Of a stretch of DNA of 64,000 nucleotides, positions 1 through 64,000 are shown in pieces (the first letter of the stretch is position 1; each line of letters starts with the position of its first letter). Both the position numbers and the translations under genes were made by a program. Under the pieces are notes generated by a model. It searched no databases. It was not told the origin of the DNA and saw only the letters and a list, made by a program, of their open reading frames with translations. The DNA comes from Archaeoglobaceae archaeon (GTDB lineage: Archaea; Halobacteriota; Archaeoglobi; Archaeoglobales; Archaeoglobaceae): positions 1-64,000 of the forward strand of contig JALWDS010000034.1 in the NCBI GenBank assembly GCA_027036775.1, given 5' to 3'.

Positions 1-197
1 TCATTTATAAAGATGCCAGACTTTTATCCCTCCCTTCTCTTCAAAATTGACGACCCGTCAACCGATTAAATCAAATTTAAAACCCTGTCCCCTTGGCAAT
101 CCCGAAAAATAATTTCCTTCTACCCCCTTTCCCCCATCCGAGAAAATATAAATTATATTCCTATACTATCCAAAACCCTTATTTTTTAATGCCAGAC
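1..197. other. Non-coding left edge, downstream of hemB
   Basis: No supportable gene. The stretch is pyrimidine-rich on the plus strand and lies downstream of the minus-strand hemB stop. AT-rich patches occur near 140-160 and 175-190. I see no clear terminator hairpin, no tRNA and no guide-RNA boxes. The long plus-strand frame covering 93-734 is the antisense of hemB and is not a gene. Confidence 0.6.
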
Positions 198-1157
198 TCA
201 GCCAAACCACCTTGCAAAATCCTTTGCATGATAAGTTACTATCAAATCCGCTCCCGCCCTCTTTATGCACGTCAGAATTTCGTAAACTATGGCCCTCTCG
301 TCCAAGAAGGTTGTAGATGCTTTAACCATCGCATACTCTCCGCTCACGTTGTAGGCACACGTGGGAACTCCAAACCTGTCCTTAACCCTCCTAACAACGT
401 CCAAATAGGCCAGAGCGGGTTTTACCATCACGATATCCGCTCCCTCCTTCAAATCCAGTTCGACTTCCCTCAAAGCCTCGTCGCCGTTGTGAAAGTCCAT
501 CTGGTAACTTTTCCTATCTCCGAACTTGTATCCGCTCTCCGCAGCATCCCTAAACGGGCCGTAAAAGTTGGAGGCATACTTTGCGGAGTAACTCATTATA
601 GCTACATCCGTGTAACCCTCATCATCCAAAGCCGTTCTAATGGCTTTAACCATTCCGTCCATCATGCCAGATGGGGCGACGATGTCCGCACCGCACTCCG
701 CATGGCTTACAGCAATCTCACCCAAGATGGGTAGGGTCTCGTCGTTCAAAATCTTGCCGTCCTTAACGATACCGCAATGCCCGTGTGTAGTGTATTCGCA
801 GAGGCAAACGTCGGTTATCAAAACCACATCGGAAAACTCCGACCTTATCCTTCTCAGAGCTTTCTGAATCACACCGTTCCTATCGAAAGCTGAAGAACCT
901 ATCTCATCCTTGTAGCTTGGAATCCCGAATAGAATGAAGGATTTCAAACCCAACTCCAAGCAGTTCTCAACTTCTTTAACAACGCCCTCAACTGGAACCC
1001 TGTAGTAGCCGGGCATCGAGGGTATCTCGACGGGTTTGGATATCCTCTCATCCACGAAGATAGGAACTATCAAATCATCCAGATCGACCTTGACCTCTCT
1101 TACAAGCCTTCTCAACCTCTCTTGCCTCAACCTTCTCATCCTCACGACTGGGAACAA
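198..1157 (-). CDS. hemB: Porphobilinogen synthase (delta-aminolevulinate dehydratase)
   Basis: HemB condenses two 5-aminolevulinate molecules to porphobilinogen, the second committed step of tetrapyrrole synthesis (siroheme, heme, F430/cobamides). The three-cysteine metal site [14 protein letters not shown] is intact, suggesting the zinc-type enzyme. Both Schiff-base lysines are visible, in [17 protein letters not shown] and [10 protein letters not shown]. Start choice: the frame opens at a TTG at 1184, but a strong ribosome site GGAGGTGA sits five bases before an in-frame TTG at 1157. That start gives the family-like N-terminus (M)[10 protein letters not shown]; the ATG at 1139 is a less likely alternative. 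The gene overlaps the 3' end of hemA by 83 bases, so the two are translationally linked. Length of about 319 residues is normal for the family. Confidence 0.93.
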
Positions 1158-2364
1158 GACCGTCACCTCCAAAGGCGTATTCAAAGAACTTCAAAACATC
1201 CAACCTCCCTTCCCTTGCAAGCTCCTTGAGCTTTATCGTGGGTAGGCTTAAAAACTTCTTCAACAGGGAGTTTGCAAAGGATTCAAGTATTTCCATAGCG
1301 TTCTCATCCACGTTGTATCTCGCCTTGAGTTTGTTGTAGGCTTCAACGACTTCATCTCTCTTTACGCTCTCCGCCCTCCTATACATCACGCTTATAGCCC
1401 TCTTCGCCCTCAAAGCCTTTAAACTATCTTCCAACTGCTTTAACTCCTTCTCTATTATCTTTTCAGCCTTTTCAACCTCTTTCAACCTCCTTTTTAAATT
1501 TTCCTCACTTATCCTTCTCAAATCCTCGATCGTGTATAACCTAACTCCCTCAACCTCCCTAACGCTCTCATCAACGTTCCTCGGTAGAGCTATGTCCAAG
1601 AAGACCTTGTTGGGTCTGGCCATTTCCCTCGTCACTATCGGCTGAGTTGAGGAAGTGGCCGTAACTATTACGTCGCAGATACCTATGTATCTCTCAATCT
1701 CCTCAAACCTTACCGCCTTTCCCCCCACCTCCTTAGCTAACTTCAAACCCCTCTCAAAGGTTCTGTTCGCTATGTATAGATCGACCTTACCGCAGAGGTT
1801 CCTCGCTATGGCACTTCCCATCTCCCCCGCTCCGATTATCAGGACCTTCTTTCCCTCCAACCCCACCTCTCTCTGAAGCAACTCCACGCCAGCCGAAGCT
1901 ATGGAAACCGATCCCTTGTTTATCCTCGTCAACTTCCTAACCTTGGTTCCAACGTGGATAGCCTTTCTAAAAACCAAGTCCAGAACCTCTCCTATTCCAC
2001 CGCAGTTCTTACAAACGTTGTAAAAATACTTAACCTGACCCAGTATCTGGTCTTCACCGACTATCATTGATTCCAAACCCGAAGCAACTCTCAACAAGTG
2101 ATTTAAGCAATCTCTACCCGTATGAACTTCTAAAATCCTTTTTGGAACTCCCATTTCGTCCGCAAACTCGTATAGGAAACGCACGGTGTTTCTACCTACA
2201 ACGTAAACCTCAACCCTGTTGCACGTGAACAGAAGGGCGCACTCCTCAATTTGAGGGTTCGACAAAATCTTGGATACGATATCGCAACAGTCACCGTGCC
2301 AAGCGGACTCTATATCTTCTATGGAAGCCTTCTTGTGAGAGATGACCGAGCATGATACTTCCAT
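1075..2364 (-). CDS. hemA: Glutamyl-tRNA reductase
   Basis: HemA reduces glutamyl-tRNA(Glu) with NADPH to glutamate-1-semialdehyde, the entry step of the C5 tetrapyrrole pathway. The N-terminal catalytic domain has the active-site cysteine in FTCNRVEVY, near residue 47. The NADPH-binding Rossmann motif [17 protein letters not shown] follows at about residues 170-190, and a helical dimerisation domain ends the protein. The frame can open at GTG 2373, but ATG 2364 ([11 protein letters not shown]) fits the family N-terminus better. It is the first gene of a hemA-hemB unit and overlaps hemB extensively. A tRNA-Glu, the type of substrate it uses, lies elsewhere in this window (58.9 kb). Length is normal. 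Confidence 0.94.
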
Positions 2365-2445
2365 GAAAACCACATCGCGTTAATCGTAGTTTAACGTTTT
2401 CCATTTTAACGACAAAGTTTTAAAAACTACCGATGACATTTGAGT

Positions 2446-2527
2446 GCCGGGATTGCAGAGTGGTACTGCGCGGGCCTTGAGAGCCCGTGCCCTTCGGGGC
2501 TCCGGGGTTCAAATCCCCGTCCCGGCG
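2446..2527 (+). tRNA. tRNA-Ser (anticodon UGA)
   Basis: Class II cloverleaf. The acceptor stem GCCGGGA pairs with TCCCGGC, with discriminator G at 2527. The anticodon stem CGGGC/GCCCG closes the 7-base loop CTTGAGA, giving anticodon TGA at 2478-2480. The long variable arm GCCC-TTCG-GGGC and the T arm CGGGG-TTCAAAT-CCCCG are both well formed. The long arm plus UGA anticodon and G73 identify serine rather than leucine. CCA is not encoded. A C/D box guide RNA begins three bases after the 3' end, so the two may be co-transcribed. Confidence 0.96.
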
Positions 2528-2530
2528 TTC

Positions 2531-2579
2531 GTGATGATTGGAGGGGTCTCTGAGGAGTGATGACAAGCCGCCAATCTGA
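2531..2579 (+). ncRNA. C/D box small guide RNA (2'-O-methylation guide)
   Basis: Perfect archaeal C/D sRNA architecture: box C GTGATGA (2531-2537), a 12-base guide (2538-2549), box D' CTGA (2550-2553), a 3-base spacer, box C' GTGATGA (2557-2563), a second 12-base guide (2564-2575) and box D CTGA (2576-2579). Total length is 49 bases. Both internal and terminal motifs match consensus, as needed for L7Ae/Nop5/fibrillarin assembly. It starts three bases after tRNA-Ser and ends directly against the stop codon of the minus-strand Cas4-like gene. Under the box D plus five rule, the D guide would address RNA reading AUUGG-CGG and the D' guide RNA reading AGACC-CC. From memory these resemble the conserved 920s region of 16S rRNA and the 2060s region of 23S rRNA (E. 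coli numbering). These targets are inference. Confidence 0.88.
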
Positions 2580-3158
2580 TCACTTCCTCCTCTTCTTAGG
2601 ACAGATGAGTGAGAAGAAGCAGTATTTGCATTCCCAATCGTATCTTGGAGCACTTTTATCCACTATCAACTTCAGGATTTCGTCCTCGTCTATGTCCTCC
2701 TCCACAACGTATTCCGTAACCCTGTCTGGAGTTACGTAAACGAGAACTGTTTTCTCCAAATCGAACAGCCAGTTGTAAATCCTCGCCTGCAAGACGTGAT
2801 GCTCGTAAGGTATTTCAAAGTCCGCACGCGAAGTCTTTATCTCTATTCCAACCCTACCGAGTTTGGCATCAATCCTTCCAACTATCTTATGATCTCCAAC
2901 CCTCTTTTCACGCGTAACCTCAATTTCCGCATTCAACTCCTTCGAAAGTATGTTCTCAAGCCCAAGATGAACAAGAGAACCCAAAATCGTTGAAGGTGTA
3001 TATGCAGAGGCTTTGTAAAGATCGGGAAACTTCTCCTCGAAGTCCCTCTTGAGCGGACACCTTATCAAGTCCGTAACCTCTATTGCGTCCTCCTCCCTCA
3101 ACTTCCTGTGCTTTTCGAGCTCCTTGAGACGCCAATCGATGACGATCTCAACGATCAT
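2580..3158 (-). CDS. Cas4-like RecB-family exonuclease
   Basis: About 192 residues with the layout of the Cas4/DUF83 family of PD-(D/E)XK nucleases. A cysteine lies near the N-terminus (LIRCPLKRDFE, about residue 34). The catalytic core shows GRIDAKLGRVGIEIKTSRA, with the aspartate and the E-x-K pair intact. A C-terminal cluster CKYCFFSLICP, together with the N-terminal cysteine, could hold a 4Fe-4S cluster. The gene is divergent from a second Cas4-like gene 50 bases away, across an AT-rich shared promoter region (about 3165-3190). No cas1, cas2 or CRISPR array is in the window, so a general DNA repair or processing role is as likely as a CRISPR role. No known partner is identifiable. Confidence 0.75.
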   Translation of the reverse strand: MIVEIVIDWRLKELEKHRKLREEDAIEVTDLIRCPLKRDFEEKFPDLYKASAYTPSTILGSLVHLGLENILSKELNAEIEVTREKRVGDHKIVGRIDAKLGRVGIEIKTSRADFEIPYEHHVLQARIYNWLFDLEKTVLVYVTPDRVTEYVVEEDIDEDEILKLIVDKSAPRYDWECKYCFFSLICPKKRRK

Positions 3159-3207
3159 AAAGAGAATTGATCAAAAAATTTAAAGGTTTGTTTGAAAAGC
3201 TTGAGGA

Positions 3208-3864
3208 ATGATATACGTCAGCGATTTGATGAACTACCTGAAGTGTCCAAGGCTCTGCTACTTCAGATCGAAGTTCAGTTCAAAGTTGAACGAAGCGAAC
3301 GCGGTCAAAGAGATCTATTTGAGCTTGAGGAAGGGTTACGACTTGGAGTGGGCGAGGAGCAGGTTTTTGGAGTTGGGAGGTGACGAAGAAACCTTTAACG
3401 TTGCGAAGTCAAAATTCAAGTTCTCCCAAGATTTGAAGGAACTCAAACCCATAGATTGGGAGGTCAAGTTGGAATCCGAAAGGTATAGGCTTAGAGGGAT
3501 ACTCGACGAGCTCGTCGATTTTAAGGGTTTGAAGCCTCTCGTTTTGTCCCTTAGAGGTGGTAAAGACGTTAGATTTAGAGAAAAGATAAAGATCGCTTCC
3601 TTTTGCCTTCTTTTAAGAGACAGGGGTGTTGAAGTGAACGAAGGTTTCGTCTACTACTGCTACGACGGTAGTTTGAGGAGGGTAGGTGTTGGAGGGAAGG
3701 AGAGATACTACACTCTAAAGCTCGTTGAGAAGGTGGAGAGGGTGAAGAAAGGTTTTCTTCCAGAAAAGGGAAAGGTAAACTGTAACCTTTGCGAATACAA
3801 AGAAGCATGCGAATCGAAGGGTTCGACGTTCTTCGAAAGGTTCGGAAAGAAATTTAAGCTCTGA
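3208..3864 (+). CDS. Cas4-like protein with degenerate nuclease site
   Basis: A 218-residue protein with the same frame as Cas4/RecB-like nucleases. The N-terminal LMNYLKCPRLCYFRSKF carries the family's first cysteine(s). A central RLRGILDELVDF resembles the GxxD motif, and a C-terminal CNLCEYKEAC completes a possible iron-sulfur site. The usual E-x-K catalytic pair is not evident: the aligned stretch reads LVLSLRGGK. The protein may therefore be catalytically weak or inactive. It starts at ATG 3208 after a GAGGA ribosome site; a TATA-like AATTTAAAG lies about 27 bases upstream. It is divergent from the intact Cas4-like gene and is followed 15 bases later by a small zinc-ribbon gene. Confidence 0.65.
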   Translation: MIYVSDLMNYLKCPRLCYFRSKFSSKLNEANAVKEIYLSLRKGYDLEWARSRFLELGGDEETFNVAKSKFKFSQDLKELKPIDWEVKLESERYRLRGILDELVDFKGLKPLVLSLRGGKDVRFREKIKIASFCLLLRDRGVEVNEGFVYYCYDGSLRRVGVGGKERYYTLKLVEKVERVKKGFLPEKGKVNCNLCEYKEACESKGSTFFERFGKKFKL

Positions 3865-3879
3865 AAAGCAAATCCCAAT

Positions 3880-4140
3880 ATGGAGGAGGTTGAGATCGAG
3901 TGTCCAGTTTGCGATGACGGTAAGAAACACAAAGCGGAGGTTTTGAGGAGAGAAAAAGGTAAACTTGAGAGGGAGGAGCTCAAACCTTTAAAGGGCAACG
4001 TCGAAGTTTTGATAGTTAGATGCAAGGACTGCAACAGGATAGGAAAGGTCATAAGGCATCTCGACTTGAACTTCGAGATATACGACTTTCCATCGGATGA
4101 GGAATCAATAGAGAAGCTTAAGAAGCTCGCAAACGCTTGA
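3880..4140 (+). CDS. Small zinc-ribbon protein (HVO_0476-like)
   Basis: An 86-residue protein with two CxxC knuckles, ECPVC near residue 8 and RCKDC near residue 47, spaced as in a zinc ribbon. A charged helix follows at the C-terminus. It resembles small archaeal zinc-finger proteins of the HVO_0476 type, but I am not certain of the family. No enzymatic motif is seen; nucleic-acid or protein binding is the plausible role. It starts at ATG 3880, 15 bases after the Cas4-like gene, and is probably co-transcribed with it. Its 3' end overlaps the convergent phospholipase-D-like gene by 23 bases. Confidence 0.6.
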   Translation: MEEVEIECPVCDDGKKHKAEVLRREKGKLEREELKPLKGNVEVLIVRCKDCNRIGKVIRHLDLNFEIYDFPSDEESIEKLKKLANA

Positions 4141-5446
4141 AGTATATGTAAACTGCCAAAACGGATAGGGATAGCAAGAGCAAGGCTGGATAGACGTAGA
4201 AGTCTTTTTCCCGATCGAAAAGACCCTTCAGATCTTCAACGACCTTTCCCTCAATCAGAACACCTATCTCTCTGTTCCTGCTCATCCCGTAGTAGTCGAA
4301 GTTTGCCGACGTTATTACCGCCCTGTCGTCCGCAATTACCATCTTCCCGTGAACTCTCTTATCGACCCACACCTCCATGTTCAATCCGTTTCTCCTTCCG
4401 AAATCCTCCAAGAACTTTGCACAATCCTCTCTTCCAACCACAACCCTTACCTTACAGCTCTTGTTCCTCAGAATTTTGAGAAACTCCGTATCCTTGAATC
4501 CGATGTATGGAGCCATTACGTATAGCTCTTTTTTGGCACCTCTCATCAGGTCGTATATCGGATTGTAGTCCGGGAGAACGAATACGGTGACATTCCCCCT
4601 AAATTTATAAGTCCTTCCCACACCTCCCAAAGACCTGAAACCCTTCGGTTCACATACCTTACCCGGATTGGAGCTGTAAACTTCATCGTGCCTCAAAACT
4701 TCCCTTAGGTATTCCGATATCCTGTGACTTTTGAAGTGGACTATAAAGCCCAAGTTGTCCCACTTCCAGTTTTCCGTAGTTACAACAACGTCGTCACCCT
4801 TCAAACCGAACTTCCAGTGGAAGAACTTGTAAGATTTGGAATTTAGGAAGTGGGTTTCATGCCTTTTCGCAATCTCCATTTCGTTTACGGGTATCCCTCC
4901 AATAGGTTTTGAATCCAAGTAGAGGGTGTAGTTTCCCCTAACGTATCTGTCGGTAGTGAATGTGTAGGAAACTATCGTGTCGGCGTTAAAGACGAAGTTA
5001 GAAGGTGTTAAGATTATCTCGCCTTCAACGTAATCGCTTACGGGCTTGAAGTCCGTCCAACCCTCAAACTTCGTCTTCCACTCTCCGCTCTCCCTAAAGT
5101 AGATCAAACCCTTCTTAGGATTCTTGTATCTGAAGGAATCCACCAACTTTCCTCCCTCGTAGAGGTATATCTCGTCATTCTCGTTTGAGAGTGCAAACCT
5201 TCCCTTAAACTCCGAATCTGGATGGAATCCGAACTCCTTAAAGAATGCGGTTGCGTTTTTGGATACGTAGTGCGTTCCCCCACTCAGGTTAAACTCACCC
5301 TCCCCATCGCTCAAGGTGCAAGTCGAGTTGCACCTCACCTTTACGTATTCCGCCTTGGAGTTGTAGGGATTGGGGCAAACTTCGAGTATCTCCGCTTTAA
5401 CTGGAAGTATCAGGAGCAAAATCAGAATTATGGGAAGTAGTTTCAT
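4118..5446 (-). CDS. Membrane-anchored extracellular phospholipase D-like protein with lamin-tail-like domain
   Basis: A 442-residue secreted protein. It has an N-terminal signal peptide (MKLLPIILILLLILPVKA). A beta-rich region at about residues 20-130 resembles a lamin-tail domain (ending near ALSNENDEIYLYEGGKLVDS). A PLD-superfamily region covers about 140-400, and one transmembrane helix (about 418-435) with a short basic tail ends it. The second HKD motif is canonical: HGKMVIADDRAVITSANFD. The first is HWKFGLKGDDVVVTTEN, with one extra residue between lysine and aspartate. The topology places the PLD domain outside the cell. Substrate is unknown; extracellular nucleic acid or phospholipid are options for this superfamily. 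It overlaps mptA by four bases, so the two are probably one transcript. Confidence 0.8.
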   Translation of the reverse strand: MKLLPIILILLLILPVKAEILEVCPNPYNSKAEYVKVRCNSTCTLSDGEGEFNLSGGTHYVSKNATAFFKEFGFHPDSEFKGRFALSNENDEIYLYEGGKLVDSFRYKNPKKGLIYFRESGEWKTKFEGWTDFKPVSDYVEGEIILTPSNFVFNADTIVSYTFTTDRYVRGNYTLYLDSKPIGGIPVNEMEIAKRHETHFLNSKSYKFFHWKFGLKGDDVVVTTENWKWDNLGFIVHFKSHRISEYLREVLRHDEVYSSNPGKVCEPKGFRSLGGVGRTYKFRGNVTVFVLPDYNPIYDLMRGAKKELYVMAPYIGFKDTEFLKILRNKSCKVRVVVGREDCAKFLEDFGRRNGLNMEVWVDKRVHGKMVIADDRAVITSANFDYYGMSRNREIGVLIEGKVVEDLKGLFDREKDFYVYPALLLLSLSVLAVYIYFKRLRAS

Positions 5447-6330
5447 GAGTTCACCTGTCTCTTCAAATCTCCAAGAGTCGTGAACAACTCCGCAACGACG
5501 TTGTGCGGATGAATACTCTCCTCGTTTTCCTGCCTCAAGTATATCAGCGTGTCGTCTGGGTAATCACCGTAAACCTCCACTATCTTCTTCGCCATGGCCC
5601 TAACGCAGTCTTCAACGAACATGGGTCTTTCGTGAAGTCTTTTGACTACCTCCACCTCGTCCTCCCTCTTCAAAAGCTCGTAAGTTTCGCTACTCATCGA
5701 ACTCTTCGCAACGTTTATCAGATCCTCGAGCCTAACGGGTTTGTCTTTCACTTCGAACTTTATCATCGCCCTGCCCCTCTGGTTGTGAGTGGGGAGAGGT
5801 ATCTTCTTCAAAACGTCGGACTTGAACTCCTTCAGAAGTTTTGCCCTCATCATTTCCTGAGCACACGGACAGGCGGTGGCACCTAAGACCTCTACTCCCA
5901 AGAAAACCCTCCTCTCTTTCTTTCTGCTCATGAAAACTTCACAGCTTATTTTGACGACCTCATCCGTTCTAAGTTTCGTGACGGGAGTCTTCTTCCTAAC
6001 TATCAGCTCGGAATTCATTCTAACCTCAGCTATCTCCGCATACTCGTGCTTTTTTAAAACCATCTCCGCAAGGCTCAAACACAAGCTTTCGACATCCTTA
6101 ACGGGTTTTTCAGTTGCCTTTTCAAGGATTTCGTATATGGCTTCGAGATTTCTGCTCAAATTCGCTCCCTTCATTTCGGGAGGTAGGTCTATGAATATGT
6201 CGAACGTGGAGATTAGAATTATGGGCCTGCTCTTGGCTTCAACCTCTACGAGCTTTTTAACACCCTTGACACCGACCCTGTTTATCCTCACGGGCACATC
6301 TGGTTTTAAGAGTTGAACGTCCGGTAACAC
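5443..6330 (-). CDS. mptA: GTP cyclohydrolase MptA (FolE2 type)
   Basis: MptA converts GTP to 7,8-dihydroneopterin 2',3'-cyclic phosphate, the first step of archaeal methanopterin/tetrahydropterin synthesis. The family signatures GATACPCAQ (metal-binding cysteine region, about residue 150) and PLPTHNQRG (about residue 180) are both present. Length of 295 residues is typical. It starts at GTG 6330 (MLPDVQLLKPDVP), with no better ATG nearby. It is the upstream member of a pair with the PLD-like gene. Archaeoglobales use tetrahydromethanopterin as a C1 carrier, which fits. Confidence 0.92.
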   Translation of the reverse strand: MLPDVQLLKPDVPVRINRVGVKGVKKLVEVEAKSRPIILISTFDIFIDLPPEMKGANLSRNLEAIYEILEKATEKPVKDVESLCLSLAEMVLKKHEYAEIAEVRMNSELIVRKKTPVTKLRTDEVVKISCEVFMSRKKERRVFLGVEVLGATACPCAQEMMRAKLLKEFKSDVLKKIPLPTHNQRGRAMIKFEVKDKPVRLEDLINVAKSSMSSETYELLKREDEVEVVKRLHERPMFVEDCVRAMAKKIVEVYGDYPDDTLIYLRQENEESIHPHNVVAELFTTLGDLKRQVNS

Positions 6331-6440
6331 GAGTTGAAAGTGTTTCGATTGGTTTTAACGGTTTCGCAATGGATTTGTTTGGGATGGTTACGAAAAATTA
6401 GTGGCAAAAAAACTTTTTCAAATCTTTAGGGTGGGATGTC

Positions 6441-9400
6441 TCACCCGATTTCTCCTTCCTTTAGGATTTTAAGACAATTCTTGATTTCCTTTAGCTCCTC
6501 GTTAGTAATTCCGTATAGTTGAGCGACGAGCTTATCGATTTCGCCTTCTATCTTTTGTAACCCCGGTTTAAGTTCGTCTTTCTTCTTTTCATAGATTTCT
6601 TTGGCTATTTCGTGTGCTTTCTGCGATAGCTCTGAAAGTTTTTGGTGGATTGGGTTGTTAGGGTCGAATTTAGGTATTCTAATATGCTCCACAACACGAG
6701 GATCAATCGTGGTCTCAATAGCATGGGCTGATATTGTAAGAGAGATTATGCTCGAATTTAGAATCGCTGATACATAGTAAGCTTCGTCTTTGCTATTTAG
6801 CGGTATCATCATTAGCTTGTGGTCAGGTATAACTATTCTGTTACCCAATGCTGGGTGACCAATTGGCTCCAATACACAAGTATGGAACTCAGCTTTTCCA
6901 GAAATTTTTCCTGATATTTCTTTCCATACTACTTTATACGGATAAAATGTATAAGCTCCAATATCGTAAACAGAATAAAACGGATTATTCTTGCCCCAAA
7001 GCTTGTGGATAGATCTTTTCTCTAATTCATCCTTGAACCTAAAGAAATACTCAAACGCTTTTGGATATTTAATCTTCATTACATTTTCGGGTATTGGTTC
7101 CCCAGTCTTTGGATCGTGCGGGACAATTATCCAACCGTAATCACCCTCAACAAACCACTTCTTAACGTCTCTACCCCTAATCAATGGGTAAATCAAATCT
7201 TTCTCGACAACAGTTTCTACAACTTCAACCTTCTTCTTCTGTCCCGGAATTCTCGGATTCCTTATGAGTAGTCCTTGTGGAGTTTCATCCAAAATTTCGA
7301 TCCAATAGACTTGATTTAAACCAGTATAAACACCAGCATAAGCCCTATACTCACTCTTACCCAGCACTTTCTTAATTCCTTCGTAAGCCTTCTCAGTAAT
7401 CTGCATCCACGGACTATCTGGCTTATTCTCCTCGACTGGCAAAAACACCATTTCAAATCTTCTCGTAATCGCCTTAACATCCTCCAAGCTAAGTTCTGTA
7501 TCGATTCCCTTACTCCTCGGATTATGCCAGACAATACATGGTACTGGAAATTCCGTCTTTCCATCCCTCCCAACAACTATCATCGCAGTTCTGTTCACAG
7601 CACCTTCGAACGGGTAAAGCGTTACCAAATCGTGAATTCTCAAAACTCTACAGGCAACTTTATTAGAAGGCTTACCTCTCGCCAAGAACTCCCTAAATCC
7701 TGCACCAGCTTGAGTCTTGAATACTGTAAATGGAATCAAAAATGCTAACTTTCCATTCTCCTTTGTGAACCTATCTAAACTCCTAGCAACAAAAAGTGAT
7801 GCTATTTCTCTCTTAACCTTACCCATTCCTTTACCCTTACCCTTAAGCAAGTCGTACTGATCCCACAGATCCTTAGATCTTTGTCTATAATCCTCAGGTA
7901 GACTCTCCCAGTTGATCCAAGGTGGATTTCCTACAACATAGTCAAACTTACCCTTAAGCAATGGAGCAAACGCATTCCTTATTATCGAAACCCATATCCT
8001 GTTCTTTCCTTCCACTTCAAGCCTGTAGAACACTGAATACAGCTTCTTAAGATCTTCAAGCAAGCTTTCATCTTCGATTCCCATTTTGAATCGAATGTAA
8101 TCTACGAAATCGTCTGGCTCATACTTAAGCCTCAACCTGTCCTCGATGTGAGTAAGCAACTCCCCAAGCAGTCCATCATCAACGACCTTTTTCGGAATCT
8201 CAAAGACTCCAGCAGATGTTCTAATTACATACGAAGTTCCCGTAAGAGTAGCTCTTGTCTCCAAAAGTAGTGAGTCCGCCAGATATATCGGTATCTCCAC
8301 CAACTTGGTATAGCTCAGAAGATCAGCTATCGAAAGCAGATAGTTTGTTCTTGCCGCCAAAACTGCTAATGGATTCAAATCGTATCCTACGATGTTCTTG
8401 ATAATGTATTCACCCAGAAATTCCCTTAAGTAATGTTCTTCAGCGTATTCTTTAAGCCTCTTTATGGCTAAAACCAAGAATGTCCCCGAACCACATGCTG
8501 GATCCAACAGCCTAAGCTGTAGTGGAGCTGTAGAATCATCCTTCTCTTTTGCGATTCTCTCAAAGTTTTCAACGCTCCAGCCAACTTCATCCAAAACCAA
8601 CTCAGCCAACCAATCCGGAGTGTAGAACTCACCTAAGTCGTGCCTCACCTTTCTTGGCACGAGATGCTGATACAACCTCTTCAGCAAATCTTTAGCATAT
8701 TCTGGCTCAAGGATTGGAGTTGCTGGCTCGTAATTATCTAACCTTCTTGCAATCTCCGCCACGACTTCAGCAATATCTTCATCAAACCCTTCAAGATACC
8801 ACGAGAAGTAATCACCCTCAACGAAGTTCGTAATTCCCAATATTCTCTTGAATATTCCTCCGCTCTCTAAATCTTCTAAAGTTTTCTTTAAAGCTTCTAA
8901 ACCTCTCATATAAGCGTCTTCAATCTCGAAAACGTAAGATTTCAACCATTTACCTGTTCCAAACAGATAAGTTATCTCAGCCGCCAATAACTTCATGAAA
9001 AGAGCGTAGTATGTGTGAATTGCAAAAAGCAAAGCGGTATTATCTACATCTTTAAGCCCATATTCCTTCTCTAATCCCTTCAGCTTCTCTGGACTGTAAG
9101 CACAGACTTGAGAGAATAACCTCTTCCAATCTTCAAACAGAATCTTAGTTTTACTGCTTCTTGCATTTACGATTTTATTGTAAAATGTCTTAACAGCAAA
9201 CTTCGTAAGATCACTGTCGGGTCCAAAATCCCTCAATATTTCTTCAACCGTAAGCTTCTTCCTTCTTAAACCTCTGATCGCCTCAATGAGTTTTACTATT
9301 GTTTCTCGATTAATCTCGTATGGCCCTCTCAAAATCCAATCCTTTTTCTTGTCGTCGTATCTAACGAGCGCAATCCTATCAGAGAATATAACACCCAAAA

Positions 9401-9731
9401 ACAATTTATACCTATCTTCAACTTTTGCCTCACTCGTTATATATCTAATAAGCTGTTCCTTTGCTCTCGCTATGTCTTTTCCAGTTGAAAGCTTACCGGG
9501 AGCCTTATACTCAATTATAACGTGACCATACAACGCATCAGCCCTACCACCCGAAATGAACGTGTACTCGTATCTTGTGGTGAAAGACTTTTTCAACTCT
9601 TCTTCAAGCTTCGAAATTACCTCGTTTTCTAATACTTCCGAAACCCAGATTCTCAACTCCTCCTCATTCTTAGCGGACTTAACCGCCTTCTTAATCTTCG
9701 TAAGAATCCTCTCAATATCTATCTGCAACAT
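6441..9731 (-). CDS. Single-chain type IIG-like restriction-modification enzyme
   Basis: A 1096-residue protein joining a nuclease and an adenine-specific DNA methyltransferase. The N-terminal domain has a PD-(D/E)XK pattern: D65, then E74-Y-K76 in VIIEYKAPGK. The helical linker leads to GEFYTP (about residue 365), SAM-binding motif I DPACGSGTF (about 409) and catalytic motif IV NPPW (about 601). These are hallmarks of gamma-class N6-adenine methylases of the Eco57I/MmeI kind. The C-terminal 450 residues would hold the target recognition domain. The start at ATG 9731 has a good GGAGGG site six bases upstream. No separate specificity or restriction gene is adjacent, consistent with a self-contained system. 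It is probably horizontally acquired. A BREX PglX-type role is less likely because a nuclease motif is present and no other BREX gene is nearby. Confidence 0.85.
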   Translation of the reverse strand: MLQIDIERILTKIKKAVKSAKNEEELRIWVSEVLENEVISKLEEELKKSFTTRYEYTFISGGRADALYGHVIIEYKAPGKLSTGKDIARAKEQLIRYITSEAKVEDRYKLFLGVIFSDRIALVRYDDKKKDWILRGPYEINRETIVKLIEAIRGLRRKKLTVEEILRDFGPDSDLTKFAVKTFYNKIVNARSSKTKILFEDWKRLFSQVCAYSPEKLKGLEKEYGLKDVDNTALLFAIHTYYALFMKLLAAEITYLFGTGKWLKSYVFEIEDAYMRGLEALKKTLEDLESGGIFKRILGITNFVEGDYFSWYLEGFDEDIAEVVAEIARRLDNYEPATPILEPEYAKDLLKRLYQHLVPRKVRHDLGEFYTPDWLAELVLDEVGWSVENFERIAKEKDDSTAPLQLRLLDPACGSGTFLVLAIKRLKEYAEEHYLREFLGEYIIKNIVGYDLNPLAVLAARTNYLLSIADLLSYTKLVEIPIYLADSLLLETRATLTGTSYVIRTSAGVFEIPKKVVDDGLLGELLTHIEDRLRLKYEPDDFVDYIRFKMGIEDESLLEDLKKLYSVFYRLEVEGKNRIWVSIIRNAFAPLLKGKFDYVVGNPPWINWESLPEDYRQRSKDLWDQYDLLKGKGKGMGKVKREIASLFVARSLDRFTKENGKLAFLIPFTVFKTQAGAGFREFLARGKPSNKVACRVLRIHDLVTLYPFEGAVNRTAMIVVGRDGKTEFPVPCIVWHNPRSKGIDTELSLEDVKAITRRFEMVFLPVEENKPDSPWMQITEKAYEGIKKVLGKSEYRAYAGVYTGLNQVYWIEILDETPQGLLIRNPRIPGQKKKVEVVETVVEKDLIYPLIRGRDVKKWFVEGDYGWIIVPHDPKTGEPIPENVMKIKYPKAFEYFFRFKDELEKRSIHKLWGKNNPFYSVYDIGAYTFYPYKVVWKEISGKISGKAEFHTCVLEPIGHPALGNRIVIPDHKLMMIPLNSKDEAYYVSAILNSSIISLTISAHAIETTIDPRVVEHIRIPKFDPNNPIHQKLSELSQKAHEIAKEIYEKKKDELKPGLQKIEGEIDKLVAQLYGITNEELKEIKNCLKILKEGEIG

Positions 9732-9825
9732 CTCTAACCCTCCATCCTATCAACTCTTTCTATAAGCTTTTTGATAACTCTTCAACATTCGCAACTTTGA
9801 ATAACTTAGTTCGATCTCGAAGGGT

Positions 9826-10587
9826 ATGCTCGGATTTCAACCTGCTATATACCAAAAGCCAAGGGACGCTTTCAAATTTGCAAAGGAACACGGATTCGAT
9901 CACGTGGAGTTTTTGATGGACAATCCACTTTACTCTCTTGAAAAACTGAGCCCGGCTGAAGTTTTGGAGATGAAGGAGTGCTACGAGGTGGATGTAATCT
10001 TACACGCCCCAGCGACTTCAACGAACTTCCTATCTGTGAGCGAGGTGATGAGAAAGGCAAGTTACGAGGAGCTACTGAGGGTTATGAGGTTTGCTGATAA
10101 GTGCGACGCGAAGCTTATAACCTTTCACGTTGGATGGAATCCCGGATTCATAACAGCAAAAGGTTTCGTATTTCCGAAGGAGCTTTACAGAGAACACAAC
10201 TACGAGGTTCTAACCAAGGAGATGTATAACTTCTTGAAGAGGGTTGATGCGGAAGTTTTGGCTATGGAGAACACGATTCCTTTGGACGAAACCCTGAGTA
10301 AGGCTGTCGAGTTTCTGATAGAGAACACGGAACTCAGTCTGACCTTCGACGTCGGTCACTACTTCTGCAAGGGCAATCACGACATATTTTTAAGGCACTT
10401 CGAAAGGGTTAGGAACGTTCACATTCACGACAACGATTTAAAGAGCGACCTCCATCTGGCCTTGGGTGAGGGTAAGGTCGATTTGAACGTCATACCTAAG
10501 GACTACAACGGTTATATGACCATAGAGTGCAGGGATGTTGAGGCCATACTCAAGTCGAAGGAGTTCGTCGAGAGGTGGAGGTCATGA
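9826..10587 (+). CDS. Sugar phosphate isomerase/epimerase-like TIM barrel protein
   Basis: A 253-residue protein of the AP-endonuclease-2/xylose-isomerase-like TIM barrel superfamily. Metal-ligand candidates follow the usual order: ILHAPA, TFHVGWN, AMENT, TFDVGHYF and VHIHDND, then a final TIECRD glutamate. The superfamily includes sugar isomerases and endonuclease IV; the exact substrate cannot be read from sequence. It starts at ATG 9826 after GAAGGG. It overlaps nadM by four bases (ATGA) and leads a three-gene unit with nadM and ogt. A DNA-repair role (endonuclease IV-like) is possible given ogt, but the length and motifs look more like the isomerase branch. Confidence 0.75.
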   Translation: MLGFQPAIYQKPRDAFKFAKEHGFDHVEFLMDNPLYSLEKLSPAEVLEMKECYEVDVILHAPATSTNFLSVSEVMRKASYEELLRVMRFADKCDAKLITFHVGWNPGFITAKGFVFPKELYREHNYEVLTKEMYNFLKRVDAEVLAMENTIPLDETLSKAVEFLIENTELSLTFDVGHYFCKGNHDIFLRHFERVRNVHIHDNDLKSDLHLALGEGKVDLNVIPKDYNGYMTIECRDVEAILKSKEFVERWRS

Positions 10588-11114
10588 GGGGTTTCTTCAT
10601 AGGAAGGTTTCAACCCTACCACTTGGGACATCACGAGATAGTTAAGGAGATCGTTTACGAGGTTGACGAGCTCGTAATTGGCATAGGAAGTGCTCAGGAA
10701 AGTCACACCCTTGAAAACCCATTTACAGCTGGAGAGAGGATTTTGATGGTTTACAGGGCTTTGGATGAGATAGACAAAGATTTAAGAAGGAGAGTTTACG
10801 TCATACCACTTGAAGACATATACAGAAACGCCCTATGGGTTTCTCACGTCGTTTCGATGGTTCCACCCTTTGACGTCGTATTTTCCAACAACCCGCTCGT
10901 AATCAGACTGTTTAAAGAAGCTGGATTCGAGGTCAGGAGGACGAAGCTATACAACAGAAGCTTTCTTCAGGGTAGAGAGATTAGGAAGTTAATGGTTGAA
11001 GGCGGAGATTGGGAGAGATACGTTCCAAATTCCGTCGCTGAAGTTATAAGAGAAGTCGGGGGTGTTGAAAGGATAAGGGAGATTGCGAGAAATGATAGAG
11101 TCGTTCAGCGTTAG
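10584..11114 (+). CDS. nadM: Nicotinamide-nucleotide adenylyltransferase
   Basis: NadM transfers AMP from ATP to nicotinamide mononucleotide, forming NAD+. The nucleotidyltransferase signature GRFQPYHLGHHEIV is at the N-terminus. The GIGSAQESHTLENPFTAGER segment is characteristic of the archaeal family, and a C-terminal R-x-x-x-x-G-R-E-I-R motif completes the active site. The frame opens at a GTG at 10575, but ATG 10584 (MRGFFIGRF) fits the family and forms the ATGA overlap with the upstream stop. Length of 176 residues is normal. It is in one transcript with the TIM-barrel gene and ogt. Confidence 0.93.
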   Translation: MRGFFIGRFQPYHLGHHEIVKEIVYEVDELVIGIGSAQESHTLENPFTAGERILMVYRALDEIDKDLRRRVYVIPLEDIYRNALWVSHVVSMVPPFDVVFSNNPLVIRLFKEAGFEVRRTKLYNRSFLQGREIRKLMVEGGDWERYVPNSVAEVIREVGGVERIREIARNDRVVQR

Positions 11115-11559
11115 GTGGAAGGTTTACGTAAACGTTTACGTTAAAGATGGAAGGGTTTTGAAGGTTGAGTTCTCTAACAGACCTACGAGAGATTGCATCA
11201 GTTCGGAAACTACCGAGAGATTGAGGCTGGATTTGATAGAATACTTTGAAGGATGTGAGGTGGATTTTAGGAAATACGAAGTTCTGATGAATTCGTCTGA
11301 ATTCGTTAGGTCCGTTCTGAACGTGGTTAGGGAAATTCCTTACGGGGTAGTTAAGACATACGGAGAGATTGCGAAGATGATGCGAACCTCTCCGAGGGCC
11401 GTAGGAAGGGCTCTGAAGCTGAATCCTTCACCCATAATAGTTCCGTGTCACAGAGTCGTTGGTGCCAACGGGATAGGGGGATTCAGTCGGGGCGTTTGGA
11501 TAAAGATGGAGCTCTTAAAACTCGAACTCAGAGGTAGGATAGGATCGTTGGGAGTATGA
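11092..11559 (+). CDS. ogt: Methylated-DNA--protein-cysteine methyltransferase
   Basis: This suicidal repair protein transfers alkyl groups from O6-alkylguanine to its own cysteine. The acceptor motif IIVPCHRVVGANG is intact near the C-terminus. The helix-turn-helix DNA-binding segment TYGEIAKMMRTSPRAVGRAL precedes it. ATG 11092 (MIESFSVRWK) is preferred over the TTG at 11083 and has GGGAG upstream. It overlaps the 3' end of nadM by 23 bases and, convergently, the TctA-like gene by 32 bases. About 155 residues, normal for the hyperthermophile family. Confidence 0.93.
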   Translation: MIESFSVRWKVYVNVYVKDGRVLKVEFSNRPTRDCISSETTERLRLDLIEYFEGCEVDFRKYEVLMNSSEFVRSVLNVVREIPYGVVKTYGEIAKMMRTSPRAVGRALKLNPSPIIVPCHRVVGANGIGGFSRGVWIKMELLKLELRGRIGSLGV

Positions 11560-12691
11560 GGGAACCCATACAGTTCACCCTTCTAACCCTGAAAAAGACC
11601 GTTAAGATGCCCACGAGGGTTGAGAGCGAGAAGATGAATAGACCGTAACCGCCGGTCAGCGTGTATATAAGAGCGACGTTGAATGATAGAACCAAAAAGG
11701 AGAGCTTTGAAGGCCTAATTCTCTCCGCAAACCTACCGAAAACGATTGCGAAAGCTATCGTCAACAGAACAGATATCAAAGCGACAATCAGTCCAATTTC
11801 AACAAGCTTCGTCGGATCGAAAACGGGGGTCAGTTCCTTGAATACGGATACCGCTCCACTCCTAACTTTACCGCTCGAGATGAAAACCGCAAAGCACAGA
11901 ATTGCGTTCGAAGTGTTTGCGGAACTCACAGCTGAGACTATCCTCTGGTTGTCTTTAAGATGGTTGGAAGATACGAGGCTCGCAACTCCAGAACTGACGC
12001 TCGGAAACGTAGAAACGAACGTTCCCGCAAAGACTCCAGAAATCAGGTCCCTTAACTTGGGATCGTGAAAAGACACCTCCTGCCTCTTCAAGTTACTGGA
12101 GGTAAATATAGAAGTCAACAGAATTGGAGACGCAAACAGACCCGTTAGAAGTGGAAGTAGCATTTCGTAGTTTCCGTAGCAGAGGTAACCGAGCAGACCG
12201 GAGAGAACGAAAACTGTTGAAGCCTGCAAAACCTTCCTAACCCTACCTTCAAGGAACTCCCTCTCAGTTCCAATCAAGTAAATAGACACACCGATCAAAA
12301 CGAAGGGAACGATTCTGTCCAAACCTCTCAAGTTCACGTTCAAAATCAGATAGAAGAGGGGGAGGGAGAGTAAAAATCCGCCCAAGCTTGAAAAGGCTGA
12401 GTTTATGCATGCTGAAATGCCCTTACCTTCAAGAGCGAGCTCGTGCATCGGTAGAATTCCTACCGCGGTATCTTCATCTGGAACGCCCAAGAATACGGTG
12501 GGAATAACATCCAAAAATGTGTGAACTATCGCGTTCGTAAAGACTATTATCGCAAGCTCTTCCCTGCTGAAGTATTTGGATAGGGTTGGTGAGAGGGATA
12601 GAATTAGGGTTGCGGAGGTGTTGCTGTGTATCCCGGGAGTTAACCCGGTCAGTATTCCGAGCAAAATCCCCAAAGCCAAAGCTTTGATCAC
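11528..12691 (-). CDS. TctA-like (DUF112) membrane transporter
   Basis: An integral membrane protein of roughly 10 helices. The motif LTGLTPGIHSNTSATLIL and the loop FLGVPDEDTAVGILPMHELALEGKG match the TctA/DUF112 family, whose bacterial members are the large permease of tripartite tricarboxylate transporters. No TctB or TctC gene is adjacent, as is usual for archaeal members, so the substrate is unknown. The frame can be extended to a TTG at 12748, but this runs into the divergent HTH gene start and a TATA box. GTG 12691, at the beginning of the first helix, is the better start. The 3' end overlaps ogt convergently by 32 bases. Confidence 0.75.
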   Translation of the reverse strand: MIKALALGILLGILTGLTPGIHSNTSATLILSLSPTLSKYFSREELAIIVFTNAIVHTFLDVIPTVFLGVPDEDTAVGILPMHELALEGKGISACINSAFSSLGGFLLSLPLFYLILNVNLRGLDRIVPFVLIGVSIYLIGTEREFLEGRVRKVLQASTVFVLSGLLGYLCYGNYEMLLPLLTGLFASPILLTSIFTSSNLKRQEVSFHDPKLRDLISGVFAGTFVSTFPSVSSGVASLVSSNHLKDNQRIVSAVSSANTSNAILCFAVFISSGKVRSGAVSVFKELTPVFDPTKLVEIGLIVALISVLLTIAFAIVFGRFAERIRPSKLSFLVLSFNVALIYTLTGGYGLFIFSLSTLVGILTVFFRVRRVNCMGSLILPTILSYL

Positions 12692-12709
12692 GAGTTTTTC
12701 AAAAGAAAG

Positions 12710-12720
12710 CTTATATATAA
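12710..12720 (+). promoter_or_regulatory. TATA box for the HTH regulator gene
   Basis: The AT-rich run CTTATATATAAC lies 24-33 bases before ATG 12743, the archaeal distance for a leaderless transcript. It sits inside the N-terminal extension of the divergent TctA frame, which argues that extension is not translated. The core is nearly palindromic and could serve both directions. Confidence 0.6.
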
Positions 12721-12742
12721 CTTTTGACCTACCCAATTTAAG

Positions 12743-13672
12743 ATGCAATCCGCAATAGTGGAGAGCGTGTTGAGGATACTCTCCAAGGCGGGATACGTCG
12801 TAACGGATTTGGTCGAAACAAAGCCGAGATGTTTCGATATAGTTGCGAGGAAGGATGACGTTATCCTCCTTTTGAAGGTACTCTACAATGTGGACTCCCT
12901 AAAGCCCGAAATGGCGAGGGAGATGAAGGTCATAGCAAAACTGTTGAAGGCGAGTCCGATAGTTGTTGGTGAAAAGTTCAGAAACGACTACCTTGAGAGG
13001 GGTGTTGTTTACAACAGACACGGATTACCGGTTATAAACACCGCCACTTTTTACGACTTCGTTGTTGAGGGTATATGTCCTATTGTCTATTCCGCCCCCG
13101 GGGGATACTACGTAAAGATAGACGGTGAAAAGTTGAGGGAGATGAGGGAGAAGCTCGGATTATCTGTCGGTGAGCTCGCAAACATGTTGGGGGTTTCGAG
13201 GAGGACTGTTAAGAAGTATGAGGAGAACGTCGATACGAGCGTGGAAACCGCCCTGAAACTTGAGGAGATATTCGGTAGCGATGTCATTAAGGCGATAGAC
13301 CTTCTGAACTTCGTTCAGGGTGAGGACTACAACGTGAAGTGCGAGTTCGCTGGAAGAGAGAGGGAAATTGTCGAGCGTCTCGAATGCATAGGTGTGAAGA
13401 TATACCCCATAAAACACGCCCCGTTCGATGTCGTGTCCCAAGCCGAGAACGAGAACATTTTGACGGGAGTTAAGCAGGTTAGGGAGATTGACAGGAGGGC
13501 TACGATACTGGGAAGGGTTTCTAAGGTCTTAGAAACGAAGGCCGTTTACATAGTGGATAGGAAGGTTAAAAAGGATGTGAACAGCGTTGCCTTCGTAATG
13601 AAAGACGAGTTACAGTGCTTGAGTTCGGCAAAGGACTTCATAAGCCTGTTGAAAGAGAAAATAGAGAGCTAA
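12743..13672 (+). CDS. Archaeal HTH-type transcriptional regulator (XRE-like)
   Basis: A 309-residue protein of the conserved archaeal family of putative HTH regulators. The N-terminal ~110 residues look like a restriction-endonuclease-fold domain (RCFDIVARKDDVILLLKVL). A Cro/XRE helix-turn-helix follows at about residues 130-185 (MREKLGLSVGELANMLGVSRRTVKKYEE). The C-terminal ~110 residues form a second alpha/beta domain, possibly a sensor. The nuclease-like site lacks an obvious complete catalytic set. It is transcribed from its own TATA box as a probable leaderless message, divergently from the TctA-like gene, which it might regulate. Its target is unknown. Confidence 0.8.
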   Translation: MQSAIVESVLRILSKAGYVVTDLVETKPRCFDIVARKDDVILLLKVLYNVDSLKPEMAREMKVIAKLLKASPIVVGEKFRNDYLERGVVYNRHGLPVINTATFYDFVVEGICPIVYSAPGGYYVKIDGEKLREMREKLGLSVGELANMLGVSRRTVKKYEENVDTSVETALKLEEIFGSDVIKAIDLLNFVQGEDYNVKCEFAGREREIVERLECIGVKIYPIKHAPFDVVSQAENENILTGVKQVREIDRRATILGRVSKVLETKAVYIVDRKVKKDVNSVAFVMKDELQCLSSAKDFISLLKEKIES

Positions 13673-13717
13673 TCCGAACTCTCTTTTCGATTTACCTACT
13701 TCTGGATTTATTTCCTT

Positions 13718-13790
13718 TAAATATATATCGATCATAAGCGAAACCTTTATATAGACCTACTATTTCAGTGATTTTGGGGGGTGGTGAGGG
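13718..13790 (+). promoter_or_regulatory. Thermosome promoter and ribosome binding site
   Basis: Two TATA-like runs lie upstream of the chaperonin gene: TTTAAATATATATCG near 13718-13732 and CTTTATATAG near 13745-13754. The downstream one is about 40 bases before ATG 13791, implying a short leader. The leader carries a strong purine-rich ribosome site GGGGGGTGGTGAGGG. Two alternative TATA boxes could permit separate basal and heat-induced initiation, but this is inference. Confidence 0.6.
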
Positions 13791-15431
13791 ATGGCGACGT
13801 TGCAGGGAGTTCCGGTTTTGATACTGAAGGAGGGGACGCAGAGAACGACTGGTAGGGATGCGTTGAGGATGAACATAACCGCTGCAAAGGTTATAGCTGA
13901 AGCGGTGAGAACAACTTTGGGTCCAAGGGGAATGGACAAGATGCTCGTCGACAGCTTGGGTGATATAACTATCACTAACGACGGCGTAACCATTCTAAAG
14001 GAGATGGACGTTGAACACCCAGCAGCTAAGATGATCGTTGAGGTTGCGAAAACTCAGGAGAACGAAGTGGGCGATGGAACGACTACTGCAGTTGTCTTGG
14101 CCGGTGAGCTACTGAGAAGGGCCGAAGAGCTCTTAGACCAAGACGTCCACCCAACCATAATCGCTAAGGGTTACAGACTGGCGAGCGAGAAGGCTCTGCA
14201 GATTTTGGATGAGATAGCCATAAACGTCGATCCAAACGATGAGGAAACCTTGAGGAAGATCGCCTCCACCGCAATAACAGGTAAGCACGCGGAATACGCC
14301 ATAGAGCACCTCTCAAAGATAGTGGTAGACGCGGTTAAGAAGGTCACCGAAAAGGTGGGAGACGGATACAGGGTTTACGACGACGACATAAAGATAGAGA
14401 AGAAGCACGGTGGGGCGGTTGAGGACACCATGCTTGTGGATGGAGTCGTGCTCGACAAGGAGGTCGTCCATCCAGCTATGCCCAAGAGGATCAAGAACGC
14501 CAAGATTGCGGTTATAAAGGCATCCCTCGAAGTTAAAGAGACCGAAACGGATGCTGAGATAAACATAACGGACCCGGACATGTTGCAGAAGTTCATAGAG
14601 CAGGAAGAGAAGATGATAAAGGAGATGGTGGACAGGATAGTTCAGGCAGGTGCGAATGTGGTGTTCTGCCAGAAGGGAATAGACGACTTGGCACAATACT
14701 ACTTGGCCAAAGCTGGTGTCTTAGCTGTAAGAAGGGTAAAGAAGAGCGACATAGAGAAGTTGGCCAAGGCTACTGGAGCTAAGATAATAACGGACCTGAG
14801 GGACATAAAGCCTGAGGACTTGGGTGAAGCTGAGCTCGTTGAAGAGAGGAAGGTCGGAGAGGACAAGATGGTCTTCGTAACGGGTTGCAAGAACCCAAGA
14901 GCGGTCACAATACTCGTCAGAGGCGGAACTGAGCACATAGTTGACGAGATTGCGAGGGGTATAGAGGATGCCGTAAAAGCAGTGGCATGTGCGATCGAAG
15001 ACGGGAAGGTAGTGGCGGGAGGAGGTGCTCCAGAAATAGAACTGAGCCTGAGGATAAAGGACTGGGCGCCGTCGCTTGGAGGGAGGGAGCAGTTGGCAGC
15101 TGAAGCGTTTGCACAGGCTCTCGAGATAATTCCAAGGACTCTGGCAGAGAACGCGGGATTGGATCCAATAGACATCTTAGTAGAACTCAGAAAGGCCCAC
15201 GAAGAGGGCAAGGTTACTTACGGTGTGGACGTCTTCGAGGGCAAAGTTACTGACATGAAGGAAAAGGGAGTCCTCGAACCCATAAGGGTCAAAAAGCAGG
15301 CTATAACGAGTGCAACAGAGGTTGCCATAATGATACTCAGAATAGACGACGTAATCGCTGCCAAGGGTCTCGAGAAGGAGAAGAGCGAAACAGAGACTGG
15401 AAAGGAAGAGGAAGAAAGCGAAAGCGACTAA
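13791..15431 (+). CDS. Thermosome (group II chaperonin) subunit
   Basis: The thermosome is the ATP-driven protein-folding ring of archaea. The apical, intermediate and equatorial domains are all present in a full-length 546-residue chain. The signature [30 protein letters not shown] is followed by the ATP-binding [17 protein letters not shown]. The C-terminus is an acidic tail ([17 protein letters not shown]) without the Gly-Gly-Met repeat of many thermosomes. It has its own promoter and strong ribosome site, as expected for a highly expressed heat-shock protein. Only one subunit gene is in the window; others may lie elsewhere. Its stop codon shares bases with the convergent Mth938-like gene (CTAA). 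Confidence 0.96.
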
Positions 15432-15769
15432 CAAGTTAGGTGAATAGCCAAAGCAACTTTTTTTCCTTCTTTCAAAAGTTTGTTGTAAATTTCAACAGCT
15501 CTTTTCGAGTCTTCGCACACGACCTCTATCCCCCTCTCCTTCAACTTCTCCACAACGTCTTCGTCAACCTTCACAACGCCGTAGTAACCCGTTCCTATCA
15601 CCACAATATCTGGCTTTAGTTCGAATAAATCCTCTACGTCCTCCAACTGAACTCTATGGCCTTCCTTCCTCCACCACTTCTTCACAAAATCTCCGTAAAC
15701 TATGACGTCGTGCCTGAACTCTCGGCCGTCAAGCCTTATAACACCGAAGCCGTAGTGCTCCACCTTCAT
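15428..15769 (-). CDS. Mth938-like (DUF498) domain protein
   Basis: About 113 residues matching the Mth938/Xcc1710 family. Typical features are [23 protein letters not shown], the central [14 protein letters not shown] and the C-terminal [14 protein letters not shown]. The family has a compact alpha/beta fold and no established biochemical function; the human homologue NDUFAF3 acts in complex I assembly. The frame opens upstream at 15796, but ATG 15769 (MKVEHYGFG) fits the family N-terminus. It shares a CTAA stop overlap with the thermosome gene and lies divergent from cetZ, with AT-rich promoter sequence (CATATACCTT near 15793) between. Confidence 0.85.
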
Positions 15770-15842
15770 GTTAATACAGTTCAACAAAAATATCATATAC
15801 CTTTTGGGAAAGGCTTAACTAAAACGATCGGACGGTGATCGC

Positions 15843-16997
15843 ATGAGGTTCTTCATAATAGGCTTCGGTCAGGCGGGGGGAAAGATACTCGATCTCTTCC
15901 TGGGTAGAGAGAAGGAGGCGGGATCAAACATCAAGATCAAACCGTTAGCCGTCAACACCGCAAGAACGGATTTGATGGGTTTGAGATACGTTCCAAAGGA
16001 ATGCAGACTTTTAATAGGTCAGACTGTAGTGAAGGGTCACGGCGTCGGAACGGACAACAAGCTCGGTGCTAAGATAGCTCAGGATGAAATAGACACGATA
16101 CTCAACGCAATAGATAAGATGGGAACTCACGACATAGATGCGTTCTTAATAATAGCAGGTTTGGGTGGCGGAACGGGAAGTGGGGGTTCACCCGTTTTAG
16201 CCAAATACCTATCCGAAACTTACTCGGAACCCGTTTACGCTGTAGGCGTTCTACCAGCTCCAGAGGAGGGAAAGCTATACTCCTTGAACGCTGCGAGAAG
16301 CATGATCTCACTTCTGAAGTTCGTTGACAACCTCATACTTGTTGACAACGGTGCTTGGAAGTTCGAGGGTATGAGCTTGAGGGAGAGCTTTGCAAAGATA
16401 AACGAGGAGATAGTGAAGAGGTTGGCTTTGCTTGCAAGGGCAGGAGAACCTTCCGAGATGGTTGGAGAGATGGTTGTAGACAGCAGTGAAGTCATAAACA
16501 CCCTGAGGGGAGGGGGAATCTCGTCTATCGGATACGCGACAACTCTCGTCGAGGAGAAAAAGAAGGGCTTTTCTCTCTTCCGCAGGAAAGAGGAGGAAGA
16601 GTTTGCAGAGAACGACAAAGCGACAAAGATTGCTTCTCTCGTTAGAAGAGCTGCTCTCGGTAGATTAACGATCCCTTGCAACGTTAGGAGTGCTGAAAGG
16701 GCTTTGATCTTGGTTGCTGGACCTCCGGAGCATTTGGATAGAAAGGGATTGGAGAAGGCCAAACTGTGGCTTGAGGAAACCATTGCGGGAGTTGAGGTTA
16801 GGGCTGGAGATTATCCGACGAGGAGGACCAAACACATCGCAGCTTTGGTGGTTTTAGCAAACGTAACGGACGTTCCGAGGGTCAAGCAGTTGCAGAGGTT
16901 GGCGAGCGAGGCTAAGGAGGAGATAGAGAGTGTCGAAAAGGAGAGGATTGAAAAGACGTTGGAGATATTCGACGAGGACATAGAGCCTTTGATATAG
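15843..16997 (+). CDS. cetZ: CetZ-like tubulin/FtsZ superfamily GTPase
   Basis: A 384-residue GTPase of the tubulin/FtsZ superfamily. The N-terminus has FIIGFGQAGGKILDLFL in place of the bacterial FtsZ G-box. The tubulin signature GLGGGTGSGGSPVLAKYL is intact at about residues 100-117. VNTARTDLMGL (T3-type region) and the GVLPAPEEGKLYSLNA segment match archaeal CetZ/FtsZ3 proteins better than FtsZ1/2. CetZ proteins control cell shape in haloarchaea; their role in thermophiles is not settled. It has a GGTGATC ribosome site before ATG 15843. It is followed two bases after its stop by the frame of a coiled-coil membrane protein and then ubiX, probably one transcript. Confidence 0.88.
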   Translation: MRFFIIGFGQAGGKILDLFLGREKEAGSNIKIKPLAVNTARTDLMGLRYVPKECRLLIGQTVVKGHGVGTDNKLGAKIAQDEIDTILNAIDKMGTHDIDAFLIIAGLGGGTGSGGSPVLAKYLSETYSEPVYAVGVLPAPEEGKLYSLNAARSMISLLKFVDNLILVDNGAWKFEGMSLRESFAKINEEIVKRLALLARAGEPSEMVGEMVVDSSEVINTLRGGGISSIGYATTLVEEKKKGFSLFRRKEEEEFAENDKATKIASLVRRAALGRLTIPCNVRSAERALILVAGPPEHLDRKGLEKAKLWLEETIAGVEVRAGDYPTRRTKHIAALVVLANVTDVPRVKQLQRLASEAKEEIESVEKERIEKTLEIFDEDIEPLI

Positions 16998-17007
16998 GGT
17001 GTTGGAA

Positions 17008-18183
17008 ATGAAGAAGGTCGTTTTTTTTGTTTTTGTCTTACTCCTTTTTGTTCAACCCGTTTTTGCCAAGCACATATCCCTTTCCGATCTAAACGTCGTG
17101 GTTGAGAACAAAAAGGACTACTACTCTCAAAACGAGTTCGTCAATTTAACGATAACGATCAGTCCGAAGAACGACGACATAGCGAAGGAGATGGCCAACA
17201 GGAAGTATACGATATACAACTACCTGTCACAACCTCGAACCGTGGCTACCCTCTACTACAAGAACGGACCGTCTCTCACGAAAAGTTCGAAGGATCAAAT
17301 TTTGACATTCAAAAAGGAGGAAACGAACTGGGATCAGGGTATAGACAGCCTCAAAGTGAACTTGAGCGGATACACGCCTACTATATCGGAGGGACTGAAA
17401 GAAATTACCGTGTTCGAATTCACGATGGAGGACGCGGACACCGTTAAAGTTAACGTTACGGTTGTGAACACGCAGAAGCTCAAGGAGGAAATAGACAGCT
17501 TCAAAAACTCTCTAAACGAGATAGAAAAGGAGCTGAAGAGCATACCCTCAGTTGGATCATCTAACCCCCTCTTCAAGAAGTTGAACGACTTGAAGAGCGA
17601 CCTAAACGAGATATTTACGCTTTACAACACCCGACACTACTTAGACCTCTGCGGTAGAATTGAAAGCTTTAAAAAAGATTTAGACTCCCTTAAGGTCGAA
17701 GTTAAAAAGACGCACGCCAGTTACTACATAGACGAATGCGAGGATGTTCTCGGAGGTATAGACATCAACATAACGAAGGCGGAAAGCATAGTAAGCATAC
17801 TAAAGACGAAAAATCTAAACTACACGCTCAAGATAGTTGAGCTCAAGTCCGAGAAGAAGAGGCTCTCCGACGATCTAAATAATTTGAAGAGCTATTACGA
17901 CAATGGAGACTACGAATACGTAATAGAGAACGGTGAAAAGCTTTTGAACGAACTCTACAAGTTGAATGACGAGGTTACCGCTTTGGTAGAGGAGCTTCAA
18001 TCCCTCACCCAACAGAAAACAACCACAGTTCAAACTACGCAAAAGCCCGTTAATTTGAACGTGGACATAAAAAAATTGGGATTTTACGCCGGAATTGGTG
18101 CGGGAGCTTTGGTTGCCATCGTTTTGATCGCTCTCGGTTTGAGGAGATACCTGAGAAGGAGGAGATGGGACGAGCTTAAATGA
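17008..18183 (+). CDS. Membrane-anchored coiled-coil protein in cetZ operon
   Basis: A 391-residue protein of unknown family. It has an N-terminal signal peptide (MKKVVFFVFVLLLFVQPVFA) and a beta-rich extracytoplasmic region of about 130 residues. A long charged helical region (about 150-335) has clear heptad character, for example KEEIDSFKNSLNEIEKELKSI and KSEKKRLSDDLNNLKSYY. A Thr/Gln linker, one transmembrane helix (about 360-378) and a short basic tail (LRRYLRRRRWDELK) end it. The topology puts the coiled coil outside and the basic tail inside. ATG 17008 with GGGTG upstream is preferred over the GTG at 16999. Position directly after cetZ suggests a link to the cytoskeletal polymer, but no domain proves it. 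Confidence 0.75.
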   Translation: MKKVVFFVFVLLLFVQPVFAKHISLSDLNVVVENKKDYYSQNEFVNLTITISPKNDDIAKEMANRKYTIYNYLSQPRTVATLYYKNGPSLTKSSKDQILTFKKEETNWDQGIDSLKVNLSGYTPTISEGLKEITVFEFTMEDADTVKVNVTVVNTQKLKEEIDSFKNSLNEIEKELKSIPSVGSSNPLFKKLNDLKSDLNEIFTLYNTRHYLDLCGRIESFKKDLDSLKVEVKKTHASYYIDECEDVLGGIDINITKAESIVSILKTKNLNYTLKIVELKSEKKRLSDDLNNLKSYYDNGDYEYVIENGEKLLNELYKLNDEVTALVEELQSLTQQKTTTVQTTQKPVNLNVDIKKLGFYAGIGAGALVAIVLIALGLRRYLRRRRWDELK

Positions 18184-18731
18184 GGTTCGTAGTAGCTTTA
18201 ACTGGGGCGAGTGGGCAGGTATACGGATTCAAACTCGTGGAAAGGCTTGTGGAATTTGCAGAGGTTTACACGATCGTTTCTAAAACCGCAGAAAAGATTG
18301 CGGAAATCGAGGGTTTGGATTTGGATGTTCTCAAATCTAAATCTACAAAATTTTACACCGAAGATGAGATTACCGCTCCAATTTCGAGCGGTAGCTTTAA
18401 GCACGACGGAATGGTGATAGCTCCTTGCAGTGTCAAGACAGCTTCGAGCATAGCTTACGGCATAACGAACAACCTCATAACGAGGAGTGCGGACGTAACG
18501 CTTAAGGAAGGGAGGAAACTCATAATACTTTTCAGAGAGACCCCTCTCCACATCGGTCATTTAAGAACCCTCTTGAGGCTGGCTGAGATGGGTGCGGTGA
18601 TAATGCCTCCAGTCCCGGCATTCTACATAAAGCCAAGGACGATCGAAGATTTGGTGGATCACACGGTTTGCAGGATTTTGGATCTGCTCGGTTTGGATGC
18701 GGACTGCAGGAGATGGAGCGGAAACGTGTAA
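18180..18731 (+). CDS. ubiX: UbiX family flavin prenyltransferase
   Basis: UbiX attaches a dimethylallyl unit to reduced FMN, making the prenyl-FMN cofactor of UbiD decarboxylases. The N-terminal FMN site ALTGASGQVYGFKL and the core APCSVKTASSIAYGITNNLITRSADV are family hallmarks. The C-terminal REtPLHIGHL and MPPVPAFYIKP segments also match. Length of 183 residues is typical. It overlaps the coiled-coil gene by four bases (ATGA), so it is co-transcribed with cetZ. Its likely partner, a UbiD family decarboxylase, is at 49.5-50.7 kb in this window. Confidence 0.93.
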   Translation: MRFVVALTGASGQVYGFKLVERLVEFAEVYTIVSKTAEKIAEIEGLDLDVLKSKSTKFYTEDEITAPISSGSFKHDGMVIAPCSVKTASSIAYGITNNLITRSADVTLKEGRKLIILFRETPLHIGHLRTLLRLAEMGAVIMPPVPAFYIKPRTIEDLVDHTVCRILDLLGLDADCRRWSGNV

Positions 18732-18791
18732 CGTTCGTATTCGTAAATTAAGCAAACTATTTAAGACAAATCACACTAATGACGGGATGTT

Positions 18792-20552
18792 ATGAAAAAC
18801 TGTGCTATAGGGCCAATGATGGGTATTTTGTTGATGGTAGTAGTAGCGGTGGTAATGGTGTTTGCATTCACACATCTGTCCTCTCACCTGTCTAATTTAA
18901 TAAGAGGTAGTAAACCCCTCGCTGCGATAGTCGATCTAAAAGCTTATTACGTCAAAGGTTTGAATAAGACAGTAATCGTGCTAAACCACTTAGGAGGAGA
19001 ACCCATTCCCCTTGACGACTTAAAAGTCGTGATTCAATCAAAGTCGGGAACAAAGTGTGCGGTAACGGGTTCGGGATTCGTTTCTTTGATTGGATACTAT
19101 TACAGGTTAAATAAAACCGCTATGGGTGATGGAAACGCCGTAAATCCGAATGATGTAAAATTTTCTGAATTGGTCTTCACAAGAAGAGACAAAAGTATAT
19201 TTTTCGATTGGAGTGATGGAGGTCCCGATGACAATTTAACAGACTACTTCGGTGTAGTTTGGGAGGGGAAGTTAAAAGTAGTTGAGAATGGATCATACAC
19301 ATTCACTTTGACGTCTGACGATGGTTCTTGGCTATGGATAGACGGTAACTTGATAATAAATAACGGAGGTTTACATGGGGCGCAATCAAAGTCAAATACA
19401 ATCTACCTAACCAAGGGTTTCCACGATGTAAAGGTGATGATGTACGAATGGGAAGGTAGTGCCGTGTGTAAGTTAACATGGATGGGTCCAAACGTATCTT
19501 CTCCAACACCCGTGCTCATCGGCGAAACGAGTAAGAAAACACTTTATGCGGGTGACTCTGCAAAGATCGTGTTTGATGCAAGTGCCTCAGATCCCGTTTT
19601 GATCAAGTTGATCTATGTGCCAGCCAAGCAGGTGTTATGCAGTAAAGAAATAACACCAGTATCAGTCACACCTAAGAGCGGTTTTATAGCCTACTACTAT
19701 TCGGATCCAAACTGGTCAAATCTCGTTGCTACGAGAGTGGAGAAAAGAATACGATTTGCATCAAAAGAAAGTGGATACGATTCAGACGTGCCAGACTGGC
19801 CAAAACCTATAATAGGCAAGAATAAGGGTTTTAGCGTAAGATGGGTTGGATACATTTACGTGAAAGAAGAAGATAACTATACCTTCTACCTAACCGTTGA
19901 AGACGATGGATGGTTGTACATCGACGATAAACTCGTCGTTGAGAATTACAATATGGCTGGTATTCAAGAAGTCCACGAAACTGTTCATCTTACTAAAGGA
20001 TACCATAAGTTGGAGCTTTGGATGAAGTGTATTTATGGTTATCCTGTGGCAATCCTCAAGTGGAATAGAGGTGGCGTTCCCGTTATAACTGATTTCTTAG
20101 AAGGTAACTGGATTTGTTATTACTACAACGGAACGAACTTCAATAGTTTTGTTACAAAGGATGGTCCCTACAATAGATTACGATTCTCAGATGGAGAAGA
20201 CACATCTCGTAACTGGGATTCGGATATTCCAAATTGGCCACTTAATATAACACACCGAACAGATAATTTTAGTGTGATATGCAAAGCTACCATTACTCTT
20301 CCTGAAGGTTATTACACCTTTAATTTAACTTCGGACGATGGTTCCCGACTCTACATTGACGGTAATTTGGTCGTAGATAACTGGGGCGATCATGGCCCAA
20401 GATCGAGATGGGGTGTACGTTACTTGTCTTCTGGAGATCACACGTTTGAGGTTCGGATGTACGAAAATGGAGGAGGAGCATTACTATACTTGCAATATGC
20501 TAGAGGAGTGTACACCATGCCAGAGTTCGTGAGAGCATATAATATATATTAA
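18792..20552 (+). CDS. Pilin-like secreted protein with three PA14 domains
   Basis: A 586-residue surface protein. The N-terminus MKNCAIGPMMGILLMVVV is an archaeal type IV pilin-like class III signal with one hydrophobic helix. Three PA14 domains follow at about residues 95-236, 295-426 and 437-574. Each carries the hallmark DDGSWLWIDG, DDGWLYIDD or DDGSRLYIDG strand. PA14 domains bind carbohydrates in adhesins and glycosidases, so a role in surface adhesion is plausible. The pilin-like helix would let it join or tether to a pilus. It has its own TATA-like ACTATTTAAG about 25 bases upstream. By eye its codons are more AT-rich than those of neighbours, consistent with transfer or relaxed selection. 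It is flanked by non-coding sequence on both sides. Confidence 0.85.
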   Translation: MKNCAIGPMMGILLMVVVAVVMVFAFTHLSSHLSNLIRGSKPLAAIVDLKAYYVKGLNKTVIVLNHLGGEPIPLDDLKVVIQSKSGTKCAVTGSGFVSLIGYYYRLNKTAMGDGNAVNPNDVKFSELVFTRRDKSIFFDWSDGGPDDNLTDYFGVVWEGKLKVVENGSYTFTLTSDDGSWLWIDGNLIINNGGLHGAQSKSNTIYLTKGFHDVKVMMYEWEGSAVCKLTWMGPNVSSPTPVLIGETSKKTLYAGDSAKIVFDASASDPVLIKLIYVPAKQVLCSKEITPVSVTPKSGFIAYYYSDPNWSNLVATRVEKRIRFASKESGYDSDVPDWPKPIIGKNKGFSVRWVGYIYVKEEDNYTFYLTVEDDGWLYIDDKLVVENYNMAGIQEVHETVHLTKGYHKLELWMKCIYGYPVAILKWNRGGVPVITDFLEGNWICYYYNGTNFNSFVTKDGPYNRLRFSDGEDTSRNWDSDIPNWPLNITHRTDNFSVICKATITLPEGYYTFNLTSDDGSRLYIDGNLVVDNWGDHGPRSRWGVRYLSSGDHTFEVRMYENGGGALLYLQYARGVYTMPEFVRAYNIY

Positions 20553-20736
20553 TTTTATTGTTCAACCTTTTTCTAAAATCTTAGCAAGATTTTTCATCTG
20601 TAACCTCAGTATTGGTAGCCTTTTTAGGTCTTTTGATCTCTCCAATAAAAACAAAAAAAGAGGGCACACTCCTCTGTGAACTTTTATACGTCCCAAGCCT
20701 CGACAAGCTTAAATATTTCACCCCTCACAAACCGAT
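20553..20736. other. Intergenic region with T-run terminator, small hairpin and sepF promoter
   Basis: Non-coding. Just after the PA14 gene stop come T-runs (TTTTATTGTTCAACCTTTTTC) typical of archaeal termination. A short hairpin AGAGG-GCACACT-CCTCT lies near 20658-20676. The TATA-like CTTAAATATT near 20709-20718 is about 20-28 bases before sepF ATG 20737, indicating a leaderless message. No guide-RNA boxes or tRNA were seen. Confidence 0.55.
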
Positions 20737-21108
20737 ATGATATTTAAACTCTTCAAAAAGGATAAGGTTGAGGTTGAGGATTACGAGGAGCTCGATCTGA
20801 GCGAATACGAGGCCGAGATAAGTGATGAGGGTGTCACATACATAAAGGTCGCTGAGGTGACTGGAATAAACGAAATTCCCGAGATAAGAAGGCAGATATA
20901 CAACGGAAACATAGTGATTGCGGATATCGCATTTATAAAGCACGATAAGTGGATTTACGAGAGGGTTTTGAAGGACCTGAGGCAGTTGGCTATGGACGTG
21001 AAGGGAGACATAGTGGGTTTGGGTGAAGACTACATAATCGTTACACCGACGGGTATCAAGGTCGATAGGGTGAAAATAAGGGGTAGCAAAAGTCTTGAAA
21101 ACAGATGA
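20737..21108 (+). CDS. sepF: SepF-like cell division protein
   Basis: A 123-residue archaeal SepF (DUF552). The N-terminal MIFKLFKKDK is a short amphipathic, basic segment suited to membrane binding. A linker leads to the SepF core, with IPEIRRQIYNGNIVIADIAFI and RVLKDLRQLAMDVKGDIVGLGEDYIIVTP. SepF anchors FtsZ to the membrane during division in archaea lacking FtsA. No FtsZ gene is adjacent; a CetZ-like gene is 5 kb upstream. The stop overlaps the zpr1 start (ATGA), so the two are co-translated. Confidence 0.9.
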   Translation: MIFKLFKKDKVEVEDYEELDLSEYEAEISDEGVTYIKVAEVTGINEIPEIRRQIYNGNIVIADIAFIKHDKWIYERVLKDLRQLAMDVKGDIVGLGEDYIIVTPTGIKVDRVKIRGSKSLENR

Positions 21109-21701
21109 AGATAATTCAAACTATGGTAAACTGCCCGGTGTGCGGTAGGGAGTTGAAGGTAAACACCGTATTGTATGACACACCGTTCTTCGGGAAGGTG
21201 CTGATAACTACGATCGTTTGCGAATGCGGTTTTAAGCATGCGGATTCGATAGTTTCCGAAATAAAAGAGCCTACGAGATTCAAGGTTAAGATAAACAAAG
21301 AGACTCTTTACGACAAGGTGATAAGGTCTACTTCTGGAACTATAAGGATTCCCGAGATAGGCGTGGATGTAGAGCCGGGTCCGGCTTCTCAGGCCTTCAT
21401 AACAAACGTCGAGGGAGTTCTAATGAGGATAAGGGATATAGTTGAGATGGCCAAGAGGTGGAATTCGGACAATGAAGAAGCTGTAAAGAGGTGCGACGAG
21501 ATACTGAAGAGGATAGACGACACGATCAACGGCAAGGATGAATTAACCCTCATACTTGAAGACCCATTCGGAAACAGCCTTATTCTTTCCAACAACGCCT
21601 TTAGGGAGAGGATGAAGGAGGAAGAGGCAAGAGCTTTGAAAACCGGTATGACGATAATGGATCTAACGGGGTTAAGCGAGGATGAGATTCTCGGACTGTG
21701 A
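21105..21701 (+). CDS. ZPR1-type zinc finger protein
   Basis: A 198-residue archaeal ZPR1 homologue. The zinc site CPVCG...CECGFKHAD lies in the first 50 residues. The downstream beta-rich domain has RSTSGTIRIPEIGVDVEPGPASQAFITNVEGVL, the conserved ZPR1 core sequence. In eukaryotes ZPR1 binds elongation factor 1A as a folding chaperone; the archaeal role is not established. It overlaps sepF by four bases and mqnC by 20 bases, in a sepF-zpr1-mqnC-membrane protein run. Confidence 0.9.
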   Translation: MKIIQTMVNCPVCGRELKVNTVLYDTPFFGKVLITTIVCECGFKHADSIVSEIKEPTRFKVKINKETLYDKVIRSTSGTIRIPEIGVDVEPGPASQAFITNVEGVLMRIRDIVEMAKRWNSDNEEAVKRCDEILKRIDDTINGKDELTLILEDPFGNSLILSNNAFRERMKEEEARALKTGMTIMDLTGLSEDEILGL

Positions 21702-22755
21702 TTACTTTCTTGAGAAGAACTTAAAGGGGGAAGATTTGAGTAAAGATGAGGCTTTGGAACTCTTTAACTTGCCCCTCCACACCGTCGGTGAAATTGCGAA
21801 CGATATAAGAAGGGCCAAATGCGGTGAACTCGTAACTTTCGTCGTCGGTATAAACATCAACTTTACAAACGTCTGCGTTTCGAAGTGCAAGTTCTGTGCC
21901 TTCTACGCCAAAAGCGACGGATACGTCTTAACGAAGGAGGAGATACTTGAGAAGGTAGGTAAGGCGGTTGAGAGAGGTGCGACTCAAATTCTAATGCAAG
22001 GTGGAATGAATCCAGATCTGGGAATAGAGTGGTTCGAAGATCTGTTTAGGTCTGTGAAGGAGAGGTATCCAAACGTTCACATCCACAGCCTTTCCGCCCC
22101 AGAAATACACTTCTTGGCAAAGAAGGAGGGGACGAGTGTTAGAGAGGTCATAGAGAGGTTGAGAAGTGCTGGCTTGGATTCCATACCCGGTGGCGGAGCG
22201 GAGATCTTGGTCGATAGAGTTAGAAGAGAGTTGAGTCCGAAGAAGGTCGATTCGAGTGGTTGGTTGAAGGTTATGGAGACCGCACACAAATTGGGCATGA
22301 AAACAACCGCTACCATGATGTTCGGTCACATCGAAACCGATGAAGATATAGTCGAACACCTCTTCAAGATAAGGGATCTGCAATCTAAGACCGGGGGATT
22401 TACCGCATTCATACCTTGGACGTTTCAGCCAAAAAATACCGAACTATACAAAAAAATTAAAGAGCCAGTCCCACCGACGAGATACCTTCAAGTTTTGGCA
22501 ATTTCGAGGATAGTTCTTCACAACTTCAGGAACGTTCAAACCTCATGGCTAACTCAGGGTCTTGAGATAGCCCTTTTGGGTTTGTTTTTCGGTGCGAACG
22601 ACTTCGGAGATTTGATGCTCGAAGAGAACGTGATAAAAGCAACTGGAAAGGATTTCAGACCCCTTGAGGTTGAAAGGGTAGTTAAGGCGGTGAAGTCGAT
22701 TGGAAGGCCCGTCGCACAGAGGGACACGTATTACAACATCGTCAGGTATCTATGA
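21682..22755 (+). CDS. mqnC: Cyclic dehypoxanthinyl futalosine synthase
   Basis: A radical SAM enzyme of the futalosine pathway to menaquinone. It cyclises dehypoxanthinyl futalosine. The cluster motif CVSKCKFCAFY (CxxxCxxC) is near residue 65. The segments PGGGAEILVDRVR, TTATMMFGHIET and FIPWTFQPKNT distinguish MqnC from the related CofH and MqnE enzymes. Length of 357 residues is typical. It starts at ATG 21682 inside the end of zpr1. Archaeoglobales have menaquinone-type quinones, so this fits. The other mqn genes are not in the window; UbiX and UbiD homologues, which also work in that pathway, are present but not adjacent. Confidence 0.88.
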   Translation: MRFSDCDYFLEKNLKGEDLSKDEALELFNLPLHTVGEIANDIRRAKCGELVTFVVGININFTNVCVSKCKFCAFYAKSDGYVLTKEEILEKVGKAVERGATQILMQGGMNPDLGIEWFEDLFRSVKERYPNVHIHSLSAPEIHFLAKKEGTSVREVIERLRSAGLDSIPGGGAEILVDRVRRELSPKKVDSSGWLKVMETAHKLGMKTTATMMFGHIETDEDIVEHLFKIRDLQSKTGGFTAFIPWTFQPKNTELYKKIKEPVPPTRYLQVLAISRIVLHNFRNVQTSWLTQGLEIALLGLFFGANDFGDLMLEENVIKATGKDFRPLEVERVVKAVKSIGRPVAQRDTYYNIVRYL

Positions 22756-23363
22756 GATACTTGACTCCCCTTCAAACCCGATTGCTCGTAGGTGTCGGAA
22801 TAAAATCCTTGGGCTACCTAATCGTTGCGAGTGGGATATTTCTCTCTTTAAAGGACAAGGCTCTCGCTCTGAAGATAGTTTACTTGGGAGTTTGCTTCGT
22901 TGTCTTCGGATGGTTCTTGATATTGAGGGCCTTGAGATTGGCCAAATCGCTCGGATTTGAAAGGAAGGGGGAGAGAATTGAAAGACAGTTTAGGATATCC
23001 GCCCACGTGGATGGAGGTCTTTTTGGTATAAAGGAGGGCGACACACTCAAGGTTAGGGGTTTGGTTAAGGAGAGGGTCGGAAGGTATTGGAAAAATGCCG
23101 ACGGTAACGTTCTACTCGTTTTAAATTGGATTCCCGTAAAGAAAACTAAACTGAATGACGGTAAGTTTGAATTTCGAATACCGAACTTAAAGGAGGGTCT
23201 ATACGAGGTTCACGTTAGGTTCGTGGAGGGTTGCGAGGAGAAGAGGCTGAAGGTTAGAGTTATGAGCTTTGAGGAGTGGAGGAGAAATTTGATTTTTGTT
23301 TTGATTGTCACCTTCGCAATTGCTATCGTTATGAGCCTTCCTTTGTTTGTGTTAATTCGTTAA
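22752..23363 (+). CDS. Membrane protein of unknown function
   Basis: A 203-residue protein not matched to a family. Two transmembrane helices lie at about residues 8-30 and 40-62. A soluble beta-rich domain (about 75-170) with an Ig-like pattern follows, ending in KEGLYEVHVRFVEG. One C-terminal helix (about 179-200) completes it. It overlaps mqnC by four bases (ATGA) and is likely co-transcribed. No catalytic motif is visible. Confidence 0.65.
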   Translation: MRYLTPLQTRLLVGVGIKSLGYLIVASGIFLSLKDKALALKIVYLGVCFVVFGWFLILRALRLAKSLGFERKGERIERQFRISAHVDGGLFGIKEGDTLKVRGLVKERVGRYWKNADGNVLLVLNWIPVKKTKLNDGKFEFRIPNLKEGLYEVHVRFVEGCEEKRLKVRVMSFEEWRRNLIFVLIVTFAIAIVMSLPLFVLIR

Positions 23364-23370
23364 CCGTAGA

Positions 23371-23378
23371 GTTTATAT
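23371..23378 (+). promoter_or_regulatory. TATA box deciding the start of the ornithine cyclodeaminase-type gene
   Basis: The run GTTTATATGA lies only about 10 bases before the first in-frame ATG (23381), but about 27 bases before the ATG at 23402. An archaeal transcript would start near 23400. The downstream ATG is therefore the likely leaderless start. Confidence 0.6.
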
Positions 23379-23401
23379 GAATGCCTTCGATGTTCTGTTT
23401 C

Positions 23402-24622
23402 ATGCGGGAGATAATAGAGTTGAAGGGGCACATAATAGATTCGATGATCTTGCCGAAGGTTTTGGACACCATAATGGACATGGGTGGCGATTTCGAGATA
23501 CTCGAACTTAGGGTTGGTAAGACCAAGACCGATGAGAGCTACTGCAAGATTTTGGTTGAGGGCGACGAAAGGTTGTTTGAAGAGCTTGAGAAGTTGGGTG
23601 CGATCCTGCCAAAAAAGGAGGTTAAAGTGGCTCCAGCCCCTGCGGACGGAGTTTTGCCAGACGGCTTTTACGCGACAACTCACCATCCAACTTACGTTTA
23701 CATAAACGGTGAGTGGAAGAAGGTCAAGCACATAGAGATGGATTGCGTTATCGTCATAGAGAACGGGGAACCCGTTTGCAAGAGGCAGGGTTTGGTTAAA
23801 AAGGGAGATTTGGTGGTCGTTGGTAGGGATGGCATAAGGGTCGAACCTCCTCAGAGGCCGAGAGAGCCGAGCGACATATTCGGTTTCATGACATCCGAGG
23901 TTTCGGCTGAAAAGCCCGTTAACTCACTGATAAGGAGGTTGGCGAGGGAGATGAAAAAACTCAGAGACAACGACGGCTTCATAATTCACGTCGTTGGAAC
24001 CGCAATAGCCCATACGGGTGCGGACGAGGCTTTGGCGGAACTCATAAGGATGGGTTACTGTCAAGCTCTATTCACTGGAAACGGATTTGCGGTAATGGAC
24101 ATAGAAAAACAGCTCTTCGGAACCACATTGGGAATGGACAAGGATACGGGCAGGGTTTACAAGGGGGGTTACAGAAATCATCTGGTTGCAATCAACGAGA
24201 TAAGAAAGGTGGGTAGCGTTAAGAAGGCCGTCGAAATGGGAATTCTTAAATCGGGAGTTTTATACGAATGCGTTAGGAACAACGTTCCCTTTGTGATTGC
24301 GGGATCGATAAGAGACGACGGCCCGTTACCAGATACGATAACGGACGTCATGAAAGCCCAGGATGAGATGCGTAAGTTCATATGGCAGGCCGACGAGAGG
24401 GGAGGGATGTGCATGATATGGGCCTCAATGCTACACGGAATTGCAACTGGTAACATGCTTCCCTCAACGATAAAAACGGTTATAGTTGACATGAATCCCT
24501 ACGTGGTTACGCGATTGCTTGATAGGGGAACGACTCACGCTTTAGGTATTGTAAGCGATCCGGGAGTTGTTATGCCCATGTTGGTTAACGAGTTGAAGAG
24601 ACTTGAGGAGGAGAAGGAGTAA
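23402..24622 (+). CDS. TIGR00300 family protein, archaeal ornithine cyclodeaminase type
   Basis: A 406-residue protein of the conserved archaeal LOR/SDH-region family (TIGR00300), members of which convert ornithine to proline. The N-terminal domain has REIIELKGHIIDSMILPKVLD. The middle has GFYATTHHPTYVYINGEW, and the C-terminal NAD-binding part has VVGTAIAHTGADEALAELIRMGY and PFVIAGSIRDDGPLPDTITD. ATG 23402 is chosen because a TATA box at 23371-23378 places transcription start about there; ATG 23381 is the alternative. It stands alone between the mqnC group and paaK. Function is transferred from the family and is not provable here. Confidence 0.82.
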   Translation: MREIIELKGHIIDSMILPKVLDTIMDMGGDFEILELRVGKTKTDESYCKILVEGDERLFEELEKLGAILPKKEVKVAPAPADGVLPDGFYATTHHPTYVYINGEWKKVKHIEMDCVIVIENGEPVCKRQGLVKKGDLVVVGRDGIRVEPPQRPREPSDIFGFMTSEVSAEKPVNSLIRRLAREMKKLRDNDGFIIHVVGTAIAHTGADEALAELIRMGYCQALFTGNGFAVMDIEKQLFGTTLGMDKDTGRVYKGGYRNHLVAINEIRKVGSVKKAVEMGILKSGVLYECVRNNVPFVIAGSIRDDGPLPDTITDVMKAQDEMRKFIWQADERGGMCMIWASMLHGIATGNMLPSTIKTVIVDMNPYVVTRLLDRGTTHALGIVSDPGVVMPMLVNELKRLEEEKE

Positions 24623-24682
24623 CTTGCCAAATCTTAACAAAATTTTTTAACACATCCTTTGACAGCCATAGCGGTGGTTTGA

Positions 24683-25981
24683 ATGTATTGGAATCCAAGC
24701 GTTGAGAGGATGAATCAAAAGGACTTGGTGGATTTGCAGAACAGAAAGTTAAAGGCGTTAGTTTTCTACGCTTACGAATACTCCCCGTTTTACAGGAGAA
24801 AGTTTAAAGAGATCGGTTTGAATCCGTGGGATTTCAACGGCTTGAAGGATTTGCACAAGCTACCCTTCACGAGCAAGAGGGACTTGAGGGAGAACTATCC
24901 CTTTGGAATGTTTGCAGTGCCTTTATCTCAGATTGTCAGATTTCACGCGTCGAGCGGGACAACTGGTAAACCCACGGTTGTGGGTTACACCAAAAACGAC
25001 ATAGACGTGTGGGTCGAATGCTTGTGCAGGGGTTTAACGTCTTGCGGTGTGACGAGCGAAGATATAGTTCAAATTGCCTACGGTTACGGACTGTTTACAG
25101 GCGGATTGGGTTTTCACTACGCGGTAGAGAGGTTGGGTGCAAGCGTCATACCAGCATCTGCGGGAAACACGAGGAGGCAGATAGAGCTCATGAAGGACCT
25201 GCACACCACAGTGATATGTTGCACGCCCTCATACATGCTCTACATGAGCGAGGTTGCGAGGGAGATGGGAGTTGATATAAGAGACACCAAGCTTAGGATG
25301 GGTATATTCGGTGCCGAGCCTTGGAGTGAAGAGACGAGAAGGAGAATAGAAGATAAAACCGGTATCACAGCTTACGACGTTTACGGGACTTCAGAGTTGG
25401 GCGGACCACTCTTTACCGAATGCGTTGAGAGGAACGGTATTCACATCTGGGCGGATCACTACCTCATCGAGATAGTCGATCCAGAGACTGGAGAGGTTTT
25501 GAGTGAAGGGGAGAAGGGTGAGCTTGTTGTAACAACTTTGAGCAAGGAGGCCCTACCCCTGATAAGGTGGAGAACAGGGGACATCACATACATGGAATCC
25601 GATAAATGCGCATGCGGAAGGACTCATCCGAGGATTATGAGGATACTCGGAAGAACCGACGACATGATCATTGTCAGGGGTGTGAACGTTTTTCCCTCTC
25701 AGATAGAGCACGTTCTCATGCAGGTTCCAGAGTTGGGAGAGCACTACGTTATAATACTCGATAGAAAGCCGGACGGGCTGGATGAAATGACGATTCAAGT
25801 TGAGTTGAGCGATAGGGCTAAGATAGACAGAACTACGGATATACTCGAGCTTGAGAGGAGGGTTGAAGAGCTTTTGAAGGAGTATCTGAACGTAAGGGCC
25901 AAGGTTGAAATAGTGAATCCCGGAACTTTGCAGAGGTTTGAGGGGAAGGCCAAGAGGATTGTAGACAGGAGGAAGATATGA
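24683..25981 (+). CDS. paaK: Phenylacetate-CoA ligase
   Basis: An adenylate-forming ligase that activates phenylacetate or related aryl acids with CoA and ATP. The phosphate-binding loop FHASSGTTGKPTVVGYT is at about residues 92-108. The motif YDVYGTSELGGP and the hinge RWRTGDITYM are intact, followed by the CACGRTHPRI cysteine pair seen in PaaK proteins. Length of 432 residues is typical. The usual archaeal neighbourhood is present: an ACT-domain protein follows, separated here by one unknown gene. It may support aryl-acid use or amino-acid fermentation. It overlaps the next gene by four bases. Confidence 0.92.
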   Translation: MYWNPSVERMNQKDLVDLQNRKLKALVFYAYEYSPFYRRKFKEIGLNPWDFNGLKDLHKLPFTSKRDLRENYPFGMFAVPLSQIVRFHASSGTTGKPTVVGYTKNDIDVWVECLCRGLTSCGVTSEDIVQIAYGYGLFTGGLGFHYAVERLGASVIPASAGNTRRQIELMKDLHTTVICCTPSYMLYMSEVAREMGVDIRDTKLRMGIFGAEPWSEETRRRIEDKTGITAYDVYGTSELGGPLFTECVERNGIHIWADHYLIEIVDPETGEVLSEGEKGELVVTTLSKEALPLIRWRTGDITYMESDKCACGRTHPRIMRILGRTDDMIIVRGVNVFPSQIEHVLMQVPELGEHYVIILDRKPDGLDEMTIQVELSDRAKIDRTTDILELERRVEELLKEYLNVRAKVEIVNPGTLQRFEGKAKRIVDRRKI

Positions 25982-26580
25982 GAGGGGTTAAGCGGATAGA
26001 CTTTAAGACGTATGCGGAATCTCTGGGAGCGGAAGTGGATTTGACGGACGTATTTAAAAAGCTCGGATACTTCGAAGACGAGATATTTAGAGACGTTGTC
26101 GTAAACCATCCACTGACGACGCTCAAATTTGACTACGGGTTGATCAGGTATGGGGAAGACAGATACGGCATGGTCGCATGCTTGGGAGATTTAAAAGAAG
26201 ACGAGTTGAGGAAGGTCGAAGGAATATGTAAACTCGTTGGGGCCAAGTATGGAATCCTAACGGACTTGAAGGGTATGATAGTGGTGGGGGAGGACGGTGC
26301 ATTTCTGGAGGGCATTCCGAACAGGGACGAACTCAGGATAGAGCTCGGTTTGGTAGATGCCCACGCTCTGGCAATGAGTTACGACGATTTCGAAAGCGTT
26401 AGCGATGTCGATTTCATCGTCGAAAACAGCAGATACGTCTATTCCGATATGGACGAGGACAGGGTAATAATATTTCTACCGAACAGAAAGCTGATTGAAT
26501 GGTTGAAAGAGAGGGGCGTGAAATTTGAGTTTTTGGACGAGAGAGAGGCTGGAAGGGTCGTTGACAAGTTCATACTTTAG
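25978..26580 (+). CDS. Unknown protein between paaK and ACT-domain gene
   Basis: A 200-residue protein I cannot place with confidence. The middle segment (KFDYGLIRYGEDRYGMVACLG...VGAKYGILTDLKGMIVVGE) has the strand-helix-strand pattern of type I restriction HsdR N-terminal-like domains. The E-x-K catalytic pair is not evident. It starts at ATG 25978 with an ATGA overlap with paaK, so it belongs to that transcript. No transmembrane segment or signal is seen. Confidence 0.55.
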   Translation: MRGVKRIDFKTYAESLGAEVDLTDVFKKLGYFEDEIFRDVVVNHPLTTLKFDYGLIRYGEDRYGMVACLGDLKEDELRKVEGICKLVGAKYGILTDLKGMIVVGEDGAFLEGIPNRDELRIELGLVDAHALAMSYDDFESVSDVDFIVENSRYVYSDMDEDRVIIFLPNRKLIEWLKERGVKFEFLDEREAGRVVDKFIL

Positions 26581-26615
26581 GTAACCGTTTTATACATTAC
26601 CGCGAATTTTGAGGT

Positions 26616-27029
26616 ATGTTGAAGCAGATCTCCGTGTTCGTTGAGAACAGACCCGGGAAGTTGGCCGAAGTTACAGAAGTTCTCTACAAAAACGGTGTAA
26701 ACTTGAGGGCCTTTACGATAGCGGAAGCTGGCGATTTTGGTATCATCAGAATGGTTGTGGACAAAACCGACGAAGCTTACAGCGCTTTAAGGTCTGCGGG
26801 ATTTACAGTGGCCCTAACAGAAGTTCTTGCGGTAGAGGTTAAGGACGAACCGGGGGGATTGTATCAGATAGCCAAGGCTTTGGGGGACGCTGGAATAAAC
26901 ATCGAATACGTTTACGCCTTCGCTTTCGAAAGGGAGAGGGCCTTGATAATTTTAAAGCCGAGTGATTTGGAAAAAGCTAAGGCTGTGCTTGAGGCCAAGG
27001 GATTCCTCTTTAAAGAGAAGTTCGAATGA
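26616..27029 (+). CDS. Tandem ACT domain protein
   Basis: A 137-residue protein made of two ACT domains (about residues 1-66 and 70-135). The first begins ISVFVENRPGKLAEVTEVLYKNGVNLRAF; the second is VKDEPGGLYQIAKALGDAGINIEYVYAF. ACT domains bind amino acids or related ligands and regulate partner enzymes. Such tandem ACT proteins commonly sit beside phenylacetate-CoA ligase genes, as here, and may sense an aromatic ligand. It overlaps the next gene by four bases (ATGA). Confidence 0.9.
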   Translation: MLKQISVFVENRPGKLAEVTEVLYKNGVNLRAFTIAEAGDFGIIRMVVDKTDEAYSALRSAGFTVALTEVLAVEVKDEPGGLYQIAKALGDAGINIEYVYAFAFERERALIILKPSDLEKAKAVLEAKGFLFKEKFE

Positions 27030-27736
27030 GGTGCGAGTGCGGAAACCCCCTTCCAAGTCCCACAGCGTATTGCCTCTACTGCGGTAGGAGAAACGCTATA
27101 TCTTGCGGGCTCTACATCTCTTCAAAGGTTTACCTCGTTTTCATAGGTAAAGTCATCGAAACCCTATCTTTCAAGCTTTACGAAGAGGAAGAATCTGTTA
27201 GAAATCTGTTTGAAGTTGTTGCGGAGAGGATACATGAGAGGAGGGTTGAAGAGGTTTACGTTTGCGGTGAGAACGAGAAAAGCATGAGTTTCGGCTTTGA
27301 GAATTTAAAGAGGTGTTCCCTAAGTGATTTAAAAGTATACCTAACGCAACCGATGGAATTTGAGGAGTTCGTTTCCAAGTTGAAAGATTTCGTCACTAAG
27401 AAGGAGGAACTTAAAAAGGTTGAAATTCCTCCAGAAGAGAAGATTCAAGGCTCTCACTCAACCGTGATTGGAGGTAGGCAGGGTAGGGAGTTTTTGCACA
27501 GGGTTGCGTGCTGTGAGTTCGTTAAGAAGATAGTTCCCGGTGTTATAACTGGAGGAGCTTCGTCGTTGGGTGGCGGGGTTAGGTTCAAGGTAACGAGGTG
27601 CGACGAGAAGGGGAATCTGAGGGCTTTGCTGATAAACGGTTCGAGCGTTCAGGAGATTTACATAATAACGACCGCAAAAAACAAAGAACAGGGTGAAATA
27701 ATTTTGAAGATGCTCAGGAGCGTTTCTTCCTCTTGA
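27026..27736 (+). CDS. Zinc-ribbon protein with DUF2103-like C-terminus
   Basis: A 236-residue protein. A zinc ribbon opens it (CECGNPLPSPTAYCLYCG). The C-terminal ~90 residues, from IQGSHSTVIGGRQGREFL to SVQEIYIITTAKNKEQGEI, resemble the DUF2103 predicted metal-binding family. The middle region is unassigned. It overlaps the ACT gene by four bases, suggesting co-translation. Its 3' end overlaps the convergent aMBF1 gene by 23 bases. Function unknown; the DUF2103 match is from memory of the family pattern and is moderate. Confidence 0.6.
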   Translation: MRCECGNPLPSPTAYCLYCGRRNAISCGLYISSKVYLVFIGKVIETLSFKLYEEEESVRNLFEVVAERIHERRVEEVYVCGENEKSMSFGFENLKRCSLSDLKVYLTQPMEFEEFVSKLKDFVTKKEELKKVEIPPEEKIQGSHSTVIGGRQGREFLHRVACCEFVKKIVPGVITGGASSLGGGVRFKVTRCDEKGNLRALLINGSSVQEIYIITTAKNKEQGEIILKMLRSVSSS

Positions 27737-28166
27737 TGACCACAACGTCTCCCAAGGTTGGCGTTAAACTCTTCGGGCTTTCAACCTTAACATCTTCAAC
27801 TCTCTCCCTCAGTTTCACACCAAATACCCTCTCAAGTTTCTCTAAAACCTCCTTTTCTGGTGTTATCTCTCTGTTTTCAAGCTTCCTTATCAAAGTGGCC
27901 TTCTCCTGTATCCTTTTAGCCAACTCCTCCTGAGTCCAACCCCTCCTTTCCCTCTCCCTCCTTATGATTTCGTGGAAGTTCTCAACGACCTCGTAATCCT
28001 CAACTATCGGTTTCGGCCTTGCAACCTTCTTAACGACCTTAACCTTAACGTTCTTAATCTCGACACCCAAATCCTTACACCTGTCGCAGACCGTGAGTTC
28101 GCTTCCCTCCACCACCACCCTGTGACCTCTACCCAAAATCCTACCACCGCATATTTCGCAATACAT
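27714..28166 (-). CDS. mbf1: Archaeal multiprotein bridging factor aMBF1
   Basis: About 150 residues. The N-terminal zinc ribbon MYCEICGGRILG...CDRCKDLG is typical of archaeal MBF1. The Cro-type helix-turn-helix (HEIIRRERERRGWTQEELAKRIQEKATLIRKLENRE) is the conserved MBF1 core. Archaeal MBF1 has been linked to ribosome binding and translation. The frame extends to GTG 28181, but the standard N-terminus MYCEICGG at ATG 28166 follows a GGGGATAGG site. It is divergent from pan. Confidence 0.93.
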   Translation of the reverse strand: MYCEICGGRILGRGHRVVVEGSELTVCDRCKDLGVEIKNVKVKVVKKVARPKPIVEDYEVVENFHEIIRRERERRGWTQEELAKRIQEKATLIRKLENREITPEKEVLEKLERVFGVKLRERVEDVKVESPKSLTPTLGDVVVIKRKKRS

Positions 28167-28248
28167 GCCTATCCCCATCACTCTCGACTTTGCAGTTAAA
28201 AATTTTGAGGATTAACTACTTATACTTCTTCGACGGATTTAATTTATA

Positions 28249-29469
28249 ATGAGCGAAGTGGATTACGACTACCTCCTTGAGAGGTTGAAGAGGTTGGAAG
28301 AGGAATTTGAAAGGCTCAAGAGAATTGAAGAGGAGTATTACAAGCTTAAGGAGCACTACCGCAGGTTGGAAGACGAAAAGAGGTTTATAGAGTCGGAGAG
28401 GTTGAGATACGAGAGAGAAATTAGAAGATTGCGGAGCGAAATCGAAAGGTTGAGGAGTCCTCCCCTACTGATCGGCACGATTTCTGACGTTTTGAGCGAC
28501 GGTAGGGTTATAGTTAAGAGTTCAACTGGTCCGAAGTTCCTCGTTCACGTTTCCCAGTTCGTCAATCCCAAGGATTTAAAGCCCGGTGCGAGGGTTGCAA
28601 TGAATCAGCAGACATTGGCGGTTGTGAGCGTTCTACCTCCGTCCAAAGATCCGACGGTTTACGCCTTTGAGGTTGAAGAGAGACCCAACGTCACCTACGA
28701 CGACATAGGTGGTTTGGACAGACAGATTGAGGAGATCAGAGAGGCGATAGAGCTACCTCTCCTAAAGCCGGAGCTGTTTGAAGAGGTTGGAATAGAACCT
28801 CCTAAAGGGGTTTTACTCTACGGTCCACCGGGAACTGGTAAAACTCTCTTGGCCAAGGCGGTTGCGAACAAAACGAAGGCCACATTCATAAGGGTCGTCG
28901 GTAGCGAGTTCGTTCAGAAATACATCGGTGAGGGTGCGAGGTTGGTGAGGGAGGTATTTGAACTTGCGAGGGAGAAGTCACCTTCGATAATATTCATAGA
29001 CGAGTTGGATGCGATAGCTGCGAGGAGGACTTCAAGCGATACGAGCGGGGATAGGGAGGTTCAGAGAACTCTGATGCAACTATTGGCTGAGATGGACGGA
29101 TTCGATCCGAGAGGAGACGTTAAGATCATTGGAGCCACAAACAGGATAGACATACTCGATCCCGCAATACTCAGACCGGGGAGGTTCGACAGGATCATTG
29201 AAGTTCCCCTACCGAGCTTCGAAGGTAGAATTCAGATATTCAAGATTCACACGAGGAGGATGAAACTCGAAAACGTTGACTTCAACGAACTCGCAAGGTT
29301 GACAGAAGGGGCGAGCGGTGCGGACATAAAGGCCATATGCACCGAAGCAGGTATGTTCGCGATAAGAGAGGAGAGGACGGTTGTTACAATGGACGACTTC
29401 CTCAGGGCGATTGAGAAGGTTCTGAGGAAGGATATGGGATACAGGGAGAAGGGAGTTATGTTCGTTTGA
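28249..29469 (+). CDS. pan: Proteasome-activating nucleotidase PAN
   Basis: PAN is the hexameric AAA ATPase that unfolds proteins for the 20S proteasome. An N-terminal coiled coil (about residues 5-75) precedes the OB domain. The AAA module has Walker A GPPGTGKT, Walker [12 protein letters not shown], the sensor ATNR and the arginine finger region RPGRFD. The C-terminus ends in MFV, a variant of the HbYX docking motif with phenylalanine in place of tyrosine. A TATA-like ACTTATAC near 28215-28222 is about 28 bases before ATG 28249, so the message is probably leaderless. Its stop abuts the stop of the convergent ribbon-helix-helix gene. Confidence 0.96.
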
Positions 29470-29961
29470 TCACCAATCTTCGATCAATTTTTTGATCTTC
29501 TCCACCTCGTCTTCCTCAACCTTCAGCTTCGGCCTGTAACCGAGTTTGTCTCCGTAGAGCTCAACGACCATCTTTGCGGACAGCTTTGCAATCTTTATCA
29601 AATCCTCATCGATTTTCAGGCTTTCCCTTCTCTTTTCCCTCCTTCTATCTGTGTAGTAGGAGCAGAACAGGCATTTGTATATGCTGAGGGGCTCGGGTGT
29701 CTTCTCCTCGAAAACGTCGTCCAAGCTTTCGAGAAGGCAATACCTTCCGTCGCTGTATTTGCAGTTCTTCATTCTCTCCGTTCCTATCTTCTTAGCGTAG
29801 GCTACGAGTTCCGAAATTTCGACTGGTTTGGCCTTGTATCTCTTCAGAAAATACCATTCGAGTAGGGCCAAAATAAATTGAGATGGAGATACCCCTTTCT
29901 CCTCGCACTTCTCCAAAAGCTTCTCCTCAATATCTGGTGGGATGTCTATCGTCACCCTCAT
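29470..29961 (-). CDS. Ribbon-helix-helix protein with cysteine cluster, paired with actin-like ATPase
   Basis: A 163-residue protein. The first 45 residues (MRVTIDIPPDIEEKLLEKCE...SPSQFILALLEWYF) fit a ribbon-helix-helix DNA-binding fold. A middle segment holds four cysteines (NCKYSDGRYC and YKCLFCSYY) that could bind zinc or an iron-sulfur cluster. The C-terminus is charged and helical. It overlaps the upstream actin-like ATPase gene by four bases, so the two are co-translated. In plasmid type II partition systems an actin (ParM) is followed by an RHH adaptor (ParR); this pair has the same order. Function here is inference. Confidence 0.7.
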   Translation of the reverse strand: MRVTIDIPPDIEEKLLEKCEEKGVSPSQFILALLEWYFLKRYKAKPVEISELVAYAKKIGTERMKNCKYSDGRYCLLESLDDVFEEKTPEPLSIYKCLFCSYYTDRRREKRRESLKIDEDLIKIAKLSAKMVVELYGDKLGYRPKLKVEEDEVEKIKKLIEDW

Positions 29962-30941
29962 TTCTTCTTACCCTTTTTCGCATCCTTCTCTTCCTTTTCC
30001 TCTTTTTCTTCTTTAACCTCCTCGCTTAATCCCTTCAACTTCTTCGCGAGCATGTAAAATCCCTTGGCGTTTGCGGTTATTGGATCGTCGGGCTTGACAA
30101 CCTTTCCTATGTCCTCGAACTCCCTTTGGAAGAGCTCGTAAACCATGGGTAATAAGCTACCTCCACCCGTTATCACCAAGTTCTCCACTATGCTCGTTGA
30201 GAGTCCTTCGAGTAGCATCTTAACCCTGCTCGCAACCCTATCCACCCACCCCTTCACTATCTCCTCGTAACTTTGAATGACGTCTTCCCTCTTGACGACT
30301 ATCCTCCTCCCACCCCTTATCCTTCCCACCTCTCCGTTTTCGAGTAAAAGCTTTGCCATCTCCTCCGGTGTTATGCTTATGCCATACTCGTTTCTCACGA
30401 AGAGTTCGAGGTTGTTGTATATGTCGTCTATACCCACGAGCATTGTGTCTCCCTTCAGATACTCCATGTCGAAAAGAACAACTATATCCGTAGTCCCGAA
30501 TCCTATGTCAACGCAAACGCCCGTTTTCATACCCATGTAGATCAAACTTCCGACGGGTTGAGGTAGAAGAATCACCTCGCAATTCAATGCGTTCTTTAAG
30601 CTGTTCAACACGTTTTCCCTCTCCTTCTTCGAAGATTTTACGGGCAATCCCGTTGCCACAACCTTTGCATTTTTATCCAGCAGGTTTAGGGCGAACTTCG
30701 CAATCTCTATGTAAGATTGATGCATTATCCTACCCTCGTGCAAGGGTCTTAGGACTTCGACGTTCTCCATGGTTTGAGATACTATCATCGCCTCTTCACC
30801 TATGTAAACCTTCTTCGATCCTCCCTTCAGGCTCCAATCCTTCTCTTCACCGTAAACGACCAAGCTGGGAAAAACGACTACCCTCTCGCCGTCGTTAGTG
30901 GCTTTAGTTAGGTTCGTCCCTATGTCGAGTCCGACTATCAT
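29958..30941 (-). CDS. Actin-like ATPase (ParM/Ta0583-like)
   Basis: A 327-residue actin/Hsp70-superfamily ATPase. Phosphate-1 motif MIVGLDIGTNLTKA opens it. Phosphate-2 VCVDIGFGTTDIVVLFD lies near residue 155, and the adenosine motif LVITGGGSLLPMVYEL near 270. The size and layout match archaeal Ta0583 and plasmid ParM rather than MreB or crenactin. The C-terminus is a repetitive charged tail (EEKEEKEEKDAKKGKKK) that may be disordered. The frame runs much further upstream, but that extension is antisense to pyrC. ATG 30941 with GGGGGAC directly upstream gives the proper N-terminus. It overlaps the RHH gene and is divergent from pyrC. Confidence 0.85.
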   Translation of the reverse strand: MIVGLDIGTNLTKATNDGERVVVFPSLVVYGEEKDWSLKGGSKKVYIGEEAMIVSQTMENVEVLRPLHEGRIMHQSYIEIAKFALNLLDKNAKVVATGLPVKSSKKERENVLNSLKNALNCEVILLPQPVGSLIYMGMKTGVCVDIGFGTTDIVVLFDMEYLKGDTMLVGIDDIYNNLELFVRNEYGISITPEEMAKLLLENGEVGRIRGGRRIVVKREDVIQSYEEIVKGWVDRVASRVKMLLEGLSTSIVENLVITGGGSLLPMVYELFQREFEDIGKVVKPDDPITANAKGFYMLAKKLKGLSEEVKEEKEEKEEKDAKKGKKK

Positions 30942-31013
30942 GTCCCCCAATCGATCGAGTTGCCTAAAAATGTTCCGAAAAACATAACTTTTTCTATTGC
31001 AACTGATGTTAAA

Positions 31014-32177
31014 ATGATAATCTGCGGTGAGTTTTTCTATAAAGGTAGATTTATAGATTGTGCGGTTGAAATAAAGGACGGCGTAATAGTGGACATCTCC
31101 AAAACGAAAAAGGGGAGGAGGGTTAGAGGAATAATAATGCCAGCTGGGATCGATGTGCACGTTCACTTCAGGGATTTTAAGGAGAGCTACAAGGAAACGA
31201 TCGAAACTGGTAGTCTGTCCGCTCTCTACGGAGGTATTTGTCTGGTAGTCGATCAACCGAACACGAATCCACCGGTGATAGACGAGAAGGTTTACTTCGA
31301 GAGGATGAAGAGGGCTGAGAAAACCACATACGTTGACTACTCCCTGAACTTGGGGTTGGTAAACGATAACGCGGACAAGATAGTTGAGATAGTTAAAAAA
31401 ATAGAAAAGAAATACTTCCTTCCCGCAATAGGCGAGGTGTTCCTGAAGGGTGATATGAGGGTAAGCTACGAAACGCTCGAGAAAGTAAGGAGATCGACAA
31501 GCAAGCTTATAACCGTTCACGCTGAAGACCCGAACGAGGAGGACGACGTTGTGGCTGAAGTTAAAGCTGTCGAAAGGTGTTTGAAGATGGGCGTTTTCCA
31601 CTTCTGCCACATATCAACCGCAAGAGCGTTGGACCTCATACACGAATCCAATTCGACATCTGAAGTAACACCGCATCACCTAATATTCTCAAAGCACAAC
31701 ACGGACTTTAAGGTAAATCCTCCTTTGAAGAGTTCTGAGGAGAGGGTTAAGCTCGTTAAGAACTTCAAAAAAGCGGACGTTTTGGCATCGGATCATGCAC
31801 CTCACACGCTTGAGGAGAAGAAAGAGGGAAAACCGGGATTCCCGGGAGTGGAGGTCATGTATCCTATATTCTTCTACCTCATGAAGAGGGGATACGTCAG
31901 CATCAACGAGACGATTAAAAAGATTGCGATGAACCCCGCGAAGATATTCGGTTTTTCGAGATACGGTGAGATAGAAGTCGGTAAGTATGCCAACTTCGTA
32001 GTCTTCGATCCGAAGGACGAGAAGTTTATAAAGGGTGAGGAACTTCACTCGAAGGTCGGATGGACAATCTACGAGGGTCTGAAGGCGGTATTTCCAAAGG
32101 AGGTTTACATAAGGGGTGAGAAGGTTCTGGAGGATGGTGACGTTTTGGTTGAGAAGGGTTTCGGTGAGGTTTTATGA
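31014..32177 (+). CDS. pyrC: Dihydroorotase
   Basis: PyrC closes carbamoyl-aspartate to dihydroorotate in pyrimidine synthesis. The metal-binding HVHFRD motif is at about residue 50. The later histidines occur in ITVHAEDP, CHISTARAL and LASDHAPHTLEEK, and FPGVEVMYPIFF is also family-typical. Length of 387 residues is about normal. The frame opens at TTG 30960, but ATG 31014 (MIICGEFFYKG) is a better N-terminus. An A-rich ACATAACTTTT TATA-like run about 25-30 bases upstream supports a leaderless start. It overlaps the radical SAM gene by four bases. Confidence 0.9.
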   Translation: MIICGEFFYKGRFIDCAVEIKDGVIVDISKTKKGRRVRGIIMPAGIDVHVHFRDFKESYKETIETGSLSALYGGICLVVDQPNTNPPVIDEKVYFERMKRAEKTTYVDYSLNLGLVNDNADKIVEIVKKIEKKYFLPAIGEVFLKGDMRVSYETLEKVRRSTSKLITVHAEDPNEEDDVVAEVKAVERCLKMGVFHFCHISTARALDLIHESNSTSEVTPHHLIFSKHNTDFKVNPPLKSSEERVKLVKNFKKADVLASDHAPHTLEEKKEGKPGFPGVEVMYPIFFYLMKRGYVSINETIKKIAMNPAKIFGFSRYGEIEVGKYANFVVFDPKDEKFIKGEELHSKVGWTIYEGLKAVFPKEVYIRGEKVLEDGDVLVEKGFGEVL

Positions 32178-33115
32178 GGGTCGTTCAGGTGGAGGTTTCA
32201 ACGAGATGCCAGCTGAGGTGCGTGATGTGTCCCCACACGATTTTCAGCGGAGAGTGGATAAACGAGGATATGGACTTCGAAACGTTTAAGAGGATACCTT
32301 TCGATAGGTTCGATTTGGCACACCTGCAGGGATGGGGAGAACCACTCTTAAACCCCCGAATTGAGGAGATGATAGACCTCGCCAAGAGAAATTGCAGAGT
32401 TGGTTTAACCACAAACGGACTGCTCATAGACGAGGTGAACGTCGGTAAACTTGATTACCTTGCGGTATCCATTGCGAGTGCGAGGGAGGATAGGCACAGA
32501 GAGATAAGAAAGACGAGTTTAGAGGAGATACTTGCAAAGGTTGAGAACGTTTCTTCAAAAGTCGACGTGACGTTCGTTTTCATGATGATGAAGGACACAT
32601 ATGAGGAGTTGCCGAACGTCGTCGAACTGGCTAAGAAGGTTGGGGCTAAGAGCGTGATAGCAAACAACCTCGACTACGTTCCTTCAAAGGAGCTTGAAGA
32701 TCAAGCGGTATTCTTGCGGAAAGTAGATTACAAACCAATTGAACTTGCAAAGGTTAAGGCCAAGGAGTTGGGAATAAATCTGATAGTCAAAAGCGTTGAG
32801 ATGGGGGAAGTCTTGGTCTGTGCGGAAAATCCTATAGACAATGTTCTAATAACGCACAACGGCCTAATGACCCCCTGCGTTTACCTACACCTCCCTACTA
32901 AGTCTGAGAAAATTAAGAGGGTCTTCATGGGCAGGGAGTTGGAGGTTGAGAAGGTTTACTTCGGAAGGTTTGACGATGAAGAGAGTTGGAGGATGTATAG
33001 GGACTTTGGAAGTGTTTTTGAGAGAAGAAGGTCTATCCTATGGTCACTCTTTCCATCGAATATCCCACCCCTCCCAGACTGCTGTAAAACGTGTTACAAG
33101 GCTTACGGGGTTTAA
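32174..33115 (+). CDS. Radical SAM protein with C-terminal cysteine cluster (SPASM-like)
   Basis: A 313-residue radical SAM enzyme. The SAM cluster motif STRCQLRCVMC (C12, C16, C19) is at the N-terminus. HLQGWGEPLLNP and GLTTNGLLID are typical core segments. The C-terminus adds cysteines in MTPCVYLHLP and LPDCCKTCYKAYG, suggesting a SPASM-like auxiliary cluster. Such proteins often modify peptides or mature tungsten/molybdenum enzymes; no substrate gene is adjacent. It overlaps pyrC by four bases. Its stop shares TTAA with the convergent RuBisCO gene. Confidence 0.82.
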   Translation: MRVVQVEVSTRCQLRCVMCPHTIFSGEWINEDMDFETFKRIPFDRFDLAHLQGWGEPLLNPRIEEMIDLAKRNCRVGLTTNGLLIDEVNVGKLDYLAVSIASAREDRHREIRKTSLEEILAKVENVSSKVDVTFVFMMMKDTYEELPNVVELAKKVGAKSVIANNLDYVPSKELEDQAVFLRKVDYKPIELAKVKAKELGINLIVKSVEMGEVLVCAENPIDNVLITHNGLMTPCVYLHLPTKSEKIKRVFMGRELEVEKVYFGRFDDEESWRMYRDFGSVFERRRSILWSLFPSNIPPLPDCCKTCYKAYGV

Positions 33116-34413
33116 ATCGGTTTTAAGTATCCCCACTTTTCCAAAGCCCTCTTCAACTCCCTGTGCTCCTTCGCATACTCATCCAAGGGAACTCCAAGCT
33201 TTATGGCATCTAAAGCTTGTCTTACCGCTCTTGCCCCAGCCATTGCACCGTCTGGATGTCCCATTACGCCTCCTCCAACCTGCAAAACTATCTCGGTTCC
33301 CAAGGCTTCTATAACACCGCCCAAGTTTCCCGGGTGAAGCCCTCCAGATGAGACTGGCATGGCCGGTTTTATGTTGTGGAAGTTCTGTTCGAAGTGGAAG
33401 TCGTTTGGCCTGTAAACATCCTCCCTTAAAACTCTGGCGTATTCGACAACCTCTTTCCCACCTTCAAGCTTTCCATAGCCAGCGGTTCCGACGTGTAACT
33501 GATCGACTCCGGTTACTCTGTAAAGCTTGGCCAAAACGAACATGGAAATTCCGTGATACCTGTTCCTCGTAAATGCTGAGTGCATAGCCCTATGTGCGTG
33601 AATTGCGAGGTTGTAATCGTTTGCAAGCTCCCTCATGTGGTTCAAAACGCTCCATCCAGCTATAACCACGTCTATCATCACGTATGGGTTGTCGTATTCA
33701 GCAACCAACTTCAACCTCTTCTCCATCTCTTTAACATCTGCGGTTATATTTGCAAACCAAGCCTTTTTCTCTCCAGTCTCTTTCTCAGCTTTATCGATGG
33801 CCTTCATTATTGCCTTTGCCCTCTCCTCAAACCTGCAAAAGTCCTGATTGGTTAGGTTTTCGTCGTCCTTAACGTAGTCCATTCCTCCAACGAGGAGTTC
33901 GTATGCAAGCTTTTCTATTTCTTTTGGTGTGTATCCGACTTTCGGCTTCGGAACCGTTCCGACTATGGGTCTGTCGTAAACTTCGAAGATATTTCTGACT
34001 CCCTTTCCGTAGAGCGGGCCTTTGAAATCCTTTAAGAAATCCTTTGGCAGGTAAACGTCTTCAAGCCTCAAACCTTCAACCCTTCTCATTCCGAAGACGT
34101 TTCCAGCAATTGAGGCCATTAGACAAGTTAAACTACCTCTCTCGAAAAGTTCCAAAGGATACGCTATCTTCACGAGGTGGCTGTCATCCAAATCGACGAA
34201 TTCGTATGCTTTTGCATTCAACCTTTCAACCCTCTCAAAGTCGCACCATTCGTATAGGGTGGTCCAAGTTCCAGTCGAGCTTTCAGAAGCTATGGCTCCA
34301 GCGACCTCTTTAATATCGAATCCTTCGGCTGGTTTTATCCTATACAGAGCGATGATTTCATCTTTGGGTTTGTAGCCCTCGTCAACGTATTTCAAATACG
34401 CTTCCTCCGTCAT
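33112..34413 (-). CDS. rbcL: Form III ribulose-1,5-bisphosphate carboxylase large subunit
   Basis: A 433-residue archaeal RuBisCO. The catalytic set is intact: VGTVPKPKVGY with the substrate lysine, the carbamylated-lysine motif GMDYVKDDEN, the HRAMH histidine, and SSGGLHPG near the end. No small-subunit gene is present, as expected for form III. Form III enzymes act in AMP salvage, using ribulose bisphosphate made from nucleosides; the partner genes for AMP phosphorylase and ribose-1,5-bisphosphate isomerase are not in the window. It lies eight bases after a beta-propeller gene and is probably co-transcribed with it and the YeiH-like transporter. Confidence 0.95.
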   Translation of the reverse strand: MTEEAYLKYVDEGYKPKDEIIALYRIKPAEGFDIKEVAGAIASESSTGTWTTLYEWCDFERVERLNAKAYEFVDLDDSHLVKIAYPLELFERGSLTCLMASIAGNVFGMRRVEGLRLEDVYLPKDFLKDFKGPLYGKGVRNIFEVYDRPIVGTVPKPKVGYTPKEIEKLAYELLVGGMDYVKDDENLTNQDFCRFEERAKAIMKAIDKAEKETGEKKAWFANITADVKEMEKRLKLVAEYDNPYVMIDVVIAGWSVLNHMRELANDYNLAIHAHRAMHSAFTRNRYHGISMFVLAKLYRVTGVDQLHVGTAGYGKLEGGKEVVEYARVLREDVYRPNDFHFEQNFHNIKPAMPVSSGGLHPGNLGGVIEALGTEIVLQVGGGVMGHPDGAMAGARAVRQALDAIKLGVPLDEYAKEHRELKRALEKWGYLKPI

Positions 34414-34421
34414 CGAGAAAG

Positions 34422-35303
34422 TTAGAGTTGGTAGTAGAAAAGCTTATCCCCCTTTACGGTTACAGCAAAATCCCCGACGTAAACGGGTAAACCTTCAACT
34501 TCGATCTCCCTAACCTTTTTACCCTCCCTAAAAACCTTTATCTTGTTCTCGAACCCCAAGTAAACGTCTTCATCTCTTATAAATACGTTTTCTGGTTTTT
34601 CTTCAACCTCCCAAAGCATTTCACCTTCCAAGCTTATCAAAGCGGTTCTTTCCGAACTTACCGCTACGAGGTCCTTAGAAACGTCGATCTTCGGATTTGA
34701 ACACTTACGTATTGCTTTTAAACCGTTCTTTAAAGTGTAAACGCCGTCATCACTCGAAAAGACCAAAGGTCTTGTGAAAATTTTAAAGGCGGGTTTGTTA
34801 AACCTCCTCCTTCCAACGTAGAGGTGTTCGGTCGTCCCCACTATTACATCTCCATCGACCTTTAAGTCCCTTATACCACCTTTCACCTCGTAGCTTTTCA
34901 AAACGTCCCCCTTTCGGTTGAGAACCTCTACCTCGCTCTTCAACCACTCCGCTCCCACCGCTACGCATTCGTCTATCGAAACCCTCACAACATCCTTCGG
35001 TCTCTCCCAGCAACCCATTATAGACACGAAGGCCCTTTCAAATATCAGGTTTCCGTCCAAATCAAAGACGTAAACTTTTCCGTCCGCAAAGTCCGTTCCA
35101 ACAGCCAGTAAATCCTTCAAATCGATCGACAAAACGTTAACGTCGTTGAAGGGACCTCTGTAATAAGTTGCGGTCAGTTTTTTACCCCAAATTAATCCGT
35201 TACCATCGAAGAGGTAGAACCATCCGTCTTCACATCCGACAGCAATCAAATCGTTCCAAACCTTAACTTCTCTAACCTTTCCACCGCATTTGAAGGACCA
35301 CAT
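34422..35303 (-). CDS. Beta-propeller (WD40/PQQ-like) repeat protein
   Basis: A 293-residue protein made of repeated four-strand units. Recurrent patterns include DLIAVGCEDGWFYLFDGNG, DLLAVGTDFADGKVYVFDLDGN, ECVAVGAEW and DLVAVSSERTALISLEGE. This is the blade signature of WD40/PQQ-like propellers. No signal peptide is present, so it is probably cytoplasmic and acts as a binding scaffold. The frame extends to 35444 into the YeiH-like gene, but ATG 35303 (MWSFKCGGKVRE) is the natural start. It sits 23 bases after the YeiH-like gene and eight bases before rbcL. Confidence 0.75.
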   Translation of the reverse strand: MWSFKCGGKVREVKVWNDLIAVGCEDGWFYLFDGNGLIWGKKLTATYYRGPFNDVNVLSIDLKDLLAVGTDFADGKVYVFDLDGNLIFERAFVSIMGCWERPKDVVRVSIDECVAVGAEWLKSEVEVLNRKGDVLKSYEVKGGIRDLKVDGDVIVGTTEHLYVGRRRFNKPAFKIFTRPLVFSSDDGVYTLKNGLKAIRKCSNPKIDVSKDLVAVSSERTALISLEGEMLWEVEEKPENVFIRDEDVYLGFENKIKVFREGKKVREIEVEGLPVYVGDFAVTVKGDKLFYYQL

Positions 35304-35326
35304 AAAAATAAAAAATAAAATTTTTG

Positions 35327-36766
35327 TTAGACTCTTGGTGCCCAGAGCGGTAACTTCTGCCAAGCTATCGGTCCGAAGATGTAGTGGCTCAGTATGAATC
35401 CAAGTATTATGACCACTATTGCACCTATGAAGAACGCCGCCCAAGGTCTCGCACCGAACTTCATGAACTCCCTAAATCTTGTAGTCATACCTATGCTGAA
35501 GAACGTGAATATGAACGTCCAAGTTCTCATCGTCTTTATAGGGCCTATCAGGTTCGGCTTCATGACGTGGAGGTATGTGTAGGTGTCAACGCTCACGGTC
35601 ACCGCGGTCATCAAAGCGGATGCTATTAGGAAACCTATGACGAACTTCGGGAATCTCCACCATATCTCCATAGGTGAAGGCCTTGCTCCAGTCTCTTCAA
35701 CCTCCCACCTCGTGGTTGCAACTACTGCCATCACGAAGGCCCAAAGACCTATCCAGATGTCCCTGCCTATAACCTTCATCAACGTATAGGCCCATATCGT
35801 CAGTTCGCTCGTGTCCGCGGTAACTCCTCCAATCGTTATGGTTTTGGCTATGTGGCTCGCATACCACTCGCCATACCATTCAGCAGCTGCGAATCCAGCT
35901 GCATCAGCGAATTCTGAGGTTCCTATCCAAGCTCCCGCTTCACCGGGATGCATCGGTGGGTTCATGGACATCGCGATCGCTGGTAGGAGGAATATCGCTA
36001 TTATAGCCATGACTATAACCGCAGCTATACCGAAAACGTAGTCCTCCTTCTTAGCCCTTACGGCTGCAGCCATCGCTATCGATGCGGAAACACCACAGAC
36101 CGCACATCCCGCACCCAGAACCGATGACGTTCTCTTGTCCAATCCGAACTTTTGACCGACGAAGTAAACCAAGAGGAAGGCGGTTATTGCAACAGTCGCA
36201 GCTTGAGCCAGAACGTAGGGTCCAGCCATGTATATCAACGTGAAGGGCAGGGTTGCACCCAAAAGGACTATACCCGTCTTGATGTAGTATTCGACTCTGA
36301 ATCCGTCGTCCATCCACTTCGGAAACCTGAATAAGTTACTGAGGATCAAACCGAGTATGACCGCAAGTATTGGAGGTTCCAAGTTGTAGTTGTGAACCGT
36401 TTTGTTCGCTGCAACTACGAATATACCGACGGAAACGAGATAGACGAATGTGAAAGATGGCAGAAACGTTTTCGGCTTGAATCCAAGGATGTAACTGCTT
36501 ATAGTGAATATCACCGCCCAAAACAGGTAGTTGACCAGGTAACCGAACCAGTTGGCTTGGAAGTATGCAACCACCTGATCCCAAGATGTCCACTTACCCG
36601 GTGCGGATACCGCCAAGGTCTTCAGGGCTTTGACGTTTCCAGTGTAGTAGCAGTATAGGGCTATTCCTATGACGATGAACGCCATCCATACCGCCCACCA
36701 GTCCTCTGTCTTCCAAAGCGTTTTCCATCCCCTTACTACCTCTACCCTCTCCTCTCCCTCCGACAT
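35327..36766 (-). CDS. YeiH-like putative sulfate/sulfite exporter (UPF0324)
   Basis: A 479-residue membrane protein of the conserved hypothetical 698/YeiH family with about 11-12 helices. The conserved core is LEPPILAVILGLILSNLF, KTGIVLLGATLPF and GAGCAVCGVSASIAMAAAVRAKKED. The C-terminal GMTTRFREFMKFGARPWAAFF is also family-typical. It is longer than bacterial YeiH because of an N-terminal extension and a periplasmic-type insert. The family is annotated as putative sulfate exporter on weak evidence. A LysR regulator lies just upstream, as in the bacterial yeiE-yeiH pair. In a sulfate reducer, sulfite or sulfate handling is an attractive role. Confidence 0.88.
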   Translation of the reverse strand: MSEGEERVEVVRGWKTLWKTEDWWAVWMAFIVIGIALYCYYTGNVKALKTLAVSAPGKWTSWDQVVAYFQANWFGYLVNYLFWAVIFTISSYILGFKPKTFLPSFTFVYLVSVGIFVVAANKTVHNYNLEPPILAVILGLILSNLFRFPKWMDDGFRVEYYIKTGIVLLGATLPFTLIYMAGPYVLAQAATVAITAFLLVYFVGQKFGLDKRTSSVLGAGCAVCGVSASIAMAAAVRAKKEDYVFGIAAVIVMAIIAIFLLPAIAMSMNPPMHPGEAGAWIGTSEFADAAGFAAAEWYGEWYASHIAKTITIGGVTADTSELTIWAYTLMKVIGRDIWIGLWAFVMAVVATTRWEVEETGARPSPMEIWWRFPKFVIGFLIASALMTAVTVSVDTYTYLHVMKPNLIGPIKTMRTWTFIFTFFSIGMTTRFREFMKFGARPWAAFFIGAIVVIILGFILSHYIFGPIAWQKLPLWAPRV

Positions 36767-36855
36767 GGCAATAGAAGTTTAGCGATAAACCTATTTATAA
36801 CTTTCGAAATAATTTAAAAGATTTCAAAAAATTCGAAAAACTTGCGATGTCGAAA

Positions 36856-37767
36856 TCAGACGCACTCGTTAAAGCTTTCGAAGAGAACCTTAAGGTTATC
36901 TATGATAAACTTCGCAATTTCTTTGTATCTGTATATGTCCAGGACGAACTCTGTCGTTACGAAGAATACGTCCCTCTCGTCTTTCAGGCCCTCAATCCTC
37001 TTCGCTATCACGAACCCCATTTCGCAGGCTTTGTAGGATGCACTGAGTGAAGTTATTGCAATTCCCCTGTTCTTGCTGACCAAATTCAGAAGTGTGAAGT
37101 AGTCATCGACGGTGTAAGCGACGTTGAAGTCTTCAAGGGAGTATCCGCTCAATTCCAAAGCCTTTTTAATGCTCGTGGTGATTCCGTAGTTTTCCGTTAA
37201 AGTCACGAGGGGATAACTCTTCAAATCCTCTACGCTTACAACGTCCCTTTTGGAAAGGGGATTTTGGGGTGAAACTATTAAAACGAGTTTGTCCTTCCCG
37301 ACAACTTCGCATACCAACCTTTCGTTCTCCTTAACGTCTCCAACTATTGCGTATGTGTATTCTCCTCTCAAAAGCCCATCTACGCAATCGTGTGCACCCC
37401 TCAAAACTATGTTGACCTTGATATCGGGATACTCCGTTTTTAGAAGGGTTTGGAGGTTGAACACGACGTTAACTCCAACCATTCCAGATGCTATCGTGAT
37501 TTCGTTACTCTTGATCTCCATGATCCTCCTCTTAGCTTCAGATATGCTTTCTACTATCTTCTTCATGTTTTCGTAGGCAATCTTACCCTCTTCGGTTAAC
37601 ACAACTCCGTTGGTTCCCCTCTTTAAGAGTTTTGCACCGTAGAACTTTTCAACCTGACCGATCTGAAAGCTCAAGGTGCTTACGGAAACGCCCAATTCTC
37701 TCGAAGCCCTCTTTATGCTACCGGTCTCAACAACCTTCAAGAAGTTCTTTATGAACTCTATTCTCAT
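36856..37767 (-). CDS. LysR family transcriptional regulator
   Basis: A 303-residue LysR-type regulator. The N-terminal winged helix reads IEFIKNFLKVVETGSIKRASRELGVSVSTLSFQIGQVE. A periplasmic-binding-protein-like sensor domain follows (IVLRGAHDCVDGLLRGEYTYAIVGD; VSVEDLKSYPLVTL). It lies 89 bases upstream of the YeiH-like gene on the same strand, which it probably controls; bacterial YeiE is a sulfite-responsive homologue. LysR proteins also regulate RuBisCO in bacteria, and rbcL is the last gene of this run. Which ligand it senses is unknown. Confidence 0.92.
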   Translation of the reverse strand: MRIEFIKNFLKVVETGSIKRASRELGVSVSTLSFQIGQVEKFYGAKLLKRGTNGVVLTEEGKIAYENMKKIVESISEAKRRIMEIKSNEITIASGMVGVNVVFNLQTLLKTEYPDIKVNIVLRGAHDCVDGLLRGEYTYAIVGDVKENERLVCEVVGKDKLVLIVSPQNPLSKRDVVSVEDLKSYPLVTLTENYGITTSIKKALELSGYSLEDFNVAYTVDDYFTLLNLVSKNRGIAITSLSASYKACEMGFVIAKRIEGLKDERDVFFVTTEFVLDIYRYKEIAKFIIDNLKVLFESFNECV

Positions 37768-37844
37768 TGGACGAACTTGAAAAATAGTGTTTTAAATTTT
37801 TTGAAAGTCCTTTCGAAACAACCCTCCAAAAACTTGGAAAAAAT

Positions 37845-37926
37845 AGCAAATTTTAAATATATACCCTCAGTCCAGCGTTGTGAAACCTCCTTGATAGTGC
37901 AGACGCTTAAAAACTTTAGAGGGTGA
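37845..37926 (+). promoter_or_regulatory. ATP synthase operon promoter and leader
   Basis: A TATA box with A-rich upstream sequence (AATTTTAAATATATACC, about 37850-37866) precedes the operon. Transcription would start near 37888, leaving a leader of about 44 bases. The leader ends with ribosome site GGGTGA (37921-37926), five bases before ATG 37932. The promoter faces away from the divergent LysR gene. Confidence 0.6.
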
Positions 37927-37931
37927 TGAGC

Positions 37932-38267
37932 ATGGAAAGCACAGAAATTCTCGAAAAGATTAGAGAGGCGGAGCAGAAGGTTGAAGAGGACATCGCCAAA
38001 GCCAGGGAGGAGGCTCAAGATATCATCAGAAAGGCCAAAGAGGAGGCTGAAAGGATAGTGGAGGATGCAAAGAAGGAGGCTGAAAGAATTAAATCCGAAA
38101 TTTTAGAAAAGGCTAAGGCGGAGATAGAGAAGGAAAAGCAAGAAGTTAGAAACTCTTTGAGCAAGGAGATATCGGAAATAGAGTCTAAGGGAAAGGCCAA
38201 CTTGCAGAACGCCGTCGAATTCTTATATAAAGAATTTATCGGGATGATCGAGTATGCTCAAGCCTGA
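37932..38267 (+). CDS. ahaH: A-type ATP synthase subunit H
   Basis: A 111-residue, almost entirely charged coiled coil (KIREAEQKVEEDIAKAREEA and later heptads). It forms the peripheral stalk of the archaeal A1A0 ATP synthase together with subunit E. It is the first gene of the operon. The frame opens at GTG 37923, but the GGGTGATG sequence there is the ribosome site, so ATG 37932 (MESTEILEKI) is chosen. It overlaps the subunit I gene by 14 bases. Confidence 0.9.
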   Translation: MESTEILEKIREAEQKVEEDIAKAREEAQDIIRKAKEEAERIVEDAKKEAERIKSEILEKAKAEIEKEKQEVRNSLSKEISEIESKGKANLQNAVEFLYKEFIGMIEYAQA

Positions 38268-40347
38268 AAGAATGGTTAAGGTTTCCGTAGTGGGTCCCAA
38301 AGACTACTTCGAAAAGGTATCCGAGATACTCTACGACCTCAACCTGATTCACATCGAAGACCCAGAGGAGACCGAATACTTCAAACTTGGAGAGCCGTTC
38401 GAGAAGGCGGGAGTAGTTTCAAGGAGTTTGGTTCAGTTGAGAAGCATTCTCTCCTACCTAAAGCTCGATCCAGAGAAGTATTTCCCCAAAAGGAGGTATA
38501 GGGTAGAAGAGGTAGTTGCTGAGCTCGATGCAAAGCTTGAGGAGTATAGAAACGAGGTTGGTGCAAAGATAGACAAGATAAAGAGCCTGCAGGAGAAGTT
38601 GAAGGCACTCGAAGACGAGCTAAGGGTTTTAGAGCCTTTGAAAACTTTGGGTATTCCTCCAAGGCTTTTGAAGGGATACAAAACCATAAAACCGTTCGTC
38701 GGATTCGTGAGAGCAGACCCGAGACCGAAAATTGAGGAAATCACATCGGAATACGAGGTCTTCATAAAGGACTACGGTAAGGAATACGTCATAGCGGTTT
38801 TCGTAAAGGTGGAACACGCTGAGGAAGTTTTCAGAGTCCTTCAAGAGTTCGGTTTCAGAGAGGTGACCGTTCCGGACATAGAGGACTACGACGCAAGGAT
38901 ATCTGAAATTCAGTCGGAGATTGAATCGATAAGGGAGGAGATAAAGAGACTCGAATCTGAAATCGAGGAGGTAAAGGAGAGGGAAGCGGACCTAATGCTG
39001 GCGATAGAGGAGTATCTAAGCATGGAGCTCGAAAAGTCCGAGCTACCGTTGAGATCACTCGTATCCAAATACGTCTTCGTCGTCGTAGGTTACGTTCCTC
39101 AAAAGGACGTTGAAACCTTGAAGAGCAGGGTCGAAGCCGAAACGGACGGAAAGGTAAGCGTCGAGATCCTGGAAGATAGAGAAAAGTTCGAACCTCCTAC
39201 GAAGTTGAACAACCCGCCATACATCAAAGACTTCGAAGTTCTATCGACGACGTTCGCAATACCTAAGTATCACGAAATAGATCCAACGTGGATCATGTCC
39301 ATATTCTTCCCGCTTTTCTTCGGTATGATGCTGGGTGACATAGGCTACGGAGCGATAATCACGGCAATCTCTCTATACCTGAAGAGGATATTCAAAACGG
39401 AGGGTTGGCAGAAGCTACTGAACATCGGTATATACTCTGGAATAGCGTCGATAATCTTTGGATTCTTATACGGTGAATGCTTCGGGCCCTTCGTTGTCGG
39501 AGAGGGATTGTCTCCATCCCAAGTCCACTGGTTCGGCAGTTTGATGGCCGGAATATACGCATTCAACCACGGTCATCCAATATTCGACAGAGTCGAAGCT
39601 TTCGGCGTCAAGGCTCTTCTCTTCATAACGCTCGTTATAGGTATGTTCAAGCTCCTCTGGGGATTCGCGTTGGGCTTTAGGAATGTCGCGGTGGAGCACG
39701 GTTACAAAGAAGCCCTGCTCGAGAAGGGTTGCTGGTTCATAGGTGTTCTTGGTCTCTGTTTCATCATATTCGGGTTTACTTACAACCTCGGTCTTTTCAC
39801 GTCACCACCACCCGAAGGGTTTGGCAAGATATTGCCAGACAACCTGTTCGTCTTCGGTAGCTACACCGTAAGCGATGCGAGAAACGTTCCACTACCCATA
39901 CCGGGATTGGTCAAGGGATGGCAGATGGGCGTGAACGTCTTCTACTTCTTGGCCTTGCCACTGATACTGATATGGTTCGTGATATTCGCCAAGGCGGAAG
40001 TTCCAAAGATGGGTGCAATGGGTATCATAATGGGCGTAGAACTGCTCACGTGGTTTGGTCAGATACTTAGCTTTGCTCGATTGTTGGCTATCGGTTTGGC
40101 ATCGGTTTACTTCGCCTACGTGTTCAATTATCTAACGATAAAGATGGCGTTCCCACCGGGAATGGCCATACTGCCAGTTGCAATAATAATACTGTTGCTT
40201 GGACATCTAATAAACCTCATACTTGGAATCCTCGACCCAGGTTTGCAGTCACTTCGATTGCACTACGTTGAGTTCTTTACGAAGTTCTTTGAGGGTGGTG
40301 GTGTGTTGTATAGGCCGTTTGGTAGAATAAAGAAGTTTTTGGAGTAA
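38254..40347 (+). CDS. atpI: A-type ATP synthase subunit I (a)
   Basis: A 697-residue stator subunit. The N-terminal half is a long cytoplasmic coiled-coil domain (about residues 1-350, with IESIREEIKRLESEIEEVKERE). The C-terminal half has about eight transmembrane helices forming the ion half-channels. The conserved arginine region is GQILSFARLLAIGLASVYFAYVFN. Length is normal. It starts at ATG 38254 inside the end of ahaH. Its stop is immediately followed by the first atpK repeat. Confidence 0.95.
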   Translation: MLKPERMVKVSVVGPKDYFEKVSEILYDLNLIHIEDPEETEYFKLGEPFEKAGVVSRSLVQLRSILSYLKLDPEKYFPKRRYRVEEVVAELDAKLEEYRNEVGAKIDKIKSLQEKLKALEDELRVLEPLKTLGIPPRLLKGYKTIKPFVGFVRADPRPKIEEITSEYEVFIKDYGKEYVIAVFVKVEHAEEVFRVLQEFGFREVTVPDIEDYDARISEIQSEIESIREEIKRLESEIEEVKEREADLMLAIEEYLSMELEKSELPLRSLVSKYVFVVVGYVPQKDVETLKSRVEAETDGKVSVEILEDREKFEPPTKLNNPPYIKDFEVLSTTFAIPKYHEIDPTWIMSIFFPLFFGMMLGDIGYGAIITAISLYLKRIFKTEGWQKLLNIGIYSGIASIIFGFLYGECFGPFVVGEGLSPSQVHWFGSLMAGIYAFNHGHPIFDRVEAFGVKALLFITLVIGMFKLLWGFALGFRNVAVEHGYKEALLEKGCWFIGVLGLCFIIFGFTYNLGLFTSPPPEGFGKILPDNLFVFGSYTVSDARNVPLPIPGLVKGWQMGVNVFYFLALPLILIWFVIFAKAEVPKMGAMGIIMGVELLTWFGQILSFARLLAIGLASVYFAYVFNYLTIKMAFPPGMAILPVAIIILLLGHLINLILGILDPGLQSLRLHYVEFFTKFFEGGGVLYRPFGRIKKFLE

Positions 40348-40607
40348 GGAGGTGATGGTGTATGGTGTCTTTGATAGGGGATACGGCGTTTATAAAGGGT
40401 TGTGCTGCGATAGGGGCTGGATTGGCTGTGGGATTGGCTGGGATTGGAGCTGGAGCTGGTGAAAGTGGAATCGGTGCTGCTGCTGTAGGAGCGATAGCAG
40501 AGGACAGAGGCTTCCTCGGTCTGGGTCTGCTGTTTACAGTTATCCCAGAAACAATCGTAATCTTCGGTCTCGTCATCAGCTTCATACTGATGTTCGCTTA
40601 CGGCTAA
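40348..40607 (+). repeat. 260-base direct repeat, copy 1 (contains atpK-1 and its ribosome site)
   Basis: Identical by direct reading to 40824-41083. The repeat begins at GGAGGTGATGGTGT (the ribosome site) and ends exactly at the TAA stop of atpK. The flanking bases differ on both sides, so the unit is gene plus ribosome site only. Perfect identity indicates recent duplication or ongoing gene conversion. Confidence 0.97.
40362..40607 (+). CDS. atpK: A-type ATP synthase subunit K (c, proteolipid), copy 1
   Basis: An 81-residue two-helix hairpin that forms the rotating c-ring in the membrane. Helix one is glycine-rich (GAGLAVGLAGIGAGAGESGIG). Helix two carries the ion-binding glutamate E63 in FTVIPETIVIFG. 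Ribosome site GGAGGTGATGG precedes ATG 40362. The protein and DNA are identical to copy 2. A short T-run (AAATTTTTTT, about 40624-40633) follows the stop by 16 bases. Confidence 0.96.
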   Translation: MVSLIGDTAFIKGCAAIGAGLAVGLAGIGAGAGESGIGAAAVGAIAEDRGFLGLGLLFTVIPETIVIFGLVISFILMFAYG

Positions 40608-40633
40608 CGAACAACAGACTTCTAAATTTTTTT

Positions 40634-40831
40634 ATGATAGGGGAGAGATTCGTAAAAAGGGTTGCGGAAAAGCTTGGAAGCGAAAAGAACGTTGAGAGGT
40701 TTGTTAGATACTACTGGATGATCTCGACCTTTAGAATGATGGTTGGGTTTACCATAATGGCTTTAATACTGCTGTTCGGATACGAGTTTAAGGATTTGGT
40801 TAGATGGGTTGATCTGTTTGTAGGGAGGTGA
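40634..40831 (+). CDS. Small membrane protein between the two atpK copies
   Basis: A 65-residue protein with a basic amphipathic N-terminal half (ERFVKRVAEKLGSEKNVERF). One strongly hydrophobic helix follows (about residues 34-50, FRMMVGFTIMALILLFGYEF), then a short tail. Its TGA stop (40829-40831) lies inside the ribosome site of atpK copy 2, so translation is tightly coupled. No usual ribosome site precedes ATG 40634; a T-run is there instead. It matches no ATP synthase subunit I know. A role as an accessory or assembly protein for the c-ring is inference. Confidence 0.65.
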   Translation: MIGERFVKRVAEKLGSEKNVERFVRYYWMISTFRMMVGFTIMALILLFGYEFKDLVRWVDLFVGR

Positions 40832-41083
40832 TGGTGTATGGTGTCTTTGATAGGGGATACGGCGTTTATAAAGGGTTGTGCTGCGATAGGGGCTGGATTG
40901 GCTGTGGGATTGGCTGGGATTGGAGCTGGAGCTGGTGAAAGTGGAATCGGTGCTGCTGCTGTAGGAGCGATAGCAGAGGACAGAGGCTTCCTCGGTCTGG
41001 GTCTGCTGTTTACAGTTATCCCAGAAACAATCGTAATCTTCGGTCTCGTCATCAGCTTCATACTGATGTTCGCTTACGGCTAA
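40824..41083 (+). repeat. 260-base direct repeat, copy 2 (contains atpK-2 and its ribosome site)
   Basis: Identical to 40348-40607. The first eight bases overlap the end and stop codon of the small membrane protein gene. Confidence 0.97.
40838..41083 (+). CDS. atpK: A-type ATP synthase subunit K (c, proteolipid), copy 2
   Basis: Same 81-residue proteolipid as copy 1, identical in every base, with E63 in IPET. It starts at ATG 40838 with the same ribosome site. A T-run (AATTTTTTA, about 41087-41095) again follows the stop. Two identical genes double the dose of the subunit needed in about ten copies per complex. Confidence 0.96.
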   Translation: MVSLIGDTAFIKGCAAIGAGLAVGLAGIGAGAGESGIGAAAVGAIAEDRGFLGLGLLFTVIPETIVIFGLVISFILMFAYG

Positions 41084-41106
41084 AACAATTTTTTAGGGTG
41101 AAAGAT

Positions 41107-41670
41107 ATGTCACTCGAAAACGTCATAGACGAGATATACAAGAAGGGACAACAAGAAATTCAAAAAATTAAAGAGGAGGCAGAAAAAGAGGCTGAAAAGA
41201 TAATAGCTCAGGCTAAAGAGGAGGCTGACGAGATAATAAAAAAGGCCAAGGAAGACGCGGAAAAGGAGGCGGAAATACTGAGAAGGCAGGAGATATCGAG
41301 CGTCAAGCTTGAAATGAAGAGAAAGATGCTCGACGTTCAGAAGAGAATATTGGATGAGGTATTCGAATTGTTAAAGCAGAGAATTAAGGAGATGGACGTT
41401 GAAACGAGAAGAAAGTTGACCGAAGCCCTGCTCAGAAACGCATCCCCGGGAATGGTCGTATATTCGAGGAGGGAGGACGAAGACCTTGTGAAATCCATAA
41501 TTCAGGAGTTGAAGTTGGACGTCAAGTATGGTGGTTACGTTGATTGTCTCGGAGGTGTCGTCTTAGAGAGTGAAGATGGTGAGGTTAGATTGAACTTGAC
41601 GTTTGACGAACTCCTCAACAAACTCTACGATCAGAAGGTTGGAGAAGTCGCAAAGATACTGTTCGGGTGA
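41107..41670 (+). CDS. atpE: A-type ATP synthase subunit E
   Basis: A 187-residue peripheral-stalk subunit. The N-terminal half is a charged coiled coil (QQEIQKIKEEAEKEAEKIIAQAKEEADEI), which pairs with subunit H. The C-terminal half is globular, with DVKYGGYVDCLGGVVLESEDGEVRLNLTFDE. The frame opens at GTG 41098, but GGGTG there is the ribosome site and ATG 41107 (MSLENVIDEIYKKG) is the start. Confidence 0.93.
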   Translation: MSLENVIDEIYKKGQQEIQKIKEEAEKEAEKIIAQAKEEADEIIKKAKEDAEKEAEILRRQEISSVKLEMKRKMLDVQKRILDEVFELLKQRIKEMDVETRRKLTEALLRNASPGMVVYSRREDEDLVKSIIQELKLDVKYGGYVDCLGGVVLESEDGEVRLNLTFDELLNKLYDQKVGEVAKILFG

Positions 41671-41676
41671 TGACCT

Positions 41677-42699
41677 ATGATCTCTCTGACGGGTAAGCAT
41701 GCAACTTGGGCGTATATAGTTGCAAGGGTAAAGGTGATGAAGAGAAATCTAATTCCCAGCGACGAGTATAGAAAACTGTTGAACATGAGCTTCGACGAAA
41801 TAATAAGATACCTTGAGGAAACCGCCTACAAAAAGGAGATAGATGAATTGGCTTACAAGTATTCAGGTCCAAGACTGCTCGACTACGCTCTAACTTTGAA
41901 CTTGGGAAGGACCTACAAGAAGATACAAGATGTTTCGTTCGGATTGGCAAAGGAGATAATAACCGAATTTCTTAAGAGATGGGACATCTGGAATCTGCTA
42001 ACGATAATTAAGGGTAAGATGGTCGGAGTTAGCCTTGAGGAAATAGAGGAGTCCCTCGTTCCAGTCGGTAGCTACACGATGGACTTCTGGAAGTCGCTCA
42101 TACCAAAGGAGATAGACGAGATTATCAAGACCTTCGAGGGAACCCCATATTACGAGCCCCTTTCAAAGATCGGGCAAGTTCCTTTGAGCGAAATTGACGA
42201 CGAGCTATACAAAATTTACTACTCAAGAATTATCGCAATGAGACCAAGCGAACTAGCTCTAAAGCTCTTCGTCGATTTTATAAAGATGGAGATTGACATC
42301 AAAAACATAAAGACGATACTGAGGTTGAAGAGGGAAGATGTCTCAGTCGATGAAATAATGAAGAGGGTAATACCGGGTGGATTCGAACTAACAACCGAGG
42401 AGTGCGGAAAGCTTGCGGCGATGCCGTGGGACGAATTAACAAAATCCCTCGAAGGATACTGGTTCGGTAAGGGAATCGAAATAGCTGACAAGGACCTTTC
42501 AAGGATAGAAATCCAGTTCGATAAGGTTTGGATGAAAACGGTTGCAAAAAGGGCGAGCAACTATCCGATATCTATATTACCCGTGTTACAATATATGATA
42601 CTAAAGAAGATCGAGGTCGATAACCTCAGAATATTGGGTTGGGGTAAGTGGAATAACATCCCCAAAGAGGAAATCGAGACTCAGCTGGTGATATTATGA
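41677..42699 (+). CDS. atpC: A-type ATP synthase subunit C
   Basis: A 340-residue, all-helical subunit that joins the central stalk to the c-ring. Family features include YIVARVKVMKRNLIPSDEYRKLLNM near the start and VDFIKMEIDIKNIKTILRLKRE in the middle. Ribosome site GGGTGATG precedes ATG 41677. It overlaps atpF by four bases (ATGA). Confidence 0.93.
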   Translation: MISLTGKHATWAYIVARVKVMKRNLIPSDEYRKLLNMSFDEIIRYLEETAYKKEIDELAYKYSGPRLLDYALTLNLGRTYKKIQDVSFGLAKEIITEFLKRWDIWNLLTIIKGKMVGVSLEEIEESLVPVGSYTMDFWKSLIPKEIDEIIKTFEGTPYYEPLSKIGQVPLSEIDDELYKIYYSRIIAMRPSELALKLFVDFIKMEIDIKNIKTILRLKREDVSVDEIMKRVIPGGFELTTEECGKLAAMPWDELTKSLEGYWFGKGIEIADKDLSRIEIQFDKVWMKTVAKRASNYPISILPVLQYMILKKIEVDNLRILGWGKWNNIPKEEIETQLVIL

Positions 42700-42998
42700 A
42701 GGTGGCGGTGATAGGCGACCCAGACTTCACCTTGGGATTTAGACTCGTTGGAATTAGAGATGTTTACGAGGTTGGCAACGATGAGGAACTTGTTGAAGCT
42801 GTTAGAAACGTTTTGGATAGAAAGGATGTAGGTGTCGTTGTCATAAAGTATGAAGACCTCAGAAAACTTCCTCCCGTTTTGAGAAGGGAGATCGATGAGA
42901 GGGTTGAACCTACGTTTGTTGCGGTCGGTGGTGTTGGAGCGGTTGAGGAGTTGAGAGATAAAATAAGAAGGGCGTTGGGTGTTGACCTATGGAAGTGA
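42696..42998 (+). CDS. atpF: A-type ATP synthase subunit F
   Basis: A 100-residue central-stalk subunit with the family pattern [26 protein letters not shown] and a central [12 protein letters not shown]. It regulates catalysis in the A1 head. It overlaps atpC by four and atpA by ten bases. Confidence 0.93.
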
Positions 42999-44731
42999 AG
43001 ACCGCTGGTTCGGTTGGAGAGATTTACAGAATTTCAGGGCCACTCGTGGTAGCTGAGGGTTTGAAGGCAAAGATGTACGACGTCTGCAAGGTCGGAGAAG
43101 AGGGTTTGATGGGTGAAGTTGTGGGTATAGTTGGAGAGAAGGTTCTGATTCAGGTATACGAAGACACATCAGGTGTAAGACCGGGAGAGAAGGTCGTTAA
43201 CACAGGAATGCCCCTGAGCGTTGAACTCGGTCCAGGATTGCTCAAGAGCATTTACGACGGTGTTCAAAGACCTCTGCCAGTTTTGAGAGAGATGAGCGGT
43301 GACTTCATTGCGAGAGGTCTTGAAGCACCGGCCTTGGACAGAAAGAAGAAGTGGGACTTCAAGCCCACGGTGAAGAAGGGAGACAAGGTCAAGGGTGGTC
43401 AGATCATCGGAGTGGTTCAAGAGACTGACATAATCGAGCACAAGATACTCGTTCCACCTAACGTTCCCGAGAGGACGGTGGTTGAGGTTTACGAAGGTAG
43501 TTTTACCGTTGAAGATACCATAGCGGTCTTGGATGACGGAACGGAGCTGAAACTTTATCACAAGTGGCCTGTAAGGGTTCCAAGGCCCTACGTCGAAAAG
43601 TTGCCACCAGAGGTTCCCCTCCTAACGGGACAGAGAATATTGGACATATTCTTCCCGATTGCGAAGGGAGGAACCGCAGCGATACCCGGTGGATTCGGAA
43701 CTGGTAAGACCGTTACGCAACACCAGTTGGCAAAATGGGCGGATGCTCACGTGGTTGTTTACATTGGATGTGGAGAGAGAGGCAACGAGATGACGGAGAT
43801 ACTTGAGGAGTTCCCAGAGCTGATAGACCCAAGAACTGGAAAGCCGTTGATGGAGAGGGCCGTGCTTGTGGCCAACACTTCCAACATGCCGGTTGCTGCG
43901 AGAGAGGCATCGGTTTACACGGGTATAACGATAGCGGAATACTACAGAGACATGGGATACGACGTTGCACTGCAGGCGGATTCCACATCGAGGTGGGCTG
44001 AGGCGATGAGAGAGATGTCGGGTAGACTTGAAGAGATGCCGGGTGAGGAGGGATATCCAGCCTACCTCGCATCGAGACTTGCGGAATTCTACGAAAGAGC
44101 TGGTAGAGTTAAGACACTTGCAGGTAACGTAGGTAGCGTCAGCGTTGTAGGTGCGGTTTCTCCACCCGGTGGAGACTTCAGCGAACCTGTCACTCAGAAC
44201 ACGTTGAGAATCGTCAAGGTCTTCTGGGCTTTAGACTCTAAGTTGGCTGCGAGGAGACACTTCCCAGCCATAAACTGGTTGACGAGCTACAGCCTATATG
44301 CAGAAACTTTGCAGGAGTGGTTCAGGCAGAGGTTCCCAGAGTGGCCTGAGATAAGAAGGTGGATGATGGAAGTTCTGCAGGAGGAGGCGAATCTGCAGGA
44401 GATAGTCATGCTCGTAGGTAAGGACGCACTACCGGATAAGCAGAGGGTTCTACTCGAAATCGCAAGATACATCAGAGAGTTCATACTACTGCAATACGCC
44501 TACCACGAAGTCGACACATACTGTCCACCCGAGAAGATGTATGACATGATGAAAGCGATAAAGGAGCTTGCGGACATATTCTACAAAGCGCTGGAGATGG
44601 GTAGAACAGTTGAAGAGATCGAGAACGTTGAGGGAAGGGACGAACTTCTCAAGTCAAAATACGAGGTTGACTACAAGCCAAAGTTGCAGGCGGCTTTGGA
44701 GAAGATTAGGAAGAACCTCTTGGGTGAGTGA
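42989..44731 (+). CDS. atpA: A-type ATP synthase catalytic subunit A
   Basis: A 580-residue catalytic subunit. The P-loop [11 protein letters not shown] lies at about residue 234. The non-homologous insert typical of A/V-type A subunits (about 110-200) is present. [12 protein letters not shown] and the [30 protein letters not shown] segment are intact. No intein is seen. It starts at ATG 42989, overlapping atpF by ten bases. Confidence 0.97.
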
Positions 44732-44741
44732 GGTGGTTTAA

Positions 44742-46184
44742 ATGGCAAGTGAGGGTGTTAAGGAGTATAGGACCATTAGAGATATTGCTGGACCTTTAAT
44801 TTTTGTTGAAAAGACCGAACCTGTTAGCTACGGTGAACTGGTCTTGATAACCTTGCCAGACGGAACGGTCAGGAAGGGACAGGTTTTAGACACTTCTAAG
44901 GATATCGTGGTCGTTCAGTCCTTCGAAGGAACGAGAGGTATGGATAAATCGTGTGCGGTAAGGTTCACAGGTGACATCGTTAAGTTGGACTGTTCACCGG
45001 ACATGCTCGGTAGGATATTCAACGGTAGAGGAGAACCCATTGACGGAGGTCCGAGAATAGTTCCAGAGGAGAGGAGACCCATAATAGGTTCCGCTATAAA
45101 TCCAGCTGCAAGAGCTTATCCGAGGGAGTTCATCCAGACTGGTATATCCGCAATTGACGGAATGAACACGTTGGTGAGAGGGCAGAAGTTGCCAATATTC
45201 AGCTGTTCTGGTTTGCCCCACAACGACATCGCTTTGCAGGTTGCAAGGCAGGCCAAGGTTAGAGGGACTGGTGAGGAGTTCGCTGTCGTTTTCGCAGCAA
45301 TGGGTATCACGTTCGAAGAGGCGAACTACTTCATGAAGGATTTCGAGAGAACTGGAGCTTTGGAGAGAGCGGTTGTTTTCCTGAACTTGGCCAACGATCC
45401 TGCCATCGAGAGGTTGATCACTCCGAGAATGGCCTTAACCGCTGCTGAATACCTCGCTTTCGAATACGACTACCACATACTGGTCATACTCACCGACATG
45501 ACCAACTACTGCGAAGCTCTTAGAGAGATTTCCGCTGCGAGAGAAGAGGTTCCGGGTAGGAGAGGTTATCCGGGTTACATGTATACCGACTTGGCAACGA
45601 TATACGAGAGAGCTGGGAGAATTAGGGGTAAGAAGGGTTCGATTACCCAGTTCCCGATCCTAACGATGCCCGCTGACGACATAACGCATCCGATTCCCGA
45701 CCTGACCGGATACATAACGGAGGGTCAGCTCGTTTTGAGCAGAGAGCTTCACATGAAGGGTATCTATCCTCCCATCGACGTCCTACCGTCTCTCAGCAGG
45801 TTGATGAAGGAAGGTATCGGGCCGGGAATGACGAGAGAAGATCACAAGCAGTGGAACGACCAGATGTATGCTGCATACGCAGAGGGTGTCGAGCTGAGAG
45901 GTCTCGTAGCAATAGTCGGTGAAGAGGCTTTGTCCGAAAGAGACAGGAGGTATCTAAAGTTCGCAGACGAGTTCGAAAGGAGATGGCTCAACCAAGGAAA
46001 ATACGAGGACAGAGACATAGAATACACCTTGGACTTGGGATGGGAGCTCTTGGCTATACTACCAGAGGAGGAGCTTACAAAGATCGAGAGGAAATACATC
46101 GAGAAGTATCATCCGAAGTATAGAAAGAAGAAGGCCGAAGAGGAAAAAAAGGAGGAAGCTGAAAGCGAGTTGACGAAGAGGTAA
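44742..46184 (+). CDS. atpB: A-type ATP synthase regulatory subunit B
   Basis: A 480-residue non-catalytic nucleotide-binding subunit. In place of a P-loop it has [18 protein letters not shown], the normal B-subunit form. [43 protein letters not shown] is the conserved core. The C-terminal tail is lysine/glutamate-rich. Ribosome site GAGTGAGGTGG precedes ATG 44742. Confidence 0.97.
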
Positions 46185-46209
46185 CCCTTCATTTTTTTAG
46201 GTGAGAAGT

Positions 46210-46851
46210 ATGGCTTCAACCTTTAAGGTTCAACCGACGAGAATGGAGCTGATAAAGCTCAGGAGAAGAATAAAGATGGCTAAGAGAGGCTACGAACTGC
46301 TTAAAATGAAGAGAGATAGCCTTATAACAGAATTCAGAAACCTTCTGGAGGATGCAAAGAGAATAATGGGAACCATGGCGGAAAAGTATGAAAAGGCCAT
46401 GCAGAAGTTGGCTTTAGCCATAGCGGTTGATGGAATAATTACAGTAAGATCTATCGCCCTTTCGAGGCAGTGCGAACCCACCTTCGTCATGCACAGAAAG
46501 AACATAATGGGTGTTGTGGTTCCAGTTATAAAGAGGGAGGAGAAGATAATAAAGTGTTGCATCGAGAGGGAATACGGTGTTATTGGAACTACCGCGAGGA
46601 TAGATGAGGCGGTAAGAGCTTTCGAGGAGCTTGTCGATTCGATATTGGAGGTTGCGGAAATAGAAACGACCGTAAGGAGGTTGCTTGAGGAGATAGATAG
46701 GGTCAAGAGGAGGGTAAACGCTTTGGAATACAGAATAATCCCGGGAATGGAGGCAACAGCAAAGTTCATATCGTTCAAGCTTGAAGAGATGGACAGAGAG
46801 AACATAATAAGGTTGAAGAAGTTGAAGGGAAAGAAGGCGAAGAGAGCTTAG
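46210..46851 (+). CDS. atpD: A-type ATP synthase subunit D
   Basis: A 213-residue central-stalk rotor subunit. Its N- and C-terminal helices form the rotor coiled coil (TRMELIKLRRRIKMAKRGYELLKMKRDSL and VKRRVNALEYRIIPGMEATAKFISFKLEEMDREN). The frame opens at GTG 46201, which is part of the GGTGAG ribosome site; ATG 46210 (MASTFKVQPT) is the start. It is the last gene of the operon. Its stop shares TTAG with the convergent DUF2299 gene. Confidence 0.95.
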   Translation: MASTFKVQPTRMELIKLRRRIKMAKRGYELLKMKRDSLITEFRNLLEDAKRIMGTMAEKYEKAMQKLALAIAVDGIITVRSIALSRQCEPTFVMHRKNIMGVVVPVIKREEKIIKCCIEREYGVIGTTARIDEAVRAFEELVDSILEVAEIETTVRRLLEEIDRVKRRVNALEYRIIPGMEATAKFISFKLEEMDRENIIRLKKLKGKKAKRA

Positions 46852-47312
46852 AGATACATTGCATCCAAATCTTTTCTCTTTTCGAACTCGTAATTTACGC
46901 TCCATATGATGTAGAGCTTGCACTTGAAAATCTCCCTCAAGGCCCTCATCAACTCTGGTTTCGTCAGTTCTTCAACGTATATCGGAACTTGAAACTCTAT
47001 CTGCCTGACGTTTTCAGCGTTCGGTATCATCCTAAACTCCGCACTTCTAAAGAGCAAGTCCATCTTCCATCTGTGTATCAAAGCCCTCTTCTTATCTGTG
47101 GGTAGCGAATGCAAGGCCTTGTAGTGCTCTTCACTCAAAACTATCCCGCTCACGACGAGAACTATATCTCTATCCTTCAACTTCAATACGTCGTTCATCT
47201 GATTAGAATTTTGCGGAAATTCGACGAGGAAGTGCCACTCCGCATTTTCGTCTGGCACTTCCGCCTTCAAAATCCCCTCTTCCATCAGCCAACCCTTAAC
47301 GACTTCCTTCAT
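46848..47312 (-). CDS. DUF2299 family protein
   Basis: A 154-residue archaeal protein. The pattern KGWLMEEGI..., EWHFLVEFPQ, LKDRDIVLVVSGIVLSEEHY and KRALIHRWKMDLLFRSAEF matches the DUF2299 family, which I recall as alpha/beta and of unknown function. No signal or membrane segment is visible. It is convergent with the ATP synthase operon and divergent from rpa. Confidence 0.72.
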   Translation of the reverse strand: MKEVVKGWLMEEGILKAEVPDENAEWHFLVEFPQNSNQMNDVLKLKDRDIVLVVSGIVLSEEHYKALHSLPTDKKRALIHRWKMDLLFRSAEFRMIPNAENVRQIEFQVPIYVEELTKPELMRALREIFKCKLYIIWSVNYEFEKRKDLDAMYL

Positions 47313-47420
47313 GAAAACCCTTCTTTCCTCAAGTTAAATCTCTTTGGCTGAAAGATTTTATAAAAAATTGCGAAAAATAAATGCTAAACGTAATATATAC
47401 GTTTCGAGTATCGGACTTTT

Positions 47421-48341
47421 ATGGAAAGGGTTGAGGAGTTGGCGGATCAGATACTGAGTCAATTCGCTGGATTGGGATACGAGATAAACAGAGACGAGGT
47501 TATAAAGAGATTGAAGTTGCTCCTCTACGAGTTTAAGGTTCCAGAGAGTGAGGCCGTTAGGACAGTGAGAAATTGGATAATAAAGGAGTATGGTATTCCA
47601 AGAGAGAAGGTTGTTGAAGCTCCTTTGGTAAAGATAAAGGACATAACCAAACCGGGACAGTGGGTGAGTTTGAAGGCCAAGGTCGTTCAAATATGGGATT
47701 CCACGAGTCCAAGCGTTTCTCAAGTTGGTCTAATAGGGGACGAAACTGGGATAATCAAGTTCGTTATATGGGCGAAGTCTGGTAAGGGGGAGGTTGAAGA
47801 GGGTAAGTGCTACCTCTTTAAGAACGTGGTTACGGACAGCTTTCAAGGTAGGATGCAGATAAACGTCGGTAGGACGAGCGAGATAGTTGAGATAGATGAG
47901 GATATACAACTTCCACCCCGTGAGATAGAGGTAATTGGAGCTTTGGTTGCAATCCAACAGAACAGCGGTTTAATCCAGAGGTGCGAGCAGTGTCACAGGG
48001 TGATGACCAAGGGAATATGTCCCATTCACGGTAAGGTTAAGGGTTACGACGATCTGAGGGTGAAGGGAGTTTTAGATGATGGAGAAAACGTTTACGAGAT
48101 AATACTCAACGAAGGTAACATTAAGGATTTGACCGGAATAGATTTAGAAAAGGCAAAGCAGATAGCGTCTGAAAGGCTTGATAGAAATGCTGTGTTATCT
48201 GAATTGAAGAGAATTCTTTTGGGTAGATACTTCAAAGTTGCAGGCGTGAGGGGTGGGAGGTATCTGCTCGTTAGGAGGGTAGAGAAGATTTTGGGTGTAA
48301 AAGCGGATGAGGTTGACAAACTTCTGGAGGTGTTGGCATGA
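47421..48341 (+). CDS. rpa: Replication protein A (single-stranded DNA-binding protein)
   Basis: A 306-residue RPA-type protein. After a helical N-terminal region, an OB fold covers about residues 75-170 (KPGQWVSLKAKVVQIWDS...TGIIKFVIWAKSGK). A zinc motif CEQCHRVMTKGICPIHG follows at about 193-209, then a second OB-like domain and a C-terminal helix. It coats single-stranded DNA in replication and repair. A TATA-like GTAATATATACG near 47391-47402 serves it. It overlaps the partner gene by four bases. Confidence 0.92.
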   Translation: MERVEELADQILSQFAGLGYEINRDEVIKRLKLLLYEFKVPESEAVRTVRNWIIKEYGIPREKVVEAPLVKIKDITKPGQWVSLKAKVVQIWDSTSPSVSQVGLIGDETGIIKFVIWAKSGKGEVEEGKCYLFKNVVTDSFQGRMQINVGRTSEIVEIDEDIQLPPREIEVIGALVAIQQNSGLIQRCEQCHRVMTKGICPIHGKVKGYDDLRVKGVLDDGENVYEIILNEGNIKDLTGIDLEKAKQIASERLDRNAVLSELKRILLGRYFKVAGVRGGRYLLVRRVEKILGVKADEVDKLLEVLA

Positions 48342-49000
48342 ACGGTTTTAGGAGGAGGGAAGTTGCGAGAAGGGCTTTCGCATACGAAATAAACAGATCT
48401 ACTTACAGATTTCCGAGGGAGGATGAGAAGTCACCAGCCTACGTTTTGACGCCCTTAGGGGTTAGGGTTAACAGGGTTTTCATAGTTGGAGCCCTTCTCG
48501 ACAAGGAGGAGATAAAACCAGATTCTGGAATATGGAGGATAAGGGTGAGCGATCCCACATCGGCGATCTACGGTTACGTGAGTAGGTTTCAGCCCGACGC
48601 TTTGGAGAGCTTGATGGAGATAGATGTCCCAGAGTTGGTTGCTATAGTCGGTAAAGTTAGAACTTTTGAAGTCGGTGCGAGGATATTCGTCTCTTTGAGG
48701 CCAGAATACGTGTCTCCAGTTGAAAGCGGTGTCAGGGATTACTGGGTTTACGAAACCGCAAAACACACGATAGAGAGGATAAAGGCTATGGAGAGGAAAG
48801 AGGATGAAGACGTGAAGTTGGCCTGGCAGATCTACAATCCGAACTTGGACGAATACAGGGCAATCGTAAAGCAAGCCCTGTTGACTTTGAAGGGGACAAT
48901 AGCTGAGGGTGAGGAGGAGGAAGAGGAGATACAGGGGTTTGAAGAGGAGTTTGAGTTTGAGGAGGAGGAGTGGGATTTGAGCGACATACTCAAAGAGTAG
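48338..49000 (+). CDS. RPA-associated OB-fold protein
   Basis: A 220-residue partner protein of the COG3390/RPA-associated family. RRREVARRAFAYEINRS opens it. An OB domain follows (RVNRVFIVGALLDKEEI...WRIRVSDPTSAIYGYVSRFQPDAL). The C-terminus is an extreme acidic run (EEEEEEIQGFEEEFEFEEEEWD), perhaps a protein-binding or DNA-mimic tail. Such genes sit directly behind rpa in euryarchaea. It overlaps rpa by four bases (ATGA). Confidence 0.85.
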   Translation: MNGFRRREVARRAFAYEINRSTYRFPREDEKSPAYVLTPLGVRVNRVFIVGALLDKEEIKPDSGIWRIRVSDPTSAIYGYVSRFQPDALESLMEIDVPELVAIVGKVRTFEVGARIFVSLRPEYVSPVESGVRDYWVYETAKHTIERIKAMERKEDEDVKLAWQIYNPNLDEYRAIVKQALLTLKGTIAEGEEEEEEIQGFEEEFEFEEEEWDLSDILKE

Positions 49001-49034
49001 CAAGATTTTATAAACAAAGAGGTTCATTAACTTC

Positions 49035-49496
49035 ATGGCGGAGATGATAATACCCTACCCGCAGTTGAAGAAGATTCTCGAAGAGACCTGCGAGCTCGAA
49101 GTTTACAAGGTTGAAGCCGGTAAGATGATGGACATAGTCGAAAAGAAGTTGGCCGATCTTTTCGAAGTCGCTTACGATAAGACCAAGGCCGAGGGAAGGG
49201 AAACTATAATGCTTAGGGATTTACCCCTAACCAAGGGGTTTCTCAACTCAATGGAACTCTTTAGGAAGGCTATAGAGAGGCAGGAAGTCGATGTTAAGCC
49301 AATAAAGGATTTCGTTCTGAGGAGTTTGCCTGTAGATGCACCTCTCCAAGACGAACTTGTGGACGAACTGCCAGTGATAACTGGAACCCTTTTCGTTCTA
49401 ATCGGTAGAGTGATAAAGGCAATTCATCCAGACGCAAAAAACGTGAAGGACGAGCACATTGAGGAGGCCAAGAAAGTTTTGGACTACACCCTTTAA
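49035..49496 (+). CDS. DUF1931 histone-fold protein
   Basis: A 153-residue protein of the DUF1931/Aq_328 family, a histone-fold doublet in one chain. The two halves are visible as [34 protein letters not shown] and a C-terminal [17 protein letters not shown]. It lacks the basic surface of classical archaeal histones, so a DNA-packaging role is not assured. It is 34 bases behind the RPA pair and may be in the same transcript. Its stop shares TTAA with the convergent ubiD gene. Confidence 0.8.
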
Positions 49497-50734
49497 ACTA
49501 CCCTTTCGAAGTCCTTAGCCTTACTTAAATATTTGGTTGCATCGATTCCCCATTTTGTCGTCGTTTCGTCAGCCGAAGGGTCTAAACTGCTCCCCCTCGC
49601 CCCTCTTATCAAAATCAAATCTCTATCCGCCTGAAACCTCGTAGCTATTGCATACTCGATATCCTCGTAGCTGTAGATGTCTATATCATCGTCAACAACT
49701 ATCACTCCTTTCAAGCTTGGATTTGCGGATAGAGCGGATATTATTGCATTCTTCCCATCCCCTTCCGTAATCTTCTCTATCTGAACTATCGCATGGAAGT
49801 AACACCTACTCCCAGTGGTCATAACCACATTTTTAACTTTGCAGACGTTTGAAACAGCCTTGAAAATTACTGGCTCGTATGGAATACCCATTAAAACCAT
49901 GTGCTCGTAGCTTGCAGGTGTTATGGAGTAGTAGATGTAGTTTTCAGCCAGAAACATCCTGTCTATCTCTATTATAGGTTGTTCCCTAACCTTATCGTAG
50001 GTTCCAGTTATGTCAACAAATGGGCCTTCCTTAGTAAGTTTGTCCGTTATCCTTCCCAGTAAAACTATTTCCGCTGGAGGAATCAAGAAATCCTCAACTC
50101 TGTAAAGCTTCAATCCTTTCATCAAAGCTGATGCGTATTCGAACTCCTTTCCGAAGGGTAAGCGGGTTGCGGAGGCAAACAAAAAGAGGGGGTGAACTCC
50201 TATAACGATTGCTACCGGTAAGTCTTTCCCCTTCTCCAGAGCCCTTTTCCAAAGCAGGTAGGTGTGTCTCGGTTCAACCAACCTTGCAACTAACTTATCT
50301 TTATCCAAAAGCATCATTCTGTGGATAGATGCGTTGAAGGAGTTTGGTTTAACATCCGAATCGACATCCTTCGCTATAACGACACCAGCGGTAATGTATC
50401 TACCACCATCCTTCGGATAGTATTTTAATATCGGTAGCTCAGTCAGATCGACCTCAACCTCTTCAAGGGGAAAATCCTTTGAAATTTCCACATCGCGATA
50501 CTCGATACTTGCGAGGTATCCGCAAAGCCTATCCCTTTCAACCCCCAAATACTCGCACAAAAGCTCCCTTGAGCATATGAAGTTTTTAGCTACCCTCTTC
50601 CCTTCAACGTTTAAAACCACCGGTGTCTTTTCAAGCCCGTTCTCTCTGACAAATTCAACTACCTCATCGTGCCTAATTTCTTCGTCGAAGAACCTTACCC
50701 TATCACCCAAGAAATTCAAAGCTTCCCTTATCAT
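49493..50734 (-). CDS. UbiD family decarboxylase (probable anhydromevalonate phosphate decarboxylase)
   Basis: A 413-residue prenyl-FMN-dependent decarboxylase. The substrate/cofactor region [30 protein letters not shown], the [17 protein letters not shown] stretch and [15 protein letters not shown] match the family. The size and the EGPFVDITG variant fit the archaeal clade acting on anhydromevalonate phosphate in the modified mevalonate pathway. MqnL in the menaquinone pathway is the alternative. The needed UbiX is at 18.2 kb. It is the last gene of a ten-gene minus-strand run and overlaps pfdB by four bases. Confidence 0.85.
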
Positions 50735-51081
50735 CCTGCCTGAACTCCGCTCAGCATGGATTTGACCTTCTCCTGTAGCTCCTTCAACCTCTCCTTTAAC
50801 TTCTCCTCTTGCCTACTCAAAGCCCTTATCCTTACCTCTATCGTTTCCTTCTTCTCGTTCAACTCTTTTAGAACATCTTCCTTCTTCGTCTTTACTAAAA
50901 CAGTTCCAACGCTCTTGTATATCGGTGTGCTCTCTTCAACCTTCTCAACCTCCTGTATGGCATTTTCAACCTCTTTCAAGGCGTTTTCAAGCTGGACCTT
51001 TTGACTTACAACCATTTGAAGTTGTTGTTGGACCGTTTGCAGTTGAGCTAACATGTTCTGAACCTGAGGTGGCAGTTCCAT
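50731..51081 (-). CDS. pfdB: Prefoldin beta subunit
   Basis: A 116-residue subunit of the hexameric chaperone prefoldin, which hands unfolded proteins to the thermosome. Two long coiled-coil helices (NMLAQLQTVQQQLQMVVSQK and VRIRALSRQEEKLKERLKELQEKV) flank a beta hairpin with TPIYKSVGTVLVKTKKEDVL. Placement beside pcc1 and a Brix gene is the usual archaeal arrangement. Confidence 0.95.
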   Translation of the reverse strand: MELPPQVQNMLAQLQTVQQQLQMVVSQKVQLENALKEVENAIQEVEKVEESTPIYKSVGTVLVKTKKEDVLKELNEKKETIEVRIRALSRQEEKLKERLKELQEKVKSMLSGVQAG

Positions 51082-51114
51082 GCAATGCCTTAAACAAACC
51101 TTTTAAAAGGTTTG

Positions 51115-51324
51115 CTACAAAACGTCCAAACAGGCTTTGATAGTTCTGAGCCAAGCGTTGATACTTGCCCTAAGTTCAGCCAAATCCTCAGCCCAAATCC
51201 TGATTACAAGCTTTCCATCGACCAAATCGATTTTAGTTGGAGTTAGAGTGTTTTTCTCTTCAACCTTCAAAGCCCTGTATAGTATTTCGGCATCTTCCAA
51301 TTCAAAGACGAATTCAGCCTCCAA
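51115..51324 (-). CDS. pcc1: KEOPS complex subunit Pcc1
   Basis: A 69-residue protein with the Pcc1 pattern: FELEDAEILYRALKVEEK, a central VIRIWAEDLAELRASINAWLRTI and a short end. Pcc1 dimerises and supports Kae1 in the KEOPS complex that makes the t6A modification of tRNA. It overlaps the Brix gene by 11 bases and precedes pfdB by 33 bases. Confidence 0.88.
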   Translation of the reverse strand: MEAEFVFELEDAEILYRALKVEEKNTLTPTKIDLVDGKLVIRIWAEDLAELRASINAWLRTIKACLDVL

Positions 51325-51796
51325 CTACACCACCCTCCCTTATTCTCATTTTAAAAACCATAACGTCCTTGTAGTAAAACTCAAGCTCGATCCATTCCCC
51401 CCTTCTGTGCACATAGACTTTCTTCGGGAAGTCAACCTTCCTCGCAAGCTTTAAGCCAGCCTTATCTTGAGGTAAAGCACCGAGTATAAGAGGATCGAAT
51501 GGGCATCTCCCCAAAAACACAACTGGACTGTTATCCATCTTAACCTTCTCAACGTTGCTAACGCTGAACCTTATCTTTAGCAACAGATTTCCGTTTTTAT
51601 CGTAAATCTCCAAAAAGGCTGGGTTTCCCTTAACCTCTTTCAATATGGCGAGTTTATCCTGACACATCTCGAAAAGCTCTTCCATACTCAGCTTACCTCT
51701 ATTTATGTATGTCCAGTTCATGAACCTCGCCAAAGCTTTAGCCAAACTTCTCGTCCTTCTGCTCGGTTTTCTCGATGTCGTCAGCAACACTTTCAA
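51314..51796 (-). CDS. Brix domain ribosome biogenesis protein
   Basis: A 160-residue single Brix (Imp4-like) domain protein. LLTTSRKPSRRTRSLAKALARFMNWTYINRGK is the family N-terminus. It probably assists rRNA processing or ribosome assembly. The start at ATG 51796 overlaps the helicase gene by four bases. Position beside pcc1 and pfdB is conserved in archaea. Confidence 0.9.
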   Translation of the reverse strand: MKVLLTTSRKPSRRTRSLAKALARFMNWTYINRGKLSMEELFEMCQDKLAILKEVKGNPAFLEIYDKNGNLLLKIRFSVSNVEKVKMDNSPVVFLGRCPFDPLILGALPQDKAGLKLARKVDFPKKVYVHRRGEWIELEFYYKDVMVFKMRIREGGVVGG

Positions 51797-54381
51797 ATTT
51801 TGCCTTCTTGTTTATTGGACTTTCGTATCCTCTCAACTATCATTTCATGCAACCTCCTCAAAACCTCCCTTTTATCAGCCATAAGGACAACATCTTCTCT
51901 ACCCACCAAATAAGTGTTTAAGGCAAACGGGCTTACCATGGGAACTTCAACTATCTTAATTTCTATCACTCTCCCAACCCTTCTGAGGTAATCTAAAGCA
52001 TTTTCTATGTCCATGTAATCTTCAACGATCTCTCTGTAAGTTTCCCTCAAAACTGGAAAGTTCGGATACTTCTTCTTCAACAACTTTAGGAGGTTGTCCG
52101 CACTTATCTGTTGTTTGTAAACGCTTTTCTCCTTTCCTAAGTAGTTCTTTAGTATCATGAAGCTCCTCACCGCTACATGCCTAAACCTCCTTCTCAGTAG
52201 TTCCGTTTTATCAAGTGATGCTATCAAATCCTCTCTAAAACCTTCAACCCTAAACAGTTCCATTATCTCCTCTTCGCTGAGCTTTGCAGACGTTTTTAGG
52301 ATGAAACAGTTATCGGTTAAGCTTATTCCTACATTAACTCTCTTAGATTTCCCTATCCTGTATGCGAAAACCCTTGAGAGGGCATCGTTAGCCCTTCTAC
52401 CGATTAGGGTGTGGAAGGCGTAGCAGTAATGCTTACCATCCCTAAAAACCTCAATCACGAGCTTTTTGTCCGTTGGTATTTCGCTGAATTCCTTTTGCTC
52501 ATAGAAGTAGTTGACTATAGCCTTTGCCGATCTGTAGTCCAAGTTGAAATCCTTGCAAAGTTTTTCGATCAAGTTTTCAACGTCGTGTAGGTTCTCCTCT
52601 ATTAACCTCCTAAACCTCTGAATTCTTAAAGCCAAATCGTAACTCAAAGGTAACTGCTCTGAGAACCAGCTCGGTATCGTGGGCTTAACACCTTCAACCT
52701 CCTCAACGACTATATTCATCCCCCTCGAATAGAGGTATCTAAACGTCCTTCCAGCGAGAACGAAAACGTCCCCCTCAATTAATCTCTCCGCAAACTCCTC
52801 CTCAACCTTCCCTATGAACTTCCCATCCTTAGTTATCACGTTTATGGCAACCTCCTCTGGAATCGTTCCGACGTTCAAGTAGTAGATGGGTCTCAAAAGC
52901 CTACTTCTCTTTCCAAACTCCTTTCCGTCGAACCAAATCTTTCCGTAAACATTCTCCTCTTCAAGCTCGGAAAACTTACCGCTCAGATAGTTTAAAACGT
53001 CTAAAAACTCCTCCATGGTCAGGTCTTTGTAGGGATAAGCTCTCTTAACAACTTTAAATGCCTCGTCAACGCTCCACTTTCTCTCCAACGCCATCCCCAC
53101 AACATGCTGACAGAGAACGTCAAGAGGTTTCTTGGGTATGTGTATCCTATCCAACCTTCTGTTTAAAGCCTCTTTAACCAAAACCGTGCATTCAACGAGA
53201 TCATCCTGATCAACAACAACGATCCTCCCAACGCTGATCTCCTCAATTCTATGCCCAGCTCTTCCGATTCTCTGCAAGGCCCTGTTTATGCTCTTGGGAG
53301 ACCCAATCAATATGACCAAATCTATGTATCCTATGTCTATTCCAAGCTCAAGCGATGTCGAACTTACAACGGCCTTCAACCTACCTCTTTTCAAGTCTTC
53401 TTCAACCTCAAGCCTTACCTCCCTCGATAGGGAGCTGTGATGTGCCTTTATGGGATAATCTGGCAGAAGCTTTTTCAAATGGTAAACAACCCTCTCGGTT
53501 GCACTCCTCGTGTTTGTAAATATTAGAGCGGTCCTGCAGTTCTTTATCATTTCTGCAATTGTTCTATACAACCTCTCGCTTATCTCATCTGCAGAAACGT
53601 TAAAGAAGTCCTCAATCGGTGAAATTACCCTTATATCCATCTTCTTCTCAAAGGTTACGTCCGCAACTACGCAGTCTCTCTCCTTTCCGTTTTCGCAACC
53701 AACCAAAAACTTTGCAACCTCATCAAGTGGGTGAATGGTTGCGGACAAACCGATTCTAACCATCTTTCCCTTTTGTAAATTTTCCAGCCTTTCCATCGAG
53801 AGCGTTAGGTGTGAACCCCTCTTGTTTTCAGCCAAGGCGTGTATCTCGTCCACTATCAGATACCTAACGTTCCTCAGATACTGAGAGAACTTTGGAGTTG
53901 AGAGAACGATTGCCAAGGTTTCTGGGGTCGTTATGAGTATGTGTGGTGGTTTTTTCAGTTGTTTCGATCTCTCCTTGGCTGTAGTGTCTCCAGTCCTAAC
54001 TCCAACTCTTATCTCCTGCAGTTCCACACCTCTCTCTTTTGCAATTTCGTATATCTCCTTCAAAGGCTCCTCCAAGTTCCTCCTTATGTCGTTGTTCAAA
54101 GCCCTTAGGGGAGAAACGTAGATAGCGTAAACCCTATCTTCCAACGCCTTTTTCTCAGCTAGATTTAAAAGTTCGCTTAAAATCGGCAAAAATCCGGCAA
54201 GGGTTTTACCGCTTCCAGTTGGTGATGTTACCAAAACGTTCTTACCCTCCAAAGCCGGAACGATGGAATACCTCTGGGGGGGTGTGAAAGTCTTAAACTT
54301 CCTCTTAAACCACTCAACGATCAGCGGATTCAACCGCGATAGAATCTCTTCATCGCTGTAGGGTTTTCCCTCTAATATCAT
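51793..54381 (-). CDS. Lhr-type DEAD/DEAH helicase
   Basis: An 862-residue superfamily 2 helicase of the Lhr family. Walker A is TSPTGSGKTLAGFLP (about residue 55). Motif II is DEIHALAENKRGSHL, motif III GLSATIHPLDEVAKFL and motif VI QRIGRAGHR. The winged-helix and Lhr-specific C-terminal domain fill the last 400 residues. Lhr proteins unwind RNA-DNA or branched DNA and are linked to repair and transcription-coupled processes. The frame opens at TTG 54390; ATG 54381 is preferred. It is co-transcribed with aroD upstream and the Brix gene downstream. Confidence 0.9.
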   Translation of the reverse strand: MILEGKPYSDEEILSRLNPLIVEWFKRKFKTFTPPQRYSIVPALEGKNVLVTSPTGSGKTLAGFLPILSELLNLAEKKALEDRVYAIYVSPLRALNNDIRRNLEEPLKEIYEIAKERGVELQEIRVGVRTGDTTAKERSKQLKKPPHILITTPETLAIVLSTPKFSQYLRNVRYLIVDEIHALAENKRGSHLTLSMERLENLQKGKMVRIGLSATIHPLDEVAKFLVGCENGKERDCVVADVTFEKKMDIRVISPIEDFFNVSADEISERLYRTIAEMIKNCRTALIFTNTRSATERVVYHLKKLLPDYPIKAHHSSLSREVRLEVEEDLKRGRLKAVVSSTSLELGIDIGYIDLVILIGSPKSINRALQRIGRAGHRIEEISVGRIVVVDQDDLVECTVLVKEALNRRLDRIHIPKKPLDVLCQHVVGMALERKWSVDEAFKVVKRAYPYKDLTMEEFLDVLNYLSGKFSELEEENVYGKIWFDGKEFGKRSRLLRPIYYLNVGTIPEEVAINVITKDGKFIGKVEEEFAERLIEGDVFVLAGRTFRYLYSRGMNIVVEEVEGVKPTIPSWFSEQLPLSYDLALRIQRFRRLIEENLHDVENLIEKLCKDFNLDYRSAKAIVNYFYEQKEFSEIPTDKKLVIEVFRDGKHYCYAFHTLIGRRANDALSRVFAYRIGKSKRVNVGISLTDNCFILKTSAKLSEEEIMELFRVEGFREDLIASLDKTELLRRRFRHVAVRSFMILKNYLGKEKSVYKQQISADNLLKLLKKKYPNFPVLRETYREIVEDYMDIENALDYLRRVGRVIEIKIVEVPMVSPFALNTYLVGREDVVLMADKREVLRRLHEMIVERIRKSNKQEGKI

Positions 54382-54416
54382 TACCCCCAAACACTAACTT
54401 TTGAGATTGATAAAGG

Positions 54417-55040
54417 TTACTTCAGAAGACTAAAAATTTTCTTAACGTCCTTCGCGTGGATTTGTCCCGGCGCAACGGCCTTGCTTATTGAGCAGTATAT
54501 GAATGGGGAGCCCAAGAAGCAAGCAAAAATCCTCGTCCACGAGAACTTTTCGCCCATGAGAAAAGCCACGACGTTCTCGTATTCGCATAGAACTTTGGTA
54601 ATTGTTAGAACGTCCCTCTTATCTCTGCCCATGGTCGCAATCTTGAACAAGTCCCCTCTCTTGCTCTCTATCAAATCTCTTAAAAAGTCGTAACTTGGAG
54701 TCTCTTTGAAGTTGTGATAAGACTCTATGACCTTCGACTTCATCATCTTAAAGGCTTCGTCTGATAGGTCGCATTCCAAATCCACGTAATCCGCGTGACC
54801 CGAATACCTCGACAGCAGTTCTATCCTTTTGTCCTCTCTACCTTCGTATTTTCCACCATCGACAACCCTTCTTATCGTAACTATCTTTGGAATCTTTATG
54901 CCGTCGAGCTTCCTCTCCTCTGGAAAGACCGAAAAGAGATCCAATCTCAATTCGACTACGTCCGCAACGTTCATGGCACAAACGACATCCGCAAAACTCG
55001 TTGCGGAAACTACAACCTTCACGAAAGATAGATCAACCAT
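54417..55040 (-). CDS. aroD: 3-dehydroquinate dehydratase, type I
   Basis: A 207-residue TIM-barrel enzyme of the shikimate pathway. Catalytic features are present: VVELRLDLF near the N-terminus, the histidine in SYHNFKETP, the Schiff-base lysine in LFKIATMG and the C-terminal APGQIHAKD. Length is slightly short but normal for archaea. It lies nine bases after the thioredoxin-HEAT gene. No other aro gene is in the window. Confidence 0.92.
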   Translation of the reverse strand: MVDLSFVKVVVSATSFADVVCAMNVADVVELRLDLFSVFPEERKLDGIKIPKIVTIRRVVDGGKYEGREDKRIELLSRYSGHADYVDLECDLSDEAFKMMKSKVIESYHNFKETPSYDFLRDLIESKRGDLFKIATMGRDKRDVLTITKVLCEYENVVAFLMGEKFSWTRIFACFLGSPFIYCSISKAVAPGQIHAKDVKKIFSLLK

Positions 55041-55049
55041 TTGAAAAAA

Positions 55050-55841
55050 TCATTTTTGGTTTCTCCTATCTATCTCTTCCATAGCCTCTTTGGCACTCTC
55101 TCCAACATCACCGCCCTCCTTAACGAGCTCCTTTAAAAACTTCTTGTCCTCCGTATCACCAACGTTTCCCAAGAGCATGGCTATGTCCTGCCTTATCCTC
55201 TCGTCTTCGTGCTTTAACAGCTCTCTGAGCTTGGACTTTATCTTTTCTATCAGCTCAGGTTTTTCCTTCGCAATCTCCTCAACCACGACCATAGCCCCCA
55301 ATCTAACCATGAAGTCGTTGAAAGTTAGAAGTTCTATCAGAACGTCCGCATCTCCGTCTCTAACTATTTCCTTAACGACCTCATCCGCTCTGCCCTCCTT
55401 CAACAGCTTTGCAAAGTAGCTCTTCCTGTCGTATCCTCTCTCTATCCATTCGAGTATCTCTCTACCGTCAACCTTCCCCACCAACTTAACCTTTCCTATC
55501 ACGATTGTTGGCGTGGCCATAACCTCGTAACTCTGAGCGATCTCTGGATAGTCTGTAACGTCGATCACTTCAACGCGTCTTATGGGTAGTTTAAAAAGCT
55601 CCTCTACAACGTGTGGACAAACGGGACAGAGAGGAGAAATGAAAACTTTAACTGTCGCATCTATTTCCGCTTTCTCGTTCAAGACCCTCATCAACCTGAG
55701 AAAAGTATCCCTCTTCTTGTTCACGTCCCCAAGAATTACGATCTCTCTCGAATTTCTTATTACCGTTTTGGGCTTTTCCGAGTGTATTATGGTTCCGTTC
55801 ACCGCTCTTGCAAAATCCTCCGAAGTCGTTTCAACCCTCAT
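55050..55841 (-). CDS. Thioredoxin-like protein fused to HEAT-type repeats
   Basis: A 263-residue fusion. The middle domain (about residues 62-140) is thioredoxin-like, with redox motif C72-P-V-C75 in SPLCPVCPHVV and cis-proline loop VMATPTIVIG. The C-terminal ~110 residues form HEAT/PBS-lyase-type helical repeats (LLTFNDFMVRLGAMVVVEEIA; LLKHEDERIRQDIAMLLGNVGD). It may reduce or monitor a partner held by the repeats. ATG 55841 with GGAGGGTGAG upstream is preferred over the TTG at 55856. It overlaps the bactofilin-like gene by 11 bases. Confidence 0.78.
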   Translation of the reverse strand: MRVETTSEDFARAVNGTIIHSEKPKTVIRNSREIVILGDVNKKRDTFLRLMRVLNEKAEIDATVKVFISPLCPVCPHVVEELFKLPIRRVEVIDVTDYPEIAQSYEVMATPTIVIGKVKLVGKVDGREILEWIERGYDRKSYFAKLLKEGRADEVVKEIVRDGDADVLIELLTFNDFMVRLGAMVVVEEIAKEKPELIEKIKSKLRELLKHEDERIRQDIAMLLGNVGDTEDKKFLKELVKEGGDVGESAKEAMEEIDRRNQK

Positions 55842-56652
55842 TCTCACCCTCCTCAAAATCTGGAAACTCTACTTTTGGCTTTATCCAAACACCCTTCTTC
55901 CCAACCATGGAACCTTCAACGACGCAACCCTCCTCCATGTAAACGTTTTCGGCCACTATCTTCCCCAAAACCGTCGATCCGTTAACTATGTAAACGTTTC
56001 TTCCCTCTACCATACCGTGAACCCTACTTCTATCCACTACCACGTCCCTTCCCCTCACGCTACCGTAGAGTTCACTTTCAAAAACCTTTGCGTCCCTACA
56101 CCTCAGATTTCCCAAAACCCTGCTTCCCTTTATCAAAACGTCCTTACTCGTCTTTATGTAGTCCAAACTTAACTCCGAATTCTCCGGAACCTCCAAGGGG
56201 TTTTGGAAATCCTCGTCGAAGAGTTCCTCTATCTCCTCAGCCCTTCCCAACTTCAGCATCGCCATTATGTAGAGGAGTATGAACATGACTATTGGCATCG
56301 GGTCCTGTATCGTTATGAGACCCCTCGCCTCGAAACCCCTTTTAATTTTGACGTTCCTACCGATCTCCAAATCGCCGTAAACTGTCAACCTACCCTCAAT
56401 AGATGTGAACTCCCCAACGTACGCTTCGCCCTTACTTATAACGTTGCCCTTAACGTTGCACCAAGAACCAAGCCTGACCTCCTCCCTACCCAGCACGTCA
56501 CCCCTTATCTCGCTCCTGTCTCCAACAACAACCTTCCTCGCCACTATACCGTAACCAATCTTGGAGTTTGCACCTATGAGCACGTCCCCCTCAACTATAA
56601 GGTTTCTATCCTCAAACTTCGTGTTCCTCGGTATCACGAGTTTCTCCAACAT
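55831..56652 (-). CDS. Bactofilin-like polymer-forming protein with central hydrophobic segment
   Basis: A 273-residue protein rich in short beta-helix repeats, such as NLIVEGDVLIGANSKIG, SEIRGDVLGREEVRLGSW and GSRVLGNLRCRDAKVFESELYGSVRGRDVVV. This resembles bactofilins and related polymer-forming proteins. Unusually the two beta-helix halves are split by a hydrophobic helix (PMPIVMFILLYIMAMLKLG, about residues 118-136) and an acidic linker. The helix could attach the protein to the membrane. ATG 56652 is one base after the apgM stop, with GGTG upstream. Function unknown; a cytoskeletal or scaffold role is inference. Confidence 0.68.
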   Translation of the reverse strand: MLEKLVIPRNTKFEDRNLIVEGDVLIGANSKIGYGIVARKVVVGDRSEIRGDVLGREEVRLGSWCNVKGNVISKGEAYVGEFTSIEGRLTVYGDLEIGRNVKIKRGFEARGLITIQDPMPIVMFILLYIMAMLKLGRAEEIEELFDEDFQNPLEVPENSELSLDYIKTSKDVLIKGSRVLGNLRCRDAKVFESELYGSVRGRDVVVDRSRVHGMVEGRNVYIVNGSTVLGKIVAENVYMEEGCVVEGSMVGKKGVWIKPKVEFPDFEEGENEG

Positions 56653-56653
56653 G

Positions 56654-57886
56654 TCAGGCACCGAACTTCTTCGCCCTGTTTGTTAGATCGAGGAGTATGT
56701 TGAAGAGGTCGTTACCGGTTATTCTGTGAAGACCTCCCTTGTAGGCCTCTAACTCCGAAAACTCCTCAACGTCGTCAACCCTTACGTCGTCGTAAACTAC
56801 CGTAACCGGAACTGGATCCGCTGTATGATCCTTGACCTTAACCGGAGTTGAATGGTCTGCGGTTACGACCAAGCAAACCTCTGAGAAGTCCAAACTCAGT
56901 ATGGGTTCCAAAGCCCTGTCGATCTTCTCTATAAATTTTCTCTTACCTTCAAAATCCCCGTCGTGTCCGTATTCGTCCGTGGCTTTGATGTGAAGGAGGA
57001 CGAAGTCGTACCTTTCGAGTGCCTTGATGGCGTTTTCAACCTTCGCATTCAAGTTCGTGTCCTTTCCACCCGTGACACCCTCCACCTCCAAAACATCTCC
57101 ACCGACTATCCTAACTACGCCCTTTATCAAGGCGGTGCCAGAAACGCACGCCAACTTCATACCGAACCTCTCTTCAAACTTGGGTAGGTGAGGAGCCTTT
57201 CCAGCACCCCTTAGCAGGAGAACGTTCGCTTTGGGTAAACCCCTCTTGGCCCTCTCGATGTTGAGGGGATGGTTTTCCAAAACTTCGTGGGATCTCTCAA
57301 CGAAGTAGTTCACGACTTCAGCAGTAAACCTCGCCTTTTCGTCGTCGACAAGTGGAACGCACCTCTTAACCTTCTCTCCTATCTTTTTTGGGTCAACGTC
57401 GCTAACCTTATCCGACAGATCTCCTCTAAACACGACAGCGCCTCTGTGCCCGCTTCCCCTCTTGAACGTAAACTCAACACCAAATTGGCTCAAATCTACT
57501 TCCTCGTTAACGGCCTTTACGAGCTCGTCCGTTTCGCTTATCCTTCCAGCCCTCCTGTCCACAACGATCTTATCGAACACGCTACCTTCCCCTTCAACCG
57601 TTCCGAAGTTAACCCTAAATGCCACATCTCCCTCCTTAAGCTCTATACCGACTCCAGAAGCCTCTATTGGTCCTCTCCCAGTGTAACACTTTAGCGGATC
57701 GTAACCCAAGAGGGCCAGATGTGCGGTATCGCTTCCCGGCCTTATCCCCGGTTTTATAGTGTCCATGATTCCGTTTATACCTCTCTTAGCCAGCTCATCG
57801 AGATTTGGCTTTTTTGCTGTTGAGAGGGGAGTCCTTACACCTCTATCCCCCACGCCGTCTATGACTATCATGAGAATTTTGGACAT
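56654..57886 (-). CDS. apgM: 2,3-bisphosphoglycerate-independent phosphoglycerate mutase, archaeal
   Basis: A 410-residue archaeal-type enzyme interconverting 2- and 3-phosphoglycerate in glycolysis/gluconeogenesis. ILMIVIDGVGDRG opens the alkaline-phosphatase fold. PGSDTAHLALLGYDPLKCYTGRGPIEA contains the phosphorylated serine. LVVTADHSTP near the C-terminus gives metal ligands. Length is typical. It lies three bases after the DUF1464 gene and one base before the bactofilin-like start. Confidence 0.94.
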   Translation of the reverse strand: MSKILMIVIDGVGDRGVRTPLSTAKKPNLDELAKRGINGIMDTIKPGIRPGSDTAHLALLGYDPLKCYTGRGPIEASGVGIELKEGDVAFRVNFGTVEGEGSVFDKIVVDRRAGRISETDELVKAVNEEVDLSQFGVEFTFKRGSGHRGAVVFRGDLSDKVSDVDPKKIGEKVKRCVPLVDDEKARFTAEVVNYFVERSHEVLENHPLNIERAKRGLPKANVLLLRGAGKAPHLPKFEERFGMKLACVSGTALIKGVVRIVGGDVLEVEGVTGGKDTNLNAKVENAIKALERYDFVLLHIKATDEYGHDGDFEGKRKFIEKIDRALEPILSLDFSEVCLVVTADHSTPVKVKDHTADPVPVTVVYDDVRVDDVEEFSELEAYKGGLHRITGNDLFNILLDLTNRAKKFGA

Positions 57887-57889
57887 GTT

Positions 57890-58882
57890 TTAGCATTCGA
57901 TGGGAAATTTAAAAAGCTTCCTCAAATCCTCCGATATGTGATCTAAGATACTACCCTTGGCATTATCGAGTTCGAGGTGTTTCACGAGTCCGTGATAAAT
58001 TCCGTTTGCAATTCCGTTGGCAACTATGCTCGCGCCTTCCGCAGAGCTCTTAACGCTTTCAATTTTGAAAACACTACGTCCAATGAATTCCTCGAACTCC
58101 CTCCAGTAGAGGTCGAACATCCTACCAGAAACGACCAAGTCGTATTTAGAGCCTAAAACAGCTTCCATAACCTTTACACCCTTTAGTATGTATTCGAACA
58201 ACCATTCAAGAGCGTAATCGGGAATGCTTTCGAAATCGCATTTGATGAAGCTCTTCAACCCCCCTTGAAATATCAGCTCCTTCGAATACCCCTTCATCAA
58301 AGCCAGCACTTCCAAATCCAAGGAGCCAGATGACGAAAACGAGAGGAATCCGGAAGTTCCTCCCAAACCATCGACAATCTTTCCGTTTTTTACCGCTATG
58401 AAAGAATTGAAACCGTAACCACCCTCTATCAGAACGAAGTTCTGCTCTTCGTAACTCCTACCCAACCTCACCATGGCCAAAGCGGTAGAGCAGACCTTGT
58501 CGCTCGTCCCCATGTCTATCCTGTTGAACTTCCTGTGTGCTGGAACGGTTGGCAAAAGCTTGACAGAAGGTATGGTGTATGTTACGTCACCGAAATTATC
58601 CTTCAACGCTCTCAGAAGACTTCTAACACCCATTATCTCCCTTCCGAAGCTCAAAGTTAGGCATGCAAAATCTTTCTCGTCGATCTCGGAGAGCCTCTTA
58701 ATCGGTAGGCCGTATCCGAATCCGCAACCTATCGCGTTTGGATTGTGGTCTTTAAGGAATCTAACGATTTCAAGAACGCTGTCTTTCAGATTTTCGACTA
58801 CTGTGTAGTCTAAGACCCTACCGTCTTCACTTACCACAACGCAGGAATCCTTAGTTCCAACATCTATTCCGGCGGTTATCAT
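57890..58882 (-). CDS. DUF1464 family ASKHA kinase-like protein
   Basis: A 330-residue protein of the DUF1464 family, sometimes annotated as predicted butyrate kinase. MITAGIDVGTKDSCVVVSEDG is the ASKHA phosphate-1 motif, and FVLIEGGYGFNSFIAVKNGKIVDGLGGTSG forms the second phosphate site. No substrate has been proved for the family. The frame runs upstream through the tRNA-Glu gene, but ATG 58882 gives the correct N-terminus. It heads the minus-strand run and is ten bases from the tRNA, so both may share a transcript. Confidence 0.82.
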   Translation of the reverse strand: MITAGIDVGTKDSCVVVSEDGRVLDYTVVENLKDSVLEIVRFLKDHNPNAIGCGFGYGLPIKRLSEIDEKDFACLTLSFGREIMGVRSLLRALKDNFGDVTYTIPSVKLLPTVPAHRKFNRIDMGTSDKVCSTALAMVRLGRSYEEQNFVLIEGGYGFNSFIAVKNGKIVDGLGGTSGFLSFSSSGSLDLEVLALMKGYSKELIFQGGLKSFIKCDFESIPDYALEWLFEYILKGVKVMEAVLGSKYDLVVSGRMFDLYWREFEEFIGRSVFKIESVKSSAEGASIVANGIANGIYHGLVKHLELDNAKGSILDHISEDLRKLFKFPIEC

Positions 58883-58890
58883 ATTGAAAA

Positions 58891-58966
<76 letters not shown>

Positions 58967-59007
58967 TCATTGATTTTAGGATAGGAACAGCTTAAAAAAC
59001 TTTTTGG

Positions 59008-59358
59008 TCATTTCAGGAGTGGTAGATTCCCGGTAACCCTGTCAATCTTCTTGGCGTCGTCTGGTCCAATCACTATTGCGGTAACTGTTCCGGGAGGTAT
59101 CTCAGTCAAACCCGCATCTACGACGACACCCACGGGCAACCCCAAAACTTCAGCTTTTTCCTTAACCTTCATGAGCTCTTCGAGGTTTTTGACCTTAAGG
59201 ACTATCTTCTTCTGCCCCTGTTCTTTCCACTCCCTAACGACATCTTTGTCCGCCTTCTCGTATCCTATTATGGATGCGTGTGCAACCTGAACGGCCAACT
59301 TCCCCCTGGAGAGTCTCAAGTCTTCTCTGACAACTATGACCTGCTTTACCTCCCTCAT
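59008..59358 (-). CDS. pth2: Peptidyl-tRNA hydrolase, Pth2 type
   Basis: A 116-residue archaeal/eukaryotic-type peptidyl-tRNA hydrolase that recycles stalled peptidyl-tRNA. KQVIVVREDLRLSRGKLAVQVAHAS, QKKIVLKVKNLEEL and VVDAGLTEIPPGTVTAIVIGPD are the family motifs. It overlaps the upstream small gene by four bases. The tRNA-Glu gene lies 41 bases downstream. Confidence 0.96.
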   Translation of the reverse strand: MREVKQVIVVREDLRLSRGKLAVQVAHASIIGYEKADKDVVREWKEQGQKKIVLKVKNLEELMKVKEKAEVLGLPVGVVVDAGLTEIPPGTVTAIVIGPDDAKKIDRVTGNLPLLK

Positions 59359-59612
59359 AGTCCCAATCTTTTCAGCTCTTCCAAGCTTAAGGGTTTCGAC
59401 TTCTCCTCAACCCACCTTATCCCCACTTCCCTCGACCTTTCAAAATCGAAGTCCTTTACCACCACATTTTCCCTACCAACGCTGACAACGCAATCCATAG
59501 GTATTCCAAAAAATTCGTCGCCGATCTTCACGATCAGATGGTTATCGTAAACGTCTATGCTCTCCCCAATCACTTTCCCATCCTTCAAGACGAACTTGCA
59601 GATCAGATCCAT
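59355..59612 (-). CDS. Small beta-barrel-like protein upstream of pth2
   Basis: An 85-residue protein that looks mostly beta (CKFVLKDGKVIGESIDVYDNHLIVKIGDEFFGIPMDCVVSVG), with a helical end. It resembles small PRC-barrel or DUF5749-type archaeal proteins, but I am unsure. It is co-transcribed with pth2 through a four-base overlap and is divergent from the DUF763 gene. Function unknown. Confidence 0.6.
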   Translation of the reverse strand: MDLICKFVLKDGKVIGESIDVYDNHLIVKIGDEFFGIPMDCVVSVGRENVVVKDFDFERSREVGIRWVEEKSKPLSLEELKRLGL

Positions 59613-59660
59613 GAACTCAATTTCATCAGGTATATTTAACAGATGCGCTCAACGAACTCT

Positions 59661-60650
59661 ATGAAGTTCATCGACCTACCCCTCCACAGGGGGAAGGTTC
59701 CCATTTGGCTTTACAGAAGGATGGTTAAGCTTGCGGACTACATAGTATCGATTGTAATTGAGGAGTTCGGTGAGAATGATCTTTTAAGGAGGTTGAGCGA
59801 TCCCATCTTCTTTCAAGCGTTTTCAAACGTCTTGGGTTTCGATTGGAACTCTTCAGGATCAACAACGGTTTTGACGTCAGTTTTAAAGGATGTTTTAAAC
59901 TCAAAAGACTACGGAGTGAGGGTTGCGGGAGGAAAGGGTGTCAACGCCTTAAGGACTCCTGAAGAGATAAGTTTACTTGCGGAAGATTTGAATACCGATC
60001 CAGAAGAACTGATAAGGGTAAGCAGGCTGTCCGCAAAGATAGACAACGTAGCTTTGCAGGACGGATACGACCTCTACCATCACACGATCTTTTTCACGAA
60101 GGATTGTTGGTGCGTCGTTCAGCAGGGGATGAATCCAAGAGTAAAAATGGCGAGGAGGTATCACCTCAACGGAATATACAGTCAGAAGATAGTAACCGAA
60201 AGGATTGAAAGGGAAGTTCTGAATCTGATTTCGGAAAAGAGCGAAGGTTGTAGAGATACTATACTCGACATCGTTAGGGACGGAGAGTTTAGAAGGTTCA
60301 AGCTACCTGAAAAGATAGACTGGAAAGCTCTGGAGAGAGCCTACGAGCTACAACCGAACACTTTCGAAGATTTCCTGCTCGTTAGAGGTGTGGGTAAGAG
60401 AACTGTAAGGGCCCTCGCTCTGATAGCGGAACTCGTTTACAATACGCCTTACGACAGAACCGATCCGGCAAAGTTCTGTTTTGCCTTGGGTGGGAAAGAC
60501 GGTGTCCCATACCCCGTGGACGTTAAAACCTACGACGAAGTTTTGTCCTTCCTTGAAGAGATACTGAGTCAGAGGAAGCTCGACGAGTTCAAGCTTGCCT
60601 ATAGGAGACTTGCTCGGGTGCGAGCCTCGTTAGGATTTGATAGTCCGTGA
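59661..60650 (+). CDS. DUF763 family protein
   Basis: A 329-residue protein of the conserved DUF763 family. MKFIDLPLHRGKVPIWLYRRMVKL is the typical start. VRVAGGKGVNALRTPEEI and YDLYHHTIFFTKDCWCVVQQGMN are conserved blocks. A helix-hairpin-helix-like FLLVRGVGKRTVRALALIAELVY near 255-277 suggests DNA binding. The frame opens at ATG 59643, but a TATA-like GGTATATTTAAC at 59627-59638 places transcription start near ATG 59661. Its 3' end overlaps the convergent CBS regulator by 62 bases. Function unknown; a DNA repair role is possible. Confidence 0.82.
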   Translation: MKFIDLPLHRGKVPIWLYRRMVKLADYIVSIVIEEFGENDLLRRLSDPIFFQAFSNVLGFDWNSSGSTTVLTSVLKDVLNSKDYGVRVAGGKGVNALRTPEEISLLAEDLNTDPEELIRVSRLSAKIDNVALQDGYDLYHHTIFFTKDCWCVVQQGMNPRVKMARRYHLNGIYSQKIVTERIEREVLNLISEKSEGCRDTILDIVRDGEFRRFKLPEKIDWKALERAYELQPNTFEDFLLVRGVGKRTVRALALIAELVYNTPYDRTDPAKFCFALGGKDGVPYPVDVKTYDEVLSFLEEILSQRKLDEFKLAYRRLARVRASLGFDSP

Positions 60651-61491
60651 TAACTCCAACCGGTCTTCCCATGTCCGTAACCACAATCAACCTGACGTTG
60701 TAATCCCTCATCAACCTCAAAGCTTCGCTCAGCTTTGTATCCTTTTCAACCTTTATTACGGTTGGATCCATAAACTCCCTAACCTTTGCATTTCTCTTAC
60801 CTTCTATGAAGGCTTGAACAGCATTTCTAAGCGAAAATATCCCTATAAATTCTTCTTTCTCTTTTACAGGTGCTCTGTGGATGTTGTTTTCAACTAAAAC
60901 CTTCGAAGCCTCCGCAACGTCATCGTCCGCATCGACAGTTATTATCGGACTCGACATGTGCATCCCTACGGTATCTTTGGGAATGGCGTAAATCTTCTTC
61001 ACCGATATTATGACCATGTTTTCGGTGTCGTCTCTACCCATAACCCTTCCAAAAACCATCATCTCGTTTACGGGAGTTGGCCCTATGACTATCTCCGAAT
61101 CTGGTTTGACCTTCTTGATATCCCCCACAACTCTAACCCTCGCTTCACAGACCTCGGGATGAGGTAGAGAGGGAAATATCAGCTCTTCAGCGCTCAAATC
61201 TTCTATTAGTTTTCCGTTAACGATGACGGGAACTTTAACCGCCTTATCTGGCTCGGTAATTGAGAGTAACTCGAAGGCCTTTGCGGTTGGTCTGTATCCA
61301 CCTTTAGGTCCTGGAGCACCTTCCACCAATCCCAAGGCCCTTAAGGCCTGCATCTGATTTCTAACCGTTCCGGGATTCCTGTTAATCAGTTCTGAAATCT
61401 CTTCACCCTTCACGGGCAAACCCTTTTTCTTGTATAACGTAATCAGGGCGTTCAAAATCTCCCTCTGAATGTGGGTCAAACTCACCGTCAT
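60589..61491 (-). CDS. HTH and CBS-domain transcriptional regulator
   Basis: A 300-residue regulator. A winged helix-turn-helix covers the first ~70 residues (IQREILNALITLYKKKGLPVKGEEISELINRNPGTVRNQMQAL). A middle domain of about 100 residues follows. Two CBS domains end it (VGMHMSSPIITVDADDDVAEASKVL and VREFMDPTVIKVEKDTKLSEALRLM). CBS pairs usually bind adenine nucleotides, so it may respond to energy state. The frame opens at 61512, but a TATA-like AAAAATATAATA near 61518-61530 favours the ATG at 61491. The 3' overlap with DUF763 is unusually long. Confidence 0.82.
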   Translation of the reverse strand: MTVSLTHIQREILNALITLYKKKGLPVKGEEISELINRNPGTVRNQMQALRALGLVEGAPGPKGGYRPTAKAFELLSITEPDKAVKVPVIVNGKLIEDLSAEELIFPSLPHPEVCEARVRVVGDIKKVKPDSEIVIGPTPVNEMMVFGRVMGRDDTENMVIISVKKIYAIPKDTVGMHMSSPIITVDADDDVAEASKVLVENNIHRAPVKEKEEFIGIFSLRNAVQAFIEGKRNAKVREFMDPTVIKVEKDTKLSEALRLMRDYNVRLIVVTDMGRPVGVITDYQILTRLAPEQVSYRQA

Positions 61492-61624
61492 AGTTACATA
61501 GGTATCGGTCATCGGTATTATATTTTTTCATCTATAAGGACTTTACATTTTATAAAATTTGTTGAACTTAATTGCCTAAGCGTTAAAGTTTGTTCCGAGA
61601 TCCCTCTCGATAGTTCTGGTTTAA

Positions 61625-62221
61625 TTATATGAAGTCGAGCAAAGTTTTGCGTCTCCTTTTTAAAATATCCAAAGCGGTTTTTACATCCCTTTCGAAGTAA
61701 TCCGAAAGCGATCTGTTCCTTAAGACCGCTGCCGGGTGATAGGTTGGTATCAAGTGAATCCTTTTCCCCCACTTCTCAACTTCGAAAACCTTTCCCCTGT
61801 CTCTGCTTATTCCCTTGAAGTCTATTCCGAACTCGCTTAAGATTGTTGAAGACGAAAACCTTCCCAAGCAGACGATCACATCAGGCTTTATTATCTCCAA
61901 CTGCTTCATTAGGTAGGGTTTGCACGCCTTTATCTCTTCGGGTGTCGGATCTCTGTTGTTGGGTGGTCTGCACTTGAGAACGTTCGTTATGTAAACGTCC
62001 CTTCTATCCAAACCAAACCTGCTCAAAACTTCCGTCAGATACCTTCCAGCCCTTCCAACGAAGGGTCTTCCCTGAATGTCCTCTTCTCTTCCCGGTGCCT
62101 CTCCCACGAAAACTATCCTCGCATTCGGATTACCCTCCCCGGAAACGTAGTTTGTCTTGAATTTCCAGAGATCGCACCTCTTACACGACCTTATCTCCCT
62201 CTCTATATCTTCAAGATTCAT
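61625..62221 (-). CDS. Uracil-DNA glycosylase, family 4
   Basis: A 198-residue thermostable glycosylase that removes uracil arising from cytosine deamination. The four iron-sulfur cysteines are visible in CKRCDLW and in CRPPNNRDPTPEEIKACKPYL. Active-site motifs are VGEAPGREEDIQGRPFVGRAG and the C-terminal HLIPTYHPAAVLRN. It overlaps the preceding unknown gene by four bases (ATGA) and is the last of a ROK kinase-unknown-UDG run. Confidence 0.94.
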   Translation of the reverse strand: MNLEDIEREIRSCKRCDLWKFKTNYVSGEGNPNARIVFVGEAPGREEDIQGRPFVGRAGRYLTEVLSRFGLDRRDVYITNVLKCRPPNNRDPTPEEIKACKPYLMKQLEIIKPDVIVCLGRFSSSTILSEFGIDFKGISRDRGKVFEVEKWGKRIHLIPTYHPAAVLRNRSLSDYFERDVKTALDILKRRRKTLLDFI

Positions 62222-62955
62222 CCGATCACCTTGAGAGTGTGAATCGCTATCTCCTCTGGTTTTATAACGTCTTCTTTCGTGTATCCCCTCCTCCTAAGCT
62301 CCCTACCTCCGAGTTGGGAGAGTTCAATCCTTTTAAGGATTTCGTCAAAAGCGTTTGGACAGTTCAAAACGAAAACGATCTCTTTAAACCTCCTCAAATA
62401 CTTGAGGGCTTGACAATTCCTCGCAACAACCATTCTGCTTTCAAAATCCTTCAAAACGACATCCACAAAGTCTCTAAATATGTCCGCAAACTTGAAGTTT
62501 GAAAGGTCATCTATCTTCTCGGAAAAAAGCTTCCGAACGCCATCGACATCTAAGAACTCGTATGCGTTTTTTACACCTAAGGCCTCCTTTAAATGATCCC
62601 CAACCTTTTCGCTCAGTTTTGAAACGTAAACCTCGTCTTCCTTTAAGTTTGCAACCACCCTAACAACTCCGTGCGAGGTTCCTATCGCCAAGTAGTTCGG
62701 ATTTTCCACAGACCTAAAACGAAACTCCAAGGGATCGAACTCGAATTTGAAGGCGTCTAACCTTAGCTTAACTCTCAATTTAAAGATGAAAGAACTTCTT
62801 CCCACGTTTTCCAAGATTCTCTCCTTAATCTCTTTAACGGTTTCCTCGTCAACTTCGGCGTTTTCCAAATTTTTTAAAGCTTCGACAATCCTATCCACAC
62901 CTCTGCATCTGTAAAAAACCGTGTATCTCCTGAACTCAATTCCGTTCACCTTCAT
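62218..62955 (-). CDS. Unknown protein between ROK kinase and uracil-DNA glycosylase
   Basis: A 245-residue protein I do not recognise. It is alpha/beta, with MKVNGIEFRRYTVFYRCRGVDRIVEAL at the start and a middle FKLRVKLRLDAFKFEFDPLEFRF strand region. The late segment RRFKEIVFVLNCPNAFDEILKRIELSQLGGRELRRRGY could bind nucleic acid. No membrane segment or signal is seen. ATG 62955 with GGTGATGG upstream is preferred over the frame start at 62973. Both neighbours overlap it by four bases, so all three proteins are made from one message. Confidence 0.6.
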   Translation of the reverse strand: MKVNGIEFRRYTVFYRCRGVDRIVEALKNLENAEVDEETVKEIKERILENVGRSSFIFKLRVKLRLDAFKFEFDPLEFRFRSVENPNYLAIGTSHGVVRVVANLKEDEVYVSKLSEKVGDHLKEALGVKNAYEFLDVDGVRKLFSEKIDDLSNFKFADIFRDFVDVVLKDFESRMVVARNCQALKYLRRFKEIVFVLNCPNAFDEILKRIELSQLGGRELRRRGYTKEDVIKPEEIAIHTLKVIG

Positions 62956-63713
62956 TCCATCACCGCCAAGCACGCACCTTTGGCAACTGCGAGGGGATCC
63001 TTTATAACCCTGACTTCGGTATCGAACTCCGGCATGAGATACCTTCCTATTCTCTCCTTAAGGACTTCTTCACTCAACGCTCCTCCAATTCTCCCTCCAA
63101 ACGCAACGCATTCGACGTCTAAAAGGGTTACCGCATTTGCCACGCATAAGCAAAAAGTTTCGAAATCCTTTAAGTCGTAAATCTTCCCGCTCTCAACAAG
63201 CTCCCTCGGATTCATTCCCCTACTTTCAAAGCTCCATCCACCGAAGTATGCCTCCAAATGTCCCCTTCCACCGCACGTGCACTTCCTGTCTCCGCCAACG
63301 AACCAATGGCCAATCTCTCCAGCCAAGCCCCTCCCCCTGTAGATTTTACCCTCCACAACCACACCGCTCCCAACTCCAGTTCCGACCGTTATCCCCATCA
63401 GGTTTTCAAAACCCAACTCGTGGGATGAATAAAGTGCGAAGCAGTTCGCATCGTTCTCAACCCTAAAGGGGACAGGCAAATCGAAACTTATGGAAACTTT
63501 GACGTTTGGAGCCTTCAAAATCCTTCCTTTTCTTATCCACCCGGCGAACCCTATTCCGATCTTTTCAGCCTTCAAATCCCTTGCAATCCTTTTCAAGAGG
63601 TCGTTCAAATTTTCAACGACGTCCTTAGTTCGGTAGGTCGCCACATGTTTAAAGTTACCGTCGTAGCACACGACATCTACGTTTGTTCCACCAACGTCAA
63701 CTCCCACTATCAT
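62952..63713 (-). CDS. ROK family sugar kinase
   Basis: A 253-residue ROK kinase, short for the family. MIVGVDVGGTNVDVVCYDG is the ATP site, and GIGFAGWIRKGRI and VENDANCFAL form the sugar pocket with the catalytic aspartate. GEIGHWFVGGDRKCTCGGRGHLEAYFGG is the ROK zinc signature. Substrate may be glucose or another hexose. The frame opens at TTG 63731, but a TATA box at 63734-63744 places transcription start near ATG 63713, indicating a leaderless message. Confidence 0.9.
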   Translation of the reverse strand: MIVGVDVGGTNVDVVCYDGNFKHVATYRTKDVVENLNDLLKRIARDLKAEKIGIGFAGWIRKGRILKAPNVKVSISFDLPVPFRVENDANCFALYSSHELGFENLMGITVGTGVGSGVVVEGKIYRGRGLAGEIGHWFVGGDRKCTCGGRGHLEAYFGGWSFESRGMNPRELVESGKIYDLKDFETFCLCVANAVTLLDVECVAFGGRIGGALSEEVLKERIGRYLMPEFDTEVRVIKDPLAVAKGACLAVME

Positions 63714-63733
63714 CCCTCTAACGTATCTCAAGA

Positions 63734-63744
63734 GTTATATAAGG
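63734..63744. promoter_or_regulatory. Shared divergent TATA box
   Basis: GTTATATAAGG reads as a TATA box on both strands. It is about 20-30 bases before the ROK kinase ATG (63713, minus) and before the CbiA-like ATG (63764, plus). One near-palindromic element may drive both leaderless genes. Confidence 0.6.
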
Positions 63745-63763
63745 CGAACAGTTCCTACATCTG

Positions 63764-64000
63764 ATGGACATACCTCGCGTAACGATTGCCGGAGTTAAGA
63801 GCAAGGTCGGTAAGACTACAATAGCGATAGGTCTAATGAGGGCCTTGTTCAGGAGGGGATACGTAGTTCAACCTTATAAGGTTGGTCCAGATTTCATAGA
63901 CCCCATCTTTCACTACTTCGCAACGAGGAGACATTCGAGGAACTTGGACGACTTCATGCTTTCGAGATACGACATAATCGAATCCTTCGAGAGATCCTTT
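63764..64000 (+). CDS. Cobyrinate a,c-diamide synthase-type amidotransferase, partial (CbiA/CfbB)
   Basis: The first 79 codons are present; the gene runs off the right edge. [24 protein letters not shown] is a P-loop start, and [20 protein letters not shown] with RNLDDFML is the CbiA/CobB signature. Members amidate cobyrinate (cobalamin) or nickel sirohydrochlorin (F430). Which one cannot be decided from this fragment. It is leaderless from the shared TATA box. It is consistent with tetrapyrrole synthesis by HemA/HemB at the other end of the window. Confidence 0.88.

Follow-up and report, generated by a model that had tools for sequence, protein, structure and literature searches.

To our knowledge, the way in which chromosomes are segregated and placed in euryarchaea is largely unknown. 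DNA-moving pairs of an actin and an adaptor occur on bacterial plasmids, in prophages and, as was found recently, on a few bacterial chromosomes. The locus described here raises the question of whether an archaeal chromosome carries such a pair: in a stretch of 64,000 nucleotides (the window), taken from a 110-kb contig of a 1.53-Mb assembly of an Archaeoglobaceae archaeon, an actin-like gene is followed by the gene of a small protein with a ribbon-helix-helix (RHH) domain. Our searches of the literature found no paper describing this archaeal actin-RHH pair, and the review passages that we consulted do not mention an Archaeoglobus actin. We read the pair as a vertically inherited chromosomal actin/adaptor of the Archaeoglobaceae, and we give about even odds (a probability near 0.5) to the proposal that it is linked to DNA and works like ParM and ParR.

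An operon between housekeeping genes

The two genes overlap by four nucleotides (ATGA), with the actin gene first, and an earlier reading made from the sequence alone (the sequence-only reading) had placed both genes and their overlap correctly (Table 1). The identical overlap is found in 16 of 24 linked loci and the pair recurs across the family at ~50-80% identity, two reasons why the operon is not a product of chance. By sequence reading, its neighbours encode a proteasome-activating ATPase (28249-29469) and a dihydroorotase (from 31014). A TATA-like promoter ~25-30 nt before the actin ATG is common to the upstream regions when these are compared by eye, and the same comparison of loci revealed no other shared element that could be a conserved operator. 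In many genera the operon continues into genes for a divergent luciferase-like protein and a class I/II aminotransferase. This extension is seen for example at L139:8503-10424, where the luciferase-like protein scores below the Pfam cut-off; at another locus (L138), the luciferase-like gene remains beside the RHH gene although the actin gene has relocated. Elsewhere in the window, an ORF on the minus strand (33112-34413) is presumably an archaeal RuBisCO large subunit, and a protein with a zinc ribbon and a helix-turn-helix (27714-28181) is one that we take to resemble MBF1.

Table 1. Features of the actin-RHH operon, in window coordinates.
Feature	Position	Strand	Remarks
Actin-like ATPase, 327 aa, ATG start	29958..30941	-	nucleotide motifs DIGTN, DIGFGTTD, TGGGSLLP intact
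Actin C-terminal tail, residues ~306-327	29961..30026	-	disorder predicted; acidic, then Lys-rich cluster KKGKKK at end
72-nt intergenic region, actin to divergent dihydroorotase gene	30942..31013	.	TATA-like promoter, repeats absent
RHH partner protein, 163 aa, ATG start	29470..29961	-	
RHH domain, residues 1-43 (strand 2-7, helices 9-22 and 26-43)	29833..29961	-	
Four-cysteine module, residues 67-100	29662..29763	-	C67-x7-C75-x21-C97-x2-C100, probable metal site
C-terminal helix of partner, residues 155-163	29473..29499	-	KIKKLIEDW-COOH; proposed actin-binding motif

The actin is of the Alp type

The sequence-only reading had assigned the first protein to a ParM/Ta0583 type of actin. The actin fold stands: an AlphaFold model (pLDDT 85, pTM 0.82) retrieves actin-fold PDB entries in the hundreds, and the nucleotide motifs are invariant in an alignment of the Archaeoglobaceae family, so that, judged by fold and motifs, the protein would bind ATP and form filaments. 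The ParM label, in contrast, proved too specific because among solved structures MreB ranks above ParM (MreB comes first with a TM of ~0.74, Ta0583 reaches 0.69 and a ParM 0.63). Sequence profiles set the protein among MreB, ParM and Alp proteins, with a PHROG partition family as the best match (5.2e-28) and Pfam matches to MreB_Mbl (E 9.6e-20), ALP_N (5.6e-14) and the Ta0583-type MreB-like_C (2e-7). The MreB_Mbl cut-off is passed (71 bits vs 27), but other actins and long ORFs of the DnaK type match this model too; the MreB-specific models of NCBIfam are far from reached (71 vs 293 bits and 62 vs 366 bits). A phylum-wide search with MreB_Mbl was of no help in placing the actin, as it returned mostly long ORFs of ~600-690 codons that we read as DnaK/HSP70. 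In a small tree, which carries a long-branch warning, a split (98/96) joins the protein to a plasmid ParM/StbA and separates it from MreB and from salactin. Given this mixture, with solved structures ranking MreB first and the tree on the ParM/StbA side, we call the actin Alp-type and nothing narrower. Ta0583 from Thermoplasma is also a euryarchaeal actin of ParM/MreB type, and its Pfam family PF21522 and structure 2fsj match the window actin, but the two proteins share ~23% identity.

Could the actin simply be an MreB-like membrane cytoskeleton that gives the cell its form, the RHH protein being incidental? Its fold matches best to MreB, and carrying an actin has been found to correlate with elongated shape in archaea (PMC7613921). 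We nevertheless consider this role very unlikely, since the actin begins directly at its first strand without an N-terminal membrane helix, no mreC or mreD was recognised among the neighbours in the loci read, and the protein is strictly co-inherited with its RHH partner (see below). The other end of the actin has a character of its own: it is Lys-rich, and the net charge of the last 10 residues lies between +2 and +7 in 25 of 26 homologues.

The partner joins an RHH domain to a cysteine module and a terminal helix

From its N-terminus, the partner is laid out as an RHH domain, a helix, the four-cysteine module, a second conserved helix, a linker and the C-terminal helix. The RHH assignment is weak by sequence profiles (Pfam RHH_1 E 0.026, below the cut-off; PHROG Arc-like repressor 4.5e-5), and it was upheld for residues 1-43 by a structure search, which returned CopG at the top (probability 0.96, TM 0.76 over 41 residues) and next NikR, Arc, AtaR, MatP and VapB. 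The overall model is of modest confidence (pLDDT 74, pTM 0.41), which is expected because a dimeric domain was modelled as a monomer. RHH domains nearly always bind DNA. In the strand presumed to read DNA, position 2 is conserved as R/K and position 4 is mostly T/S, while position 6, the third outward residue of this strand, is acidic (D/E) in all; the charge of the domain is near neutral.

The four additional cysteines to which the sequence-only reading had drawn attention (C67, C75, C97 and C100) are identical in 33/33 homologues. They form a probable metal site, for zinc as the default guess or else for an iron-sulfur cluster; that the module senses redox state is speculation. Radical_SAM Pfam matches appear in 10 of the 33 family members (best E 0.005), and we rejected this identity, the matches being probably due to cysteine spacing.

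After a poorly conserved linker of 9-42 aa, the protein closes with the motif V-[KR]-[KR]-L-L-x(1,2)-W, in which W is the final residue in 33/33 homologues. A terminal helix that stays conserved while the linker before it varies freely is typical of a peptide that docks on another protein, and this combination in an RHH protein is what is new here. It has two precedents in layout, not in descent: the C-terminal 17-residue peptide of ParR binds ParM (PMC9178275), and the last 17 residues of arcadin-2 bind a hydrophobic groove of crenactin, a Trp being important for this (PMC5173319). By analogy, the Trp-helix would dock directly on the actin, the best supported step of the mechanism and one that is common to two readings of the partner, as a DNA adaptor or as a regulator of the arcadin-2 kind. 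Arcadin-2 depolymerises crenactin filaments (PMC5173319), and in bacteria the Cb-cParR protein, itself an RHH adaptor, does the same to its own filament (PMC12270681). A partner of the arcadin-2 kind would use its RHH domain for dimerisation only and would be a metal-stabilised actin modulator (a depolymeriser, sequesterer or nucleator) acting through the Trp-helix with no link to DNA, which would suit the invariant acid, the near-neutral domain and the absence of repeat sites (see below). On the other hand, R/K2 and T/S4 retain the usual pattern of DNA contacts, and RHH domains that leave DNA alone are rare; we regard such a purely actin-directed partner as possible but rather unlikely.

Both genes are retained, also when separated

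Co-conservation across the order had been proposed as a check, and the pair passes it: of 55 Archaeoglobaceae genomes, both genes are present in 38 and absent from 12, leaving three with the RHH gene only and two with the actin only (Fisher test p 8e-8 before correcting for kinship, related genomes not being independent). The sequence-only reading had staked itself beforehand on an RHH fold and on co-conservation, and both were found. Broken contigs, drafts that are incomplete or decay into a pseudogene can account for all five exceptions. The RHH-only genomes are G023, with a contig that begins within this gene, G032, a draft and the least certain of the five, and G048, which is 99% complete; the actin-only genomes (G043 and G044) are both incomplete drafts. 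More telling than the Fisher test is that both genes are retained after separation in six genomes, two from one genus (G009 and G011) and four from another (G039-G042). In G009 and G011 the left neighbours stay with the actin and the right neighbour stays with the RHH gene, as in the linked state, and the break therefore fell exactly between the two genes. This retention of the two as a pair, even after they have moved apart, suggests an unstudied actin machine, one that may handle DNA.

Most genera of the family carry the pair, in single copy and among core genes. Outside the Archaeoglobaceae, 394 genomes of the phylum yielded no member of either family, and when the GTDB genome collection was scanned with a pattern, an approach that reaches close relatives only, matches came from Archaeoglobales only, among them Archaeoglobus, Geoglobus and Ferroglobus. 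One candidate RHH relative from outside the family (G182, E 1.7e-4) was rejected, as it shares the RHH domain only and has neither the cysteines nor the C-terminal Trp; no actin was recognised within the 11 kb read around it. That a PHROG partition family is the top profile match to the actin could hint at the remnant of a partition module from an integrated plasmid or provirus. This origin is extremely improbable given the distribution and the core-gene neighbours: phages, plasmids and viral contigs, when searched, held only distant MreB/ParM matches to the actin and none to the RHH protein, with no actin relative above ~27% identity in the phage and plasmid records and no viral contig encoding the RHH protein. 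The housekeeping neighbours bear out the earlier claim that the operon is chromosomal.

One of the exceptional genomes amounts to a natural knock-out. In G048 (L134:5780-6460), a decayed actin pseudogene (tblastn 1.8e-5 vs 0.19 at best in shuffles) immediately precedes an RHH gene that is intact but encodes a protein ending in LLDL instead of LLDW, the only place where the invariant terminal W is lost. Decay of the actin and of the RHH Trp is thus coupled in this genome, which is one suggestive case only because the RHH protein differs at other positions too. Such a loss of the Trp where the actin has decayed, like the linker and the invariant Trp themselves, goes unexplained if the RHH protein is a metal- or redox-responsive transcription factor of the actin operon, and of the downstream luciferase-like and aminotransferase genes, that makes no contact with actin. 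RHH proteins are commonly autorepressors, and a regulator of this sort would be in keeping with the invariant cysteines, the NikR match and the length of the operon in many genomes; retention of both genes after their separation fits it less well, as do upstream regions that share a TATA-like promoter and no operator. We judge it unlikely.

Is it a partition system?

ParMRC, the type II partition system of plasmids such as R1, likewise has a gene for an actin ATPase and, after it, one for a small RHH protein, and ParR resembles the partner described here in that its flexible tail closes with a short helix. Two elements of ParMRC are present in the window, an actin-fold ATPase and an adjacent RHH gene after it. 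Another, centromere-like repeats, for which the sequence-only reading had proposed to look, is not: iterons were found neither near the window operon nor in 44 related loci, where the search yielded short low-scoring arrays only, most of them inside the Lys/Glu-rich actin tail. Nor was a position near the origin seen in eight complete genomes, in which ~120-580 kb separate the actin gene from the main orc1/cdc6 gene. Because of these results, together with the invariant acid and the want of a common upstream element beyond the TATA-like promoter, a strict ParMRC is not established, and DNA binding by the partner is no more than plausible. Further differences from ParMRC are the archaeal chromosome, the four-cysteine module of the adaptor and an actin model that is nearer to MreB. 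Another parallel is the chromosomal cParMR of Firmicutes (Desulfitobacterium and Clostridium), again an actin with a predicted RHH adaptor (PMC12270681); here, however, the system is archaeal, one pair descends vertically through a whole family, parC was not found and the cysteine module is added. Crenactin and arcadin-2 share with our pair an archaeal actin whose neighbouring gene encodes a protein with a Trp-containing helix at its C-terminus, but the partner here is an RHH/cysteine protein and the best matches of the actin are MreB and Alp-type proteins, not crenactin.

Weighing these comparisons, we read the pair as working like ParMR or like crenactin/arcadin-2. The adaptor pair is favoured by gene order and overlap, co-occurrence, genes that are split but retained, the RHH fold, the Trp-helix, G048 and the tree; against it stand the missing iterons, the MreB-like model, the invariant acid, the near-neutral RHH domain, the distance from orc1/cdc6 and the fact that G048 is a single case. 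We hypothesize that the RHH protein, stabilised by its four-cysteine metal site, dimerises via the N-terminal domain and probably binds DNA there, while the flexible linker, as layout and conservation suggest, would let the C-terminal Trp-helix enter a groove of the ATP-bound, filament-forming actin. The filament end would thereby be tied to DNA, or filament growth would be tuned by the DNA-bound partner, and the likely cargo would be all or part of the chromosome rather than a plasmid. A bolder version, in which the filament positions or moves the archaeal chromosome and the metal site sets the hold of the adaptor on DNA or on actin, appears doubtful to us; if true, a chromosomal spindle of the ParMR kind, gated by metal, would exist beyond bacteria and plasmids. 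Vertically kept in hyperthermophilic archaea, the pair offers a small and stable two-protein system for an actin, its partner, the grip between them and a possible link to DNA.

Salactin, an actin homologue of Methanotecta, has a proposed role in DNA partition (PMC10746226), and the actin/adaptor pair, if our main reading is true, would add to it in suggesting that actins of archaea act on DNA, and would name a candidate adaptor. The window actin is not itself a salactin (Pfam PF25229, 12 bits vs a cut-off of 27.1), true salactins being other genes. The window genome has none; among 59 genomes of the class, 15 carry a full-strength salactin as a second actin, about a quarter of the Archaeoglobi genomes (L140-L143 and 11 further places). 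At two of these places (L142 and L143), an ORF for a MinD/ParA-like ATPase (FPSGKGGVGKT) lies near the salactin gene.
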